Assembly: GCF_013371215.1 (NCBI RefSeq)
Contig: NZ_JABWMH010000002.1
Span: 124,001 to 188,000, forward strand
Direction of reading: 5' to 3'
DNA from: Parasphingorhabdus flavimaris
GTDB taxonomy: Bacteria; Pseudomonadota; Alphaproteobacteria; Sphingomonadales; Sphingomonadaceae
DNA: 64,000 nt
Positions 1 to 64,000 of the stretch are shown here, in pieces; position 1 is the first letter of the stretch, and each line of letters opens with the position of its first letter. The notes beneath the pieces were generated by a model. That model was not told the DNA's origin. It saw only the letters and a list, made by a program, of their open reading frames with translations, and ran no database searches. The translations under genes and the position numbers were made by a program.

Positions 1-63
1 TTCCAGATAGTCGAGACCCGAAACGGTGATGCAGTCTGCTGTCACTGGAAGAGTTGGAAGCAT
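1..63 (-). CDS. Partial 5' end of an unidentified gene divergent from arsR
   Basis: Only the first 21 codons are inside the window; the gene runs off the left edge. It begins ATG at 63 on the minus strand, with a GGAGAG Shine-Dalgarno-like stretch just upstream, which is why I accept it as real. The visible peptide (MLPTLPVTADCITVSG...) has no motif I recognise, so I give no function. It is divergent from arsR and shares its 126-bp promoter region, including the dyads at 99-138 and 159-174, so it may belong to the same metalloid-responsive regulon. That is inference from position only. Confidence 0.55.
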   Translation of the reverse strand, partial: MLPTLPVTADCITVSGLDYLE

Positions 64-98
64 GTTTTTCTCTCCGGGACAGAAATGGCGCGGGCCCT

Positions 99-138
99 GG
101 TCAATGATATTTCTACAATAGTCGAAATGTCATTGACC
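99..138. promoter_or_regulatory. 40-bp interrupted palindrome, probable ArsR operator
   Basis: GGTCAATGA (99-107) is the exact reverse complement of TCATTGACC (130-138). Inside them ATTTC (109-113) pairs with GAAAT (124-128). Only one position of each 15-base arm mismatches. It lies between the divergent partial gene and arsR. ArsR-family dimers bind interrupted inverted repeats in their own promoters, so this is a good operator candidate for both directions. Confidence 0.5.
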
Positions 139-158
139 CCGTGATCATGATTCTATAT

Positions 159-174
159 TTCGACGATTATCGAA
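159..174. promoter_or_regulatory. Inverted repeat close to the arsR start, possible second operator
   Basis: TTCGA (159-163) and TCGAA (170-174) form a perfect 5-bp inverted repeat around a 6-bp spacer, ending 15 bp before the arsR start codon. TTCGA/TCGAA half-sites resemble ArsR-type operators, and the position would block the arsR promoter or leader. It is short, so chance occurrence is possible. Confidence 0.35.
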
Positions 175-189
175 TCGTTGGAGTCTTTC

Positions 190-519
190 ATGCACCCCGA
201 TCAAGCCGTAACCGCTTTGGCCTCGCTCGCCCAAGAGCATAGATTGTCGATATTCCGCTTGCTGGTGCAGGCCGGAAACGACGGCCTTGCGGCTGGCGCG
301 ATTGCCGAGAAGCTCGGCGTTCCGCCGAGTTCCTTGTCCTTCCATCTGGCTCACCTGACCCGGGCGGACCTGATCAGTCAGGAAAGGCAATCGCGGACAC
401 TGATCTACCGCGCCGACTATGCGGTCATGAACCGGCTTGTTGCCTATCTACTCGAAAATTGCTGCGCAGGGGATGCCTGCGCGGTTGACCTTCTTACATC
501 CAAAGGAGCTTGCAAATGA
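190..519 (+). CDS. arsR: ArsR-family arsenic-responsive repressor
   Basis: A 109-residue winged-helix repressor with the ArsR helix-turn-helix at about residues 35-60 (IAEKLGVPPSSLSFHLAHL). The C-terminus carries C91, C92 and C97, plus C108. This matches the cysteine triad by which Acidithiobacillus-type ArsR proteins bind As(III) and leave DNA. I chose ATG at 190 over a TTG at 178 because GGAG at 180-183 sits six bases before it. Its TGA overlaps the arsI start (ATGA), so translation is probably coupled. It is the first gene of arsR-arsI-arsC-acr3 and is expected to repress it through the upstream dyads. Confidence 0.9.
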   Translation: MHPDQAVTALASLAQEHRLSIFRLLVQAGNDGLAAGAIAEKLGVPPSSLSFHLAHLTRADLISQERQSRTLIYRADYAVMNRLVAYLLENCCAGDACAVDLLTSKGACK

Positions 520-998
520 ACAGAATGCATATTCACCTTTCCGTCGAAAGCCTTGAAAAATCAGTGGCTTTCTATTCGAAACTTTTCGGCACCGAACCCA
601 GCGTGCTGAAGGCTGACTATGCCAAATGGATGCTCGAAGATCCGCGCGTCAATTTTGCGATGTCGAGCAATCCGGGCACCAAGCGCGGTATCGAGCATAT
701 TGGCATCCAGTCGGAAAATGCCGAAGAACTGGCCGGCGTTTACGGCCGGATCAAGGACGCTGGCGGTGCGATTTTCGACGAAGGTGCGACGACCTGCTGC
801 TATGCCCAGTCGGAGAAAAACTGGACGGTTGATCCCGATGGTATTGCCTGGGAGGCGTTTCTGACCAACGGCGAAGTGACCGAATATGGCAATCGCGTCG
901 ATCTCGACCAGCTCACTTCGGCCAATGCGTCGGATGGAGCATGCTGCACGCCGCAAATGGCGCCGCAACCCGCCACCTCTTCCTCCTGTTGCGGATAA
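516..998 (+). CDS. arsI: ArsI/CadI-family VOC-fold dioxygenase (C-As lyase)
   Basis: A 160-residue vicinal-oxygen-chelate protein of the ArsI/CadI family. Known ArsI enzymes are Fe(II)-dependent and cleave the carbon-arsenic bond of trivalent organoarsenicals. Probable metal ligands are H7 (or H5), H61 and E113; C94-C95 in ATTCCYAQSEKNW match the vicinal cysteine pair that binds the organoarsenical. The start is ATG at 516, behind AAAGGAG at 502-508 and overlapping the arsR stop. The C-terminal tail adds C143-C144 and C158-C159, pairs that could hold As(III) or Cd(II). CadI members are described as cadmium-induced, so substrate remains uncertain. Cytoplasmic. Confidence 0.85.
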   Translation: MNRMHIHLSVESLEKSVAFYSKLFGTEPSVLKADYAKWMLEDPRVNFAMSSNPGTKRGIEHIGIQSENAEELAGVYGRIKDAGGAIFDEGATTCCYAQSEKNWTVDPDGIAWEAFLTNGEVTEYGNRVDLDQLTSANASDGACCTPQMAPQPATSSSCCG

Positions 999-1003
999 TC
1001 CTA

Positions 1004-1516
1004 ATGTCAGACAAGATCTACAACGTGCTGTTTCTCTGCACGGGAAATTCGGCGCGCTCGATATTGGGCGAGGCATTGCTCAACCGCGATGGTGCGGGTC
1101 GCTTTCGCGCCTATAGCGCGGGTAGTTTTCCAAAGGGCGAGCCCCATCCCATGGCGATTGAAATTCTGGAACAGCTGGAATTTGATACCGACGGGCTGCG
1201 GTCGAAAAGCTGGGATGAATTTTCGGCACCGGACGCCCCCCAGATGGATTTCATCATAACCGTCTGTGACAATGCCGCGGGCGAAACCTGCCCGATATGG
1301 CCGGGCCACCCGATGACAGCCCATTGGGGCATTGAAGACCCGGCCGCTGTCGAGGGCGACGGCCAGCGCGAGGCCTTTCTGACGGCGTTGCGCTATATGC
1401 GCAACCGGATCAGCCTGCTGCTCAATCTGCCGATCGATGCTCTCGACGAGCTCAGCCTGAAGACCCGTCTGGCCGCCATCGGCGCTGACGAAAGCGCCAA
1501 GGAACGGAATATATAA
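1004..1516 (+). CDS. arsC: Arsenate reductase, low-molecular-weight phosphatase type
   Basis: A 170-residue protein with the LMW-PTP P-loop C12-TGNSA-R18. C88 and C96 ([16 protein letters not shown]) give the three-cysteine relay of thioredoxin-coupled ArsC, which reduces arsenate to arsenite for export by the next gene. The HWGIEDPA stretch is also typical of this family. I use ATG at 1004, five bases after the arsI stop, because the P-loop begins a few residues later; an upstream in-frame start would give an implausible N-terminal extension lying inside arsI. The stop TAA shares one base with the acr3 ATG. Confidence 0.92.
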
Positions 1517-2550
1517 TGGGACTATTCGAACGCTGGCTTTCTCTGTGGGTCGGCCTTGCCATATTGGCAGGCCTGTTGCTCGGCAATATGGCACCCGGGC
1601 TGTTCAACCTGATCGCCGGCCTTGAATATGCCTCGGTCAATCTGGTGGTCGCGGTCCTGATCTGGGCGATGATCTACCCGATGATGGTCGCGGTCGATTT
1701 CGGAAGCTTGCGCGACATTGGCGGCAAGCCGAAGGGGCTGATCATCACCGTCGTGGTGAACTGGCTGATCAAGCCGTTCACCATGGCTGCGCTTGCGGTC
1801 CTGTTCTTCGACTATATCTACAGCGGGATCATATCCGGCGAGGATGCCCAGCAATATATTGCCGGCCTGATCCTGCTCGGTGCAGCCCCCTGCACGGCGA
1901 TGGTCTTTGTCTGGTCGCAGATGACCAAGGGTGACCCTGCCTATACACTGGTGCAGGTATCGGTGAACGACCTTATCATGATCGTCGCCTTTGCGCCGAT
2001 CGTGGCCTTGCTGCTGGGAGTCACGGACATCGCTATTCCGTGGCAGACCTTGCTGCTGTCGGTGGGACTTTATGTGGTCGTGCCGCTGGCCGCCGGCGCG
2101 TTGACCCGGCGCGCTGTCATTGCCGGCCATGCTGGCGATATCGGGGCGGTCGACCGCTTCACTGCACGCCTGAAGCCTGCATCGATGATCGGTCTTCTGG
2201 CAACGGTGGTTCTGCTGTTCGCGTTCCAGGCCGAGACGATCGTCTCGCAACCGGTGCTGATCGTGTTGATCGCTATTCCGATCATATTGCAATCCTACGG
2301 CATATTCGCGGTTGCCTATGCAGCGGCGTGGGCGTGGAAATTGCCGCATAATATCGCTGCGCCTTGCGCACTGATCGGTACGTCCAACTTTTTCGAGCTT
2401 GCGGTTGCGGTGGCAATCGGCCTGTTCGGTCTGTCCAGCGGCGCGGCACTGGCCACCGTGGTCGGCGTTCTGGTCGAGGTTCCGGTCATGCTGTCGCTGG
2501 TGGCAATCGCCAACCGCACGAACAAGAGCTTCGGGGATTCAACAAGATGA
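1516..2550 (+). CDS. acr3: Arsenite efflux permease, ACR3 family
   Basis: A 344-residue inner-membrane protein with about ten hydrophobic segments, the expected size for bacterial Acr3. C126 in [13 protein letters not shown] is the conserved ACR3 cysteine needed for transport, and the late motif [16 protein letters not shown] holds the conserved glutamate. It exports As(III), the product of ArsC, using the proton motive force. The start ATG overlaps the arsC stop by one base. It ends at 2550, where a 15-codon open frame overlaps its stop (ATGA); no further ars gene follows on this strand. Confidence 0.93.
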
Positions 2551-2602
2551 CCGAAGCTCTTCCGACTGGATCAGATCGTCAAATGTCTCGATAGCAATCG
2601 AC

Positions 2603-3208
2603 TCATTCGGGCTGGCGGGAGGATAGCCAGATGGCCCAGCCTGCCAGAAATGTTGCAATCGCGCCGCTTGCACCGGAGAAGGGCACCGAACCCAGTCCCA
2701 GATTGACCGCGGTGAGGTTCAGGGCGATTGCAACCGCACCGGCTACCACGCTGGCCAAACCGACCACCCGGGCGACGGATTGGCCTTCGCGAAACAGCGA
2801 CAGGCCGAAAATCAGCGCGGCCAGTCCGATGATCGCCTTTGCCAGATTGTAGAAGAGAAACGAACCTGCAAGCACAGTGCCCATAAGCGGCGCGAAATCG
2901 GCACCGGCTTTGGTCGCAGGGACAAACATGGACAGGCCGATGCCCGACTGGATCATGTTGATCAGCCCGGCCACGACCAGAGCAGCCCATCCCAATTGCA
3001 AGTTGGGTGACCGGACCAGGCCGACCAGCGAAACCATTGCAATGCCGGTGAACAGCAGAAGTTCTGCGGTCCAGATTGTCGACCGCAGCGGCCAGCCCTC
3101 GATAACTCCGACTCCGCTGAGGGTCGCGACATATAATATTTGCGTGGCTACCGTGAGTATCAGCATGATCGCTAGTGATGCAGCTATGGTGCGCGTTGTC
3201 TGGGGCAT
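2603..3208 (-). CDS. Uncharacterised six-span membrane protein (DUF4386-like)
   Basis: A 201-residue protein with about six transmembrane segments and few charged residues. The overall pattern resembles DUF4386-type membrane proteins, but I see no catalytic motif and the assignment is tentative. The ATG at 3208 has GGAGAG 4-9 bases upstream on the minus strand, which supports the start. It converges on the arsenic operon with about 50 bp between the stops and is divergent from the HD-GYP gene. No function is proposed. Confidence 0.7.
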   Translation of the reverse strand: MPQTTRTIAASLAIMLILTVATQILYVATLSGVGVIEGWPLRSTIWTAELLLFTGIAMVSLVGLVRSPNLQLGWAALVVAGLINMIQSGIGLSMFVPATKAGADFAPLMGTVLAGSFLFYNLAKAIIGLAALIFGLSLFREGQSVARVVGLASVVAGAVAIALNLTAVNLGLGSVPFSGASGAIATFLAGWAIWLSSRQPE

Positions 3209-3364
3209 GAACTCTCCGGTATTTCTGATCCTATGATCTTCATTCTAACAGAGCCGGACGATTGTTACACCCGCGATCAAAAAAAGCCGATTGCCATCTG
3301 AAACGAAAACCGATTTCGCCGTTAATGGGAGTTAACTAGAAACGGGGACTACAGGAATTGGCAG

Positions 3365-4660
3365 ATGCTGCGTAAAATCCAGGCTAGCCAACTCGAGCCG
3401 GGAATGTTCATTCATTCGATGGAAGGCTCGTGGTTTGACCACCCGTTCTGGCGATCACGGTTCTTGCTCAACGACGAGAGCCAGATCGAGCAGATCCTGT
3501 CCAGCGACGTAACCCGGGTAACCATCGATGAATCGCGGGGCAAGAAATTATCCGCCTCGTCCAAGCCGTTGGCGGTGCTCGCAGCGGAGGAGGCCAAGGT
3601 CTACACGCCAAAGCTGGCGAAGGTGCTGAAGCAATCGGCCCAGGAACGGCCCCGCTCCTATCTGCGGGAGGTTGCGGAACCGGTCTTCAACCGCCTGACG
3701 CCGCGCGAGCGTGCAGCAGAGGTTCGCAAGGCATCCGGCACGATAAAACGGTCACGAGCAGCGGTTATGGCGATGTTTGAGGACGCTCGCCATGGCAAGG
3801 CGGTCAAGCCGCGCAAACTGGCACCGCTCGTCAAGCAGATATCCAGATCGGTGAATATCGATCCGACGATCATCCTCAATATCGCCCGGATCAAAACCAA
3901 GGACGAATATACCTATTTGCATTCGGTTTCGGTATGCGCGCTGATGATCAACCTGGCCCGTAAAATGGGTTTTCCCGAGAGACAGATGCACGATATCGGC
4001 CTGGCCGGTCTCCTGCACGACATCGGCAAGACATGCATTCCCGACAGCATATTGTCAAAGCCGGGCAAGCTCGATGCAAGTGAATGGGATGTGATCCGCA
4101 ACCATCCGCAGCGGGGACATGAAATATTGACGGAGTCGGAGGGCATCAGCGACGTCGTGCTCGAGGTCTGCCTGAGGCATCACGAGAAAATGGACGGAAC
4201 CGGCTATCCGGGAAAATTATTCGCCGACAATCTCAGCATCTTTACGCGTATGGCGAGCATCTGCGATGTCTACGACGCGATCACCTCCCAGCGGCCCTAT
4301 AACGCGCCGCTGTCTGCCTCGGAGGCGCTTGCCGAAATGATGTCCTGGTCGGGTCACTTCGACCAGCTGATCTTCTGTGACTTTGTCGATAGCCTTGGCA
4401 TATTGCCGGTGGGAACGCTGGTGCGCCTGAACCAGGATGAACTGGCCATCGTCATCGGAGAATCTCCCTCCAACTATTCCGTACCGATTGTGCGAAGCTT
4501 TCACTCTCTGGAGACAGACCTTCCCATTTCCGGGAAGGATATCGACCTCGGCCGGGAGCGGTCAAGAAAGCTGGTGGCGGTCGAAGACCCCGCAGACTGG
4601 GGTTTCCCGGACTGGTCAGGGACTTCCGCGCTCGTGCTGAGCAAGTCGCCTGCCGGATAG
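3365..4660 (+). CDS. HD-GYP cyclic-di-GMP phosphodiesterase with DUF3391 N-terminus
   Basis: A 431-residue protein. Residues 1-130 form a DUF3391-like domain (starts with IQASQLEPGMFI). The HD-GYP domain follows: H218-D219 in LLHDIGKTCIP, HPQRGHEIL, then H272-H273 and the G280-Y281-P282 signature in DGTGYPGKL. The metal ligands look intact, so hydrolysis of c-di-GMP to pGpG or GMP is expected. No membrane span or signal peptide is seen, so it acts in the cytoplasm. It is single and convergent with slt; which process it controls cannot be read from the context. Confidence 0.88.
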   Translation: MLRKIQASQLEPGMFIHSMEGSWFDHPFWRSRFLLNDESQIEQILSSDVTRVTIDESRGKKLSASSKPLAVLAAEEAKVYTPKLAKVLKQSAQERPRSYLREVAEPVFNRLTPRERAAEVRKASGTIKRSRAAVMAMFEDARHGKAVKPRKLAPLVKQISRSVNIDPTIILNIARIKTKDEYTYLHSVSVCALMINLARKMGFPERQMHDIGLAGLLHDIGKTCIPDSILSKPGKLDASEWDVIRNHPQRGHEILTESEGISDVVLEVCLRHHEKMDGTGYPGKLFADNLSIFTRMASICDVYDAITSQRPYNAPLSASEALAEMMSWSGHFDQLIFCDFVDSLGILPVGTLVRLNQDELAIVIGESPSNYSVPIVRSFHSLETDLPISGKDIDLGRERSRKLVAVEDPADWGFPDWSGTSALVLSKSPAG

Positions 4661-4758
4661 CCGTTTCCAGAATTGTTGGACAGAGCGGTCGTGACCAGTC
4701 GATCGGAAACGACCGGGATGGAGACGCGATGCTATACGATCTGACATTGCTCTGACCG

Positions 4759-6738
4759 CTATCCCCGGCTGTTTTTCCCAATATAGCGCGACAAGGGCGT
4801 CTCGCTGCGGATCGTCGGGCCGCGCGGGTTTTTCGTGTCGTAGACCACCGCATTTTCGAGCACCCGTTTGACATAGTTGCGGGTCTCGGAGATCGGGATC
4901 TCCTCGATCCACTGAATCCAGTCGATCCCGCCCATGCGCGGGTCGCCGTTGGCGCGGATCCATTTGTTCACATTGCCCGGGCCAGCGTTATAGGCCGCGA
5001 CCGCGAGCGGGTAGCTGCCACCGTAATAGTCCATCATCCGCTGGATATAGCCGCTGCCGAGCTTGATATTATATTGCGGATCGTCGGTCAGCGACGAGAG
5101 ATTATAGGACAGGTTCGCCTTGCCGGACTGTTCGCGCGCGGTGCCGGGCATCAGCTGCATCAGACCGCGAGCGCCGGCATGGCTGATCGCGCCTTCGGCA
5201 AACTGGCTTTCCTGACGGGTGATCGCGTGGATCAGGGTCCAGGTGCTTTCATGACCGAATGGGACGGGCATGGTCGGGAAGGCGGTTTCATCAATCGCGC
5301 CAATTCCGGACCCGAGCGCGCTGATCCCCTTGATCACGCCAAGATCGCGGGCGCCGATGCGGGTGGAAAGATCGCTGATCAGCATATAGTCTTTCGCGGT
5401 CTTTGCGTTGCTGGCCAGGGCGCGGTGAAAGCGGATTTGTTCGCGCCACGGACCGGTGCGCACCGAGGCCTTTACGGCAACAACCAGCGGGTCGACGTCA
5501 TAGGCGGCGCGGTCGGCCGCGGTAATTTCGACATCCGGCTTGCGGTTGAACACCGGCAGCGGACGGCCGAGCCGTTCCAGCGACAATTGGCCATAGAAAT
5601 AGTCGGGGAATTTGGCCGCTTTCTCGAAATAGGCATTGGCCTGTTCGGTCTGGCCCGCATCTGCTGCGGCACGGCCGGCCCAATAATAGCCTTTCGAGGT
5701 GATATTGGGCGAATCATAGGATTGCGCATAGAGATCGAACATGCGGATCGCCTTGGCGGGCTGGCGCATGCCGTTGAGCGCGGAGGTTCCCGCTACCCAG
5801 GCGAGATCGGAATATTTGTCGCGTACACGGCTGTTCTGCTCGGCTATCCGGGTTGGCGTGTCGTAGGCATCCTCGATTTTCGAGGCGATGTCATAAGCCG
5901 TCGTCCATTGCCGGTCATTGGCGGCCGCTTCGGCGTTGATCAGCATGGCTTCGAACCATGTTTCCGGCATCGCCGGTTTGACCCGCAGCGGCAGTCTGCT
6001 GGCGAGCAGTTGCCGTGCGGCATGGCTCTGGCCACTGTTGCGCAGATAGCGGGCACGATCCGCAAGATAGCCGGCATCATCGCGCGCGATGGCGCCGACT
6101 GCGCTGGCCTGTGTGTTGGCGTCCGACGATTCGGTCAGTTGCGCCAGCCGGGCAGCGAAGACCGCGCGCCGGGCAGGGGAAGTGAAGGCAAGCTGGCCTG
6201 CCGCATCGCGCGTCGCCCGCGCCCACAGAAGGGCATCCATCCGGGCATCGTGATCGTCGATCGAGAGGACCGAACTGAATCGCGATATCAGGGCGGTTTC
6301 ATCGTCCTCGGTCAGCGTGCCGCCACGCCATGCCTGCCGCGCCATGGCCGTGGCTTTGTCGCTCTGACCCGACGCCTGCAGCGCTACCGCATATTTTGCG
6401 GCACCGGCGTTGGTGGTCGGTGGAAATTTTTCAAAAAAGGCGAGAACCCGGCTCGGCGAGAAGCTGTTGATGTTGATCGCCTGCTCCGCGTTGCGCCGCA
6501 TCCGCGTGTCTTCCGGCCAGCCTGGATAGGTCACCAGAAAGCCTGCATAATCCTCGAAGGAATAATTGTCGGACTGGGTGAGCACCCGCCAACGCTGCAG
6601 GCCGAGAACGGCGTTGCCGCCGGTCGGATCGGACAATCCGCTTTCGCTTCCCTGCCAGCTGATCTGTTCGGCTGCCATGCATGTAGCAGGGGATAAAAGC
6701 AGCGCCGCGATGACAATTCTTGATACCATGCTGGACAT
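4759..6738 (-). CDS. slt: Soluble lytic murein transglycosylase
   Basis: A 659-residue protein with a Sec signal peptide (IVIAALLLSPATCMAA), a long alpha-helical superhelix (about residues 30-480) and a C-terminal SLT domain. The catalytic glutamate is E510 in TRQESQF, followed by GLMQLMPGTA and AAYNAGPGNV, the standard Slt70 motifs. It cleaves the MurNAc-GlcNAc bond with 1,6-anhydro product formation in the periplasm. I chose ATG at 6738; a second ATG at 6729 is also possible. A much longer frame upstream would run antisense into dapA and has no signal peptide at its start. It is divergent from dapA. Confidence 0.9.
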   Translation of the reverse strand: MSSMVSRIVIAALLLSPATCMAAEQISWQGSESGLSDPTGGNAVLGLQRWRVLTQSDNYSFEDYAGFLVTYPGWPEDTRMRRNAEQAININSFSPSRVLAFFEKFPPTTNAGAAKYAVALQASGQSDKATAMARQAWRGGTLTEDDETALISRFSSVLSIDDHDARMDALLWARATRDAAGQLAFTSPARRAVFAARLAQLTESSDANTQASAVGAIARDDAGYLADRARYLRNSGQSHAARQLLASRLPLRVKPAMPETWFEAMLINAEAAANDRQWTTAYDIASKIEDAYDTPTRIAEQNSRVRDKYSDLAWVAGTSALNGMRQPAKAIRMFDLYAQSYDSPNITSKGYYWAGRAAADAGQTEQANAYFEKAAKFPDYFYGQLSLERLGRPLPVFNRKPDVEITAADRAAYDVDPLVVAVKASVRTGPWREQIRFHRALASNAKTAKDYMLISDLSTRIGARDLGVIKGISALGSGIGAIDETAFPTMPVPFGHESTWTLIHAITRQESQFAEGAISHAGARGLMQLMPGTAREQSGKANLSYNLSSLTDDPQYNIKLGSGYIQRMMDYYGGSYPLAVAAYNAGPGNVNKWIRANGDPRMGGIDWIQWIEEIPISETRNYVKRVLENAVVYDTKNPRGPTIRSETPLSRYIGKNSRG

Positions 6739-6852
6739 TTTGGGGGTAGGCTCCTTATCAGGCGCTGAACGGCGAACTATATCACCGTTAATGTTAAAAA
6801 TAACTTGGTGGTGGCTTTGGCAATTTCCAAGGTAAATATAAAGGATTATTCC

Positions 6853-7728
6853 ATGTTTTCCGGCTCCATCCCGGCTCTGGCGACCCCCTTTCGCGACGGA
6901 TCGTTTGCCGAAGACCAGTTTCGTGCACTTGTCGACTGGCAGATTGACCAGGGCAGCAGCGCTCTTGTGCCCTGCGGGACCACCGGCGAAGCGTCGACAT
7001 TGTCCAATGCCGAGCATCATCGGGTTATCGAAGTGTGCGTCGAGCAGGCCGCTGGCCGGGTGCCGATCATTGCCGGTTGCGGCTCGAACGATACCACCAA
7101 CGCACTGCTGCATCTGACCTTTTCAAAAAAATGCGGAGCGGCCGCCGGTCTGGTTGTTGCGCCCTATTATAATCGCCCGAATCAGGAAGGCATCACCGCC
7201 CATTTCACCACCCTGACCGAGAGCATCGACCTGCCTCTGGTGCTCTATAATGTACCGGCGCGCACTGTCACCGATATCCAGCCGGAAACCGTTGCTGCCC
7301 TGTCGCAGTTGCCCGGCATCGTGGCGATCAAGGATGCCAGCGGCGTTCTCGACCGGGTCACCGAACATCGCCTCGATTGTGCCGATGATTTTGTCATGCT
7401 GTCCGGCGTCGACGAGCTGTCGCTGGCGTTCAATGCGGCTGGCGGCATCGGCTGTATTTCGGTTACCGCCAATGTGGCTCCGAAATTATGCGCGGAGTTT
7501 CAGGCAGCCTGTGCGGCCGGCGATTATGCCAAGGCGCGCGAGTTGAACGATGTCCTCTATCCTCTGCACAAATCATTATTCTCCGACGCTTCGCCCGGGC
7601 CGATCAAATATGCTTTGTCCCGCGTGTTGCCGGACTTCTCGACCGACCTGCGGTTGCCGATGACGCCGCCGTCGGAAGCCAGTCGCAAGGCCGTGGATGC
7701 AGCCCTGGAAGGGGCAGGTCTGATCTGA
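6853..7728 (+). CDS. dapA: 4-hydroxy-tetrahydrodipicolinate synthase
   Basis: A 291-residue TIM-barrel enzyme condensing pyruvate with aspartate semialdehyde, the first committed step to diaminopimelate and lysine. The GTTGE pyruvate-carboxylate motif, the tyrosine of LYNVPART and the Schiff-base K160 in VAIKDASG are all present. ATG at 6853 follows AAAGGA. The stop TGA shares its A with the smpB ATG at 7728 (TGATG), so translation is coupled. dapA next to smpB is a common order in sphingomonads. Confidence 0.95.
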
Positions 7729-8210
7729 TGGCAAAACCGCGGCCGGTGGAATTCGACAAGCAAAAGATCGTCGCCGAGAACCGGCGCGCCCGCTATGACT
7801 ATTTTCTCGAGGAGCATTTCGAGGCGGGGATCATGCTGACCGGTACAGAGGTGAAGTCGTTGCGTTTCGGTTCGGGGGCAATCGCGGAAAGCTATGCCGA
7901 GGTGAAGGACGGCGAAGCCTGGCTGATCAACTCCAATATTCCCGAATGGAGCCACGGCAACCGTCACAATCACACGCAGACCCGTCCCCGCAAGCTGCTG
8001 CTGAGCCGCCGCGAGATCAACAAATTATATGCGGCCGTGATGCGCAAGGGGATGACGGTTGTGCCGCTGTCGATCTATTTCAACAGCAAGGGCAAGGCGA
8101 AGCTGGAACTGGCGCTGGCGAAGGGCAAGAAAGCACCGGACAAGCGCCAGACCGAAAAGGATCGTGACTGGAAACGGCAACAGGGCCGGCTGATGCGCGA
8201 ACATGGATGA
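7728..8210 (+). CDS. smpB: SsrA(tmRNA)-binding protein SmpB
   Basis: A 160-residue SmpB with the expected [13 protein letters not shown] start, the GTEVKSLR strand, and the basic C-terminal tail ([20 protein letters not shown]) that occupies the decoding centre. It brings tmRNA to stalled ribosomes for trans-translation. Start ATG at 7728 overlaps the dapA stop by one base; an in-frame extension upstream lies inside dapA and is not credible. The 3' end overlaps the next gene by 8 bp. No ssrA gene is seen in this window. Confidence 0.96.
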
Positions 8211-8817
8211 CCACAAGCCCAATATCCGCGACAAGGATTTTGCTGCCCGGTTGATCATGGCGATATTCCACTGGGTACAGAGGAAAATGCCGACCCGCGC
8301 AGCGATGGAACGCAGCAAATATCTCAAGCCGATCGCCCACCGCATATTGGTTTCGGAGCTGTGGCGATTCACCCGCCGGTCGGTGCCGCGCGGCGTCGCC
8401 TTGGGCATGCTGGCCGCTTTTCTGGTCCCCGTCGGGCAAATATTCGCGGCGGTTTTCCTTGCGCTGCCGGTCCGTGCCAACGTTCCGATCGCGGCGGTCA
8501 CCACCTTTATCACCAATCCGTTGACCTATCCGTTCTGGATCGCAGCAGCGAACCATATCGGAAAATTCATATTGCAGATGGATGCGATGACCGCCGGCCA
8601 GCCGATCAACACGCAAATGCAAAGCGAATTTGGTCAATGGCTGACCTGGCTGGTGCGCGAGGCGGGAGTGACCGCCTTCGGCTTTTTCGTGTTCGCAATA
8701 TTTTTTGCCGCCATCGGCTATCTGATCAGCAGCTGGGGATGGCGCTGGTGGATCGGACGAAAACGCCGGGACCGGCTCAACAAGATTCTCGGGGAAAGAT
8801 CTGGCGATGGCCAGTAA
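8203..8817 (+). CDS. DUF2062 membrane protein
   Basis: A 204-residue protein with a basic N-terminus and about three to four hydrophobic segments (around residues 65-90, 95-120 and 150-180). The pattern [21 protein letters not shown] followed by PLTYPFW is characteristic of DUF2062. Function is unknown. It overlaps smpB by 8 bp and cckA by 11 bp, so it belongs to a dapA-smpB-DUF2062-cckA transcript. A single-domain DUF2062 protein before cckA suggests a membrane or envelope role, but that is only context. Confidence 0.8.
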
Positions 8818-11245
8818 GGCTAAAATCGATAGCGGGTTGTTGAACCCGAGTACGCGCAAGGCGCAGACAGGCGTCCGGATAAGAGCGGCTTTGCTGGTTG
8901 TGGCGATGGTGGCTTCGGCCGGGCTGCTCTACTGGCAGGTGCAGAATATTGCCGTGATCAGCGCCTTTGTCGCTCTGGTTATGAGCATGACGGCGATCGC
9001 TTATTTTCTGAGGCCACAGGCGGCCTCGGCCGATCGAGACTATGCCGAACCGGGGGATTGGGCGGTCACCCGGATGGTCGCCGATCAGTCGGAAATCGGT
9101 CTGGCAATCACCGATCGGGCCGGCCGGCTGGTCTGCGCCAACGAGCTTTTCACCAAATGGTTCAATGGTCCGGCGGTTCCGCCAGAATTGCCGCTGCAGG
9201 CCGGCGGTAACGAACTGCTCGCGACCGCTGGCCGCACCGCCTGGCGGGATGGTCGCGGCTATGCTGAAGGCCTGAAGCGGGGGATCGCGGAATATAACGC
9301 CAAGGTCGTAAGGGCCGGGCAGGGCGACGAATATCTGCTGTGGCAGATGATCCCGCAAATTCAGGCGGACATACTCGACGACATGACCCGCCTGGTCAGT
9401 GGCGGCGGGGGCCGGGCCTTTTCGGAATCCGGAATTCTGGCAAGTGTCATAGGCGGCGAAGGACGGATACGGGCTTCCAACCAGGCCTTTGCGCTGCGCG
9501 CGACCGGCCGGGTGGATGCCAATATTGCCGGGCGCAATTTCATCAATTTCCTGCGTTCGGACGACAAGGGCACGATCTTTTTCGAACGGGAAGGGCGGCA
9601 TGGCACGCCGGTCCGGCTTTTCCATATCCCGCTTGACCGGGAAAAGGAGAAAGCCCCCGCGTTGATCCTGCTGATCGATGACGATGGCGGGATGGTCGAA
9701 CGCGGCAAGGCACTGGAGCAAGTTGAGTCAATGCTCTCTCTGCTGCCTCTGGGACTGGCGCTGACCGACCGTGACGGACGGTTCCTGTTCCTCAACGAGG
9801 CCTTTGCCAAAACCGCAGGCATTGGCGAGAAGGAGCAGCCGCTCTATCCTGGTGACCTGATGATCCGCGACGACAAGTCGGCGGTCGCCGATGCCGTGCG
9901 TCGCTACGCCAGCGGTCCGCCAAAGGCGGGCGATCTCGCGGTACGATTGCGCAATGGCGGCGAAGAACCGGTTGCGCTCGGCATTGCCGGCGTTCGCGGG
10001 CTCGGCGAAGCGGCGGTGCTGCTGTCCATTCGCGACAATAGCGAAGAATCGAAATTGAAGAGCCAGGTCGCGCAGGCGACCAAAATGCAGGCCGTCGGGC
10101 AGCTGGCCGGGGGCGTGGCGCATGATTTCAACAATATTCTGACCGCGATCATCGGCCATTGCGACCTCATGCTCCTGCGCCACGCGCCGGGTGACAGCGA
10201 TTATGACGATATCCAGCAGGTCAAGAATAACAGCAACCGGGCGGCCGGGCTGACTCGCCAGTTGCTCGCTTTTTCGCGCCAGCAGACGTTGCGGCCGCAA
10301 GTGCTGCAACTGCCCGACGTGGTGGCGGATGTTTCGAATCTGCTCAAGCGTCTGCTCGACGAGACGATCGAACTGGAGGTGCGGCATGGTCGTAATCTCG
10401 GTCTGGTGCGTGCAGATCCGGGGCAGCTCGAGCAGGTGATCATCAATCTCGGTGTCAACGCCCGCGATGCGATGCCAAAGGGCGGCAAGATTTCGATTTC
10501 GACCCGGTCGATCGGAGCCACCGATGTCCGGGCGCTAAAGAGCGATATTCTGCCGGTCGGCGACTATACCGCGTTGATCTTCACCGATTCCGGCAACGGC
10601 ATTCCCCCGCATGTCATCGGCAAGATTTTCGAACCGTTTTTCACCACCAAGGCCGTTGGCAAGGGCACTGGACTGGGGCTATCGACGGTATACGGGATCA
10701 TCAAGCAGTCCGGCGGCTATATTTTCGCCGATTCCACTCCCGGCCAAGGGACAACTTTCTCGATCTATTTCCCGGTCCACGTCCCGACGCAGGAAGATGT
10801 TGCGCGCGCCACTTTGAGTTCGCCGCCGGTCAAGGCCACGGCCCGAAAGGAACTGTGGGGCAATGGTCATATCCTGCTGGTCGAGGACGAGGACATGGTG
10901 CGGGCGGTCGCGGAACGTGCGCTGATCCGTCAGGGCTATACGGTGGAAACCGCCAGCGAGGGCGAGGAAGCCCTGGGCTTGCTCTCCGCCCGCGGAGACG
11001 CGGACCAGCCGTTCGATATCATCGTTTCGGATGTGGTGATGCCGAACATGGATGGGCCGACCATGGCCAAGCATGTTCGCAAACATTATCCCGACCTGCC
11101 GATCCTGTTCATGTCAGGCTATGCCGAGGAGCAATTGCGCAAATCGATCGATCTCGACAAGGTCAATTTCCTTCCCAAGCCGTTTTCAGTGGCGCAGATA
11201 GCCGAGGCGGTGGGAGAGACATTGGCCGAACATGCCAAGTCATAG
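8807..11245 (+). CDS. cckA: Hybrid histidine kinase CckA
   Basis: An 812-residue hybrid kinase. Two transmembrane segments (about residues 27-70) precede PAS-like regions (about 80-290 and 300-410). A HisKA domain carries H439 in GGVAHDFNNILTAI; the ATPase follows with GTGLGLSTVYGI, and a C-terminal receiver has phospho-acceptor D742 in IIVSDVVMPNMDG. This architecture and the H-box text are those of CckA, which phosphorylates ChpT and through it CtrA and CpdR in alphaproteobacteria. Inner membrane. It is the last gene of the dapA operon; 150 bp separate it from recA. Confidence 0.92.
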   Translation: MASKAKIDSGLLNPSTRKAQTGVRIRAALLVVAMVASAGLLYWQVQNIAVISAFVALVMSMTAIAYFLRPQAASADRDYAEPGDWAVTRMVADQSEIGLAITDRAGRLVCANELFTKWFNGPAVPPELPLQAGGNELLATAGRTAWRDGRGYAEGLKRGIAEYNAKVVRAGQGDEYLLWQMIPQIQADILDDMTRLVSGGGGRAFSESGILASVIGGEGRIRASNQAFALRATGRVDANIAGRNFINFLRSDDKGTIFFEREGRHGTPVRLFHIPLDREKEKAPALILLIDDDGGMVERGKALEQVESMLSLLPLGLALTDRDGRFLFLNEAFAKTAGIGEKEQPLYPGDLMIRDDKSAVADAVRRYASGPPKAGDLAVRLRNGGEEPVALGIAGVRGLGEAAVLLSIRDNSEESKLKSQVAQATKMQAVGQLAGGVAHDFNNILTAIIGHCDLMLLRHAPGDSDYDDIQQVKNNSNRAAGLTRQLLAFSRQQTLRPQVLQLPDVVADVSNLLKRLLDETIELEVRHGRNLGLVRADPGQLEQVIINLGVNARDAMPKGGKISISTRSIGATDVRALKSDILPVGDYTALIFTDSGNGIPPHVIGKIFEPFFTTKAVGKGTGLGLSTVYGIIKQSGGYIFADSTPGQGTTFSIYFPVHVPTQEDVARATLSSPPVKATARKELWGNGHILLVEDEDMVRAVAERALIRQGYTVETASEGEEALGLLSARGDADQPFDIIVSDVVMPNMDGPTMAKHVRKHYPDLPILFMSGYAEEQLRKSIDLDKVNFLPKPFSVAQIAEAVGETLAEHAKS

Positions 11246-11305
11246 CAAAGATATGTCTTTTTGTCGTTATCTTTCAGTAGAATAGACGCGAAGCAAAAAA
11301 TTCAT

Positions 11306-11320
11306 GTTCTCCCCTTGTTC
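11306..11320 (+). promoter_or_regulatory. LexA (SOS) box upstream of recA
   Basis: GTTC (11306-11309), seven bases, then GTTC (11317-11320): an exact match to the alphaproteobacterial LexA site GTTC-N7-GTTC. It ends 75 bp before the recA ATG. The second half-site also forms part of a 7-bp inverted repeat, TTGTTCT-ATG-AGAACAA (11315-11331). Confidence 0.85.
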
Positions 11321-11395
11321 TATGAGAACAAATGCGGTACATCATCACAATCATTGATTGATGATGGTTAAGCATTTAGCGAAGGGGACAGGCAA

Positions 11396-12484
11396 ATGGC
11401 CGGCAATTTAAAAGTCGTAGAATCGGATAATCAGTTGAACTCATCAGACAGACAAAAAGCATTGGACGCCGCATTGGCGCAAATCGATCGTGCCTTCGGC
11501 AAAGGCTCGGCGATGAAGCTCGGACAGCGCAAGGCGCTCGAAGTGGAGGCTATCTCTACCGGTAGCCTGGGACTGGATATTGCGCTTGGCATCGGGGGAT
11601 TGCCGAAAGGACGCGTGATCGAAGTCTATGGGCCGGAAAGCTCCGGTAAGACCACGCTCGCCTTGCACGTCATCGCCGAAGCGCAGAAAAACGGCGGCAC
11701 CGCTGCCTTTGTCGACGCGGAACATGCGCTCGACCCCGTTTATGCCAAGGCGCTGGGTGTCAATACCGACGAACTCATCATCTCCCAGCCCGATACCGGC
11801 GAGCAGGCGCTGGAGATTGTCGATACACTGGTCCGATCCAATGCGATCGACATATTGGTGGTCGACTCGGTCGCTGCTCTGGTGCCGCGCGCGGAAATCG
11901 AAGGCGAAATGGGCGATACCCATGTCGGCCTGCAAGCCCGCTTGATGAGTCAGGCGCTGCGCAAGTTGACCGGCTCGATCAGTCGATCCAAGTGTATGGT
12001 GATCTTCATCAACCAGATCCGCATGAAAATCGGCGTGATGTACGGCAATCCGGAAACCACCTCGGGCGGCAATGCGCTGAAATTCTATGCATCGGTCCGG
12101 CTCGACATCCGGCGCACCGGCCAGATCAAGGAACGCGACGATATCGTCGGCAACTCGACCCGGGTCAAAGTGGTCAAGAACAAGGTCGCTCCGCCGTTCA
12201 AGCAGGTCGAATTCGACATCATGTACGGCCAGGGCATTTCCAAGGTTGGCGAGATTATCGATCTCGGCGTGAAAGCCGGGGTTGTCGAGAAATCCGGCGC
12301 CTGGTTCTCCTATGACTCGGTCCGCATCGGGCAGGGGCGTGAGAATTCCAAACGCTTCCTTCTGGAAAATCCCGAGATGATGGCCAAGCTGGAAAATCAG
12401 ATCCGCGGCAAGCAGGAAGAAGTGGCCGAGGAAATGATGACCGGTCCGATTGGCAAGGCCGATGACGGCGATGACGAGAAATAG
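11396..12484 (+). CDS. recA: Recombinase RecA
   Basis: A 362-residue RecA. Walker A is GPESSGKTT with K85, loop L2 is intact ([16 protein letters not shown]), and the C-terminus is acidic as usual. It forms filaments on single-stranded DNA for strand exchange and stimulates LexA self-cleavage. Start ATG at 11396 follows GAAGGGGA. The upstream LexA box shows that it is SOS-regulated. A hairpin pair follows the stop. Confidence 0.98.
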
Positions 12485-12494
12485 GTGACTGGAT

Positions 12495-12520
12495 CATCAA
12501 GACGGATAGCCGTCTTGATG
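12495..12520 (+). terminator. Hairpin directly after recA
   Basis: CATCAAGACGG and CCGTCTTGATG form a perfect 11-bp stem around a 4-base loop, starting about 10 bases after the recA stop. No T-run follows, so it may act as an mRNA 3' stabiliser or a weak terminator. Confidence 0.5.
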
Positions 12521-12633
12521 GTCGCGCCTACCGGTCGAAGATCTTTCCGGTGGGTCGGCTTGCGCCGAAACCGTGAAATCAGAATATTACCAGTTTTGCC
12601 GGATCACTCTCCCCCGAGGCGATCCCTGGCATA

Positions 12634-12678
12634 GGGCCGTCCTTCTGTCCCCCGACTGTAGGACGGCCCATTTTATTG
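12634..12678 (+). terminator. Second hairpin downstream of recA with a T-rich tail
   Basis: GGGCCGTCCT (12634-12643) pairs perfectly with AGGACGGCCC (12660-12669) around a 16-base loop and is followed by ATTTTATT. This is the better rho-independent terminator candidate for recA. Confidence 0.55.
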
Positions 12679-12798
12679 GCATTTCCTATCGGCAATAATG
12701 TTCCGAAATGTTGGAAAAGATTGACAACTGGCCGTTTACAACGCTTGCTTGGCCCCAACTTTGGCAAACTTTGCGCATTCCGGAAGGGCCTAATTGCA

Positions 12799-13425
12799 AT
12801 GACAATCATTCTGCATCATCTCGAAAACAGCCGCTCGCAACGCATAATCTGGCTGTTGGAGGAGCTTGGCCTCGACTATGAAATCAAGCGTTACGAACGC
12901 GACCCCAAAACCCAGAAGGCGCCGGCAAGTCTGAAGGCCATTCATCCGCTCGGCAAGTCGCCGATGATCGAGGATGATGGCGAAGTGATTATCGAAACCG
13001 CCGTGATCGCCGAATATCTGGTCGAGAAGGCCGGTGGAAAACTGGGTGCACCTGCCGACAAAAAGGGAGCGCGGCTTTACAACCAGTATCTCCATTTTGC
13101 CGAAGGTTCGATGATGCCGCCGCTCTATGGCCTGCTGGTGGTGGGACGTCTCGGCCCGCTCGGATGGCCGGCCCGCAAGCCGGTTGGCCAGATGGTCACG
13201 GACCTGCTCGTCTGGCTGGAAAGCGAACTGGCGGGCCGCGACTATTTTGCCGGTAGCCAGCTCACCGCGGCGGATATCATGATGAGCTTCCCGCTCGAGG
13301 CCTGCCAGGTTCGCGCGGGACTGGACGAACGCTATCCCAATCTGCTGGCCTGGCTGGAGCGTATCCATGCCCGCCCGCAATATCGCACGGCGCTCGAAAA
13401 GGGCGGCCCTTACGCTTATGCGTGA
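12799..13425 (+). CDS. Glutathione S-transferase family protein
   Basis: A 208-residue GST. The N-terminal thioredoxin fold (residues 1-80) has LENSRSQRIIWLLEELGLDYE, and HPLGKSPMIEDDGEVIIETAVIAEYL provides the cis-proline and the glutathione gamma-glutamyl contact (E-T/S). The helical C-terminal domain (about 90-205) ends in WLERIHARPQYRTAL. It conjugates glutathione to electrophiles or reduces peroxides; the substrate is unknown. ATG at 12799 follows GGAAGGG; a longer in-frame extension upstream has no GST homology. Cytoplasmic. Confidence 0.88.
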   Translation: MTIILHHLENSRSQRIIWLLEELGLDYEIKRYERDPKTQKAPASLKAIHPLGKSPMIEDDGEVIIETAVIAEYLVEKAGGKLGAPADKKGARLYNQYLHFAEGSMMPPLYGLLVVGRLGPLGWPARKPVGQMVTDLLVWLESELAGRDYFAGSQLTAADIMMSFPLEACQVRAGLDERYPNLLAWLERIHARPQYRTALEKGGPYAYA

Positions 13426-13480
13426 CGTTTGATCCATTCTCGGGATTGTCAACGGCAGATCGCTCGCCTAAGTCGAAACG

Positions 13481-16132
13481 ATGCAAACCACCAATGATAT
13501 CAGACGGTCTTTTCTAGACTATTTTGCCGCTCAGGGTCACGAGATCGTCCCCTCTTCGCCGCTCATTCCCTATAATGATCCGACGTTGATGTTCATCAAT
13601 GCGGGGATGGTCCCGTTCAAGAATATCTTCACCGGAGCGGAGAAAAGCCCTTATTCGACGGCCACTTCCAGCCAGAAGTGCGTTCGCGCCGGCGGCAAGC
13701 ACAATGATCTCGACAATGTCGGCTATACGGCGCGGCATCACACGTTCTTCGAGATGCTCGGCAATTTTTCGTTCGGCGATTATTTCAAGGAACAGGCGAT
13801 CCATCAGGCGTGGGACCTGATCACCAGAAACTGGGGCATTTCGCCCGACCGGCTGACCGTGACCGTCTATCATGATGATGATGAGGCCTTTGACCTGTGG
13901 AAGAAAATCGCCGGCCTGCCGGACGAGCGGATCATTCGCATCGCCACCGACGACAATTTCTGGTCGATGGGCGATACCGGACCCTGTGGTCCGTGCAGCG
14001 AGATTTTCTATGATCACGGCGAACATATTCCCGGCGGCCCTCCGGGCAGTCCGGATGAAGACGGCGACCGTTTCGTAGAAATCTGGAATCTGGTGTTCAT
14101 GCAATATGACCAGCGCGGTGAAGGCGATCGCGTTGATCTGCCCAAGCCGTCGATCGATACCGGCATGGGGCTGGAACGTGTGGCCGCTGTCATGCAGGGC
14201 GTGCACGACAATTACGACATCGACCTGTTCAAGGCGCTGATCGCGGAATCGGGATCGCTGACCGGCACGGCCACCACCGGCGACAACCAGGCCAGCCACC
14301 GGGTGATCGCCGATCATCTGCGCGCCTCTTCCTTCCTGGTTGCCGATGGCGTCCTGCCGTCCAACGAGGGTCGTGGCTACGTGCTGCGCCGTATCATGCG
14401 GCGGGCCATGCGCCACGCCCATTTGCTGGGTGCTGCCGATCCGCTGATGCACCGGATGGTCGGTTCGCTGACCGGTGAAATGGGCAATGCCTTTCCCGAG
14501 CTGATCCGCGCGCAACCGCTGATCGAGGAAACCTTGCTGCGTGAGGAAACCAATTTCCGGCAGACATTGGCCAATGGCCTGAAGCTGCTCGACGCGGAAA
14601 TCGTTGATATGGGCGAGGGCGATGTCCTGCCCGGGGCAACGGCGTTCAAGCTCTACGACACTTATGGCTTCCCCTATGATCTCACCGAAGATGCGCTGCG
14701 CGCCAAGTCACTGGGTGTCGATCGCGAAGGCTTCGACAAGGCAATGGCCGAGCAGAAGGCAGCCGCCCGCGCCGCATGGAAAGGCTCCGGCGACCAGGCT
14801 TCCGACACGGTCTGGTTCGACATTGCCGAGCGCGAAGGCAGTACCGAATTTACCGGCTATACGTCAGAGGAAGGCGAGGGCGTTGTCGTGGCTCTGGTCA
14901 GGGATGGTAGCGAAATTGAAACCGCGCAGAGCGGTGACACGGTCACGCTGCTGACCAATCAGACGCCATTTTACGGCGAAAGCGGCGGCCAGATGGGAGA
15001 TGCCGGCAAGATATCCGGTGAAGACGGTTTCGCCGCGAGCGTGACCGACACTCGAAAGCCGCTAGGACGGCTCCATGCCCATCAGATCGAAATCAAGTCG
15101 GGTTCGGTGTCGGTCGGCGACCTGGTTCATCTGAAAGTGGATGAAGACCGGCGTAGCGCGCTGCGTGCCAATCACAGCGCCACCCATTTGCTGCACAAGG
15201 CGTTGCGGCATCATCTTGGCGACCATGTGACCCAGAAGGGCAGTCTGGTCGCAGCCGACCGCCTGCGGTTCGACTTTTCGCACCCCTCTGCCCTGACCGA
15301 ATCCCAGATCAAGGCGGTCGAAGCGGATGTGAACGCGCAGATTCGCGGCAACAGCCCGGTCACCACCCGGCTGATGAGTCCCGACGAGGCGGTCGAAGCC
15401 GGCGCGCTAGCGCTTTTCGGCGAGAAATATGGCGAGGAAGTGCGTGTGCTTTCGATGGGCCGCGAGGCCGATCTCGATTATTCAGTAGAGCTGTGTGGTG
15501 GGACGCATGTCCACGCGCTCGGTGATATCGGGCTGATGGTGATCGTCTCTGAATCGGCGGTTGCCAGCGGAGTCAGAAGGATCGAAGCGCTTACCGGCGA
15601 AGCGGCACGGCTGTGGTTTGCCGATCGTGACGCCAAGCTCAAATCGATCGCAGCGACGCTGAAATCCTCACCCGAAGAAGCGGCTGACCGTGTCGCCATT
15701 CTGATGGAAGAGCGCAAGAAGCTCGACCGGGAACTGACCGAGGCGAAAACCGCGCTGGCGCTGGCCGGCGACGGTGGCGGCGGCGCGCAGGCGACCGAGA
15801 CAGAAACGATCGGCGATGTCGCGTTCAGCGGCAAGGTCATTCAGGGCCTGAACCCCAAGGAACTGCGCGGTCTGGTCGACCAGGCCAAGCAGCAACTGGG
15901 TAGCGGCGTCAGTGCTATGGTAGCCGTCAATGACGGCCGCGCGACGGTTGCGGTTGGTGTGACCGATGACCTGACCGAGCGACTGAGCGCTGTCGATCTG
16001 GTTCAGGCGGGCGTTGCAGCGGTCGGCGGCAAGGGCGGCGGCGGTCGTCCGGACATGGCGCAGGGAGGCGGTCCCGACGGGGCCAAGGCCGACGATGCGA
16101 TTGCGGCTATCAGGTCTGTTCTTGCGGGCTGA
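13481..16132 (+). CDS. alaS: Alanyl-tRNA synthetase
   Basis: An 883-residue class II synthetase, normal for the family. The catalytic domain carries the GMVPFKN and [19 protein letters not shown] motifs; the editing domain has [11 protein letters not shown] and [13 protein letters not shown] zinc ligands; the C-terminal C-Ala domain ends with [16 protein letters not shown]. It charges tRNA-Ala and hydrolyses Ser/Gly-tRNA-Ala. The 3' end overlaps the convergent antiporter gene by 23 bp. Confidence 0.97.
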
Positions 16133-17939
16133 GTCCGTCGGGCACCAGATCGTCGGCGGTCGCCTGACCGGTAGATGTCGACATGGATTTCAGCTTGGGT
16201 TCGTGTTCCAGATCGCCTTCTTCCTGAATCTGCTTGCGGTAGATATCGCGCAATTCATGGATCGAGGCGATGACGGGTCCCATGGCAACGCCGTTTTCGA
16301 CCAGCACGGCCTCTGACAATTGCAGGGATCCCTCGAGCGCTTCTGGCACGGCATTGGTTGCGCCGGCCTGATAGAGTTCGGCGGCATGTTCAATGTCCCG
16401 CGCCCTCGCAATGATCGGCAAGTCGGGTACCCAGGCCCGGACCTTTTTGACAATCTGTACCGAGAGCACCGGCTCGTCCATCGTCAGGACCAGAGCCTTT
16501 GCATGGCCAAGCCGCAAACGGTCGAGCATTTCGTTGCGGGACACATTGCCGAACATGATCGGATAGCCCTCGCGGCGGGCTCTGGCGACGGTGTCGATAT
16601 TGGTCTCCACCGCGAGATATTTCTGATTATGGGTGGTCAGCAGGTCGGCGATCAGCTTGCCCACCCGGCCAAAGCCGATGATGATGGTCTGCTGCGCTTC
16701 CACCGGCAATTCATCGGAGGCTGTGCCACCGCCGCTGCGCATTTCCATACGCCGCGCGATGTCATGGCCGAAACGGGCCAGCAGCGGCGTGATGGTCAGG
16801 CCGATGGCGGTGACAATCTGCCAGAAGGCCGCGGTCTGTGGCTGGATCAGCTGCGCTTGCGTGGCGGCCGCCAGGACAATCAATGTGGTTTCGGAGGGAC
16901 TGGCCATCAGGACGCCGGCTTCGGTGGCGGTGCCGGCCCGGGCACCGGCGAAGCGGAGCAGGCTGCCGGTGACCACCGCTTTTACCAGCACGACGCCGAC
17001 GACGGCGGTAACCAGGCTGGCCCAGTTTTCAATCACCACGCGAATATCGACCTGCATACCGACGGTGATCAGGAATACGCCCAGCGCCAGTCCCTTGAAC
17101 GGCTGCGTGATGACCTCGACTTCGCCGTGATATTCGGTTTCTGCGATCAGCAGACCCGCGAGCAGGGCGCCGACGATCGGTGACAATCCGGTTGCGGCGG
17201 TCGCCAGACTGGCGAGGATGATGACGAGCAGGCTTACCGCCAGAAACAGTTCGGGGCTCTTGGTCCGTGCCGCCTGGGCAAAAATTCGCGGAAGAACGAG
17301 CCGTCCGAGAACAAGCATGCCGACAATGACCGCACCGCCCAGCAGCAATGTTCGTCCCAGATCATCCCAGCCGCCATCGGCGGTGATCGCGGGAGAGATC
17401 GCGCCGAGCAGGAAAATGATCGGAACAATGGCGACGTCCTCGAACAGAAGCATCGCCAGCGCCGCGCGGCCAACCGGGCTTTTCGTGCCGGACATGGGAA
17501 GCACCAGAGCTGTCGACGACAGCGCCAGCGCCAGCCCCAGCCCGAGCGCGCCGGGGGCATTCTGGCCGAGAAGATAGAGAACAGACGCAATGATCAATCC
17601 GGATGCCAGCAACTCCGCCGCGCCGACGCGGAAAACGAGCCGGCGGAGCGACCAGAGGCGTTTGAACGACAGTTCCAGTCCGATCGAGAAGAGCAGCAAT
17701 ATGATCCCCATTTCGGCGAACGGCTCGATTGCCTCGCGATCGCTAATGGTGACGAATTGCAGCCAGGAATATTGGTTCTGCAACGATCCCAGTCCCGAGG
17801 GACCGAGCAGGATGCCGACCAGAATGAATCCGATGATCGGCGTGATCCTGAACCGGGCAAATGCGGGAATTATGATTCCTGCCGCACCGAGAATCACGAT
17901 GGCGTCAATGAAGGCTGGGTTTTCGAGCGGACTGTGCAT
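16110..17939 (-). CDS. CPA2-family cation:proton antiporter with TrkA-N domain (KefB-like)
   Basis: A 609-residue inner-membrane protein. About twelve transmembrane spans fill residues 10-390, with the glycine/proline-rich [14 protein letters not shown] and [11 protein letters not shown] stretches of CPA2 exchangers. From about residue 415 there is a TrkA-N Rossmann domain ([16 protein letters not shown]) for NAD(H) gating. Such proteins exchange K+ or Na+ for H+, often under electrophilic or alkaline stress. No kefF/kefG partner is adjacent, so glutathione gating is unproven. The last 23 bp overlap alaS tail to tail. Confidence 0.87.
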
Positions 17940-17999
17940 GGGGCGACTCTATACGCGAACGATGCTATTTGTCAGCAGCTTACGTGATGGAAGGCGCGA

Positions 18000-19226
18000 A
18001 TGATGGAAATGGATCGGGATATTGTGGTCGTCGGCGGCGGTCCGGCGGGGATGATGGCGGGATTGCTGTTCGCTCGCGCCGGATTGAAAGTGGCTGTGCT
18101 GGAGAAACATGCCGACTTTCTTCGGGATTTCCGCGGGGACACGGTTCACCCGTCGACGCTCGAGCTGTTCCATCAGCTGGGCATGCTGGATGAATTGCTG
18201 CAATTGCCACATAGCAGGCTGGAGCAAGCCTCGATCGATATCGCCGGTCGCCGGATGAAGGCCGTCGACTTTCGCCATTTGCCGGTGGCGGCGCCCTATA
18301 TAGCGATGATGCCGCAATGGGATTTGCTCGATTTCATCGCGCGCAAGGCAAGGCATTATCGCGGCTTTGACTTGCGGATGGAGACCGAAGCGGTGGACCT
18401 TCTCTACGACAAGACCGACCGGGTTTGCGGGGTCAAGACGCGCGACGGGCAGAGCCTGAATGCCGGGCTGGTCATCGCTGCCGATGGCAGAAGGTCGGTG
18501 TTGCGCGGCAAAGCCGAACTGCCGTTGCGGAATATCGGCGCGCCAATGGATGTTCTGTGGTTCCGCATCAACAAGCCGGAGGGGCAGGGCGGTGACGTCT
18601 TCGGAACCGTGCAAGCGGGCAGGTTCATGGTGCTGATCGACCGCAATGATTATTATCAATGCGCCTATATCGTCAACAAGGGACAGGCCGATCAGGTGAA
18701 GGCCGCAGGGCTGGACGCGTTTCGCGCGGGATTGCGCTCGCTTGTCCCGGATCTGACTGCGGCGTTCAATCAAATCATCAGCTGGGACCAGGTCAAGATG
18801 CTGGAAGTGGCGCTTGATCGCCTTGAGCGCTGGCATCGTCCGGGATTGCTGGCGATTGGCGATGCAGCGCACGCAATGTCGCCGATTGGCGGTGTCGGGA
18901 TCAATATGGCGGTGCAGGACGCCGTCTCAGCGGCTAATATTCTGGCCGGCCCAATGGCGGCGGGAGAGGATCCCGATCCGCTGCTGGAGCAGGTCTGCGC
19001 GCGCCGGATAAAGCCGGTGCGGCGGATGCAGACGCTGCAGAAACTTGCTCAGGACAGGGTGATTGCGCCGCTGTTGCGACGGGCAAAGCCGATCGAGAGG
19101 CCGCTATTTGCATTGAGGTTGCTAAACCGGGTGCCGTTGCTGCGACGGATTCCCGGGCGGGTCATCGGATTGGGATTCGGGCGAGAGGATATCCAATCGC
19201 CCGAAGCTCCCACCATTCCGGAATGA
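18000..19226 (+). CDS. FAD-dependent monooxygenase (PHBH/UbiH fold)
   Basis: A 408-residue flavoprotein. The dinucleotide-binding motif VVVGGGPAGMMAG lies at residues 9-21, a DG motif at VIAADGRRSVLRG, and the second FAD motif in GDAAHAMSPIGGVGINMAVQDA. This is the class A aromatic hydroxylase fold. The substrate cannot be told; 6-hydroxynicotinate or quinone-ring hydroxylation are possibilities. Starts at ATG 18000, with a second ATG at 18003, behind GAAGG. Its stop abuts the stop of the convergent icd gene with no base between. Confidence 0.85.
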   Translation: MMEMDRDIVVVGGGPAGMMAGLLFARAGLKVAVLEKHADFLRDFRGDTVHPSTLELFHQLGMLDELLQLPHSRLEQASIDIAGRRMKAVDFRHLPVAAPYIAMMPQWDLLDFIARKARHYRGFDLRMETEAVDLLYDKTDRVCGVKTRDGQSLNAGLVIAADGRRSVLRGKAELPLRNIGAPMDVLWFRINKPEGQGGDVFGTVQAGRFMVLIDRNDYYQCAYIVNKGQADQVKAAGLDAFRAGLRSLVPDLTAAFNQIISWDQVKMLEVALDRLERWHRPGLLAIGDAAHAMSPIGGVGINMAVQDAVSAANILAGPMAAGEDPDPLLEQVCARRIKPVRRMQTLQKLAQDRVIAPLLRRAKPIERPLFALRLLNRVPLLRRIPGRVIGLGFGREDIQSPEAPTIPE

Positions 19227-20447
19227 CTATTTCCAGTTTTCCATTTCTTTTTCGAGATTGGAACGAACCGCTTCAAAAAACTGCTCGGTCGTCATCCACG
19301 ACTGGTCTGGTCCGATGAGGATCGCGAGATCTTTGGTCATGTGACCATTTTCGACGGTCTGGATGCAGACGCGCTCCAGTGTTTCGGCAAAGCGCGTGAC
19401 ATCAGGTGTATCATCAAATTTGCCGCGATAGATCAGGCCGCGTGTCCAAGCGAAGATCGACGCGATCGGATTGGTTGATGTCGCCTTGCCTTGCTGATGC
19501 TGGCGGTAGTGGCGGGTAACCGTGCCGTGCGCTGCTTCCGCTTCGACGCAGTCGCCGGTCGGTGTCATCAACACCGAGGTCATCAGGCCGAGCGAACCGA
19601 AGCCCTGTGCAACCGTGTCCGACTGGACGTCGCCATCATAGTTTTTGCAGGCCCAGACAAATTTGCCGCTCCATTTCAGAGCCGAAGCAACCATGTCATC
19701 GATGAGACGATGTTCGTAAGTGATTCCGGCCTTGTCGAACTTGTCCTTGAATTCTGCCTGAAAAATTTCCTCGAACAGATCCTTGAAGCGGCCGTCATAG
19801 GCCTTCATGATCGTGTTCTTGGTCGACAGATAGACCGGCCATTCGCGGTTGAGGCCATAGTTCATCGAGGCGCGGGCAAAATCGCGAATCGAATCGTCGA
19901 GATTGTACATCGCCATGGCAATGCCGGGTGACGGGAACTGGAACACTTCTTCGTCAATTTTCGTGCCATCGTCACCGTCGAAGACCAGCCGAAGCTTGCC
20001 GGGGCCCGGTACCTTGAAGTCTGTGCAACGATATTGGTCGCCGAATGCGTGACGGCCGACAACGATTGGATCGGTCCAGCCCGGTACCAGACGCGGGACA
20101 TTGTCGATCACGATTGGCTCGCGGAAGACAACCCCGCCAAGAATGTTGCGAATGGTGCCGTTCGGCGATTTCCACATCCGCTTCAGACCAAATTCCTCGA
20201 CCCGGTCTTCGTCAGGGGTGATCGTCGCGCATTTGACGCCAACGCCGTGCTTCTTGATCGCATTGGCCGCATCGACGGTGATTTTGTCATTGGTGTCGTC
20301 GCGCACTTCGATCGAGAGATCGTAATAATGAAGATCGATGTCGAGATAAGGTTCAATCAGCCGTTCACGGATCCATTGCCAGATGATCCGTGTCATTTCG
20401 TCGCCATCAATTTCGATGACCGGGTTTTTGACCTTAATTTTCGACAT
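19227..20447 (-). CDS. icd: NADP-dependent isocitrate dehydrogenase, dimeric eukaryote-like type
   Basis: A 406-residue enzyme. [20 protein letters not shown] at the start and [12 protein letters not shown], the substrate-binding loop, mark the eukaryote-like homodimeric NADP-IDH found in alphaproteobacteria, not the E. coli type. It oxidises isocitrate to 2-oxoglutarate and yields NADPH. ATG at 20447 is chosen because the family begins there; an in-frame ATG 30 bp upstream adds non-homologous residues. Monocistronic. Confidence 0.96.
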
Positions 20448-20628
20448 ATCGCTTAGACTTTCCTGCAACGGGAGCAAAAGGGAGGAATAGATGTTGCGAG
20501 CCTCTTAGCAAAGATTGTCATTTGTTCAACCTCGAGTTGCGGACGCTCGCGCAAAAGCCTGATGACCGTCTTCTCGATAAATCAACGGGAGTGTTGTCAG
20601 ATTAATGGGCCGTCCCTAAGTAGCGTTC

Positions 20629-21363
20629 ATGGCAATTGAGAAATATTCGAACAAGGGGCTGGGAGAAGCCAAGTGGGCTTTTCCGCCGATCCATCCTGAA
20701 GGTCGCAAATTTGCGGTTATCGCAGGGCTGGTCACTGCGTTTTTTGCCGTCATGGCATGGGAAACCCTGGCCTGGCCGATGGCCGGCATTACCATATGGG
20801 TGTTGGCGTTTTTCCGCGATCCCAAGCGGGTTACGCCGCTTGACGAAAAATATATCGTTGCGCCGGCCGATGGCCTCGTGAATCTCATCATGCCGGTAAA
20901 GCCACCTGTCGAATTGCAGGGCGAAGGCGGCCTCGGTAATGAGGAACTCATCCGGGTGTCTATATTCATGAGCGTGTTTGATGTTCACATCAACCGCACG
21001 CCCATCGAAGGAACGGTAAGGCGACAGGCCTATATTTCGGGCAAGTTCCTTAACGCCGACCTGGATAAGGCGAGCGAAGAAAACGAGCGGCAGCATTTTC
21101 TGGTCGAGCGCAATGATGGTCTGAAGGTCGGTTTTACGCAGATCGCTGGCCTTGTGGCACGCCGGATCATGTCCTTTGTCAAGGAAGGCGATTTCGTAGC
21201 TGTCGGACAACGAATAGGGCTGATTCGATTTGGTAGCCGGGTTGACGTCTATTTGCCCAAGGGGACAGAGCCCAATGTCGTCCTCGGTCAACGGACCATC
21301 GCCGGAGAAACGGTGATCGCGGTCACCGGCCAGATGAAAGAGATTGAAGGCGTCGGCCAATGA
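20629..21363 (+). CDS. psd: Phosphatidylserine decarboxylase proenzyme
   Basis: A 244-residue short-type Psd with a membrane-associated N-terminal hydrophobic region (about residues 28-62). The self-cleavage site is G202-S203 in [13 protein letters not shown]203 becomes the pyruvoyl cofactor of the alpha chain. H120 in [10 protein letters not shown] is the conserved base. It converts phosphatidylserine to phosphatidylethanolamine at the inner membrane. pssA, the preceding enzyme of the pathway, follows 37 bp downstream. Confidence 0.95.
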
Positions 21364-21400
21364 TCAGCAGGCTGACCGGCTTTCGATCGGAGCAAATTTG

Positions 21401-22192
21401 ATGGCTGACAAAGGTTCGATGAAAAGGCCCGAGAGAGGCATCCCGTTGCGGGCCTTTGTGCCCAATGCGGTCACTGCGCTCGCGCTTTGCGTCGGTTTGA
21501 GCAGCGTCCGGTTTGCCTATATGGAAAATTGGGTGCTGGCAGCGTCAGCGATTGTGCTGGCAGGCATATTGGATGGTCTTGATGGCCGCATTGCCCGATT
21601 GCTGAATGCACAGAGCCGTTTTGGCGCGGAACTAGACTCGCTGTCGGATGTTATCGCTTTTGGCGTGTCCCCGGCGCTGGTCATGTTCTTCTGGTCGACT
21701 CAATATATGCCGCAATTCGGGTGGGTGTTGGCGCTGACCATGGCCGTCGGTTGTGCGCTCAGGCTGGCGCGCTTCAATGCGTTGATCGATGATGAAGACC
21801 AGCCTCACAAATCAGCAGGCTTCCTGACCGGTATTCCGGCGCCCGTCGGCGCGGGTCTGGCGATGCTACCGTTATATTTGTGGTTGATAACCGATCAGGA
21901 AATCTTCCGCCATTATGCGCTGGTATCTCCGTGGATCGTGATCATCGCTTTTCTGATGATTTCCAATACCGCGACCTACAGCTGGTCGTCGCTGCGGCTC
22001 CGCAAGAATATCAGACTGGAGGGCATAGCGGTGATCGGGCTGCTCGGCGTTGCCCTGATCAGCGCGCCGTGGATCATGCTGACGGCGATAAGCATCGCCT
22101 ATCTGTCGATGATCCCGTTCAGCGTCAGAAGCTATGCCAAGGTCAAGCGGCAGCGCGCAGCGGAGCGGACTGCAGCGAGCGGTGGCGCGTAG
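21401..22192 (+). CDS. pssA: CDP-diacylglycerol-serine O-phosphatidyltransferase
   Basis: A 263-residue membrane enzyme with the CDP-alcohol phosphotransferase motif DG-LDGRIAR-x8-G-xxx-D-xxx-D (DGLDGRIARLL, then GAELDSLSD). It makes phosphatidylserine from CDP-diacylglycerol and serine, feeding Psd. About seven to eight transmembrane segments. ATG at 21401 has GGAG upstream; an in-frame start at 21344 would overlap psd and adds a polar extension. The last 50 bp overlap the convergent small gene at 22143-22385. Confidence 0.94.
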   Translation: MADKGSMKRPERGIPLRAFVPNAVTALALCVGLSSVRFAYMENWVLAASAIVLAGILDGLDGRIARLLNAQSRFGAELDSLSDVIAFGVSPALVMFFWSTQYMPQFGWVLALTMAVGCALRLARFNALIDDEDQPHKSAGFLTGIPAPVGAGLAMLPLYLWLITDQEIFRHYALVSPWIVIIAFLMISNTATYSWSSLRLRKNIRLEGIAVIGLLGVALISAPWIMLTAISIAYLSMIPFSVRSYAKVKRQRAAERTAASGGA

Positions 22193-22385
22193 CCAGCTGC
22201 TGCGTTTTTACCGTCCGATGACGATAGGTCGGCGAATGCGATGCTGCTGACGTTTGATTGGTCGCAATTCCGCTCTCAATGACGCTGCGGATTTTTCCGT
22301 GATATTGAACAAACATCAGGCCGATGACCAACAGGGCGCCGGCAAAGGCGAGCGCAAAAAAAGTGGCGATAGCGATAGTGAGCAT
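22143..22385 (-). CDS. Small single-span membrane protein with an SOS box upstream
   Basis: An 80-residue protein. One transmembrane segment occupies about residues 3-26 (ATFFALAFAGALLVIGLMF), followed by a YHGKI stretch and a polar, basic, low-complexity tail. ATG at 22385 has GAGG seven bases upstream. A LexA box (22423-22437) and a consensus TTGACA (22442-22447) lie just upstream on the same strand, so I infer DNA-damage induction. Known SOS-induced small membrane proteins of Caulobacter (SidA, DidA) block cell division; this could be an analogue, but no sequence match is claimed. Its last 50 bp are antisense to the end of pssA. Confidence 0.7.
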   Translation of the reverse strand: MLTIAIATFFALAFAGALLVIGLMFVQYHGKIRSVIESGIATNQTSAASHSPTYRHRTVKTQQLATRHRSLQSAPLRAAA

Positions 22386-22818
22386 GATACGACCTCGTTT
22401 GTTCTTTCAATGAGCGCTTAATGTTCTATTTCTGTTCTCATTGTCAAGCGCTTTATCAAATCATGACAAAAATACGAATCGGGAATCAAAAGGTTGCATG
22501 ATGCCATTTAGACGCGGTCAGTCGTTGGTTATCGGCGACGGACGCACTGGTACCGCTGGTTTCCGACCATGACTTCTATCTCCGCAAGTTCTTTAGTGTT
22601 CGGAAGGGCTTGTGATACCGGCCGGTGAAATGGTTGGCGCAGCAAGAGGGCGCAAACATGTTCGCCTGAACCCAATTTAGGGTTGCATTCTACTCCGCTT
22701 CGCCTTAACGGCACGCTCATTCCACATGGAAAGCACTCATACCGGTGCCGATAGCGGTCTTTCAGGTCGTTTGAGGTTCTCAGCTTTCCAGAGGCATAAC
22801 CGGATAAGGAGAAATATT
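22386..22818. other. 433-bp region between the small SOS gene and rpsB
   Basis: The left end holds the LexA-controlled promoter of the minus-strand gene. The remaining roughly 370 bp presumably contain the rpsB promoter and a long leader. I see no convincing gene: short frames on both strands lack Shine-Dalgarno sites and family resemblance. A structured S2 autoregulatory leader is possible, but I cannot identify one by eye. Confidence 0.5.
22423..22447 (-). promoter_or_regulatory. LexA (SOS) box and -35 element before the small membrane-protein gene
   Basis: Read on the minus strand: TTGACA (22447-22442), then GAAC-N7-GAAC (22437-22423). On the plus strand the box is GTTC TATTTCT GTTC, an exact GTTC-N7-GTTC match. 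It lies between the -35 and the expected -10, 38 bp before the start codon, the classic repressing position. The -10 itself is weak. Confidence 0.75.
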
Positions 22819-23754
22819 ATGGCGGCCCCTGTCGTCACCCTACAGCAATTGATTGAAGCCGGAGCGCATTTCGGCCACCAGACCCACCGCTGGAACCCGA
22901 AGATGAAGCCATATATCTTCGGCGCCCGCAACAGCGTCCACATTCTTGACCTTTCGCAGAGCGTGCCCTTGTTCGCACGGGCACTTGATTTTATCGCCAA
23001 CGCCACATCGGCTGGCGGCAAGGTCCTGTTCGTCGGTACCAAGCGTCAGGCGCAAGAGCCGATTGCCGAAGCAGCGCGCGCAAGCGGCCAGCATTTTGTC
23101 AACCATCGTTGGCTCGGCGGCATGCTGACCAACTGGAAGACAATTTCCAACTCGATCCGCCGGATGAAGACTTTGGAAGAGCAGCTCGGTGGTGACACCG
23201 CTGGCTTTACCAAGAAGGAAGTCCTGCAGATGACGCGCGAGCACATCAAGCTGGAACTGTCGCTTGGCGGTATCCGTGACATGGGCGGCATTCCCGATGT
23301 CATGTTCGTGATCGATGCCAACAAGGAAGAGCTCGCCATCAAGGAAGCCAATGTTCTGGGTATTCCGGTTGTCGCGATTCTCGATTCGAACGTTGATCCC
23401 AGCAACATCGCTTTCCCGGTTCCGGGTAATGACGATGCCGCACGGGCCATTCGCCTCTATTGCGAATCGGTTGCTGCAGCAGCCACCAAGGGCGGCCAGG
23501 ACGCTTCGGTTGCAGCTGGCACAGATCTCGGAGCAGCGGTTGCTCCTCCGGTCGAGCAAATTGTTTCGAGCGAAGCCAATGCAAGTGCGATGACTTCCGG
23601 AGAGGAAGCAGCTATTGCCGATATTGCTGAGATTGCAGCAGAAATGGCACCGGCTGAAGCAGCTCCTGCTGAAGCTCCGAAAGCGGAAGAAAAAGCGGCT
23701 CCCAAGAAAGCTGCCGCGAAAAAAGATGACAAAAAGGCAGACGAAAAAGCCTGA
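22819..23754 (+). CDS. rpsB: Ribosomal protein uS2 with Lys/Ala-rich C-terminal extension
   Basis: 311 residues. The first roughly 235 are a standard S2 ([46 protein letters not shown]). The remaining roughly 75 residues are rich in Ala, Glu and Lys and end with alternating KK and DDKK clusters; tails of this kind occur in alphaproteobacterial S2 but this one is long. ATG at 22819 is preceded by AAGGAG at 22806-22811. First gene of the large rpsB-tsf-pyrH-frr block. Confidence 0.97.
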
Positions 23755-23771
23755 GCTTGAAGCATCTTTTT

Positions 23772-23790
23772 GCAGCCATATATTGGCTGC
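23772..23790 (+). terminator. Small hairpin downstream of rpsB
   Basis: GCAGCC (23772-23777) and GGCTGC (23785-23790) form a 6-bp stem with a 7-base loop, 18 bp after the rpsB stop. No T-run follows. It probably works together with the stronger hairpin at 23805. Confidence 0.35.
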
Positions 23791-23804
23791 TACGAAAAAT
23801 AAGC

Positions 23805-23829
23805 GGGGCGACATTTTTGTCGCCCCAAT
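23805..23829 (+). terminator. Terminator-like hairpin between rpsB and tsf
   Basis: GGGGCGAC (23805-23812) and GTCGCCCC (23819-23826) form a perfect GC-rich 8-bp stem around ATTTTT. Only AATTT follows, so it is likely a partial terminator or attenuator setting the S2 to EF-Ts ratio. Confidence 0.6.
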
Positions 23830-23865
23830 TTCACATTTCCCGATCAAGAAATTGAGGAACAGATT

Positions 23866-24789
23866 ATGGCTATTACAGCAGCAGCAGTGAAAGAACTGCG
23901 CGAGCGCACCGGCGCTGGCATGATGGATTGCAAGAAAGCGCTGAACGAAACCAATGGCGACGTCGAAGCAGCGGTTGATCTGTTGCGGACCAAAGGTCTC
24001 GCCGCAGCTCAGAAAAAATCTAGCCGTACGGCAGCAGAAGGCCTCGTCGGCGTCTCGGTCGAAGGCACCAAGGGTGTTGCTGTCGAAGTGAACAGCGAGA
24101 CCGATTTCGTTGCCAAGAATGACCAGTTCCAGGATTTTGTTGCCAAGGTAACAACCGTTGCACTGGGTCTGAACAATGACGATGTCGAAGCTCTGGCTGC
24201 GGCAGATTATCCTGCTGGCGGCACCGTAAAAGACGTGCTGACCAACAATGTTGCGACAATTGGTGAAAACCAGACGATCCGCCGCATGAAGACGGTCGCC
24301 GTCTCGAGCGGGCTGGTCGTTCCTTATGTCCACAACGCTGTCACACCCACGATGGGCAAGATCGGTGTCCTGGTTGCGCTGGAAAGCACGGCTGGCGCTG
24401 ACGTTCTCGAGCCACTCGGCAAGCAGATTGCGATGCATATCGCTGCTGCCTTCCCGCTGGCGCTGAACGCTGACGGCCTCGACCAGGAAATGCTCGCACG
24501 CGAGCGCGCAATCGCGACGGAAAAGGCAGCTGAATCAGGCAAGCCGGAAAATATTGTCGAGAAGATGGTCGACGGTGCGATGGCAAAATTCGCCAAGGAA
24601 AATGCATTGCTCAGCCAGGCTTTCGTGATGGACAATAAAACTCCTATCGCGCAAGTCGTCGAGCAAGCCGGTAAAGAAGCCGGTGTTGAAATCAAGCTCA
24701 CCGAATATGTCCGGTTCCAGCTTGGTGAAGGCATTGAGAAGAAAGAAGAAGATTTTGCAGCGGAAGTTGCTGCTGCGGTTGCCGGCTAA
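23866..24789 (+). CDS. tsf: Elongation factor Ts
   Basis: A 307-residue EF-Ts. The N-terminal UBA-like domain reads [19 protein letters not shown]; the core has the TDFVAKND motif that contacts EF-Tu. It exchanges GDP for GTP on EF-Tu. The length is normal. It follows rpsB after a 111-bp spacer with a hairpin, the usual rpsB-tsf arrangement. Confidence 0.97.
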
Positions 24790-24908
24790 TCGGGCTGCAG
24801 TTTGAATATTTCAGGCGGTAACGCTTGGCAGCATGGCGCGGACTATCTATGGTCTGCGCCATTGTTGTATTTGGGGCCGGGCATTGATTCCGGCGGGATA
24901 GGATTTGC

Positions 24909-25631
24909 ATGAAACGACCGGCGTTCAAACGGATATTGCTGAAGCTTTCCGGTGAAGTCTTGATGGGCTCAAGCGAATTCGGGATCGATCCGGAAACGGT
25001 CAATCGCATCGCGGCAGAAGTGAAGTCGGCCAAAGAGGCGGGTTTTGAATTATGTCTGGTGGTCGGGGGAGGCAATATCTTCCGCGGACTGGCTGCAGCT
25101 GCCAAGGGTTTCGAGCGGACCAGCGCGGATTATATGGGCATGCTGGCGACGGTGATGAATGCGCTGGCTGTCCAGAATGCGCTCGAGCAAATGGGCTGTG
25201 ATACCCGCGTGCTGTCGGCAATCCCGATGGCGAGCGTGTGCGAACCCTATATCCGCCGCAAGGCCGTCCGCCATCTCGAAAAAGGCCGCATCGTCATTTT
25301 TGCTGCGGGAACCGGCAATCCCTATTTCACCACCGATACGGCAGCGGCGCTGCGCGCTGCAGAAATGGGCTGCGAGGCGCTTTTCAAGGGCACCAGCGTC
25401 GACGGCGTCTATAATGCCGATCCGAAGAAGGATCCCTCCGCAACGCGTTATGATGAACTGGGTTTTGATCAGGTGCTCAAAGACAATCTGAAGGTCATGG
25501 ACGCCAGCGCCGTGGCACTCTGCCGCGAAAACAAGATACCGATTGTCGTATTCTCGATCCGCGAGCAGGGCAATCTGGCGACCGTCTTGAGTGGCGGCGG
25601 TACCGCAACCATGGTCGGAACAACCGAATAA
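24909..25631 (+). CDS. pyrH: UMP kinase
   Basis: A 240-residue amino-acid-kinase-fold UMP kinase. [15 protein letters not shown] is the N-terminal phosphate site, [10 protein letters not shown] the glycine-rich loop, and [17 protein letters not shown] the UMP site. It phosphorylates UMP to UDP and is hexameric and GTP-activated in related bacteria. It sits 119 bp after tsf and 18 bp before frr. Confidence 0.96.
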
Positions 25632-25649
25632 TATTTAGGGGAAACAGCA

Positions 25650-26207
25650 ATGGCAAAATATGACAAAGCCGATCTGCAAAAAAGAATGAACAGCACGCTG
25701 GAAGCGCTCAAGCATGATCTGAGCGGTCTGCGTACAGGACGGGCCAACATAGCACTTCTGGATACGATAACGGTAGAGGTTTACGGCTCGAAAATGCCCC
25801 TTAACCAGGTCGCTACGGTGTCGGTGCCTGAGTCGCGCATGCTGTCGGTGCAGGTCTGGGACAAAAGCAATATTCAGCCGGTAGAAAAGGCAATCCGGTC
25901 AGCCGGTCTTGGCCTTAATCCGATGACGGATGGCCCCAATATCAGGCTTCCGATCCCCGATCTGACCGAAGAGCGCCGCAAGGACCTTGCGAAACTGACC
26001 GGTCAATTTGCCGAAAAGGCACGCATCGCTATCCGCAATGTCCGGCGCGATGGCATGGATGATCTGAAGGCCGACGAGAACAAGAAGGAAATCAGCGAGG
26101 ATGACCGCAAGCGGCTCGAAACCGAAGTGCAGAAGCTGACCGACGAGATGATTGCGGAGGCCGACAAGCTGGCTGACGCAAAAGAACAGGAAATCCTCAC
26201 CCAGTGA
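25650..26207 (+). CDS. frr: Ribosome recycling factor
   Basis: A 185-residue RRF with LRTGRANIALLDTI near the start and the conserved IRNVRRDGMDDLK region. It splits post-termination ribosomes with EF-G. ATG at 25650 follows AGGGGA. Its stop overlaps the GTG start of uppS by three bases (GTGA). Confidence 0.97.
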   Translation: MAKYDKADLQKRMNSTLEALKHDLSGLRTGRANIALLDTITVEVYGSKMPLNQVATVSVPESRMLSVQVWDKSNIQPVEKAIRSAGLGLNPMTDGPNIRLPIPDLTEERRKDLAKLTGQFAEKARIAIRNVRRDGMDDLKADENKKEISEDDRKRLETEVQKLTDEMIAEADKLADAKEQEILTQ

Positions 26208-26971
26208 AGCTTACGCGTTCCAAGGGTGGCTCTGGAGATGCAGCGCAAAGCGTTAGCGCAATAGCAGACCCGACACATGGTGTCCGTCACATAGCGATCA
26301 TCATGGATGGCAACGGACGCTGGGCGAAGCGCAAGCATCTGCCGCGCGCCCTGGGCCACAAGAAAGGCGTCGAGGCGGTACGCAATATTGTCCGCGTAGC
26401 CGGCGAAATGGGCGTCGAAGTGATGACCCTTTATGCCTTCTCATCCGAAAACTGGAATCGCCCAGAGGATGAAATCAGCGATCTCATGGGGTTGCTGCGC
26501 CAGTATATCCAGTCGGATATCAATGAATTTGTTGAAAATGGCGTGCGTCTCAAGGTCATCGGCAATTACCAGGCGCTTGAGCCGGATATTGTCGTGATGA
26601 TCGACAGTGCGATCGAGAAAACGGCCGGGAATGACAGGATGACGCTCGCGGTCGCGCTCAACTATGGTGCGCAGGACGAAATGCTCAGGGCAGTCAAGCA
26701 AATCGCAACCACCGTCAAGCGGGGCGACGTCGAACCGGACGGGATCACTCTCGACCATATATCCGGTGGGCTGGATACCGCGGACTTGCCGCCGCTCGAT
26801 CTGCTGGTCAGGACTTCGGGAGAGTTGCGCCTGTCCAATTTTCTCTTGTGGCAGGCGGCTTATGCCGAACTCTATTTTACCGACACGCTCTGGCCCGATT
26901 TCGACAAACAGGAGCTTGAGAAGGCTCTGAAATCATTCGGCGACCGCGAGCGACGGTTCGGTGGACGCTGA
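26204..26971 (+). CDS. uppS: Undecaprenyl diphosphate synthase
   Basis: A 255-residue cis-prenyltransferase. D35 in IIMDGNGRWA is the catalytic Mg2+ ligand; TLYAFSSENWNRP and the late RTSGELRLSNF are family motifs. It makes the C55 lipid carrier for peptidoglycan and surface polysaccharide. GTG at 26204 is the only start that keeps an N-terminus of reasonable length; it adds about 25 residues before the conserved core, so a start slightly downstream cannot be excluded. Confidence 0.95.
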   Translation: MKLTRSKGGSGDAAQSVSAIADPTHGVRHIAIIMDGNGRWAKRKHLPRALGHKKGVEAVRNIVRVAGEMGVEVMTLYAFSSENWNRPEDEISDLMGLLRQYIQSDINEFVENGVRLKVIGNYQALEPDIVVMIDSAIEKTAGNDRMTLAVALNYGAQDEMLRAVKQIATTVKRGDVEPDGITLDHISGGLDTADLPPLDLLVRTSGELRLSNFLLWQAAYAELYFTDTLWPDFDKQELEKALKSFGDRERRFGGR

Positions 26972-26973
26972 GC

Positions 26974-27774
26974 ATGGATGAGCCCGCTGCTCCGAAACCC
27001 GGCAAGTCGAACGAATTGCAGACCCGCATCATTGTCGGCGTGCTGCTGATCGCGGCGGCTTTGCTGGCGGGATATTTTGCCGGGATGTTCTTGTGGCTGC
27101 TGGTTGTGCTCATGGCGCTCGGCATCATGAGTGAATGGGCAGGGCTGACGGGGCGTCACGAAAACCGGCGGCTGGCGATGTACGCGCTGTCGGTTCCCCT
27201 GGCGATCATGTCTCCGTGGGCGGCCGGACCATCGTTCCTGGGGCTTGGCCTGATCCTCGGTGCAGCGATGTTCGTTGCAATATTCGACCGCTCGTTCAAA
27301 CTTGCGGCGGGTGTCCTCTATGCTGGATTTCCGGCTCTGGCGATTCTGTATCTGCGCGGTATCGACAATGGCATATTGATCATGCTCTGGACGCTGGCCC
27401 TGGTCTGGGCGACCGATATCGGCGCCTATTTTTCCGGTCGGGCCATCGGCGGACCGAAACTGGCTCCGCAATTCAGCCCCAATAAAACCTGGGCTGGTTT
27501 GATCGGCGGTGTAATACTGACAGCAGCGGTGAGCTTCATATTGCACGTCTATTGGGCGCTGCCCTTCCATCTTGTGCTGCTCAGCATCCCTCTTGCGGTT
27601 CTCGCGCAGATGGGTGACTTGTTCGAAAGCTGGCTCAAACGAAAGGCCGGCGCGAAGGATAGCGGGACTATCTTCCCCGGCCACGGCGGCGTGATGGATC
27701 GTCTTGACGGTCTGATTCCGGTCGCTCCGGTTGTGGCGCTGATCATGGCTGCCGACAGTCTGGGCGCGCTGTGA
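26974..27774 (+). CDS. cdsA: Phosphatidate cytidylyltransferase
   Basis: A 266-residue membrane enzyme with about seven to eight spans. The C-terminal signature S-WLKR-x4-KD-x-GTIFPGHGGVMDRLD is complete. It makes CDP-diacylglycerol from CTP and phosphatidate, the precursor used by PssA elsewhere in this window. It starts two bases after the uppS stop and shares one base with dxr. Confidence 0.96.
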   Translation: MDEPAAPKPGKSNELQTRIIVGVLLIAAALLAGYFAGMFLWLLVVLMALGIMSEWAGLTGRHENRRLAMYALSVPLAIMSPWAAGPSFLGLGLILGAAMFVAIFDRSFKLAAGVLYAGFPALAILYLRGIDNGILIMLWTLALVWATDIGAYFSGRAIGGPKLAPQFSPNKTWAGLIGGVILTAAVSFILHVYWALPFHLVLLSIPLAVLAQMGDLFESWLKRKAGAKDSGTIFPGHGGVMDRLDGLIPVAPVVALIMAADSLGAL

Positions 27775-28934
27775 TGACGAAATCGGTGTCCATATTTGGC
27801 GCGACGGGATCGGTTGGTCAGTCGACGCTGGACCTTGTTCGCCAGCATCCGGAACAATATAAAATCGTCGCGCTGACCGCCAATGGCAATGCTTCGCAGC
27901 TTGCCGCCCTGGCCAGGGAATTTTCTGCGGAAATCGCGGTTGTTGCCGATGACAATGCCTATGAGGAGCTGAAACTGCAGCTGGAAGGAACCTCGACCGA
28001 GGCAGCAAGCGGGAAAGAAGCGCTGATTGCGGCCGCCTCCAGGGGTGTCGACTGGACCATGGCCGCGATTGTCGGTTGTGCCGGTCTGCCGCCGACGCTT
28101 GCCGCCTTGCGCTGCGGGAAGACAGTTGCATTGGCCAACAAGGAAGCGCTGGTTTCTGCCGGTGCGTTGATGATCACCGAGGCCCGGAAGGCAGGAGCGA
28201 CCCTGCTGCCCGTCGATTCCGAGCATAATGCGATATTCCAGGCCCTGCAGGGCGGGAAGATCGATCAGGTCCGCAAGATTACGTTGACCGCAAGCGGCGG
28301 CCCGTTCCGCACATGGACGCGGGAGCAGATGGCGGGTGTTACGCCAGAGCAGGCGGTAGCCCATCCCAACTGGGATATGGGCGCGAAGATCTCGGTCGAC
28401 AGCGCAACCATGATGAACAAGGGGCTCGAACTGATTGAGGCCCATCACCTGTTCCCGGTCGGTCTTGAGAATATCGAGATATTGGTACACCCCCAGTCGG
28501 TTATTCATTCGATGGTCGAATATCATGACCGCTCGACGCTGGCGCAGCTGGGTTCGCCGGATATGCGGATACCGATTGCCAGCGCTCTGGCCTGGCCGGA
28601 ACGGATGATGACCAATTGCGCGCCACTCGATCTCGCTGAAATCGGCAGGCTCGATTTCGAGCGGCCCGACGAGGACCGTTTCCCGGCCACCAAGATTGCC
28701 AGAGCTGCAATTACGGCGGGCGGCGCAAAGCCGGCGATGCTCAATGCTGCCAATGAAGTCGCCGTCGCCGCATTTCTCAATCGTGCGGTTCAGTTTCTGG
28801 ACATCACGGAGATTGTAACGCGGCTGTTAGATAGTTATAGCCCGCCGGAACCGAGCGTGTTGGCGGACATTTTTGCGATAGACAAAGAGACGCGCGTTCG
28901 GACCGAGCAACTGGTCGAGGAATTCAAGGTTTGA
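27774..28934 (+). CDS. dxr: 1-deoxy-D-xylulose 5-phosphate reductoisomerase
   Basis: A 386-residue enzyme of the non-mevalonate isoprenoid pathway; it turns DXP into MEP with NADPH. SIFGATGSVGQSTLDL is the NADPH-binding start, and LLPVDSEHNAIFQ carries the metal-binding Asp/Glu. ATG at 27774 (TGATG overlap with cdsA) is preferred over the GTG three bases upstream. It feeds isoprenoid units to UppS two genes upstream. Confidence 0.96.
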   Translation: MTKSVSIFGATGSVGQSTLDLVRQHPEQYKIVALTANGNASQLAALAREFSAEIAVVADDNAYEELKLQLEGTSTEAASGKEALIAAASRGVDWTMAAIVGCAGLPPTLAALRCGKTVALANKEALVSAGALMITEARKAGATLLPVDSEHNAIFQALQGGKIDQVRKITLTASGGPFRTWTREQMAGVTPEQAVAHPNWDMGAKISVDSATMMNKGLELIEAHHLFPVGLENIEILVHPQSVIHSMVEYHDRSTLAQLGSPDMRIPIASALAWPERMMTNCAPLDLAEIGRLDFERPDEDRFPATKIARAAITAGGAKPAMLNAANEVAVAAFLNRAVQFLDITEIVTRLLDSYSPPEPSVLADIFAIDKETRVRTEQLVEEFKV

Positions 28935-30055
28935 CGGACAACCCCGGTATATTGCTGACGCTTCTGGCGTTTCTCATTGTCATTGGCGTACTCGTGTTTG
29001 TGCACGAGATGGGACATTATCTGGTTGGCCGCTGGTGCGGTGTGAAGGCAGAAACTTTTTCCATCGGTTTTGGCAAGGAAATCGCCGGATGGACGGACAA
29101 GCGGGGAACCCGCTGGAAAGTCTGTATGCTGCCGCTGGGCGGTTACGTCCAGTTCGCTGGCGATATGGATCCGTCGGGCATGAAGAGCAAGGAATGGCTC
29201 AGCCTGCCCGCGGCAGAACGAAACCAGACCTTCCAGTCCAAATCACTATGGCAGCGCGCCGCAATCGTGATTGCCGGACCAGCGATCAATTTTATCTTCG
29301 CAATACTGATCATCATGGGTTTTGTTATCGCTTATGGCACGAGCGCCGCTCTGCCGATCGCGCAACAAATTTCGGAAAATTCGACCGCAGCGGCAATCGG
29401 TATGCAACCCGGGGACAGAGTCATATCCGTTGCCGGCGAGAAAATTGACCTGTTCGAAGATCTTCAGCAGAAAATTATAATGATACCCGATCAGAACGTC
29501 GAGATTGTCTACGAGCGGGATGGTCAGCTTATCGCCGGGCAGGGCAAGATTGGCGTCAATATCATGAAAGACCGGTTCGGAAACGAATATCGGCTCGGTT
29601 TGCTGGGAATGTCATCCAGTCAGGTGGAGTGGCGGGAAGTCAGCCCTATCGAGGCTCCGGTAGTGGCAGTGGAAAAGACCGCTGCGATTGTGGACCAAAT
29701 CACCACCACTCTCGGTCAGGTCATCACCGGCAAGCGCTCGATCAAGGAACTGGGCGGGCCGCTTAAAATTGCTCAGGTTTCCGGCGAGCAGTTCAAGATG
29801 GGGCTTGAAACCTTCGTTCTGTTTGTCGCCCTGATCTCAATTAACTTGGGGTTCATCAACCTGCTGCCAATCCCCATGCTGGATGGAGGGCATCTGATGT
29901 TCTATGCGATTGAGGCGGTTCGGCGGAAGCCAGCCAGTCCAAAGGTGCAGGAGTGGGCTTTCAAGTCCGGATTTGCATTGGTCATGGTGTTCATGCTGGT
30001 GGTGACATTTAATGATTTGTCCTCATTTGGTCTGTTCCGGGCGCTGTCCGGCTGA
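28931..30055 (+). CDS. rseP: RIP zinc metalloprotease RseP
   Basis: A 374-residue site-2 protease. H25-E26-x-x-H29 in VFVHEMGHYL is the zinc site in the first span, and NLLPIPMLDGGH near residue 320 supplies the third ligand. One PDZ domain lies at about residues 130-210. It cleaves anti-sigma factors and remnant signal peptides within the inner membrane. The start is TTG at 28931, overlapping the dxr stop by four bases; no ATG gives a full first transmembrane segment. Confidence 0.95.
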   Translation: MTDNPGILLTLLAFLIVIGVLVFVHEMGHYLVGRWCGVKAETFSIGFGKEIAGWTDKRGTRWKVCMLPLGGYVQFAGDMDPSGMKSKEWLSLPAAERNQTFQSKSLWQRAAIVIAGPAINFIFAILIIMGFVIAYGTSAALPIAQQISENSTAAAIGMQPGDRVISVAGEKIDLFEDLQQKIIMIPDQNVEIVYERDGQLIAGQGKIGVNIMKDRFGNEYRLGLLGMSSSQVEWREVSPIEAPVVAVEKTAAIVDQITTTLGQVITGKRSIKELGGPLKIAQVSGEQFKMGLETFVLFVALISINLGFINLLPIPMLDGGHLMFYAIEAVRRKPASPKVQEWAFKSGFALVMVFMLVVTFNDLSSFGLFRALSG

Positions 30056-30162
30056 TTGACCATTGATTGACTCGCTGCATTGGGGCAGGGGGTTCGCGAA
30101 GTTGGTGCACTGGTGCCAGTTTTATTTTGTTTTGGGTTTATGGTGTGAAAGCGAGTTGGTCT

Positions 30163-32868
30163 GTGAATCATAAAAAGCGGATTCTACCCTTATTGATGTG
30201 CGGCACCATTTTGGGTGGTACGGCTGTTCCTTTGCAAGCACAGGAAGCAGCGCAAGCTGCACCGGTGGTGCCGGCTGAGGACACCATTAAATCCATCGTG
30301 GTCAGCGGTGCCCAGCGATTGGAGCCGACCACCGTTTTGTCCTACATGCAATTACGCGTCGGACAGACTTACACACAGGAATCGGCTGACCAGGCTTTGA
30401 AGGACCTGTTCGAGACAGAATTGTTCAAGGACGTCAGCATCCGCAACAACGATGGTGCGGTTGTAATCGACGTGGTCGAGAACCCGGTGATCAACCGCAT
30501 TTTGCTGGAAGGCAACAAGCGGATCAAGGAAGACAAGATCTATCCCGAAATCCGCCTGGCTCCCCGACAGATATTTACCCGTTCAAAGGTTCGGGCCGAT
30601 GTGGCTAGAATCATCGAACTATATAAGCGCAAAGGCCGGTTTGCGGCCAATGTCGAGCCGAAGATGGTACAGTTGGACCAGAATCGCGTCGATATTGTCT
30701 TCGAGATCAATGAAGGACCGAAGTCGAAGGTTCAGCAGATTAATATCATTGGCAACGAAGAGTTTTCCGACGGCAAGTTGCGCGGTGAAATGGTCACGAA
30801 ACAATCGCGTTTCTACCGTTTTTTCAGTTCAAGCGACACTTATGATCCGGATCGTCTGGCATTTGACCAGCAGAAGCTCCGCCAGTTCTACCTGACCGAG
30901 GGCTATGCGGATTTTCGCGTCATTTCCGCGATCGCCGAGCTCACACCTGACAAGCGTGATTTCATCATCACCTATGTGGTCGAAGAAGGCGATCGCTATC
31001 AGTTCGGTGAAGTATCCGTGGAAAGCGACATCCGTGATTTCACGCCGGAATTCCTGACCCCTCAGCTTCCCATGAAAACGGGAGACTTCTATAACGCCAA
31101 GCAGGTTGAAGACACGGTCGAACGCCTGTCGGAAACTGCCGGCCTGTTCGGCTACGCTTTCGCCGATGTCCGGCCCGAATTCACGCGGAACAAAGACACG
31201 CTGACCATGGACATTCTGTTCCAGGTGGCGGAAAGCGACCGGGTTTATGTCGAGCGGATCGACATAAACGGAAATACGCTGACCCAGGACAAGGTCGTGC
31301 GCCGCGAATTCCGTCTCAACGAAGGCGATGCGTTTAACAGTTTCCAGGTCAAGCGGTCTGCCAACAGGATTAAATCTTTAGGCTTTTTCCAAGACGAACT
31401 GGAAATCGAGCAGAGGCAGGGCAGCGCTCCCGACCGCATCATATTGGAAGCCAATGTTGAAGAAAGGGCGACCGGCGAACTGCAGCTTTCTGCTGGCTTC
31501 TCCAGTGTTGAAAACTTTATTCTGCAGGCATCTATCCGGCAGCGGAACTTCCGTGGGAAAGGCCAGGAACTGCGAGCCAGTGCCAGCTATTCTAGCTACT
31601 CCCAATCGATCGAGCTGGGTTTTACCGAACCTTATCTGTTTGACCGGAATATTGCAGTGGGCGCCGACATTTTTCGCCGTGACACGAACAGCTTCAACTT
31701 TGTGAATAACAATCGTGAAACCACCTTTGAACAGCTTACCACAGGTTTCCAAATCCGGGCTGGTGTCCCGATTACCGAATATCTGTCCGCTTCGCTGCGC
31801 TACGGCCTCAGCCACGATGACGTGACGCTCGAACCAAGCCTGTTCTTTCAGGACAGCAATGGCGATGGGATAAGGGGGAATAGTCCGGGCGATCAGTGTG
31901 ACCCGCTTGTAGCCGGACGCTTTCTTTGCGATGCTTTGGGCAGTCGCACAACCTCGTCGCTCGGCGCATCGTTAATCTATGACGATCGCGACAATCGTAT
32001 CCGGCCGACCCGTGGCCAATCAATAGTCGGCAGTGTAGATTTTGCCGGTTTGGGCGGTAGCGTAAAATATCTCCGTGGCCGTCTGAATGCTTCCAAACAT
32101 TGGCGTGTCCTGGGCGACTTTATCTTTACGGCCAGTGCCGAGGGTGGATATATCCACCCGCTTGAAGATCGAGGCAGTGCAGCGGACGGTATCGATGATG
32201 TTCGGCTGACTGACCGCTTTTTCCTGGGTGAACCGCAGATTCGGGGTTTTGACATCCGGGGTGTTGGTCCACGCGTCGTGCGCTCAACGACAATCCCGGG
32301 ACTGGATACCAACGGCAATCCGATCAATCAGCTTGTGGAAGTAACCAATGGTACCCAGACTGACGATGCTATCGGCGGTCGAGCCTATTATTTGGCACGG
32401 GCAGAGCTTGAAATCCCGCTTGGTTCCGGTGCGCGCGAACTTGGTCTGCGCCCATCCATCTTCGTCGATGTCGGGGCCGTGTTCAATGTCGTCCAGCCTT
32501 TGCTGTTGACCGATGCCCAAACCCAGAGCTTCGGCTCGCGCCAGGTTTTTGATGCGGCCGGTGATCCGGTTCTCGATGCCAACGGGAACGCCACGTTTGA
32601 ATCAGCGCCGCAATATTTGACCGTCAATGCCGCTGGTGAAGCGGTGACGACATTTGATGCGATGACCGGTGGCGTCGCAAATCCGATCGCGACCAGTTTC
32701 ACGGAAAGATTCTTCGGCGACTCGATAAACCCGCGATTGTCGGTGGGTATTGGCGTGAACTGGAATTCACCATTTGGTCCATTCAGGATCGACGTCGCCA
32801 AGGCTCTGTTGAAAGAGCCGGGTGATGATACTAAACTATTCACATTTAACGTAGGAACCCAATTCTGA
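30163..32868 (+). CDS. bamA: Outer membrane assembly factor BamA
   Basis: About 901 residues. A signal peptide (ILPLLMCGTILGGTAVPLQA) precedes five POTRA domains (from IKSIVVSGAQRLEPTTV to about residue 430) and a 16-strand barrel with the loop-6 motif IRGFDIRG and a terminal Phe. It inserts beta-barrel proteins in the outer membrane. The start is uncertain: GTG at 30163 gives the cleanest signal peptide, but GTG at 30145 is also open. Two extracellular insertions are unusually long, one with the calcium-loop-like DSNGDGIRGN. BamA is larger here than the roughly 810 residues of E. coli. Confidence 0.93.
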   Translation: MNHKKRILPLLMCGTILGGTAVPLQAQEAAQAAPVVPAEDTIKSIVVSGAQRLEPTTVLSYMQLRVGQTYTQESADQALKDLFETELFKDVSIRNNDGAVVIDVVENPVINRILLEGNKRIKEDKIYPEIRLAPRQIFTRSKVRADVARIIELYKRKGRFAANVEPKMVQLDQNRVDIVFEINEGPKSKVQQINIIGNEEFSDGKLRGEMVTKQSRFYRFFSSSDTYDPDRLAFDQQKLRQFYLTEGYADFRVISAIAELTPDKRDFIITYVVEEGDRYQFGEVSVESDIRDFTPEFLTPQLPMKTGDFYNAKQVEDTVERLSETAGLFGYAFADVRPEFTRNKDTLTMDILFQVAESDRVYVERIDINGNTLTQDKVVRREFRLNEGDAFNSFQVKRSANRIKSLGFFQDELEIEQRQGSAPDRIILEANVEERATGELQLSAGFSSVENFILQASIRQRNFRGKGQELRASASYSSYSQSIELGFTEPYLFDRNIAVGADIFRRDTNSFNFVNNNRETTFEQLTTGFQIRAGVPITEYLSASLRYGLSHDDVTLEPSLFFQDSNGDGIRGNSPGDQCDPLVAGRFLCDALGSRTTSSLGASLIYDDRDNRIRPTRGQSIVGSVDFAGLGGSVKYLRGRLNASKHWRVLGDFIFTASAEGGYIHPLEDRGSAADGIDDVRLTDRFFLGEPQIRGFDIRGVGPRVVRSTTIPGLDTNGNPINQLVEVTNGTQTDDAIGGRAYYLARAELEIPLGSGARELGLRPSIFVDVGAVFNVVQPLLLTDAQTQSFGSRQVFDAAGDPVLDANGNATFESAPQYLTVNAAGEAVTTFDAMTGGVANPIATSFTERFFGDSINPRLSVGIGVNWNSPFGPFRIDVAKALLKEPGDDTKLFTFNVGTQF

Positions 32869-33512
32869 TGACCATTATTTCAAAGACGATTCTGAAATCA
32901 GCCGCAGTTGCTATGGTAGCATTGACAGCACCGGCATTGGTGTCCGCGCCCGCGATGGCACAATCGAAGTCGAGCATAGCCATGGCCAATTACGAAGCAG
33001 CGATGGCGAAATCGCAGGCTTATACGGTGGCGATGACGCAGATGCAGACCACCTATAAGACTGACATTGATGCAATCAATGCTCGTGCGGCGGCGCTGCA
33101 AACGGAACTCAAGCCAGTCGTAGAAGCTTATAATGCAGCGGTTCAAAAACCTGGCGCAACCCCGCAATCGGTACAGCCTCAGGCTCAGGCATTGCAGGCA
33201 AAGCAGCAATCTGCCCAGCAGGAACTCGCCGGGCTTCGGCAGAGAATCAATCTTGCAACAGCATATGTCGAAGAACAGATCGCCTTGAAGCTGGAAGCGG
33301 CGGTTAAAGCGACGATGAAAGCAAAGAATGTCGATCTGGTTCTGTCGCCGCAAGCCGTTATCGCGCGCGAGCCCCATGTTGATATCACCGATGCGATTGT
33401 TATCGAACTGAACAAGCTGGTGCCATCGGTATCGATTACGCCACCTGCCGGATGGGAGCCAGGCAAAGCAAATCAGCAGCAGCCACCTGCGGCCCAGCCA
33501 GCAAGCCGCTAG
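32868..33512 (+). CDS. OmpH/Skp-family periplasmic chaperone
   Basis: A 214-residue exported protein with a clear signal peptide (about residues 1-31, ending SAPAMAQ) and a long Ala/Gln-rich coiled coil (about 45-145), as in Skp, then a conserved NVDLVLSPQAVIAREPHVDITDAI segment typical of the family. Skp-type proteins hold unfolded outer-membrane proteins for BamA. The C-terminal 25 residues are Pro/Gln-rich. ATG at 32868 shares a base with the bamA stop. Confidence 0.9.
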   Translation: MTIISKTILKSAAVAMVALTAPALVSAPAMAQSKSSIAMANYEAAMAKSQAYTVAMTQMQTTYKTDIDAINARAAALQTELKPVVEAYNAAVQKPGATPQSVQPQAQALQAKQQSAQQELAGLRQRINLATAYVEEQIALKLEAAVKATMKAKNVDLVLSPQAVIAREPHVDITDAIVIELNKLVPSVSITPPAGWEPGKANQQQPPAAQPASR

Positions 33513-33522
33513 TTGAGTATTG

Positions 33523-33981
33523 ATGACCGAACTTCTCAACTATGATGTGACCAAGGTGATGGCGGTGTTACCGCACCGCTATCCCATGTTGCTGGTCGAT
33601 CGGGTGGAAGAGCTCATCAAGGATGAATCCATCCGGGCGATCAAGGCCGTCACAATAAACGAAGGCTTTTTCCAGGGGCATTTTCCGGGTCGTCCGATCA
33701 TGCCGGGTGTCCTGATTGTCGAGGCGCTGGCGCAAGCCGCCGGCGTTCTGGCAATGGAGAGCTTCGACATGGTTGGATCGGGCAAGCTGGTCTATTTTAT
33801 GGCCATCGACGGGGCGAAGTTTCGCCAACCGGTCGAGCCTGGTTGCTTGCTGTCCTTGAACGTGAAATTTGAACAGAAGCGTGCGCGTGTCTGCAAATTC
33901 TCCGGGCAGGCGATGATCGGCGACAAACTGGCTGCCGAAGCGAACTTCACCGCGATGATCGCCGATCCGCCTTCGACGTAA
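33523..33981 (+). CDS. fabZ: 3-hydroxyacyl-ACP dehydratase FabZ
   Basis: A 152-residue hot-dog-fold dehydratase. H53 in [12 protein letters not shown] and E67 in [10 protein letters not shown] are the catalytic pair. It dehydrates beta-hydroxyacyl-ACP in fatty-acid synthesis. ATG at 33523 is chosen over the TTG before it. In most proteobacteria lpxD lies before fabZ and lpxA after it; here ompH precedes and rpmE follows, so the lipid A genes are missing from the locus. Confidence 0.96.
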
Positions 33982-34091
33982 GCTTTTGCAAAAGAATCTT
34001 GCCCTTTTGCCATGCCGCGGTTAATGCGCCGCTTCCGTTAAATTTATTCGCTTTGGGTCTGGTCGGTAACCAGCCTGTTTAGGAGCCGAAA

Positions 34092-34322
34092 ATGAAATCC
34101 GATACGCATCCAGATTATCACATGATCACCGTTCAGATGACCGATGGCACGACTTTTGAAACCCGTTCGACATGGGGCAAAGAAGGCGACACGCTTCAAC
34201 TCGACATTGATCCGTCATCGCACCCTGCATGGACAGGCGGCAACCAGCGTCTTCTCGACCAGGGTGGCCAGGTGGCTCGCTTCAACAAGCGCTTTGGTGG
34301 TTTGTCGCTCAAAAAGAGCTAA
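34092..34322 (+). CDS. rpmE: Ribosomal protein bL31, zinc-free type
   Basis: A 76-residue L31 with [22 protein letters not shown] and the [10 protein letters not shown] motif. It has no cysteine, so it is the C-minus form that does not bind zinc. ATG at 34092 follows TAGGAG. The hairpin at 34329-34357 terminates it. Confidence 0.95.
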
Positions 34323-34328
34323 TACATG

Positions 34329-34357
34329 GTTGAGGCTATTGATTAGCCTCAACTTTT
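34329..34357 (+). terminator. Rho-independent terminator of rpmE
   Basis: GTTGAGGCTA (34329-34338) pairs perfectly with TAGCCTCAAC (34344-34353) around a 5-base loop, followed by TTTT. The T-run overlaps the stop codon of the convergent pxpC. Confidence 0.85.
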
Positions 34358-35303
34358 ACCACAATTTGATCTGGCCCAGCCAGGAAGATAGCAGGGAAAG
34401 CTTTTCCCGGTATATTTCTGTGGCCCGCTCAGCTGTGGTTTGGACAAACTGGATCCGCGATCCCGAACCCAGCTGCCCGATCAAGTGACGGTCGGCGCGA
34501 ATGACCTGCGCTATCCGGGGGTAGCCTCCGGTTGTCTGAGCGTCAGGGCCGAGCAGATAGGGCTGTCCGCTGGGCGGCAATTGGATTGTTCCCGGAAACA
34601 CGGCTGCGCTTGGCATGTTGGATGTTTCGCTGGCGATCAGCGATATTCCCTCGAGGACCAGCCCCATTCTATTGGCGCGGGCTCCGACGGTGTAGGGATC
34701 CAGACACAGGTTATCCAAAATCGGCATGTTCGGTCCGGTTGCTTCCGGACCGGCGGTAATCCTCAGAACATGGTCATCGCTGTAATATGGCCGCAGATTT
34801 TCTGGTGTGGTTCGCGCCGACTCGACGCTGGACTCGCTATCGGCGAACGCGATCACGTCCTCGGCTCTGAGCGCACGTCCATGAAAGCCACCGAGGCCAG
34901 CGGCCAGACAGGTTGACTGGCCGCCCAGCAGAGGTTCTGCCTCGATTTCTGCCGATATGGCAAGATATGTTCGACATCCGGGTCGGCTGGGGCCGATATG
35001 GATATTGTCTCCCGCAACCAGTCTCAATCTATGATGCTGGGGATGGTCGTGGCCGTTAATCCGGACATAGGCAGCAGCGCCAACGACGGCGATCGAACAT
35101 GGGGCGTTCAACTGGAAAATGGCATCCGTCAGCGTGATTTCCAGGCCGATCGCGCCAAAGGACTTGCCGACGAGGAAATTTGCCAGCGCAAGTGACAGGC
35201 AATCGGCCGCGCCTGCCGCGGGCATCCCGAGATGCCGATGACCGGTGAATGGAGCGCCTTGCAAGCTGGTTTGCAACCCGGCTTTTATAACCGTGATGCT
35301 CAT
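34356..35303 (-). CDS. pxpC: 5-oxoprolinase subunit PxpC (biotin-dependent carboxyltransferase fold)
   Basis: A 315-residue protein of the AHS2/KipA fold with LQGAPFTGHRHLGMPAAGAAD near the start and GYPRIAQVIRADRHLIGQL near the end. With PxpA and PxpB it forms the ATP-dependent bacterial 5-oxoprolinase that opens pyroglutamate to glutamate. It is the last of four overlapping minus-strand genes; its start overlaps the pxpB stop by four bases. Confidence 0.9.
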   Translation of the reverse strand: MSITVIKAGLQTSLQGAPFTGHRHLGMPAAGAADCLSLALANFLVGKSFGAIGLEITLTDAIFQLNAPCSIAVVGAAAYVRINGHDHPQHHRLRLVAGDNIHIGPSRPGCRTYLAISAEIEAEPLLGGQSTCLAAGLGGFHGRALRAEDVIAFADSESSVESARTTPENLRPYYSDDHVLRITAGPEATGPNMPILDNLCLDPYTVGARANRMGLVLEGISLIASETSNMPSAAVFPGTIQLPPSGQPYLLGPDAQTTGGYPRIAQVIRADRHLIGQLGSGSRIQFVQTTAERATEIYREKLSLLSSWLGQIKLW

Positions 35304-35971
35304 CCATCCGCCTCCGGTTGCCAGTGTTCGAATGTTTCCTTTGAAATGGACTCGAAACGAATATTCTGTCCGGCCGAGAGCAAAGCCGGCTGGTCTCTCG
35401 AAGGATCAAACAAGCGGAGCGGCGTCCGGCCGATGATCGGCCAACCGCCGGGACTGTCGAAGGAGTAGATGCAGCTTTGCTGGCCGATAATACCGATTGA
35501 ACCCGCGGCAACCAATTGTCGCGGATTGTCGAGCCGGCCAATTGCTGGACTGTTTTCGTTGCTCTCGAGATAGGCAAAGCCGGGCATGAACCCGAGCATG
35601 GCGACGCGGTGCAGTTGTGCAACGTGCCAGGATGGCAGGTCTTTGGCCGCGATCCCGAGTCTATTGGCAATATAGTCGCGATCCGGGGCGAATTCCGGCT
35701 CGTAGCAGACGGGAATTGTTACGGCTGGGAGTGCGCCGGGGGTGACGACGGTCCGGTCGGCGAGCTGTTTGGAAACCATTCTGGCAGCTTCGTCGGGCGC
35801 GGTGAGAGCGGGGTCAAATTGCACAGCTATGCTGTCGATACCCGGAACGATCTCGGTCCAGTATCGACTGGCTGAAAAGGCTATCTGAGCGGCAATGATG
35901 GCTTCCCAGTCGGGCAGCTTGATATTGATCCAGTCATCACAGATGTGGATAGCAGCATCGTCCATGGTCAC
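35300..35971 (-). CDS. pxpB: 5-oxoprolinase subunit PxpB (KipI-like)
   Basis: A 223-residue AHS1/KipI-fold protein. The conserved VQFDPALTAPDEAARM, VCYEPEFAPD and LGFMPGFAYL motifs are visible, the last typical of the family. In Bacillus the homologue KipI was first described as a kinase inhibitor, but next to pxpA and pxpC the 5-oxoprolinase role is much more likely. It shares one base with the pxpA stop. Confidence 0.9.
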   Translation of the reverse strand: MTMDDAAIHICDDWINIKLPDWEAIIAAQIAFSASRYWTEIVPGIDSIAVQFDPALTAPDEAARMVSKQLADRTVVTPGALPAVTIPVCYEPEFAPDRDYIANRLGIAAKDLPSWHVAQLHRVAMLGFMPGFAYLESNENSPAIGRLDNPRQLVAAGSIGIIGQQSCIYSFDSPGGWPIIGRTPLRLFDPSRDQPALLSAGQNIRFESISKETFEHWQPEADG

Positions 35972-36726
35972 TATCTACCGGACCCGATCAATATACCCGC
36001 TTGTTCCAGAGCCGTGCGCATCCGCCTGGCGGTTTCCAGGGCACCGTCGCTGTCCGAATGGAGGCAAAGCGTCTGTGCTCCAATCGTCAGAGAAGTGCCG
36101 TCTTGTGCCGGCAAGGGCGTGGCTTTCGCCAGGCTCAGGCCTTGCCGAATCCGGTCGTCTTCATCTGCAATTACCGCGCCGGCTTCGCTGCGCGGAACCA
36201 GCCTGCCGTTGCTGCTATATTGGCGATCGATGAATGCCTCGGCGATGAAGGAAATCCCTTTGTCGCTGGCTTTCCGCTCGACCAGCGAGCCAGGCATGCC
36301 GACAAGAGCGAGGTTGGCGCGCGCTGCCATATCGACCAGAAGGGTCGACAGGCCGGGGTCGTCCTGCGCATCGTTATAAAGTGCGCCGTGCGGCTTGATA
36401 TGGGTCAGGTTTACGCGGACTTCTGCCGCAATCTCTGTGATGTCCTGCAGTTGCCGTGTCAGGCTGGCTTCGAGATCTGCCGGCGAGATGTCCATGGAGG
36501 TCCGGCCGAAACCGGCCCGATCGGGATAAGAGGGATGGGCGCCTGGGGCGATTGAACCGGATTTTGCGGCCATCAACATGGTCCGCATGACATCTGGCGA
36601 CCCCGCATGACCGCCACAGGCGATATTGCAGCTGGAGACAATGTCCATGATTGCAATATCGCGGGCGATGCCATCCGGGCTATCGGTCTCGCCGAGGTCC
36701 GCATTCAGATCGATCATCGACGTCAC
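35971..36726 (-). CDS. pxpA: 5-oxoprolinase subunit PxpA (LamB/YcsF family)
   Basis: A 251-residue LamB/YcsF protein that begins IDLNADLGE, the family hallmark, followed by SCNIACGGHAGSPDVM and GAHPSYPDRAGFGR. It is the metal-dependent polysaccharide-deacetylase-like subunit of 5-oxoprolinase. Its start overlaps the stop of the Nramp-like gene by four bases, so the four genes from transporter to pxpC are probably one transcript. Confidence 0.93.
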   Translation of the reverse strand: MTSMIDLNADLGETDSPDGIARDIAIMDIVSSCNIACGGHAGSPDVMRTMLMAAKSGSIAPGAHPSYPDRAGFGRTSMDISPADLEASLTRQLQDITEIAAEVRVNLTHIKPHGALYNDAQDDPGLSTLLVDMAARANLALVGMPGSLVERKASDKGISFIAEAFIDRQYSSNGRLVPRSEAGAVIADEDDRIRQGLSLAKATPLPAQDGTSLTIGAQTLCLHSDSDGALETARRMRTALEQAGILIGSGR

Positions 36727-37934
36727 GGCCAGAAGCCCAATGCACGGGCAATCAAGCGGAAACCCAGTCCGGTAGTGACCAGCAATATGGCGACACCCAG
36801 AATATTGGCCTTGAGGCCATTGGCATATTGGCCGAGCAAATTCCGGTCATTGGCCAGCTTGAGCAGAAACAGCGCGACAATAGGGAGCAGCAGTCCATTG
36901 GCAATCTGGGCGACAAATATCAGTTCAACCGGACGATATCCTGAGAGCGCCGCGACCGTGCCGGAGATGATCACTATCAGGGCACCGATCTGGAACGGCC
37001 TGCGCGAGCCGGAGGATTTGAAAATCTCTTGCACGATATAGCCGGTCGCCAACGGGGCGGTGATGGCGGAGGTCAGGCCCGCCGCGAATAGCCCCGCGCC
37101 CAGCGTGAAGGTCGCCATGCTGCCGAACAGAGGTGTAAGCTGCTGGGCCATATCCACGGCATTTTCGATCGTCTTGCCACTGCCGAACAGGCTGGCCGCT
37201 GCCGTTGCCAATATGGTCATCGATACCAGTCCGCCAATGCCGATCGAGAGCGTCGTGTCCAGCTGTGCGTCGGGCAATTGCTTTGCATCCCAGCGCTCCC
37301 GGACACTCGCCGCGTGAAGAAACAGATTATAGGGGACGATAGTGGTGCCGATGAGGGCAATTGCGGTCATCAGGCCGCCATCGGGGACCGAGGGAATGAA
37401 GCCTCGCAACAGAGCGCCCAGATCCGGCCTGATAAGCAGAAAGGTCAGAAGAAAGGCCAGGCTCATCAGCATCACCAGAGCGATCAGGATATTCTCTATC
37501 CATTTAGGCTTTGTGAAAACCAGCATCAACGACGCGAACAGGGCAATGGAGATGATCACCGGCGCTATGCCAAATGCCAGTGGGCCTCCATTGATGGCTT
37601 CCAGACCCAGCGCAGCTCCCGACATGTTGCCCGCTTCATATGCTGCGTTGCCGAGCACAAGCGCGGAAATCAGAAGCAGGGAGGCAAGAATGCGGCCAAT
37701 TGGCGATGCAATGGTTTTCAGCATGGCTTCGGCCAGGCCGAGCTGCGTGACCAGCGCGATGCGGACCGCGAAGCTTTGCAGAATGATCGTCGTGATGGTG
37801 GCAAATACCAGAGCCCACAGCAGCGCGAAGCCGAAATTGGCGCCTGCCAGGGTACAGGCCGTGACGGTTCCCGGGCCGATGAATGCAGCGGAAACCATCA
37901 TGCCGGGACCGGGGCGATAGCGACTGAGTTTCAT
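36723..37934 (-). CDS. Nramp-family transporter lacking the canonical metal site
   Basis: A 403-residue protein with about eleven transmembrane spans and the overall Nramp order. The TM1 metal motif DPGN is replaced by G20-P21-G22-T23 (AFIGPGTVTA), and the TM6 MPH motif by V200-P201-Y202 (TTIVPYNLFLHAAS). The four usual Mn2+/Fe2+ ligands are therefore all changed. Its place directly before pxpABC, with a 4-bp overlap, suggests it imports the substrate, perhaps 5-oxoproline, rather than a metal. That is inference. Inner membrane. Confidence 0.85.
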   Translation of the reverse strand: MKLSRYRPGPGMMVSAAFIGPGTVTACTLAGANFGFALLWALVFATITTIILQSFAVRIALVTQLGLAEAMLKTIASPIGRILASLLLISALVLGNAAYEAGNMSGAALGLEAINGGPLAFGIAPVIISIALFASLMLVFTKPKWIENILIALVMLMSLAFLLTFLLIRPDLGALLRGFIPSVPDGGLMTAIALIGTTIVPYNLFLHAASVRERWDAKQLPDAQLDTTLSIGIGGLVSMTILATAAASLFGSGKTIENAVDMAQQLTPLFGSMATFTLGAGLFAAGLTSAITAPLATGYIVQEIFKSSGSRRPFQIGALIVIISGTVAALSGYRPVELIFVAQIANGLLLPIVALFLLKLANDRNLLGQYANGLKANILGVAILLVTTGLGFRLIARALGFWP

Positions 37935-37952
37935 TATTATTGCGCCATTTCT

Positions 37953-38594
37953 TCAACGGTTCCAGGGCCAGGGCTTTTTGCGGTACCATTTGGTAATCAC
38001 ATATTTGGTGCCGCTCCGGACCTTCATCCCATGGTGCAGGGTCCGGTCGTTGACGCTACCATCGCGATTGCGGTTATTCCAGCATAGCATCGTTCCGGAC
38101 ACGGGAGTGAAGCTCTTCTTGAACTGCGGAAAGCGGGTTGCTCCGCCGGCGACCGGTTCGTTGAGATAGATCATGAATGTCCAGGTTCTCTGGCCGGAGA
38201 TGGAGCAATATTTTGCAAAATCTCCGCCGCCCGGATCGAAGAAATCCGTATGGGCCTTGAATTCCTGACCAACCGCATAGCGTTGGCCCTGCAAGGGCTC
38301 GCCATATGCTTTGTCGATGCCGGAAAAACCGCAGATTTTCCGGTCAATCCCTGCGACGAAGCCATCCGAATGATCGAGATCGCAGGTTTCGCTGGTACGG
38401 AAATAGTTGTCGCCATTGGGATCCGCGATGGTCGAAGGGCGACGTTGCTGGTCGATCAGCGTAACGAGCTTTTCGCATTCCGCCTGATCGAGGAAGTTTT
38501 TCACAATGCATAGTTCGATTCCCTCGCGTGGAAAGCGCTGCACCTTTCCCGAGGCCACGAGATAGTCAGCCGATGTGTCATTGGAATCTGTCAT
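37953..38594 (-). CDS. 2-oxoglutarate/Fe(II) oxygenase, prolyl 4-hydroxylase-like
   Basis: A 213-residue double-stranded beta-helix oxygenase. Iron ligands are H115 and D117 (KAHTDFFD) and H187 or H188 (TLHHGMKV); K197 (SGTKYVITKWY) probably binds 2-oxoglutarate. RTWTFMIYLNEPVAGGATRFP is typical of the P4Hc domain. The substrate is unknown: peptidyl proline and free amino acids are both possible. Its stop lies 18 bp before the start of the Nramp-like gene, so it may be the first gene of the 5-oxoprolinase operon. Confidence 0.87.
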   Translation of the reverse strand: MTDSNDTSADYLVASGKVQRFPREGIELCIVKNFLDQAECEKLVTLIDQQRRPSTIADPNGDNYFRTSETCDLDHSDGFVAGIDRKICGFSGIDKAYGEPLQGQRYAVGQEFKAHTDFFDPGGGDFAKYCSISGQRTWTFMIYLNEPVAGGATRFPQFKKSFTPVSGTMLCWNNRNRDGSVNDRTLHHGMKVRSGTKYVITKWYRKKPWPWNR

Positions 38595-38687
38595 GCGAAC
38601 GTTCGGACCGGCTCCTGCTTAGTCGGTAGGACGATAAATGAATCGCCGTTGATCGCAACCGCTCTTTGCGGCTTCGGTCATTTTGCA

Positions 38688-38693
38688 TATAAG
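38688..38693 (+). promoter_or_regulatory. Possible -10 element giving a leaderless gspJ transcript
   Basis: TATAAG lies 8 bp before the gspJ ATG, with a weak TTGCGG about 16 bp upstream. No Shine-Dalgarno sequence precedes the ATG. A transcript starting near 38700 would be leaderless. Confidence 0.4.
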
Positions 38694-38701
38694 CGCGATC
38701 A

Positions 38702-39316
38702 ATGGTGAAAAGTTCCTCTGATTCCTGCGATCGCAACGGTTTCACTCTGGTCGAGATGATGGTGGCGCTGTTCATTTTTGCGATGCTGTCGGTGGCGGGC
38801 GTGATCATGTTGCGCTCCGCGGTCGACAGCGATGCGGTCACCGCCGACAATCTTGGTCAAATGGCGGAGATGCAGCGTTTCGTTTCCTTGATGGAAGCCG
38901 ATTTGAGCCAGGCTTTGCCACGAACCTATCGCGATGAAGCCGGCGACCAGATGCCTGCGTTTGACAGCGAACAGGGCGGGAGCGAGGCAGGCTTCCTCAA
39001 ATTCACCCGGGGCGGCCAGAGCAATATCAATGGCGAGGCACGATCCAATCTCGAGCGGGTCGAATATCGGCTTACCGACGGCAATCTGGAGCGGTGGCGA
39101 TACCGGATGACCGATGGCGGTTCAATCGATCAACCAGCTGTCCTGATCTCCGATCTCGGAGATCTGACCGTGCGATTCCGCGACCGGCGCGGCCAGTGGT
39201 CCGCTGGCTGGCAAACCGAAAGGCTGGCCGATCTGCCGCGGGCGATCGAAATCCGGTTCGAACGGGCAGGGCGCTCCTATCGCCACCTCTTCCTCGTTGG
39301 GACAGGCTATTTGTGA
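38702..39316 (+). CDS. gspJ: Type II secretion minor pseudopilin GspJ
   Basis: A 204-residue pseudopilin. The prepilin-peptidase site is G-FTLVEMMVALFIF at about residues 14-26, with the conserved Glu at +5, followed by one transmembrane helix and a periplasmic domain of GspJ type. It would form the pilus tip complex with GspI, GspK and GspX. No other gsp gene precedes it: the upstream neighbour is an oxygenase on the other strand. The stop overlaps the gspK GTG start. Confidence 0.88.
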   Translation: MVKSSSDSCDRNGFTLVEMMVALFIFAMLSVAGVIMLRSAVDSDAVTADNLGQMAEMQRFVSLMEADLSQALPRTYRDEAGDQMPAFDSEQGGSEAGFLKFTRGGQSNINGEARSNLERVEYRLTDGNLERWRYRMTDGGSIDQPAVLISDLGDLTVRFRDRRGQWSAGWQTERLADLPRAIEIRFERAGRSYRHLFLVGTGYL

Positions 39317-40308
39317 GCCCGCCAAAGCATATCATATCCGGCGGAGAACGCGGCGCGGCGCTGTTGACGGTGTTGTTGCTCGTGGCCGTGATTGCGATAC
39401 TGGCGGCTCACGGAATCGACCGTCTGGCTGGCGCAACCAAGCTGGCCTCCAATGCGCGCGAACTGTCACAGGCGAAAGCCTATCTGATTGCTGCCGAAGC
39501 AATCGGGATCCAGTCGGCAGGGCAGATCGTATCTGCTTCTCCCGGGCGGACCATCAATGCCGGTGGCTGGAACGGCCGGGAGCAGACATTTCCGGTACCC
39601 GGCGGAATGATCACGGCATCGCTTGCCGACGGGGGGAACTGCTTCAACATCAACAGCCTCGTGACGCAACAGCAAGCGACCTTGTCAGCCAGGCCGGAAG
39701 GACTCGCACAATTTTCGCGGCTGATGGTCATGCTCGGCATATTGGATGGCGATGCCGCCGATATTGCGGCATCGGTTTCCGACTGGATCGATAGCGATAT
39801 GGTCGCTGCCCCGCGCGGGGCCGAGGATCAATATTATCTGCAGCAGGAGCAACCCTATCGCACCGCCAACGCGTTGATCGTCGATGTCAGCGAATTGCGG
39901 ACGATCAAGGGGGTGACAGATGATGTTTTCGTTCGCCTGGCACCGTGGATATGCGCATTGCCGACCACCGACCTTTCCCCGATCAATATCAATACCTTGC
40001 GGCCCGAACAGGCGATATTGCTGGCGATGCTGGGGGCTGTTCCGTCGGACCTAACGCCTGCGCGGCAGTTTCTGGGGCGCAGACCGGAACTGGGATATGC
40101 GAGCCTCAATGATTTCTGGGCCCAGTCCTATCCCGCCAGCCTGGGGGCCGCGCCCGAGGTCCAGAGCCAGACAAAATTGACCACGCGCTGGTTCCGTGCC
40201 GACCTGACCGTCGAGATGCAAAGCGCACTGGTCGAGGAGCGCGCTTTGATCGATGCCGCGCGGCAACCGGCCCGTCTTGTCCATCGCCAGCGCGGGGATG
40301 CGCTTTAA
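39313..40308 (+). CDS. gspK: Type II secretion minor pseudopilin GspK
   Basis: A 331-residue protein with a prepilin-like N-terminus, G-AALLTVLLLVAVIAIL, lacking Glu at +5 as is usual for GspK. The body has SDWIDSDMVAAPRGAEDQYY, the helical insertion and ININTLRPEQ, all typical of GspK. I use GTG at 39313, which overlaps the gspJ stop; upstream in-frame starts lie wholly within gspJ. No gspL or gspM follows; the next gene is tRNA-His. Confidence 0.88.
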   Translation: MSPPKHIISGGERGAALLTVLLLVAVIAILAAHGIDRLAGATKLASNARELSQAKAYLIAAEAIGIQSAGQIVSASPGRTINAGGWNGREQTFPVPGGMITASLADGGNCFNINSLVTQQQATLSARPEGLAQFSRLMVMLGILDGDAADIAASVSDWIDSDMVAAPRGAEDQYYLQQEQPYRTANALIVDVSELRTIKGVTDDVFVRLAPWICALPTTDLSPININTLRPEQAILLAMLGAVPSDLTPARQFLGRRPELGYASLNDFWAQSYPASLGAAPEVQSQTKLTTRWFRADLTVEMQSALVEERALIDAARQPARLVHRQRGDAL

Positions 40309-40380
40309 TTCAAAATTGCGCCGCTAAATGCTTGACGATTGCCACTGCCTATCCCTATGCACCCCATCGCAATGCGGCTA

Positions 40381-40386
40381 TATAGT
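40381..40386 (+). promoter_or_regulatory. Probable -10 element of tRNA-His
   Basis: TATAGT ends 12 bp before the mature 5' end of tRNA-His, a usual distance. I see no good -35 box at 16-18 bp upstream, so the promoter call rests on the -10 alone. Confidence 0.45.
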
Positions 40387-40398
40387 GCGCGGCTTGTG

Positions 40399-40475
40399 GC
40401 GATCGTAGCTCAGTTGGTTAGAGCGCCGGTTTGTGGTACCGGAGGTCGGGGGTTCAAGACCCCTCGATCGCCCCA
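40399..40475 (+). tRNA. tRNA-His (anticodon GTG)
   Basis: Full cloverleaf. The acceptor GCGATCG pairs with CGATCGC; the D-arm is GCTC...GAGC; the anticodon arm CCGGT-TTGTGGT-ACCGG has anticodon GTG; the T-arm has loop TTCAAGA. Discriminator C73 (40472) and G at 40398 (the extra G-1) are the histidine identity pair. CCA is encoded (40473-40475). A short T-run follows and may terminate it. Confidence 0.97.
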
Positions 40476-40604
40476 TTTTTCCCCGAGAAGTAAAGCAGCA
40501 CAAGGCCATCACCACCTGGCCATGCGGGGAAAGTCTCTCTTTATTTGTAATTAAATTACAGCTATGGGACATTTAATTACACCAATTTGCTAGGAATTAC
40601 CGCC

Positions 40605-41657
40605 ATGAGCGTGATGTGGGATTTGCCGGATTTTGACGACCATGAAGCGGTCCATTTTTTCCATGATGTCGAAACCGGTCTCAGCGCGATTGTCGCCCTG
40701 CATAGCACGCATCGCGGCCCCGGGGCCGGTGGCACCCGATTCTGGCATTACGAGAATCGCGAAACCGCGGTAACCGACGTGCTGCGCCTTTCGCGCGGCA
40801 TGAGTTTCAAGAACGCGATGGCCGGTCTGCCGCTGGGTGGCGGCAAAGCGGTGATTCTCGCCGACCGCAATCGTACCAAGACGCCGGAAATGCTTGCCGC
40901 ATTCGGTCGGATGATCGAGTCGCTCGGCGGGCGATATGTCACGGCGGAAGACGTCGGAATTACCGCAGCAGACATGGTCGCTCTGACCAAGGAGACCAAA
41001 TATGTCTCCGGCCTGCCGGTCAGCAACAGCGGCGAAGCCGGCGGCGATCCGGGTCCGTTCACGGCAATGGGCGTCTATCTGGGCGTGAAGGCCGCGGTGG
41101 CTCACAAGCTCGGTCGCGATAATATGGACGGCGTCCATGTCGCGATCCAGGGCGTCGGCAGCGTCGGCGGCGGTCTCGCCCGTTTGCTGGCCAGGGATGG
41201 CGCGAAGCTGAGCATCGCCGATATCAACAAGGATCATGCAGCGGCGCTGGCCAAGGAAATCGGCGCCACCGTCGTCGGCCTCGACGAGGTCATGCGGATC
41301 GAGGCAGATGTGTTCAGTCCCAATGCCTTGGGCGCGATACTGGACAAGGTTTCCATCGCCCATCTCAATGTTCCGATCGTTGCGGGCGGTGCCAATAACC
41401 AGCTGGCGACGCCTGAAGACGGGCAGCGAATCTTTGACCGTAACATCCTGTTTGCGCCGGATTATGTGATCAACTCAGGTGGCATCATCAGCGTTGGTCT
41501 GGAATATTTGGGCGATGACGATGTCAACGAAGTCAACCGGAGGGTCGCGATGATCCCGCAGCGTCTGACCGAAATCTGGGAACAGAGCGCGGCGCAGAAA
41601 TTGCCGGATTCCGATGTTGCCGATAATATGGCAATGGCGCTGATCGGACGCGGCTAA
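40605..41657 (+). CDS. Glu/Leu/Phe/Val dehydrogenase family enzyme
   Basis: A 350-residue amino-acid dehydrogenase. MAGLPLGGGKAVIL holds the catalytic lysine region, and VAIQGVGSVGGGLARLL is the NAD-binding glycine-rich turn. The length of about 350 and the text match leucine/phenylalanine-type dehydrogenases rather than the 410-450-residue glutamate enzymes. It would deaminate a branched-chain or aromatic amino acid to its keto acid. I use ATG at 40605, behind AGGAA; an upstream in-frame TTG adds six residues. Confidence 0.9.
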   Translation: MSVMWDLPDFDDHEAVHFFHDVETGLSAIVALHSTHRGPGAGGTRFWHYENRETAVTDVLRLSRGMSFKNAMAGLPLGGGKAVILADRNRTKTPEMLAAFGRMIESLGGRYVTAEDVGITAADMVALTKETKYVSGLPVSNSGEAGGDPGPFTAMGVYLGVKAAVAHKLGRDNMDGVHVAIQGVGSVGGGLARLLARDGAKLSIADINKDHAAALAKEIGATVVGLDEVMRIEADVFSPNALGAILDKVSIAHLNVPIVAGGANNQLATPEDGQRIFDRNILFAPDYVINSGGIISVGLEYLGDDDVNEVNRRVAMIPQRLTEIWEQSAAQKLPDSDVADNMAMALIGRG

Positions 41658-41870
41658 ACCTATTCCGAACCCGACAGAGATTGACGATTTTATTTTCTGT
41701 GACTTTTGACCAGAAAGCTCTGATTTCTAGCGTTCCCCGACCGTTAATAGCGTTTCTAGTGTGACCTTTCAATCTGTTCAATTATCAAAGAGCCGGTCCT
41801 GCGCATAGCGAAGGACAGGGCAGAGAATAGGAGATTGGCACAGCTGTAGGAAAGCAGTTTAGGTGGAATG

Positions 41871-41906
41871 ACGGAAGAGAGACGCGGCAAAAGCGCTCTC
41901 TTCCGT
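41871..41906 (-). terminator. Hairpin downstream of the phytase gene
   Basis: ACGGAAGAGAG (41871-41881) pairs perfectly with CTCTCTTCCGT (41896-41906), with an inner CGC/GCG extension. It lies 15 bp past the phytase stop on the minus strand. No T-run follows on that strand, so it may be a stabiliser or a non-canonical terminator. Confidence 0.5.
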
Positions 41907-41920
41907 TCCAGGTTTCGCGA

Positions 41921-42964
41921 TTATGGCGCAACCGCAGCCTTGATCTTTGACCAGCTGACCAGCTTGAAATTTTGCGTGCCGCCTTCATTGGCGCCATCCT
42001 GCATCACCATCAGGCCTTCGGGATAGGCCGGACCAAAATCACCCAATATGACTTCGATGCCGTCGGTTTCCGAGGTGCCGTCGATGACGCCGTCGACGAG
42101 GCGAAAGCGGTTCACATAGGTGCCGGTGATCAGATCATAGAGAACATAGGCATTGTCGCCCTGACTGGAGGCAACCAGATAGCCGCCATTTGCGCCTTCG
42201 GGGGCAAGCGCCAGACCTTCGACATCGGCGACCAGCTCGCTGCCATTGATATTGGCGAAGCGTTGCGGGACGAAATTGTCCGCGTTCAGATCGAACAACC
42301 AGATGCCGGCATTTTCCTCGCCGACGTAGAGTCGTCCGGTGCGGTCATCGACGACGCAGCCCTCCGGCTGGGTTGCCAGCTTGTGCTCCCGGCCGATGGT
42401 TGCGGCTGGCGTGCCGCCATCAAAGGACAGGGTGATTTCGCGGACAAAACCGCTCTTTTCGATCATATAAGCGAAGGTCTCTCCGCCGCTGTCCTGTCCG
42501 AAGCAGAAGCCATAGGCTTCGCCGGGACCGGCCGGATATTTGCCCAGCAGCGACAGTTCCGCGGTTTCCGTGTCGAGCTTGTAGAGGCCGACTTGGGCAT
42601 TGGCGCGATCGTTGCGGATGCTGGCCCCGACCAGCACGGTCTTTTCGCCGCCGATCATGACTTCGCGCAGATCGACATTGTTGAGTTCGCCTTCGGGAAG
42701 GAAGGATTTTTTCGATCCGTCCAGCCCGTAGACATAGAGACCCGCGCGCTTGTCGGTGCCGATGATCAGGCTGTTCGCCGGATCTGCGGCATTGCGCCAG
42801 ATTGCCGGATCATCGGCCGCGTCGCGGTTGACCGTACCGACCGGAACCGTTTCCGAGTCAGCGGTCAGGTCCAGAGTCGGTGCCGAAGAGACTGTTGCGG
42901 CGGTGGTCATGCAGCCGGACAGCATCAGGCTGCCAAGCAGGAGAGGTGAGACTATATTTCTCAT
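41921..42964 (-). CDS. Beta-propeller phytase, lipoprotein
   Basis: A 347-residue protein. A lipoprotein signal peptide ends in LMLSGC with C18 as the acylated residue. The body is a beta-propeller of 3-phytase type (RDAADDPAIWRN, TDKRAGLYVYGLDG, ATQPEGCVVDD, DVEGLAL), Ca2+-dependent in the family. It releases phosphate from inositol hexakisphosphate. ATG at 42964 shares one base with the stop of the TonB-receptor gene (TGATG). With no Asp at +2 (residue is Met) the lipoprotein is expected to reach the outer membrane. Confidence 0.9.
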   Translation of the reverse strand: MRNIVSPLLLGSLMLSGCMTTAATVSSAPTLDLTADSETVPVGTVNRDAADDPAIWRNAADPANSLIIGTDKRAGLYVYGLDGSKKSFLPEGELNNVDLREVMIGGEKTVLVGASIRNDRANAQVGLYKLDTETAELSLLGKYPAGPGEAYGFCFGQDSGGETFAYMIEKSGFVREITLSFDGGTPAATIGREHKLATQPEGCVVDDRTGRLYVGEENAGIWLFDLNADNFVPQRFANINGSELVADVEGLALAPEGANGGYLVASSQGDNAYVLYDLITGTYVNRFRLVDGVIDGTSETDGIEVILGDFGPAYPEGLMVMQDGANEGGTQNFKLVSWSKIKAAVAP

Positions 42965-45801
42965 CACATCGTTATCTTTGCGCCAAATTTGAAGGTCGAG
43001 CCATATTCTTCATATTGCAGCAAGCGCTGGGTCGATTGAAAATTCTGATAGGCGAAATATTTGGCATTGTTGATGTTGATCCATTCCGCAAACAGCCGCA
43101 CATTCTTGTTCAGCTTGAATTTGACACTGGCGTCGAGCTGGAAGTGATTGTCGACATAGCGGTCCTCGCTGGCTTCCGCGCCGAGTTCATCCAGATAGCG
43201 ATCCCGATAGGTGCCTGCCAGACGGAAATCGAACGGGCCCTTCTCGTAACCCAGAACCGCGTTGAACGTGTGCTTGGAACTGCTTGGCAGAGTGATGCTG
43301 CGCAAGTCGGTGATGTCGCCGTCGGTCGGTACGGTACCGGTGGCATCGGTATAAGTATAGTTGAAATTCACCAGAAAGCCGTCGAGCGGATCGGGCAGGA
43401 AATTGAGCGCTTGCGCAAAGCCCAGCTCGATACCGAAGACTTCGGCGCTTGGTCCGTTGATCGGGATGGTGGCCTCGTCAAAATCAATGCCGAAGCGGGT
43501 GCCGTCTTCCTCCAGGGAATCGACGATGAAATTCTTGATATCCTTGTAAAAGACATTGGCCGTGAGGGCGCCGTTCGAGCTGAAGTATAATTCGGCCGAA
43601 GCGTCGAAATTCCAGGCCTCGTAAGGCTGCAGATTCGGGTTGCCGAATTCGCCTTCGCGTTCATCGTCGTCATTTTGCTCGACCGCAAAGCGGGGGGCAA
43701 GGTTGGACAGGTTGGGGCGCACAACGCTGCGATAGCCGGCAGCGCGCAAGACAAGGTTCCGCTGTGGTTCGAAGCGAATGTTGAGGCTTGGCAACCAGTC
43801 ATCATAGCTGCGCGAGAAGCTGTTGGGCGCGACCACAACCGTGTCTTCGGTAAACAGCACGCCACCGAAGGTTGCGTCCTCCTCAACCAGGGTCACCGTG
43901 TTGGCCGAAATGACATTTTCGGTGCGTTCGAAGCGAACCCCGCCGATGACGCGAAGCTTGTCGCTGTCCCAGCGGCCGAGCAGATAGCCGGCGTAAATAT
44001 CTTCCTGGTTCACATAGTCGGAGACGGCCGAATCAAACTGGCTGTCGGTTTCCTGCAGCTCGAAATCGCCGAAATTGGCCCGGAAATATTCGGTCGGGCC
44101 GGTGTGGCTGGCAACCGGGCCGAGGTCGGTGATGCGATAGGTTTGTGTGCCGAGAACATCGGCCAATGTGTAATTGCCGGTACCATCTTCGTAGAATTCC
44201 ACGTTGTTATCGTGGCTTTTCTCGCGCCAGCGCCCCTTGAAGCCGCCCTGTACGGTGAAATCGCCGCCGTTCATGGCAAAGATATGGGACACATCAAGAC
44301 GCGCCGAATATTCCTCGTCCCGGGCATCCGACAGGGTTGTCAGCTCGACATCGTCAAGCTCGTAGACGCTGGCATCATTGGCCAGCGCGCCACCCGAGGC
44401 GAAGCTGTAAAGCGGGATACGGGGATCGCTATAGTCGAACAGGACGCTGACACCGTCATTTTCGAACGCGTTGGAGAAGGTAGTGGGATCGAGAGAGCCA
44501 TTTTCATATTCGCTCGATTTTGACCAGCTGCCCGAATATTCGATTTTCCAGGGGCCGGTTTCGGTCTTGCCGCCGAGCACGACGGAGCGGATTTTCTGGC
44601 TTTCCATACGGTCCTTGATGTCCCGTTCGATCTCGATTTCGCCGTCGGCGTCATCGAACAATGCGCTATTGGCATCGCCGCTGCTCGCTTCCTCGTCGAG
44701 CTTGAAGGTCGTGCGTCCGCGGAATTCCTGGTCGTCAAACTGGCTGTAGATACCGCGGGCATAAAGTTCGGTGCTGTCGCTGGCGCGGAAATCGAAAGAG
44801 AGCGAAGCGCTGATCCGTTCGCGCTCGACATCATAGTCGCGATACTGGACTTCCTCGGCATAGACGACGCCATCATCGTTGACGTCCCAGCCTTCGGCCT
44901 CGATATTGTCGGTTTCAAACTTGCGCTTGTAATAGGACAGGCCGCCGGCGACGCCGATATCGTCGGTCAGACGGGTGGAGAAATCGATGCTGCCCTTTGG
45001 CGAGATATGGTCGGCATAATCATTGTAGCTGCCCTCGATCTTTCCGGTCAGCAGGTCTTTCTTGCGGTCAAAGGCGCTGACGGTCTTGATCTCGATCGAA
45101 GCGCCAATGGTATCGCCGTCCATGTCAGGAGTCAGAGACTTCTTGATCTCGATCGATTCGATAAGGTCGCTGGAGATCACGTCCAGCGCCACCGAACGGA
45201 CATCGCTTTCGGGTGAGGGGATACGCACCCCGTTGAGCGAGGAGGCATTGAGATTGGGATCAAGTCCGCGGACCGAGACGAAACGGCCTTCGCCCTGGTC
45301 ATTGAGGATGTTCACGCCCGAGACGCGACGCAGCGATTCTGCGACATTCTGATCGGGAAACTGGCCAATCGCATCGCGGGTCAGGACCGAGGATACGCCG
45401 TCGGCTTCGCGCTTGCGGGACAGGGAACTCGCCTGATTGGCGCTCTGGCCAATAACAAGGATTTCTTCGCCATTACCGGTCTTCAGGATAATATCGGCGG
45501 TGGTTATTCCCGTTTCGGTAACGGTTATGCTGGTCTGGCTGGTGTCTGCGCCGATATAGCGGGCCTCCAGCGTATAGGTGCCAGCCGGTACATCGGGAAA
45601 ACGATAGCTGCCATCGCGGTCCGTGGTGACCACCCGGTCCAGCTCGACGATGCGGACCTGGGCGGATTGCAATCCTCTGGTGTCGCTGGGGTCGCTGACC
45701 ACGCCGTTTACCGTGCCGGCCCATGCAGTACCGGGAAGTGCGAGCAGAACAGCCGCCGATCCAATTAGTAACTCTTTGCGAAAATTAGATATTCTAGCCA
45801 T
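42964..45801 (-). CDS. TonB-dependent receptor, Xanthomonas/Caulobacter type
   Basis: A 945-residue outer-membrane receptor. A signal peptide (about 1-28) is followed by a carboxypeptidase-regulatory-like beta domain (about 29-110), a plug (about 125-235, with ESLRRVSGVNI and RFVSVRGLDPNLN) and a 22-strand barrel. EEILVIGQ near residue 112 may be the TonB box. It likely takes up the phytate, inositol phosphates or a metal-phytate complex handled by the phytase encoded after it in the same operon. ATG at 45801 follows GGAGGG. Confidence 0.9.
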   Translation of the reverse strand: MARISNFRKELLIGSAAVLLALPGTAWAGTVNGVVSDPSDTRGLQSAQVRIVELDRVVTTDRDGSYRFPDVPAGTYTLEARYIGADTSQTSITVTETGITTADIILKTGNGEEILVIGQSANQASSLSRKREADGVSSVLTRDAIGQFPDQNVAESLRRVSGVNILNDQGEGRFVSVRGLDPNLNASSLNGVRIPSPESDVRSVALDVISSDLIESIEIKKSLTPDMDGDTIGASIEIKTVSAFDRKKDLLTGKIEGSYNDYADHISPKGSIDFSTRLTDDIGVAGGLSYYKRKFETDNIEAEGWDVNDDGVVYAEEVQYRDYDVERERISASLSFDFRASDSTELYARGIYSQFDDQEFRGRTTFKLDEEASSGDANSALFDDADGEIEIERDIKDRMESQKIRSVVLGGKTETGPWKIEYSGSWSKSSEYENGSLDPTTFSNAFENDGVSVLFDYSDPRIPLYSFASGGALANDASVYELDDVELTTLSDARDEEYSARLDVSHIFAMNGGDFTVQGGFKGRWREKSHDNNVEFYEDGTGNYTLADVLGTQTYRITDLGPVASHTGPTEYFRANFGDFELQETDSQFDSAVSDYVNQEDIYAGYLLGRWDSDKLRVIGGVRFERTENVISANTVTLVEEDATFGGVLFTEDTVVVAPNSFSRSYDDWLPSLNIRFEPQRNLVLRAAGYRSVVRPNLSNLAPRFAVEQNDDDEREGEFGNPNLQPYEAWNFDASAELYFSSNGALTANVFYKDIKNFIVDSLEEDGTRFGIDFDEATIPINGPSAEVFGIELGFAQALNFLPDPLDGFLVNFNYTYTDATGTVPTDGDITDLRSITLPSSSKHTFNAVLGYEKGPFDFRLAGTYRDRYLDELGAEASEDRYVDNHFQLDASVKFKLNKNVRLFAEWININNAKYFAYQNFQSTQRLLQYEEYGSTFKFGAKITM

Positions 45802-45880
45802 TTTGCCCTCCGATAAATCTGATGTATCGGGCCTCTAGCCGTGAGGTGTGACGGGAATCGTCTATTTGGACGACTCCTGG

Positions 45881-45898
45881 ATGAATTTTTGATGACGC
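45881..45898 (-). promoter_or_regulatory. Possible Pho box upstream of the receptor-phytase operon
   Basis: On the minus strand GCGTCAT, four bases, then AATTCAT form two 7-base repeats 11 bp apart, the spacing of PhoB sites. The first is a 5 of 7 match to CTGTCAT, the second 4 of 7. It lies about 80 bp before the start codon. Weak by sequence, but supported by the phosphate-releasing function of the operon. Confidence 0.35.
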
Positions 45899-46027
45899 TT
45901 TGGTTACGGCATGCAAATCCTGCACATGTTGCGACGCCGTCGATGGAATATCAGCCTGCCTGCATAGCCCGGAGCGCGGTGGGGCGGACGATCGGCTGGA
46001 GCTTCAGTCGGAGCGACCGTCAAACGC

Positions 46028-46528
46028 TCATGGAAGTTTTTGTGACCTGTCCTGTGACTGGTCTTTTGCAGGGCGCATGGGCTTTTCGAAATCATCCAAC
46101 CCCATCCACCATTGCATGGCAATGATCGCGCCTTTTGCCGGCTGCAAAAGAGCAGCGATAAGCGTGAGTGCCATGACGATGATAATCGCCAGATTGGTCC
46201 ACATTGTATAATCGGTTTCGTTGATCATGAAAATGATGACCGGTGCCAGTATATGGCCGGTCAAAATGATCGCCACATAGGCAGGAAAATCATCTGCCTG
46301 CTGGGCGGTCCAGTCCTGATCACAGGTCAGGCAATGGTCCACCGGCTTGAGCAGTCGCGGAAACAGGCGGCCAACGCCGCAACTGGGGCAGCGACCGCGA
46401 ATGCCGCGGACGGCCGCCTGAAAAGCCGTTTTTGGCAAGTGATGCTCGCCAGGTCGGCTTGTTTTTGCTGTGTCGCCGCCGGGCAAATCGTCGAACAATC
46501 TATCCAGCAATGTCTCAAATCCACTCAT
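46028..46528 (-). CDS. DUF983 zinc-ribbon membrane protein
   Basis: A 166-residue protein with a zinc-ribbon-like motif C-x2-C...C-x2-C (GRCPSCGVGRLF, then CLTCDQDW) followed by two transmembrane helices (about residues 80-125), the DUF983 layout. Function is unknown; in other alphaproteobacteria DUF983 genes are often near cytochrome oxidase assembly genes. ATG at 46528 is chosen because the family starts near here; a longer upstream frame is polar and non-homologous. Confidence 0.83.
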   Translation of the reverse strand: MSGFETLLDRLFDDLPGGDTAKTSRPGEHHLPKTAFQAAVRGIRGRCPSCGVGRLFPRLLKPVDHCLTCDQDWTAQQADDFPAYVAIILTGHILAPVIIFMINETDYTMWTNLAIIIVMALTLIAALLQPAKGAIIAMQWWMGLDDFEKPMRPAKDQSQDRSQKLP

Positions 46529-46622
46529 CAAAATTCGCCTGTCGCGGTGTCGGGATTGCAGGCCCCGAATAATGATCAAAGCCAAAAGTTGACTATACAG
46601 ACTTAGAATAAATTGTTAATAC

Positions 46623-46646
46623 TGATATTTGATGTTTCATATATCA
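46623..46646. promoter_or_regulatory. Inverted repeat before the XRE regulator, possible operator
   Basis: TGATAT (46623-46628) and ATATCA (46641-46646) form a perfect 6-bp inverted repeat with a 12-bp spacer, 15 bp before the XRE start. It could be an autoregulatory site. AT-rich, so moderate chance of coincidence. Confidence 0.35.
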
Positions 46647-46660
46647 AAGGGAGCTTGTAG

Positions 46661-46975
46661 ATGATCACGGCGCAACAAATGCGGGCTTCGCGGGCCCTGT
46701 TGGGTATTGACCAGCGGCAGCTGGCCGGGCTGGCCGGGTTGTCGCTGCCGACCATTCAGCGCATGGAATCGTCGGACGGACAGGTGCGCGGCGTCATCGA
46801 TACATTGGTCAAGGTTATCGGCGCTCTGGAAAGCGCCGGCATCGAGCTGATTGGTGAAAATGCGCCGAGTACGGGAATTGGCCGCGGTGTACGATTGCGG
46901 GATACGATGGACGGCAAGGCCGCGAATCCGGTGGGCTCGATCCTGTTCGACCAGACGAAGGCGGAAGCGGAATAA
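46661..46975 (+). CDS. XRE-family helix-turn-helix regulator
   Basis: A 104-residue protein. The HTH covers about residues 3-60: QQMRASRALLGIDQRQLAGL and LSLPTIQRMESSDG. The C-terminal half is short and has no ligand domain I recognise. ATG at 46661 follows AAGGGAG. It lies 11 bp before the SulP transporter gene, which it may control. It is not paired with a toxin gene: the neighbours are DUF983 and a transporter. Confidence 0.83.
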   Translation: MITAQQMRASRALLGIDQRQLAGLAGLSLPTIQRMESSDGQVRGVIDTLVKVIGALESAGIELIGENAPSTGIGRGVRLRDTMDGKAANPVGSILFDQTKAEAE

Positions 46976-46986
46976 GAAGTCGATCG

Positions 46987-48654
46987 GTGGATAGCTTCAC
47001 TCCCAAAATCCTCACAACCATGCGTGAGGGCTATGATTTCAGCCTGTATAAAGCCGATGCGATTGCCGGGCTGACCGTTGCCATTGTCGCGCTGCCCCTG
47101 TCCATGGCGCTTGCCATCGCCAGCGGAGCGTCGCCGGACAAGGGACTGGTCACCGCCATCATAGCCGGATTTTTGATTTCCTTTTTCGGAGGTTCGCGGG
47201 TTCAGGTCGGCGGCCCAACCGGCGCCTTTGTCGTGGTGGTGTTCAACGTCATCGCCCAGCACGGCTATGACGGCTTGCTGATCGCCACGTTGATGGCCGG
47301 ACTGATCCTTATCGCCGCCGGGGTTTTCAGGATCGGGCGCCTGATCAAATTCATCCCCCATCCGGTGGTGACCGGCTTTACCGCCGGGATCGCGGTGATC
47401 ATCGCCTCCAGCCAGGTGAAGGATTTTCTCGGTCTTTCGCTCGAAAATGTCCCGTCCGAATTTGTGCCCAAATGGCAGGCTTATGCCGGGGCGATAGCAT
47501 CGGTGCATATTGCAACGGTGCTGGTCGGGCTGGGCGCTCTGGCGGTGATCGTGGCGCTGAGACGATTTGCGCCGAAACTACCGGGTTTTCTGATCGCCCT
47601 GATATTGACGGCGGCGGTCGTCGCGTTTCTTGGGCTTCCCGTCGATACCATCGGGACGCGTTTCCCGGATATGGCATCGACCATTCCAATGCCGTCGCTA
47701 CCGGCCATATCATGGGCAAGGATGGTTGAGCTGCTGCCCTCGGCCTTCACCATCGCCTTTCTCGCCGGGATCGAGGCGCTTCTGTCCGCCGTCGTCGCGG
47801 ACGGCATGACCGGCAGCCGCCATCGTTCCAATCAGGAGCTGATCGGGCAGGGGATCGCCAACCTCGGCTCGGTGGCGTTCGGCGGCTTGCCCGCAACCGG
47901 GGCGATTGCGCGGACCGCGACCAACATCAAGGCCGGCGCCAAGACACCGGTAGCGGGCATGATGCACGCTCTGTTCATTCTGATCTTCGTTTTGTTCGCC
48001 AGCGATCTGATGGCCTATGTACCAATGGCGGCACTGGCCGCGATTCTGTTCGTCGTCGCATGGGGCATGTGCGAAATCGACCGGTTCATAGCCTTGCTGC
48101 GCATGCCCAATAGCGACCGGGCGGTTTTGTTGCTGACCTTCGGGCTGACCATATTGGTTGATCTGACGGTGGCGATTGGCGTCGGGGTCACTCTGGCGTC
48201 GCTATTATTCATGGCGCGGATGAGCGAGACTGTACTGCTCGACAATGGCAATGCTGCGGACGATGATGACGAATTCCATCGCGACGAGCTGGACCAGCGT
48301 GACGATCTTCCCAAAGGCGTCGAAGTCTTCCGTATCAGCGGACCGGTGTTCTTCGGCGTGGCGGGCGAGCTGCTGGATGCGATGCGCAAGATCGGACGCA
48401 CGCCGAAGGTCATCATCCTGCGCATGCGGCTGGTGCCGATGCTCGATGCCAGCGGGGTGACGATGATCGAGGAATTTATCGAGCAGGCCCGGGTTTCCGG
48501 TGCCAAGATAATCCTGTCGGGTGTGCAGCATCAGCCGAAGGAAATGTTGGTGCGGGTGGGCCTGTCCGGAGATCATGCCGGGGTGTTTTTCGAAACGGAT
48601 TATGTCGCCGCGCTGAATCTCGCCAGACAATTGTCCACGATCACATTGCACTAG
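46987..48654 (+). CDS. SulP-family anion transporter with STAS domain
   Basis: A 555-residue inner-membrane transporter. AIAGLTVAIVALPLSMALAIASG in the first spans is the SulP signature region; about eleven to twelve helices follow, then a STAS domain from about residue 440 (VEVFRISGPVFFGVAGELLD, LRMRLVPMLDASGVTMIEEF). Substrates in the family are sulfate, bicarbonate, chloride or dicarboxylates; none can be chosen here. No adjacent carbonic anhydrase. The start is GTG at 46987, as no ATG precedes the first helix. Confidence 0.87.
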   Translation: MDSFTPKILTTMREGYDFSLYKADAIAGLTVAIVALPLSMALAIASGASPDKGLVTAIIAGFLISFFGGSRVQVGGPTGAFVVVVFNVIAQHGYDGLLIATLMAGLILIAAGVFRIGRLIKFIPHPVVTGFTAGIAVIIASSQVKDFLGLSLENVPSEFVPKWQAYAGAIASVHIATVLVGLGALAVIVALRRFAPKLPGFLIALILTAAVVAFLGLPVDTIGTRFPDMASTIPMPSLPAISWARMVELLPSAFTIAFLAGIEALLSAVVADGMTGSRHRSNQELIGQGIANLGSVAFGGLPATGAIARTATNIKAGAKTPVAGMMHALFILIFVLFASDLMAYVPMAALAAILFVVAWGMCEIDRFIALLRMPNSDRAVLLLTFGLTILVDLTVAIGVGVTLASLLFMARMSETVLLDNGNAADDDDEFHRDELDQRDDLPKGVEVFRISGPVFFGVAGELLDAMRKIGRTPKVIILRMRLVPMLDASGVTMIEEFIEQARVSGAKIILSGVQHQPKEMLVRVGLSGDHAGVFFETDYVAALNLARQLSTITLH

Positions 48655-48827
48655 TCCGACCAGCAAAGTTGAAATGTGATTGTCGAGCGATGGTCACACG
48701 CAGGACTTCGCCGAGGTCACCACCGATTGAAAATAGCAAAAACACTTGTCGCTGGGCCGTGCTTCTGCCATCGAAATGGCCAATGACACTGGACGCGATC
48801 TAGCTCGAGGCAATCACCGCTTAATCC

Positions 48828-49547
48828 ATGCACGCATTTGCAAATCCTACCCGTTTCCTGGCGCTAGCCAAGCCGTTGACACCATTTCTGCTGTTAGGCG
48901 GCATTGCGATGGTATTGGTCGCGTGCATCTGGGGGCTTTGGGCCACGCCGGCCGAACGGCTGCAGGGTGATACGGTGAAGATTATTTTCGTGCATGTGCC
49001 GATGGCCTGGCTCGGCATGGCCGGATGGACCGGAATAGCGGTCGCCAGCGTGACCGAACTGATCTGGCGCCATCCATTGGCCTCGCACGCGGCCCGTGCG
49101 ATTGCGGTGCCGGGGGCTTTGTTTTCTCTTCTATGTCTGGTCACGGGCTCGATCTGGGGTCGACCTGCATGGGGAACCTGGTGGGTCTGGGATGGTCGCC
49201 TGACCTCCATGCTGGTGCTGTTTTTCCTTTATCTCGCCTATATCGTGCTCGCCAACGAAACGAGCAAGAATAATGGCCAGAGCCGGATTGCCGCTATTTT
49301 CGGTGTGGTAGGCATCGTCAATCTGCCGATCATCCGTTTTTCGGTCGAATGGTGGGAGACCCAGCATCAGGGCACGAGCATCAGCATCATGGGAAAGTCG
49401 ACGATCGATGCGCTCTATTTATGGCCTCTATTGGTTTCGGCGACAGGTTTCTCTCTCCTGTTCGGTGCGATCGTGCTTATGCGGATGCGCGCCACTCTGG
49501 CGCAAACCAAAGTCGATGCCCGGCTGAAAAGGATGGCAGCTGAATGA
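48828..49547 (+). CDS. ccmC: Haem exporter permease CcmC
   Basis: A 239-residue six-span membrane protein. The tryptophan-rich periplasmic WWD motif is WGTWWVWDGRLTS, with conserved histidines in VHVPMAW and near the last loop. CcmC delivers haem to CcmE. It is the first gene of a continuous seven-gene ccm operon with overlapping stops and starts. ccmA and ccmB, its ABC partners, are not in this window. Confidence 0.95.
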   Translation: MHAFANPTRFLALAKPLTPFLLLGGIAMVLVACIWGLWATPAERLQGDTVKIIFVHVPMAWLGMAGWTGIAVASVTELIWRHPLASHAARAIAVPGALFSLLCLVTGSIWGRPAWGTWWVWDGRLTSMLVLFFLYLAYIVLANETSKNNGQSRIAAIFGVVGIVNLPIIRFSVEWWETQHQGTSISIMGKSTIDALYLWPLLVSATGFSLLFGAIVLMRMRATLAQTKVDARLKRMAAE

Positions 49548-49675
49548 ACCACTGGTCTTTCGTCTATGCAGCTTATGCCATAGTGCTGCTGGGCACAGCT
49601 GCGGTTGTCGTGAACAGCTATGTCTCGATGCGCAGGGCCGAGCGCAAGGCAGATCAATTGGGTAAGCGCAAATGA
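49544..49675 (+). CDS. ccmD: Haem exporter accessory protein CcmD
   Basis: A 43-residue protein, MNHWSFVYAAYAIVLLG..., with one transmembrane helix and a basic cytoplasmic tail. CcmD joins CcmC and holo-CcmE. Both ends overlap by ATGA: its start lies in the ccmC stop and its stop overlaps the ccmE start. Recognised by position, size and topology. Confidence 0.9.
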   Translation: MNHWSFVYAAYAIVLLGTAAVVVNSYVSMRRAERKADQLGKRK

Positions 49676-50121
49676 AGGCAAAACATCAAAGACTCACTCT
49701 TGTGCTGCTGGCGGTGGTCGCGCTGGTCGGTGCCGGTGTGCTGGGCGCCTATGCGCTTCAGGATCAGGCAAGCTATTTCTATACGCCATCCGATATTGCA
49801 GCCAAGAACCCGGAAGCGGGCACCGCCATCCGTCTGGGCGGCATGGTCGAGGAAGGTTCGATCCAGCGTTCGGCTGACGGTGTGACCGTAGAGTTTATCG
49901 TGCAAGACGGTAGTGCGCAGCAAAAGGTCACTTTTACGGGGATCACCCCGGATCTGTTCGTCGAAGGTTCCGGTGTCGTCGCCGATGGGCGGCTCGACGC
50001 AAAGGGCATGTTTGTCGCCGAGACCTTGCTCGCCAAACATGATGAAAATTACATTCCGCGCGAGCTAGAAGGCATTGATATGACCGCCGGCAAACGCAAG
50101 ACGGAGACGCTGGTCCAATGA
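49672..50121 (+). CDS. ccmE: Cytochrome c maturation haem chaperone CcmE
   Basis: A 149-residue protein with one N-terminal transmembrane segment (about 8-28) and a periplasmic OB-fold. The covalent haem ligand is H123 and the axial ligand Y127, in LLAKHDENYIPRE. It carries haem from CcmC to CcmF/H. Confidence 0.96.
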   Translation: MKAKHQRLTLVLLAVVALVGAGVLGAYALQDQASYFYTPSDIAAKNPEAGTAIRLGGMVEEGSIQRSADGVTVEFIVQDGSAQQKVTFTGITPDLFVEGSGVVADGRLDAKGMFVAETLLAKHDENYIPRELEGIDMTAGKRKTETLVQ

Positions 50122-52055
50122 TCGCCGAAACAGGACTGATCGCGCTCTGGCTCGCCGGCGCGCTGACATTATTGCAATTCATTCTCGGGGCAGTTGGCCT
50201 GCGGACCGATCGCGAGGCCTATTTTGCCGCGATCCGTCCGGTGGCGATTGCTCAGGGGCTGTTTGTAGCCCTGTCCTTTCTGCTGCTGATCTGGCTGTTC
50301 CTGCGCTCCGACATGTCGGTCAAGCTGGTGGCGATGAACAGCGCTTCGGTAAAACCTTTGCTCTACAAATTTGCCGGCACCTGGGGCAATCATGAAGGGT
50401 CGATGCTGCTGTGGGTGACCGTGATGGGACTGGCCGGTGCCTTCATCGCGCTGTTCGAGCGCTCGCTTAAAACCAGAACGCTGGTTGCGACCTTGGCCGC
50501 GCAGGCCTTTATCAGCCTCGGTTTTTACGCCTTCCTGTTGATATCCTCCAACCCGTTCGAGCGGATGTTTCCGGTACCGGCAGACGGGCAGGGGCTCAAT
50601 CCATTGCTTCAGGACCCCGGTCTCGCTTTCCACCCGCCGACGCTCTATTTCGGCTATGTCGGACTTTCGGTCGCTTTTTCCTTCGCCGTAGGCGCGATGA
50701 TTACCCGCGATGTCGGCGCAGCCTTTGCCAAGGCGATGCGGCCATGGGTATTGGGCGCGTGGATATTCCTGACCCTCGGCATTACCGCAGGCAGCTACTG
50801 GGCATATTATGAGCTCGGCTGGGGCGGCTGGTGGTTCTGGGACCCGGTCGAAAATGCGTCGCTGATGCCATGGCTGGCGGCGACCGCCCTGCTCCATTCG
50901 GTGACCGTGCTGGCGACCCGCGACGGATTGCGCGCTTGGACATTGATGCTGGCAGTGGTTGCTTTCTCGATGTCGATGATCGGGACATTTCTGGTTCGCT
51001 CCGGCATATTGACGAGCGTGCATGCCTTTGCCGTCGATCCGGAACGAGGCAGTTTCATTCTCGCCCTGCTCGCCCTGTACATCGGGGGAGCCATGGCCTT
51101 GTTCGCGCTACGCGTCGGCACGGTGAAAGAAGGTTCGCGGTTTGAGCTGGTCAGCCGTGAAGGCGCCCTGGTTGCCAATAATCTGCTGCTCTCGGTCATT
51201 TTGGCGCTGGTGTTCATCGGCACGCTTTATCCCCTGTTCGTCGAAGCGATTACCGGCGACAAACTGTCGGTCGGGCCACCCTATTTCAATCTCGCGACCG
51301 GTCCGCTGGCTCTGATGCTGGTGGCGGTCATGGCGGCGGGACCGCTGCTGCGCTGGCGCCGCGACAATCCCAGAACATTGCTGAACCGCATTTCCATCCC
51401 GATATTGATCACCGCCGCATCGCTGTTTGCGCTGGCCCTGTTCACCACCGGAATGTCGATCCTATCGTTGCTGGGCATGGGGCTCGCGGCCGGTGTCGCT
51501 ATTGCCAGTTTCGCGCCGTTGTGGAAACGCAACCTGCGCCGCACACCGATGCACACCTACGGTATGGTGATCGCACATTTCGGTATTGCTGTGGCACTGG
51601 TTGGTATGGCCTCCGAAGCCAGTTTCACCGAAGAAAAACTGGTGGCGGCGACGCCGGGTGACGAAATTGTCGTGAACAACTGGAAGCTCAAGTTCGAGGC
51701 GATCGAGCCGGTAGCCGGACCCAACTGGACCGCGCTTGAAAGCCGGATTACGGCGCAATATGGTGATGGTGCGCTGCATCCGATCAATCCGCAGAACCGG
51801 ATGTTTGCCGCGGCACAAACCCAAACCAGCGAAGCCGCGTTGCTGACCCGCTGGAACGGTCAACTCTATGTCGTGCTCGGCGACGGTGACAGCGAGGGCC
51901 GCTGGCAGATACGGGTCTGGTGGAAGCCGTTCGTGACGCTGATCTGGTATGGCGGGATATTGGTTGCGCTCGGCGGCTTGCTGGCAATGGTCGGTCGTTT
52001 GCGGCGTGGCTATAAGCAGCGTAAACAACGGGAATTTGCTGAGGCTATGTTATGA
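50118..52055 (+). CDS. ccmF: Haem lyase subunit CcmF
   Basis: A 645-residue membrane protein with about fifteen spans. GGWWFWDPVENASLMPW is the periplasmic WWD haem-handling motif, and KFAGTWGNHEGSMLLW carries conserved histidine. With CcmH it attaches haem to the CXXCH of apocytochrome c. It overlaps ccmE and ccmG by four bases. Confidence 0.96.
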   Translation: MIAETGLIALWLAGALTLLQFILGAVGLRTDREAYFAAIRPVAIAQGLFVALSFLLLIWLFLRSDMSVKLVAMNSASVKPLLYKFAGTWGNHEGSMLLWVTVMGLAGAFIALFERSLKTRTLVATLAAQAFISLGFYAFLLISSNPFERMFPVPADGQGLNPLLQDPGLAFHPPTLYFGYVGLSVAFSFAVGAMITRDVGAAFAKAMRPWVLGAWIFLTLGITAGSYWAYYELGWGGWWFWDPVENASLMPWLAATALLHSVTVLATRDGLRAWTLMLAVVAFSMSMIGTFLVRSGILTSVHAFAVDPERGSFILALLALYIGGAMALFALRVGTVKEGSRFELVSREGALVANNLLLSVILALVFIGTLYPLFVEAITGDKLSVGPPYFNLATGPLALMLVAVMAAGPLLRWRRDNPRTLLNRISIPILITAASLFALALFTTGMSILSLLGMGLAAGVAIASFAPLWKRNLRRTPMHTYGMVIAHFGIAVALVGMASEASFTEEKLVAATPGDEIVVNNWKLKFEAIEPVAGPNWTALESRITAQYGDGALHPINPQNRMFAAAQTQTSEAALLTRWNGQLYVVLGDGDSEGRWQIRVWWKPFVTLIWYGGILVALGGLLAMVGRLRRGYKQRKQREFAEAML

Positions 52056-52579
52056 ACCGCTGGTTGCTCTGGTTGCCGCTCGCGCTCTTCGGCCTGTTCT
52101 TCGCTGCCTTCGCGACCGGCCTGATCATGCCGAAGGATAATATTATCGAGAGCAAGATGGTCGGCAAGCCGATGCCGGCATTTTCCTTGCCGGGAGCGGT
52201 CGAGCAACGGCCTGCCTTGAGCAGCGCCGATCTGGCCGAGGGCAAGCCGACACTGCTCAATATTTTTGCCAGCTGGTGCGTGCCCTGTATCGCGGAAGCA
52301 CCGCATCTGCTGGCCCTGCAGCAGGCGGGCGCCGAAATAAATGCGATCGCCAGCCGCGACACACCTCAAGATATCGCTAATTTCCTCAATCGGTGGGGCA
52401 ATCCCTATAGCCGGATCGGAACCGACACGACGAGCAAGGTGCAGCTGGAACTGGGATCGTCCGGCGTGCCCGAGACGTTCGTGATCGATGGCAATGGTAT
52501 TATCGTGCACCAGCATATCGGCGACATTCGCGAAGAAGATGTCCCCAAGATACTGAAATTGCTTGAGGATGCGAAGTGA
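52052..52579 (+). CDS. ccmG: Thiol:disulfide oxidoreductase CcmG (DsbE)
   Basis: A 175-residue membrane-anchored thioredoxin. One N-terminal helix precedes the redox site FASWCVPCIAEAPHL. It keeps the apocytochrome cysteines reduced. GVPETFVIDGNG provides the cis-proline loop. Overlaps ccmF and ccmH by four bases each. Confidence 0.95.
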   Translation: MNRWLLWLPLALFGLFFAAFATGLIMPKDNIIESKMVGKPMPAFSLPGAVEQRPALSSADLAEGKPTLLNIFASWCVPCIAEAPHLLALQQAGAEINAIASRDTPQDIANFLNRWGNPYSRIGTDTTSKVQLELGSSGVPETFVIDGNGIIVHQHIGDIREEDVPKILKLLEDAK

Positions 52580-52992
52580 AGCGTCTCCTCATCCTTGTTA
52601 GCATATGTCTTGTTGCCCCCGTTGCGGCGCAGACCAGCCTGCCGCCCGCGCCTTATGCCGACCGCCAGCTCGACGATCCGCAGCAGGAAGCCGCCGCGCG
52701 CGACCTGATGGAAGAATTGCGCTGTCTGAAATGCCAGAGCCAGTCGATCGCCGACAGCAATGCGCCGATGGCGGGCGACATGCGCAGTCAGGTGCGGGAA
52801 AAAATTGCCGCCGGTGAATCGCCGGAGGCGGTCAGAAGCTGGCTGGTCGAGCGCTATGGCAATTGGGTGTCTTATGATCCGCCGATCGCCTCGGTCGTGA
52901 CCTGGCCTCTGTGGATTGCACCGATCGTCCTGCTGCTTGCCGCCCTGTGGCTGGCGCGCGGACGTTTCCGTAAGCCAAAGGATGGTGAATGA
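52576..52992 (+). CDS. ccmH: Cytochrome c maturation protein CcmH
   Basis: A 138-residue protein. A signal peptide (residues 1-19) is followed by the redox motif C50-LK-C53 (LRCLKCQSQSIADSNAPMA) and a C-terminal transmembrane helix (about 108-128). It handles the apocytochrome thiols in the haem lyase complex. The start is GTG at 52576, overlapping the ccmG stop. The TPR part is a separate gene (ccmI). Confidence 0.95.
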   Translation: MKRLLILVSICLVAPVAAQTSLPPAPYADRQLDDPQQEAAARDLMEELRCLKCQSQSIADSNAPMAGDMRSQVREKIAAGESPEAVRSWLVERYGNWVSYDPPIASVVTWPLWIAPIVLLLAALWLARGRFRKPKDGE

Positions 52993-53645
52993 TGGGCTGG
53001 ATCATAATTTTCGTACTGGTGCTGATTTGCGCTGCTGCCCTGATCTGGCTCGGGAAGCTGAGCCGTACCACTTATGAGATCACTGCCGCTGCGCTGTTGC
53101 TCGGGGTTGCCGGTTACGCATGGCAGGGCAATCCGGGCATGGCCGGCGTTTCGGTGGAACCGAAGGAAGCTCCCAATAGCTTTGATGACACGACGATTGA
53201 TGCACGCAACGACCTGGGCGAGCGATTTGGCACCGCTCAGGAATGGCTCGTTTTCTCTGATTCACTCAACCGTTCAGGCAAGCACGGGGCTGCTGCCAAC
53301 TATCTCCGCAACGGTGTGAAGGAACATCCCGAAGACCCCGATCTCTGGGTCGGACTGGGCAACGCCTTGGTGGTTCATGCCAACGGCGTGATTACACCCG
53401 CCGCACAATTTGCTTTCCAGAAGGCGGCCGATCTGTCGCCCGAACATCCCGGACCACCGTTTTTCCTCGGACTGGCCTATGCCCAGTCGGGCAAAATCGA
53501 TCAGGCGAGGGCGATCTGGACCGAATTGCTCGCCAGAAGCAGCAAAGATGCTCCGTGGCGCGAAGATCTCGAGTCGCGGCTGGCGACTATGGAGCAGATA
53601 CAGCCGACACTCCCGGTTCAGCCGGAATTGCCGGCAGAACAGTAA
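52989..53645 (+). CDS. ccmI: Cytochrome c maturation TPR protein CcmI
   Basis: A 218-residue protein with two N-terminal transmembrane helices (about 4-22 and 30-47) and TPR repeats (about 85-190: ANYLRNGVKEHPEDPDLWV, AFQKAADLSPEHPGP, and a final helix pair). CcmI binds the C-terminus of apocytochrome c and presents it to the lyase. Shorter than the 400-residue CcmI of Rhodobacter. It closes the ccm operon. Confidence 0.85.
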   Translation: MMGWIIIFVLVLICAAALIWLGKLSRTTYEITAAALLLGVAGYAWQGNPGMAGVSVEPKEAPNSFDDTTIDARNDLGERFGTAQEWLVFSDSLNRSGKHGAAANYLRNGVKEHPEDPDLWVGLGNALVVHANGVITPAAQFAFQKAADLSPEHPGPPFFLGLAYAQSGKIDQARAIWTELLARSSKDAPWREDLESRLATMEQIQPTLPVQPELPAEQ

Positions 53646-53799
53646 AAGCCTAGCATTTTGAATGAGTTGATATTCGCCGTCAGTCGTTTTGTTGCACCTG
53701 CTAAATGCTCGTGCTAAGCGCCCGCGCTTGCTGACACGAATGCCAGTAAACAGTATGTTGTGTCCAAATTGATCGGGGTATAGCCTTAACGGCCAATCA

Positions 53800-55740
53800 A
53801 TGTCCGCAGAACCAACCGAAGGTGCAGAAACGCCAGGCAATACCGTGCAAACACACGGTTCGCCGCAGCGCAACACAGCTATTGCCAAGCTCGCCGCAGG
53901 CGCGATCGGGATCGTGTTCGGCGACATCGGCACGAGTCCGCTTTACGCATTTCGCGAAACATTCATCGGCGCTCATCCGCTCGAGCTTGATCGTGTGCAT
54001 GTCCTCGGCGTGGTCAGCCTGATCTTCTGGTCAATGACTCTGGTGGTGACAATCCAATATGTCAGCATCACCATGCGGGCCGATAACAAAGGGCAGGGCG
54101 GCAGTCTGGCGCTGGTTGCGCTGTTGTCCGGAGTGATGCGACGATCAAAATATGGCTGGCTGGCTGTATTGCTTGGGGTCTTCGCAACTGCGTTGTTTTA
54201 CGGCGACAGCATGATCACGCCTGCCATTTCGGTATTGTCAGCCGTGGAAGGGCTTGCCGTTGTGCAGCCCGCATTGGGCCATCTTGTTATTCCGATCGCG
54301 CTAACCCTGCTCGTGTTTCTGTTCCTGATCCAGTCTCGGGGCACCGCCAAAATCGGCGCATTGTTCGCGCCGGTGATGTTCGTCTATTTTACCGTTATCG
54401 GGACACTTGGAATCATCCAGATCGTCGGGCATCCGTCGGTTCTTTATGCATTTAACCCCTGGTATGCCGTACAGTTTTTCATAACCGACGGGTTCAAGGC
54501 CTTCCTGGCGCTGGGTTCCGTGGTGTTGGCGGTAACCGGTTCCGAAGCGCTGTTCGCCGACATGGGGCATTTCGGCAAGAAACCTATGCGGATTGCCTGG
54601 TACGGTTTCGTGATGCCGGCGCTGCTGTGCAACTATTTCGGGCAGGGCGCGATGATCCTGTCCCTGGATGCTGCGGGCGCTGCAGCAGCGATCGAAAGTC
54701 CGTTCTTCATCATGGCACCGGAAGTGCTTCGTTTGCCTCTCGTCATATTGGCGACAATGGCGACCTTCATTGCCAGCCAGGCGGTGATCTCCGGTTCTTT
54801 CTCGGTGACCCATCAGGCGATCCAGCTCGGCTTTATCCCCCGATTGACGATCAAGCACACCAGCGCCTCGGAAGCCGGTCAAATCTATATTCCCTTCGTC
54901 AACTGGGCGATCATGATTTCGGTAATCCTGCTGGTGCTGACCTTCCAGACCTCGAGCAATCTTGCTTCGGCGTACGGCATCGCTGTCACCGGCGCGATGT
55001 TCATCGACACCTGCTTGCTGGCCATCGTGATGGTGGTGCTCTGGAAATGGAAGTTGTGGTTCACAATTCCGTTGCTGGCAGTCTTCTTCATCGTCGACGG
55101 TGCCTATTTCGCGGCCAACCTGACCAAGGTTCCCGATGGCGGCTGGTTCCCGTTGGCGGTCGGCGGCGTGGCGTTCGTGATCCTGACGACCTGGGCCAAG
55201 GGCCGCCAGATCATGCGCAAAAACATGGCAGAATCGGCGATGCCAATCGAGATTTTTACCAAATCCGCGGCCAATAGCGCCACAAGGGTGCCCGGCACCG
55301 CCATTTTCATGGCATCGTCCTCGGCTGGCGTTCCCTCGGCGCTGCTCCACAACATCAAGCATAACAAGGTCATCCACGAACGGGTCGTCATCCTGACGGT
55401 CAACATCAACGATGTGCCGACGATAGCCGCAGAGAAACGCTGCGAGGTGAAGGATATCGGTCATGGTTTCTACCGGCTTATTCTCCATTTCGGATTCATG
55501 CAGGAAACCAATGTGCCGGAGGCCCTGAAAGAGGTGACCGGCTGTGGCATGGAATTCGATATGATGACCACCAGCTTCTTCCTGTCGCGCCAGACCCTGC
55601 TGCCGTCGAAAAAGCCCGAGATGATGGTCTGGCGAGAGAAGCTCTTTGCATGGATGCTGCGCAACGCGGCGACCGCGATGGAGTTTTTCAAACTTCCCAC
55701 CAACCGGGTTGTGGAACTCGGTAGCCAGATGGAAATCTGA
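53800..55740 (+). CDS. kup: Potassium uptake protein Kup
   Basis: A 646-residue KUP/HAK transporter. The signature [18 protein letters not shown] begins at about residue 38, followed by about twelve spans and a cytoplasmic domain from about residue 490. It imports K+ with H+. The N-terminal 25 residues are polar and poorly conserved in such proteins, and I see no strong Shine-Dalgarno site, so the exact start is less sure. Confidence 0.93.
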
Positions 55741-55828
55741 CGGCCCGGGACATCCGACAGGTCGATTTGAACGTAACATGATATCCTCGACTGATATGGC
55801 TGAGAAATCCTTATGAAATCGAGTGGGA

Positions 55829-55846
55829 CCCCGGCCTTCGCCGAGG
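55829..55846. repeat. REP-like GC palindrome between kup and rpiB
   Basis: CCCCGGC (55829-55835), loop CTTC, GCCGAGG (55840-55846): a 6 of 7 paired hairpin in the context GGGACCCCGGCCTTCGCCGAGG followed by a TGACG-like sequence. Similar short CCCGGCCTTCGCCGGG palindromes are dispersed in sphingomonad intergenic regions. Only one copy was noticed here. Confidence 0.35.
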
Positions 55847-55955
55847 TTGACGCTTCGTCACGCTTGGCATGACGTGGCGCGTCAAATATTCGGTGGCCTA
55901 TCGCGGGACTCTCTACTAAATAGCGGCCATCCGATTCTCGACACAGGAATTGCCC

Positions 55956-56408
55956 ATGCGCATCGCCATCGCCTCCGATCACGCCGCTCTCGATATGAAG
56001 GCCGCGCTGGTGGATTGGTTGCAGGAGGCAGGCCACGAAGTCAGCGATCTCGGGCCGATGACTGCAGACAGCGTCGACTATCCCGATTTTGGCTATAAGC
56101 TGGCCGAGGAAGTGGCCTCCGGGCGCGCCGAACGCGGCGTGGCGCTGTGCGGCTCCGGTATCGGCATCTCGATGGCGGTCAACCGCAATCCGGCCTGCCG
56201 CTGCGCGCTGGTCTCGGAAGGCCTGTCGGCGAAACTGGCGCGGGAACATAATGACGCCAATGTCATCGCCATGGGCGCGCGGCTGGTCGGCATCGAAATC
56301 GCGAAAGACTGTCTCGACGTCTTTCTGAAAACCCCATTTGGCGGCGACCGGCATCAGCGCCGGGTCGATAAATTGTCTGCCCCCCAAGTTGAAGGAACAA
56401 GCGCATGA
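55956..56408 (+). CDS. rpiB: Ribose 5-phosphate isomerase B
   Basis: A 150-residue RpiB/LacAB protein. [10 protein letters not shown] holds D9 and H10, and C65 in [17 protein letters not shown] is the catalytic cysteine. It interconverts ribose 5-phosphate and ribulose 5-phosphate. ATG at 55956 follows AGGA. The stop overlaps the glyA ATG (ATGA), so the pair is co-translated. Confidence 0.95.
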
Positions 56409-57712
56409 GCAACGTCGCAGATATACAGGATATCCGTCAGACCGGATTTTTCGACTTTTCGGTCGATGAAAGCGATCCGGCGGTTGCCGGTGCGATCAAC
56501 TCGGAACTGGCGCGCCAGCAGAACCAGATCGAACTGATAGCGTCGGAGAATATCGTTTCCAGGGCCGTGCTGCAGGCGCAGGGTTCGGTTTTTACCAACA
56601 AATATGCCGAAGGCTATCCCGGTCGCCGCTATTATCAGGGCTGCGCGCCCTCGGATGATGTCGAGAATCTGGCGATCGAACGCGCCAAGCAATTGTTCGA
56701 TTGCGGCTTTGTCAATGTCCAGCCGCACTCAGGCGCGCAGGCCAATGGCGCGGTGATGCTGGCGCTGGTCAAGCCGGGCGATACGATCCTCGGCATGTCG
56801 CTGGACGCCGGCGGACATCTCACCCATGGCGCGAAACCGGCGCAGTCGGGGAAATGGTTCAACGCGATCCAATATGGCGTCAACGACGACGATCATCTGA
56901 TCAATTATGAAGAAGTCGAGGCGCTGGCCAAGGAACATCAGCCGAAGCTGATCATTGCCGGTGGTTCTGCCTATCCGCGCCAGATCGATTTCGCCAAATT
57001 CCGTGCGATTGCCGATTCCGTCGGTGCCTTGTTCATGGTCGACATGGCGCATTTCGCCGGACTGGTTGCTGCCGGACTGCATCCGAGCCCGCTCGGCTAT
57101 GCCGATGTCGTGACCACCACGACCCACAAGACCCTGCGCGGTCCCCGGGGCGGCATGATATTGACCAATGACGAGGCGATTGCGAAAAAGATCAACTCTG
57201 CGGTTTTCCCTGGCCTCCAGGGCGGTCCGCTGATGCACGTGATTGCGGCCAAGGCCGTCGCCTTTGGCGAAGCGCTGCGTCCGGAGTTCAAAAGCTATTC
57301 TGCTGCTGTCATCGAAAATGCCAAAGTCCTTGCGGCAACGCTCAAGGAACGCGGCGCCGATGTGGTCGCCGGTGGCACCGATACCCATCTGGCGCTGATC
57401 GATCTGTCGCCGCTCGGCATCACCGGGCGTGACGCCGACGAAGCGCTCGAACGGGCCGGGATTACCTGCAACAAGAACAGCATCCCCAATGATCCGCAGC
57501 CACCGATGAAAACCAGCGGTATCCGCGTCGGATCGCCCGCCGGTACCACCCGTGGCTTTGGCCCTGCCGAGTTCAAGATGATCGGCGACATGGTCGCGGA
57601 TGTGCTCGACGGTTTGCGCCAGAAAGGCGAGGCGGGGGACCCGGATATCGAAGCCGATGTACGCGAACGGGTCCAGGCGCTCTGCGACCGGTTCCCGATT
57701 TACCAGGATTGA
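56405..57712 (+). CDS. glyA: Serine hydroxymethyltransferase
   Basis: A 435-residue PLP enzyme. K242 in [14 protein letters not shown] binds PLP; the conserved [16 protein letters not shown] and [13 protein letters not shown] motifs are intact. It converts serine and tetrahydrofolate to glycine and methylene-tetrahydrofolate. The rpiB-glyA-nrdR order links pentose phosphate, one-carbon and deoxynucleotide control. Confidence 0.97.
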
Positions 57713-57727
57713 TCGGAAAGCGATAAG

Positions 57728-58189
57728 ATGCGTTGCCCCTTTTGCGCCCATGACGACAGTCAGGTCAAAGACAGCCGTCCCACCGAGGACAATACGACGA
57801 TCAGACGCCGGCGTCAGTGCGAGGGCTGTGGCGCGCGGTTCACGACTTTCGAGCGCGTGCAATTGCGGGAAATAACCGTGGTCAAGAGCGAGGACCGCAA
57901 GGAACCGTTTGACCGGACGAAGATCGACCTCTCGGTAGCGCTCGCTTGCCGCAAGCGCGGGCTTGCACAGGAGCAGATGGATCAGCTGGTCTCGGGCATC
58001 CAGCGCCAGCTGGAAACCAGTGGCGAGACCGAAATCCCTTCGCAAAAAATCGGCGAGATGGTGATGGACGGCCTGAAGACGCTCGACAGCGTGGCCTATA
58101 TCCGCTTCGCTTCGGTCTACAAGGATTTCACCGAAGCCAAGGATTTCAAGGAATTTGCCGGCAGCGTGAAAGACGTCGGCGGCGCGTGA
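57728..58189 (+). CDS. nrdR: Transcriptional repressor NrdR
   Basis: A 153-residue protein. The zinc ribbon has C3, C6, C31 and C34 ([17 protein letters not shown]), followed by an ATP-cone (about residues 49-139). NrdR senses ATP/dATP and represses ribonucleotide reductase genes. It starts 15 bp after glyA; its stop overlaps the trmJ GTG. Confidence 0.96.
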
Positions 58190-58926
58190 GCAACCAGCCC
58201 GCCATCATATTGGTCAATCCGCAACTCGGGCAGAATATCGGCAAGGCCGCACGGGCGATGCTCAACTTCGGCCTGACCGAGATGCGCATTGTCAAACCGC
58301 GGGACGGATGGCCCAATCCCGATGCCGGTCCATCGGCGTCGGGCGCGGATATGGTGCTTGAACGTGCTCAGGTATTTGAAACCACCGCCGAGGCGGTTGC
58401 CGACTGCGCCCATGTTTATGCCACGACGGTACGTAAGCGGGCGATGACCAAGACAGTGCTGACGCCTTGGGAGGCTGCCGAGGACATGGCGCAAGCGAGC
58501 GGTAAATGCGCGATCCTGTTCGGGCCAGAGCGAGCCGGTTTGGAAATCGTCGATGTCGAATTGGCGCGCAAGATCATTACCGTGCCGATCAATCCGGAAT
58601 TCGGGTCGCTCAACTTGGCCCAGGCTGTCATCCTTGTAGCCTATGAAATATCTAAAATGGATAGCGTCGGTAATGTCCAGCCAACGCTCGAAAAAATAGC
58701 AGCCGAACCGGCTCCGCAGAGAGAACTGGATATGTTTTACGAGCATCTTGAACGGGCGCTGGATAAAAACGGCTATTTCTACCCGGCGGAGCGGGCGATG
58801 GCGACAAAAGTGACGCTTCGCAATATGCTGACCAAGCCGGCTTGGACCAATGAAGAGGTCAAGACATGGCGCGGGGTTATCTCGTCGCTCGAACGGCCGC
58901 CCCGCAAGGACAAGGCCGAAAAATAG
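58186..58926 (+). CDS. trmJ: tRNA 2'-O-methyltransferase TrmJ (SPOUT family)
   Basis: A 246-residue SPOUT methyltransferase. [23 protein letters not shown] opens the domain; the knotted AdoMet site has [28 protein letters not shown]. TrmJ methylates position 32 in several tRNAs. A C-terminal helical part (about 170-240) is usual. GTG at 58186 overlaps the nrdR stop; the alternative upstream frame lies wholly within nrdR. Confidence 0.9.
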
Positions 58927-58938
58927 CCCGTAAGCGGA

Positions 58939-59247
58939 CTATTTGCGCAGCTGATCCCATTTCTGTAATTCGTAGCTGATCGATGTTTCGACCAGCATTT
59001 CCCAGATCGCCGCCATCGTTGGCACCGGAACGCCTGCTTCTTCCGCCAGAGTTTTGACATTCTGCAAAACGGCCGCCTTGCGCACTTCATCGCGGACGAC
59101 GTTGCGATCCTGCTTGATCCGGGCGGCGGCATCCATGCAGGCAAAACGCTGGGCCATCAAGGCGATGAGCTCCCCATCGATACGGTCCACTTGTTCGCGG
59201 ACATCGGTCATGGTTTCCATGGGCGGCAGTGGCTCGGGATCATTCAT
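58939..59247 (-). CDS. Chorismate mutase, AroQ type
   Basis: A 102-residue all-helical protein. VREQVDRIDGELIALMAQRFACMDAAARIKQ and the VRDEVRKAAVLQNVK region supply the arginines and lysine of the AroQ active site. It rearranges chorismate to prephenate for Phe and Tyr. An isochorismate-pyruvate lyase (PchB-like) role cannot be excluded from sequence alone. It converges on trmJ with 12 bp between the stops. Confidence 0.85.
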   Translation of the reverse strand: MNDPEPLPPMETMTDVREQVDRIDGELIALMAQRFACMDAAARIKQDRNVVRDEVRKAAVLQNVKTLAEEAGVPVPTMAAIWEMLVETSISYELQKWDQLRK

Positions 59248-59325
59248 GCCAGCCCATTAATCGCCAGCCATCAGAGAGTCGAGAGCCGGTGACTATATTC
59301 GCAAGATAATCGCCGGCTAATCCTG

Positions 59326-59354
59326 TTGACAATGGCGGCTTTGCTCGCCATAGG
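59326..59354 (+). promoter_or_regulatory. Probable rpsD promoter
   Basis: TTGACA (59326-59331), a 17-bp spacer and CATAGG (59349-59354). The -35 is consensus; the -10 is poor. It would give an rpsD leader of about 105 nt. Confidence 0.5.
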
Positions 59355-59398
59355 CGCGCTCTTGCAATTGGCTCCGCACCCCGGTGAAGCGGTAGCCG

Positions 59399-59420
59399 CA
59401 TCAGAATGACTGTTCTGATG
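59399..59420 (+). promoter_or_regulatory. Hairpin in the rpsD leader
   Basis: CATCAGAA (59399-59406) and TTCTGATG (59413-59420) form a perfect 8-bp stem with a 6-base loop, 46 bp before the rpsD start. It is a candidate site for S4 autoregulation of its own mRNA. Confidence 0.4.
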
Positions 59421-59465
59421 GTGCGCTCCGGGAAGACGATAAACAGCAAATGAGGAGTCATTGAT

Positions 59466-60080
59466 ATGACCAAACGTACAAGTTCGAAATATAAGCTCGA
59501 TCGCCGCATGGGCGAGAATATCTGGGGCCGTCCCAAATCTCCCGTCAATCGTCGCGATTATGGCCCGGGCCAGCACGGTCAGCGCCGCAAGGGCAAGCTG
59601 TCCGACTTCGGTATTCAGTTGCGCGCCAAGCAGAAGCTCAAGGGCTATTATGGCGACGTGACGGAAAAGCAGTTCCGCCGCGCCTATAAAGAAGCCGCAG
59701 CGATGAAGGGCGATACCAGCCAGAACCTGATCGGCCTGCTCGAACAGCGCCTCGACATGGTTGTCTATCGCGCCAAGTTCACCCCGACCATCTTTGCTGC
59801 CCGTCAGCTCGTCAGCCACGGCCATATCCGCGTCAACGGCGTCAAATGTAATGTTGCTTCGCGCAAGGTTGTACCGGGCGACGTGATTTCGCTGAGCGCC
59901 AAGGCCCAGGAAATGCTGCTCGTTATCGAAGCGCAGAGCCTGCCAGAGCGTGATATTCCTGAATATGTCACGCCAGACGGTACCGACAAGGTAACCTACG
60001 TCCGCATCCCGACCCTGGACGAAGTGCCTTATCCGGTGACGATGGAACCCAATCTGGTCGTCGAATTCTATTCGCGCTGA
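59466..60080 (+). CDS. rpsD: Ribosomal protein uS4
   Basis: A 204-residue S4. [15 protein letters not shown] at the start is of alphaproteobacterial type, without the zinc cysteines of some S4; the S4 RNA-binding domain has [11 protein letters not shown] and [16 protein letters not shown] at 59466 follows ATGAGGAG. Single gene with its own promoter and terminator. Confidence 0.97.
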
Positions 60081-60099
60081 TTGTTTCAAAGAAATTCAC

Positions 60100-60134
60100 A
60101 AAAAAGGGCGGCCCGTTGGAGTCGCCCTTTTTTT
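60100..60134 (+). terminator. Rho-independent terminator of rpsD
   Basis: AAAAAA GGGCG (60100-60110) and CGCCC TTTTTTT (60123-60134) form a GC stem extended by A-T pairs around a 12-base loop. A run of seven T follows the stem. It is about 20 bp after the rpsD stop. Confidence 0.9.
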
Positions 60135-60272
60135 GTCTGTATTTTCGTCGCCCTCGGCAATGAAGTGTGGGTTGGGGGTCTGTGGCCCGCAACGCTTCTT
60201 GCCTTGCTGAAATGTGTCTGGCATTGAGCCTCTAACGCTTTTCGAGACACAGAATTTTAGAAGGATAGCTAT

Positions 60273-61949
60273 ATGTTGAAACGGTCGCTTTGGGTGCTGC
60301 TGGCACCATCGCTGATACTGGCTGGCTGCACGAAGATAGATGACGATGCTACGGGCGCCAAAATCCCCGAAATCGCGGCACCGGAATTGTCGGTGGAAAC
60401 GATGAAATCGATCACCGAGCAGTTGTCTTCCGATGCTTTTGAAGGCCGCGCGCCTGGTACGCCGGGCGAGGAAAAAACGCTCGCGCTGCTGACCGAAAAA
60501 TTTGCTGCCGCGGGCCTCGAGCCGGGCAATGGCGACAGCTGGTTCCAGGATGTGCCGCTCGTTTCGATTGAAGCGAAAAATGTTTCGCCGCTGACCGTAA
60601 CCGGCGGGTCCGAGAAGCTCAGCTTTGCTTACGGCCCTGAAATGGTGGTCACCAGCTATCGGGAACAGCCGAAGATCGATGTCGCCAACAGCGACATGGT
60701 CTTTGTCGGCTATGGCGTGAACGCGCCGGAGCGCGGCTGGAACGATTATGAAGGCGTCGATGTCAAAGGCAAGACGGTGGTCATATTGGTCAATGACCCC
60801 GATTTCGGCACCGAAAGCCTGGAAGGCGATTTTGGTGGCCGGGCGATGACCTATTATGGTCGCTGGACATATAAATATGAGGAAGCGGCGCGTCAGGGTG
60901 CTGCGGCGGCATTGATCATTCATGATACCGATCCCGCCGCCTATGGCTGGAATGTCGTAGAATCGAGCTGGAGCGGACCGCAATTTTACGCGCAGACGGC
61001 CAACGGCGGAGCCGATAATACCAAGGCAAATGGCTGGATCCAGAAAGACGTTGCAGCGAAAATATTTGCCGCAGCGGGCAAGGATCTTGAAACGCAGATG
61101 AAAGCGGCCAAGAAGAAGGGCTTCAAGGCCGTTGATCTCGGGCTGAAGGCATCGGCTTCGTTTGAAAACACGATCGGCAAGATGGACAGCAAGAATGTTG
61201 TCGGTATTCTCAAGGGCAAGACGCGTCCGGACGAATATGTGATCTATACCGCGCACTGGGATCATCTCGGACGCTGCAAGCCTGCGGCGGACGGGGACGA
61301 TATCTGCAACGGCGCGGTCGACAATGCGACCGGCACGGCGGCGCTGGTCGCTCTGGCAGAAGCGCATGTCAAAGCCGGTGCACCAGATCGCAGCATTATA
61401 TTCCTTGCCGTTACCGCTGAGGAGTCCGGACTATTGGGTTCGAAATATTATGCGGAAAATCCGGTCTACCCGCTCAGCCAGACTGTCGGGGGCGTGAACA
61501 TGGATGCGTTCGGCATGGCCGGACCTGCGAAGAACGTGATCGTGGTTGGCAAGGGCAAATCCGGTCTCGACCGCTATCTTGAGGCAGCACTCACCGGTGA
61601 TGGCCGCGTGGCCGAAGCCGAGCCGACACCGGAGAAGGGCTATTATTACCGCTCCGATCATTTCAGCTTCGCCAAGCTGGGCGTGCCGATGATCTATTTC
61701 GAAGGTGGCGAAGATCTGGTCGACGGTGGCCGGGAGGCCGGTGAAGCGATTTCGAAAGACTATACCGAAAATCGCTATCATGGTCCGAAGGACGAATATG
61801 ATCCGAACTGGAACTGGGACGGCGTGATGGGTGACCTGAAGGTTTATTATACCGTTGCCCGGATGCTGGCGATGACCGAGGACTGGCCCAACTGGAACGA
61901 AGGCGACGAATTCCGCGCCACGCGGGATGAAAGCCGCGCCGGTAGCTGA
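60273..61949 (+). CDS. M28-family metallopeptidase, lipoprotein
   Basis: A 558-residue protein. Lipobox LILAGC (C19) marks a lipoprotein, so it acts in the periplasm or at the outer membrane. A PA-like insertion (about residues 135-290) interrupts the peptidase domain. Zinc ligands: H328 (YTAHWDHLG), D350 (AVDNATG), E383/E384 (TAEESG), then VNMDAFGM and YRSDHFSFAKLG. It is an aminopeptidase-type zinc enzyme of unknown substrate. Confidence 0.9.
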   Translation: MLKRSLWVLLAPSLILAGCTKIDDDATGAKIPEIAAPELSVETMKSITEQLSSDAFEGRAPGTPGEEKTLALLTEKFAAAGLEPGNGDSWFQDVPLVSIEAKNVSPLTVTGGSEKLSFAYGPEMVVTSYREQPKIDVANSDMVFVGYGVNAPERGWNDYEGVDVKGKTVVILVNDPDFGTESLEGDFGGRAMTYYGRWTYKYEEAARQGAAAALIIHDTDPAAYGWNVVESSWSGPQFYAQTANGGADNTKANGWIQKDVAAKIFAAAGKDLETQMKAAKKKGFKAVDLGLKASASFENTIGKMDSKNVVGILKGKTRPDEYVIYTAHWDHLGRCKPAADGDDICNGAVDNATGTAALVALAEAHVKAGAPDRSIIFLAVTAEESGLLGSKYYAENPVYPLSQTVGGVNMDAFGMAGPAKNVIVVGKGKSGLDRYLEAALTGDGRVAEAEPTPEKGYYYRSDHFSFAKLGVPMIYFEGGEDLVDGGREAGEAISKDYTENRYHGPKDEYDPNWNWDGVMGDLKVYYTVARMLAMTEDWPNWNEGDEFRATRDESRAGS

Positions 61950-61969
61950 TTACGATCACTGACCGGGTG

Positions 61970-62950
61970 ATGAGATGGCCAGCAGAATGGGAACCGCATC
62001 AGGCGGTTTGGATCGGCTTTCCCGGCGATCCGGCGGAATGGCCGGCGGGACGGGAAGCCGCCCAGCGCGAAGTTGCGGCCTTTGCCGATGCGATTGCCGA
62101 TGACGGCGCTGGCGAGGCGGTTGTTCTGGTGTGCCGCGATGCGGCTGATCAGGATATCGCCCGATCGCTGGTTCAGCCCTGCGTAAATCTTGTTGTTGAA
62201 CCCTTCGGCGATATCTGGTTGCGCGACAGCGCGCCGGTTTTTGTCGCGGGTCCCAGCGGGCTTGATGGCCGGAACTTTCGCTTCAACGGCTGGGGCGGCA
62301 AATATGAAATGGCCGGTGATCAGGATATCGGTCAGCGGCTGGCACAGCGGTTTGACCTGCCGGTCAGCGAGCAGGACTGGATATTGGAAGGCGGCGCTAT
62401 CGATGGCGATGGCGCAGGCCGGCTGATCACCACCGCGCAATGCGTCCTCAACCCCAACCGCAACGACGGGCTGGACAGGGAGCAGGTCGCCGGGCGGTTG
62501 CGCGATGCTCTGGCGGTGCAGGATATCTGCTGGCTGGGAGACGGGCTGGCGGCCGACCATACCGATGGCCATGTCGACAATCTCGCACGTTTTGTGGCTC
62601 CGAATAGGGTTGCCATTCCGCAAGCAGATAATGCTGACGATCCCAATGAAGCGATATTCGACGATGCCGCAGCGCGCGCCGCTGCATCGGGATTGCAGGT
62701 CGTTCGCCTGCCTTCCGCCGGACGATATGAAGTCGACGGAGATATCGCGCCGGCCAGCTATATGAATTTCTATATCGGCAACAGGGTGGTGGCTGTGCCG
62801 CAATATGGGGCGGCAAATGATGCCAAGGCGGTCGACCAGATCTCCGCGCTGTTTCCGGACCACAAGGTGATCGGGCTGTCCAGCCAGGCGCTGCTTCGCG
62901 GCGGCGGCAGTTTTCACTGCATATCGCAGCAGATCCCGCAGACAGATTAG
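61970..62950 (+). CDS. aguA: Agmatine deiminase
   Basis: A 326-residue guanidine-modifying-fold enzyme. It begins MRWPAEWEPHQAVWIGFP, with D-IWLRDSAPVF in the active site, and the catalytic nucleophile C317 in GGGSFHCISQQ. It turns agmatine into N-carbamoylputrescine and ammonia. I use ATG at 61970; a GTG three bases upstream is also possible. Its partner aguB begins at 63901, after one intervening gene. Confidence 0.93.
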   Translation: MRWPAEWEPHQAVWIGFPGDPAEWPAGREAAQREVAAFADAIADDGAGEAVVLVCRDAADQDIARSLVQPCVNLVVEPFGDIWLRDSAPVFVAGPSGLDGRNFRFNGWGGKYEMAGDQDIGQRLAQRFDLPVSEQDWILEGGAIDGDGAGRLITTAQCVLNPNRNDGLDREQVAGRLRDALAVQDICWLGDGLAADHTDGHVDNLARFVAPNRVAIPQADNADDPNEAIFDDAAARAAASGLQVVRLPSAGRYEVDGDIAPASYMNFYIGNRVVAVPQYGAANDAKAVDQISALFPDHKVIGLSSQALLRGGGSFHCISQQIPQTD

Positions 62951-63027
62951 TCCTTTATTACATATTGTCTCCCCGTGAACACAGGGTAGAGATGGGGGCA
63001 GAGAATATTAATCGAGAGGAAAATATC

Positions 63028-63882
63028 ATGAAAAATCTACTGATGGCGAGCGCTTCGCTGGCACTGCTGGCAATGGCCGCTCCCGTTACCGCCAAACATC
63101 ATGCAAAAGACGGCGCGGAAATGACCGACGCCAGCCTGCAATCGGTTCTGTCGCATGAGCGCCGCGCCGGGGACAAGGCCCGTGACATGTATCGCCATCC
63201 AGCCGAAACGCTGAGCTTCTTCGGTGTCAAACCGGAGCATACAGTCGTCGAATATGGACCAGGCGGCGGCTGGTACACGCGCGTGCTGGCGCCTTATCTT
63301 GCCGCAAGCGGACGATATATCGCGATCAATGCCGACAGCTCGTCCAGCAGCTTTGCGGATCGCGCGCGCGAAGCGCGGACAAAGGGCTGGCCCGAAAGCT
63401 TTCCGGAAACGGCGGCCAAGTGGACCGGTGTTGACGCCGGCAAGATACTTGCCTTCGAAAGCGACGAGATGCCGGATGACATGAAGGGCAAGGTTGACCG
63501 GATTTTGATATTCCGCTCGTTGCACGGTATGCTCAACGGAAACCGGGCGGACTCCGAACTGCGCGCCCTGCGTGATATGCTCGCCGATGAAGGGATGGTC
63601 GGCGTCGTCCAGCACCGGGCCAAGAAGGACGCATCCTATGCCATGTCCAACGGCACCAAAGGATATCTGAAACAGTCGTCGGTCATCGCCCTGTTCGAGT
63701 TGAACGGCTTTGAACTGGTCAGCCAATCCGAAATCAACGCCAATGCCAAGGACAAGTCCGACTATGACCGCGGCGTCTGGACATTGCCTCCGGTTCTGGC
63801 GCTGGGCGACAGCGACAAGGCCAAATATGAAGCGATTGGCGAATCCGACCGCATGACATTATTGTTTAAGAAGCGTCCTTAA
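63028..63882 (+). CDS. Exported class I methyltransferase-like protein
   Basis: A 284-residue protein with a convincing Sec signal peptide (about residues 1-22, LLMASASLALLAMAAPVTA). The mature part has a Rossmann methyltransferase fold with motif I VVEYGPGGGWYTRVLAP and an R/D-rich second half. A SAM-dependent enzyme in the periplasm has no known supply of SAM there, so either it is not exported, or it binds another ligand. Similar secreted methyltransferase-like proteins occur in sphingomonads and xanthomonads. ATG at 63028 follows GAGAGGAAA. It sits between aguA and aguB. Confidence 0.8.
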   Translation: MKNLLMASASLALLAMAAPVTAKHHAKDGAEMTDASLQSVLSHERRAGDKARDMYRHPAETLSFFGVKPEHTVVEYGPGGGWYTRVLAPYLAASGRYIAINADSSSSSFADRAREARTKGWPESFPETAAKWTGVDAGKILAFESDEMPDDMKGKVDRILIFRSLHGMLNGNRADSELRALRDMLADEGMVGVVQHRAKKDASYAMSNGTKGYLKQSSVIALFELNGFELVSQSEINANAKDKSDYDRGVWTLPPVLALGDSDKAKYEAIGESDRMTLLFKKRP

Positions 63883-63900
63883 GCCGCTAATGGGGCTGCT

Positions 63901-64000
63901 ATGACCAATTTATCCGTAGCAGCCCTGCAGCTGCCCCTGAGCGGCGATGAACAGGCCAATATCTTCGCCGTCAGCGGCCTGATCGCCGAAGCGGCGGAGC
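63901..64000 (+). CDS. aguB: N-carbamoylputrescine amidase, 5' partial
   Basis: The window ends after 33 codons. The visible MTNLSVAALQLPLSGDEQAN opens a nitrilase-superfamily fold, and the text (VAALQL, NI, LIAEAA) fits AguB. This enzyme hydrolyses N-carbamoylputrescine to putrescine, finishing the AguA route. It starts 18 bp after the methyltransferase-like gene. Confidence 0.75.
   Translation, partial: MTNLSVAALQLPLSGDEQANIFAVSGLIAEAAE

Follow-up and report, generated by a model that had tools for sequence, protein, structure and literature searches.

In Escherichia coli, the SOS-induced division inhibitor SulA is degraded by Lon for recovery, and in Caulobacter crescentus SidA comprises 29 residues. 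Sphingomonads, among them Sphingomonas, Novosphingobium, Erythrobacter and their kin, are abundant bacteria with uses in biotechnology. Outside enterobacteria, small membrane SOS brakes are described as acting on FtsW, FtsI or FtsN (PMC4211646, PMC6851548, PMC13396833). SidA, itself alphaproteobacterial, is LexA-repressed within a regulon whose motif is GTTC-N7-GTTC (PMC12700426), and two further papers present it as a small inhibitor that is anchored in the membrane and does not target FtsZ (PMC6851548, PMC4211646). Loss of sidA relieves the filamentation seen in a lexA deletion of Caulobacter (PMC12700426). SosA of Staphylococcus aureus is an SOS-induced protein of 77 aa with one span near the N-terminus and conservation just after the span, and the study describing it puts forward the extreme C-terminus as the part that controls turnover (PMC6851548). 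YneA of Bacillus subtilis and ChiZ of Mycobacterium are DNA-damage-induced single-span inhibitors of late division, with YneA interacting with FtsW (PMC13396833), and DidA of C. crescentus, a small membrane protein induced by damage, inhibits division and binds FtsN (PMC4211646). An earlier note on the locus described here had named both SidA and DidA as SOS-induced parallels; the comparison with SidA stands, whereas DidA, according to PMC4211646, is driven by DriD and is independent of SOS control.

For the sphingomonad family, the SulA model (PF03846) exceeded its Pfam cut-off in none of 99 genomes, with a positive E. coli control and one sub-threshold match (G136), in keeping with the earlier note's view that these bacteria lack an obvious sulA. 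The open-licence literature, judged from titles and the starts of abstracts, gave no account of the present gene or of a sphingomonad SOS division inhibitor among the matches listed. A window of 64,000 nucleotides from Parasphingorhabdus flavimaris was analysed together with related genomes, and one of its small genes emerges, by analogy with the systems above, as a strong candidate for a protein that halts sphingomonad cell division upon DNA damage. New here are the conserved Ala-Ala end of the encoded proteins, an antisense codon bias in pssA that preserves it, and its retention in two pssA-less genomes. Neither the conserved end nor the spread of the gene through the family figured in the earlier note.

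The small membrane-protein gene and its promoter

The candidate is an open reading frame on the minus strand at 22143..22385 (80 codons from the ATG, with the stop included in the range), which its homologues and dN/dS values mark almost certainly as a real gene. The earlier note had described an 80-residue single-span protein under a LexA-type promoter, a description borne out by hydropathy and by the homologues. The single hydrophobic stretch (about residues 4-27; 22305..22376, minus strand) reaches a hydropathy of 2.47 over 19 residues and is, with little doubt, a membrane span. It is followed by the juxtamembrane segment YHGKIRSVIESGI (22266..22304, minus strand), for which the same-genus alignment gives the consensus Y-x-x-K/R-I-x-x-V-I; M24 and F25 at the end of the span, together with Y28, I32 and V35, are invariant among the 25 aligned members. 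The protein closes with Arg-Ala-Ala-Ala (22146..22157, minus strand), a putative ssrA-like degradation tag coded opposite pssA codons. On the plus strand, the convergent neighbour pssA (21401..22192; the name comes from the earlier note, and the neighbour is conserved by tblastn) overlaps the small frame tail to tail with the last 50 nt of its 3' end (22143..22192), exactly the overlap previously reported, and the divergent neighbour rpsB (22819..23754, plus strand; read by eye) served as the synteny anchor.

Among 41 members, no Pfam family was matched at E 0.01, the window protein itself giving one unrelated sub-threshold match; the Pfam LysM domain was not found in these members or in the window protein. 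NCBIfam returned nothing meaningful for the 41 (two single-member matches, both to unrelated models), and no PHROGs model fitted any of them. Plasmid records contained no match to the small protein, Rfam gave none within 20500-24000, and no terminator-like site was found on the minus strand within 21300-22900, a result that speaks neither for nor against read-through.

Upstream of the start codon, a LexA-type box at 22423..22437 reads GAACAGAAATAGAAC on the minus strand and GTTCTATTTCTGTTC on the plus strand, where it is an exact GTTC-N7-GTTC, and a -35-like TTGACA (22442..22447, minus strand) stands just upstream of it. This is the exact box behind TTGACA that the earlier note had pointed out. 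The order on the minus strand is TTGACA (22447-22442), GAAC-N7-GAAC (22437-22423), 37 nt and the ATG; the spacer between the -35 and -10 elements is filled by the box, which extends into the -10 region. A generic promoter-consensus scan did not report the TTGACA site. Also as claimed before, the same type of box precedes recA (read by eye) at 11306..11320 on the plus strand, 11.1 kb away, and further ones occur elsewhere in the genome before uvrA and beside a uvrD-like ORF (read by eye).

The counts themselves are weak evidence: four exact boxes occur in the window against 1.93 expected, with at least four in 16 of 100 shuffles, and GAAC-N7-GAAC-N-T occurs at 22 sites genome-wide compared with 15 for its reversed form, so that most single sites could be chance. 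The LexA-box claim therefore rests on conservation, which in both genus and family places the box at the small ORF far beyond chance. With the LexA DNA-binding domain (PF01726) over its cut-off in all 13 genomes tested, own genome included, the small gene is very probably under LexA control.

Several other SOS-type boxes were observed in the genome. At L090:1501-2856 (G000:C3:681,934-683,289), the near-consensus box GAACAAATATAGAACAT heads what appears to be an SOS operon encoding two membrane micropeptides, its order being a 30-aa single-span ORF, a 52-aa ORF, a 28-aa span ORF, a 66-aa ORF and the gene for SRAP (SOS response associated peptidase). Elsewhere, such boxes lie 47 nt before an ORF for a C-5 cytosine DNA methylase, the N-terminal region of which resembles a helix-turn-helix by eye (G000:C1:527,986; L074), 32 nt before a 413-aa radical SAM ORF (G000:C1:232,111; L073), and before a possibly mobile DUF7146/Toprim primase-like ORF (G000:C3:776,934; L091). 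In the leader of the small gene (22386-22422), a third GAAC lies 18 nt after the box; it is preceded by GTTCAT in 25 of 30 same-genus loci, though not in the window, forming a GTTC-N7-GAAC leader element of conserved position.

Conservation in the genus and across the family

The protein is present in 30 of 32 same-genus genomes, including all 24 with a completeness of 90% or more and a contamination of 5% or less, and the two misses are genomes only 67% and 73% complete; the 18 relatives with a name carry the labels Sphingorhabdus, Sphingopyxis, Sphingomonadaceae or Sphingomonadales. The frame and TTGACA are intact at all 30 loci, as is an exact GAAC-N7-GAAC, which stands at -52 in 29 of them and at -53 in one; the inner seven bases of the box vary. 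Outside the pssA overlap, dN/dS ranges from 0.08 to 0.51 in the 25 closest, non-independent pairs among 25 gap-free same-genus sequences. Codons 1-40, covering the span and juxtamembrane segment, have a mean pN of 0.08 and pS of 0.34, compared with 0.21 and 0.41 for codons 41-62. As judged from these substitution values, the protein is under purifying selection outside the overlap. One same-genus genome (G024, L251) has rpsB about 2.7 kb away from the SOS gene, which has remained, together with its box, beside pssA.

A search with the single sequence matched 0 of 28 genomes outside the genus, which, set beside the 30 of 32 inside it, suggested a genus-only gene; profile searches and synteny overturned this reading. 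With a 25-sequence profile (E <=0.1), matches were obtained in 34 of 298 family genomes; 28 of these belong to other genera, and their matches are mostly weak. When 24 outside-genus loci were fetched, an exact upstream box in the same orientation was present in 19 and an Ala-Ala end in 21, and the 8-kb context of 20 such loci showed, in 12, the same opposite-strand ORF cluster directly downstream, read as pssA from its size and order.

The region upstream of rpsB was then compared in 122 genomes, namely 117 of 119 sampled family genomes (a sample of 91 genera) and five from the order sample. In 96 of these 122, pssA lies upstream of rpsB on the same strand (tblastn), and 92 of the 96 pssA-rpsB gaps carry an exact box, against 1.35 expected from mononucleotide shuffles; frame and box, on whose joint conservation in relatives the earlier note had staked its claim, thus occur together in these gaps as they do in all 30 same-genus loci. 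In every one of the 96 gaps, an ORF oriented towards pssA encodes at least 45 aa and includes a hydrophobic 19-mer, and the four gaps without an exact box (L118, L120, L125, L176) have a one-mismatch box beside TTGAC. Control patterns were much rarer in the same 96 gaps: GAAC-GAAC spacings from 3 to 12 other than 7 occurred in 0-11, the box on the opposite strand in one, the reversed CAAG-N7-CAAG in five and the inverted arrangements in eight and four. TTGAC lies within 22 nt upstream of the box in 102 of 111 family loci, and at 9-12 nt in 95 (six of 117 rows, which have no box near the start, were left out of this count). Identity to the window protein is mostly 15-33% among the 40 family proteins compared, with 49% for one same-genus member. 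Read from this pattern, the conserved site is most probably a repressor site inside a promoter, kept across the family despite low protein identity.

Where pssA does not adjoin rpsB (26 family genomes), a pssA match was found elsewhere in 23 and none in G061, G154 and G080. Among 24 family pssA loci away from rpsB (G107 included), a box in the right orientation lies downstream in 21, and 18 have both the box and a transmembrane (TM) ORF of at least 45 aa. Neither the box nor the box with a TM ORF was found at any of six other-family pssA loci, and none of 14 other-family regions upstream of rpsB has the box, two of these stretches being shorter than 1.2 kb. The tally for the 117 family genomes is an exact box with a small TM ORF in 107 (88 beside rpsB and pssA, 19 at either), a one-mismatch box in four, an exact box with only a span peptide of 35 (G085) or 38 residues (G167) in two of one genus, an ORF without an exact direct box in two (G105, G142), and nothing found in the remaining two (G095, G080).

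In an order sample of 147 (apparently 86 family and 61 other), a profile built from 41 members matched 69 family genomes, profile members included; outside the family, it gave one weak other-family match with in-frame stops in this sample and three weak matches in a class sample of 144. At the sensitivity of the profile, the gene appears restricted to the family, and it is best regarded as a single SOS gene that has diverged strongly and that no Pfam or NCBIfam model covers. One testable candidate gene can thereby be named per genome in most of the family, and a gene too diverged for similarity searches becomes traceable by its promoter box, synteny and antisense codon choice.

The C-terminal Ala-Ala and its antisense codons in pssA

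For the analysis of the C-terminus, 117 ORFs were compiled from the 96 gaps and from 21 of the 24 pssA loci, excluding L252, L260, L267 and six outgroup loci; one row of the 117 (L272) is a wrongly picked ORF. The proteins end in Ala-Ala in 99 of the 117 and in Ala in 110, compared with Ala-Ala ends in four of 124 uncurated long ORFs from 20 loci. Counter-evidence comes from the 18 of the 117 that lack this end (L272 among them); of the five rows without a pssA overlap only two have it, and L233 and L235, in which box and span are retained, terminate in ITL and NLA.

The overlap with pssA is present in 112 of 117 loci and has the same phase in 106 of these 112, the main phase placing the second codon position of the small gene opposite the third position of pssA. 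Across the 106 loci, pssA Arg codons opposite the penultimate Ala are CGG in 80 of 87 cases, compared with a frequency of 0.30 in the pssA body. Opposite the last Ala, Lys codons are AAG in 38 of 39 (background 0.60) and Arg codons AGG in 58 of 59 (background 0.045), a figure in part fixed beforehand, since the antisense stop can form only if the pssA codon begins with A. Opposite the antepenultimate residue, CAG shows no enrichment (47 of 59 vs 0.89) and CGG only a slight one (15 of 31). This bias therefore indicates that selection acts mainly to keep the two final alanines and the stop, with binomial and P values overstated because the genomes are related.

In two genomes without a pssA match (G061 and G154; L198 and L201), the small ORF still ends in RAAA and keeps the box and TTGAC; it ends 14 and 16 nt, respectively, from an ORF read as psd, with no pssA overlap. 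These two genomes belong to one genus, in which the psd-like ORF is kept though the pssA of relatives is unmatched. The possibility that pssA itself imposes the Ala-Ala end was considered and excluded by the varying pssA residues, the overuse of CGG, the lack of antepenultimate CAG enrichment and the RAAA end without pssA. Six other-family pssA loci have other C-terminal codons, and are too few and too diverged to form a formal control.

Hydropathy revealed a second span in none of 110 family members (seven of 117 rows were dropped for want of a terminal Ala or a clear span). The median net charge is +7 for the tail and 0 for the N-terminal flank, and the tail exceeds the flank in 108 of 110. 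A cytoplasmic C-terminus is therefore predicted from the basic tail by the positive-inside rule, and in this orientation the Ala-Ala looks like an ssrA-type degradation tag. Each of the 10 family genomes tested has a tmRNA tag with -IAA or -LAA at its end (own genome's tag, ANDNEALAIAA), so the small proteins and the tags have the same last two residues. The terminal di-alanine of ssrA tags is described as recognised by ClpX (PMC9601184); PMC9981736 concerns a different alanine contact and not the Ala-Ala ends of Caulobacter substrates. The C-terminal Ala-Ala is thus likely to be a degradation tag, from which we infer that the protein is degraded. At two loci, L272 (G167) and L273 (G085), the SOS-type promoter is kept and the protein has shrunk to 38 and 35 residues, respectively, little besides the span, which suggests that the span and juxtamembrane segment may be the effector and the tail a timer.

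Proposed function and comparison with known systems

The size, control, span, juxtamembrane conservation and likely turnover signal all agree with those of small membrane SOS brakes. From the gene, box, promoter layout, span and Ala-Ala end, as read in the sequence, we infer induction, topology, degradation and a division target. The best reading, to which a probability of about 0.55 is assigned, would be an SOS-induced and quickly degraded membrane inhibitor of division that works like SidA, SosA or YneA; for division inhibition as such, with the step and the target drawn from the parallels, the odds seem somewhat better than even. In the proposed mechanism, LexA bound in the -35/-10 spacer would keep the gene off until RecA-triggered LexA cleavage switches it on, and the single-span protein of about 80 residues would then insert so that the N-terminus faces outwards and the basic tail the cytoplasm. 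Its transmembrane/juxtamembrane helix may block late septum synthesis, most likely at FtsW, FtsI or FtsN, and the exposed C-terminal Ala-Ala would lead to fast removal by ClpXP or a similar protease, as a result of which division could resume after repair.

The least unlikely alternative is an SOS-induced membrane-active peptide that lowers the membrane potential or slows growth and does not target the divisome. E. coli has small span peptides under SOS control (TisB, DinQ) that provide precedents, and the most reduced homologues, of 35 and 38 aa, barely exceed one span. However, the conserved juxtamembrane residues and a basic tail of about 50 residues with a conserved end exceed what a pore peptide needs, and the lack of an Rfam match around the gene points the same way, even though many antitoxin RNAs lie outside Rfam. 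Slightly less probable, and still unlikely, is that the division inhibitor is another SOS gene, such as the 30-residue span peptide at G000:C3:681,982, and that the window gene acts otherwise at the membrane. That 30-codon single-span ORF begins about 30 nt after the box GAACAAATATAGAACAT, is followed by a 28-codon span ORF and the SRAP gene, and is nearer SidA in size, but plasmid records yielded no match to its operon.

It is improbable that the main role is to damp pssA, and with it phosphatidylethanolamine synthesis, during damage, whether by convergent or antisense transcription or through the protein acting on PssA. The near-constant overlap and phase would fit such a role, as would the tendency of the gene to stay with pssA where the pssA-rpsB neighbourhood is broken (18 of 24 loci); yet an overlap is hard to separate, so that the linkage needs no function, and purifying selection acts on the protein itself outside the overlap. 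The suggestion of the earlier note that antisense transcription lowers pssA, taken as the main purpose, is not supported: the two genomes without a pssA match retain the gene, box, TTGAC and C-terminus. A chance ORF antisense to pssA, with box and ORF unrelated, would be compatible with the window statistics alone and with the low sequence conservation across the family, but its probability is negligible given the box conservation in genus and family, the spacing control, TTGAC, the codon test, dN/dS and the pssA-less genomes.

Returning to the SOS-induced division inhibitor, a far-reaching version would make it a family-wide SOS checkpoint with its own destruction timer, the timer codons being written antisense in the last codons of a phospholipid-synthesis gene, such that SOS blocks septation and at the same time trims PssA by convergent transcription, coupling arrest to lipid supply; this version is unlikely. 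If the tail works as proposed, the protein would represent a division brake whose two terminal residues let cytoplasmic proteolysis set its release.

Compared with known systems, the putative inhibitor would share with SulA the features of an SOS-induced division inhibitor that needs degradation, whereas SulA is cytosolic and targets FtsZ. YneA and ChiZ differ from it by an extracellular LysM domain. SosA has an extracellular C-terminus and is a proposed CtpA substrate, whereas the sphingomonad tail is predicted to lie in the cytoplasm, and its ssrA-like end points to ClpXP. SosA and YneA are thus described as acting with extracellular C-terminal parts, and the charge rule predicts the opposite for 108 of 110 family proteins. 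In relation to SidA, to which it is likened by size, control and span and not by sequence, the window-type protein stands apart with its length of about 80 aa, its basic tail, its conserved Ala-Ala and its coding tail to tail with pssA.
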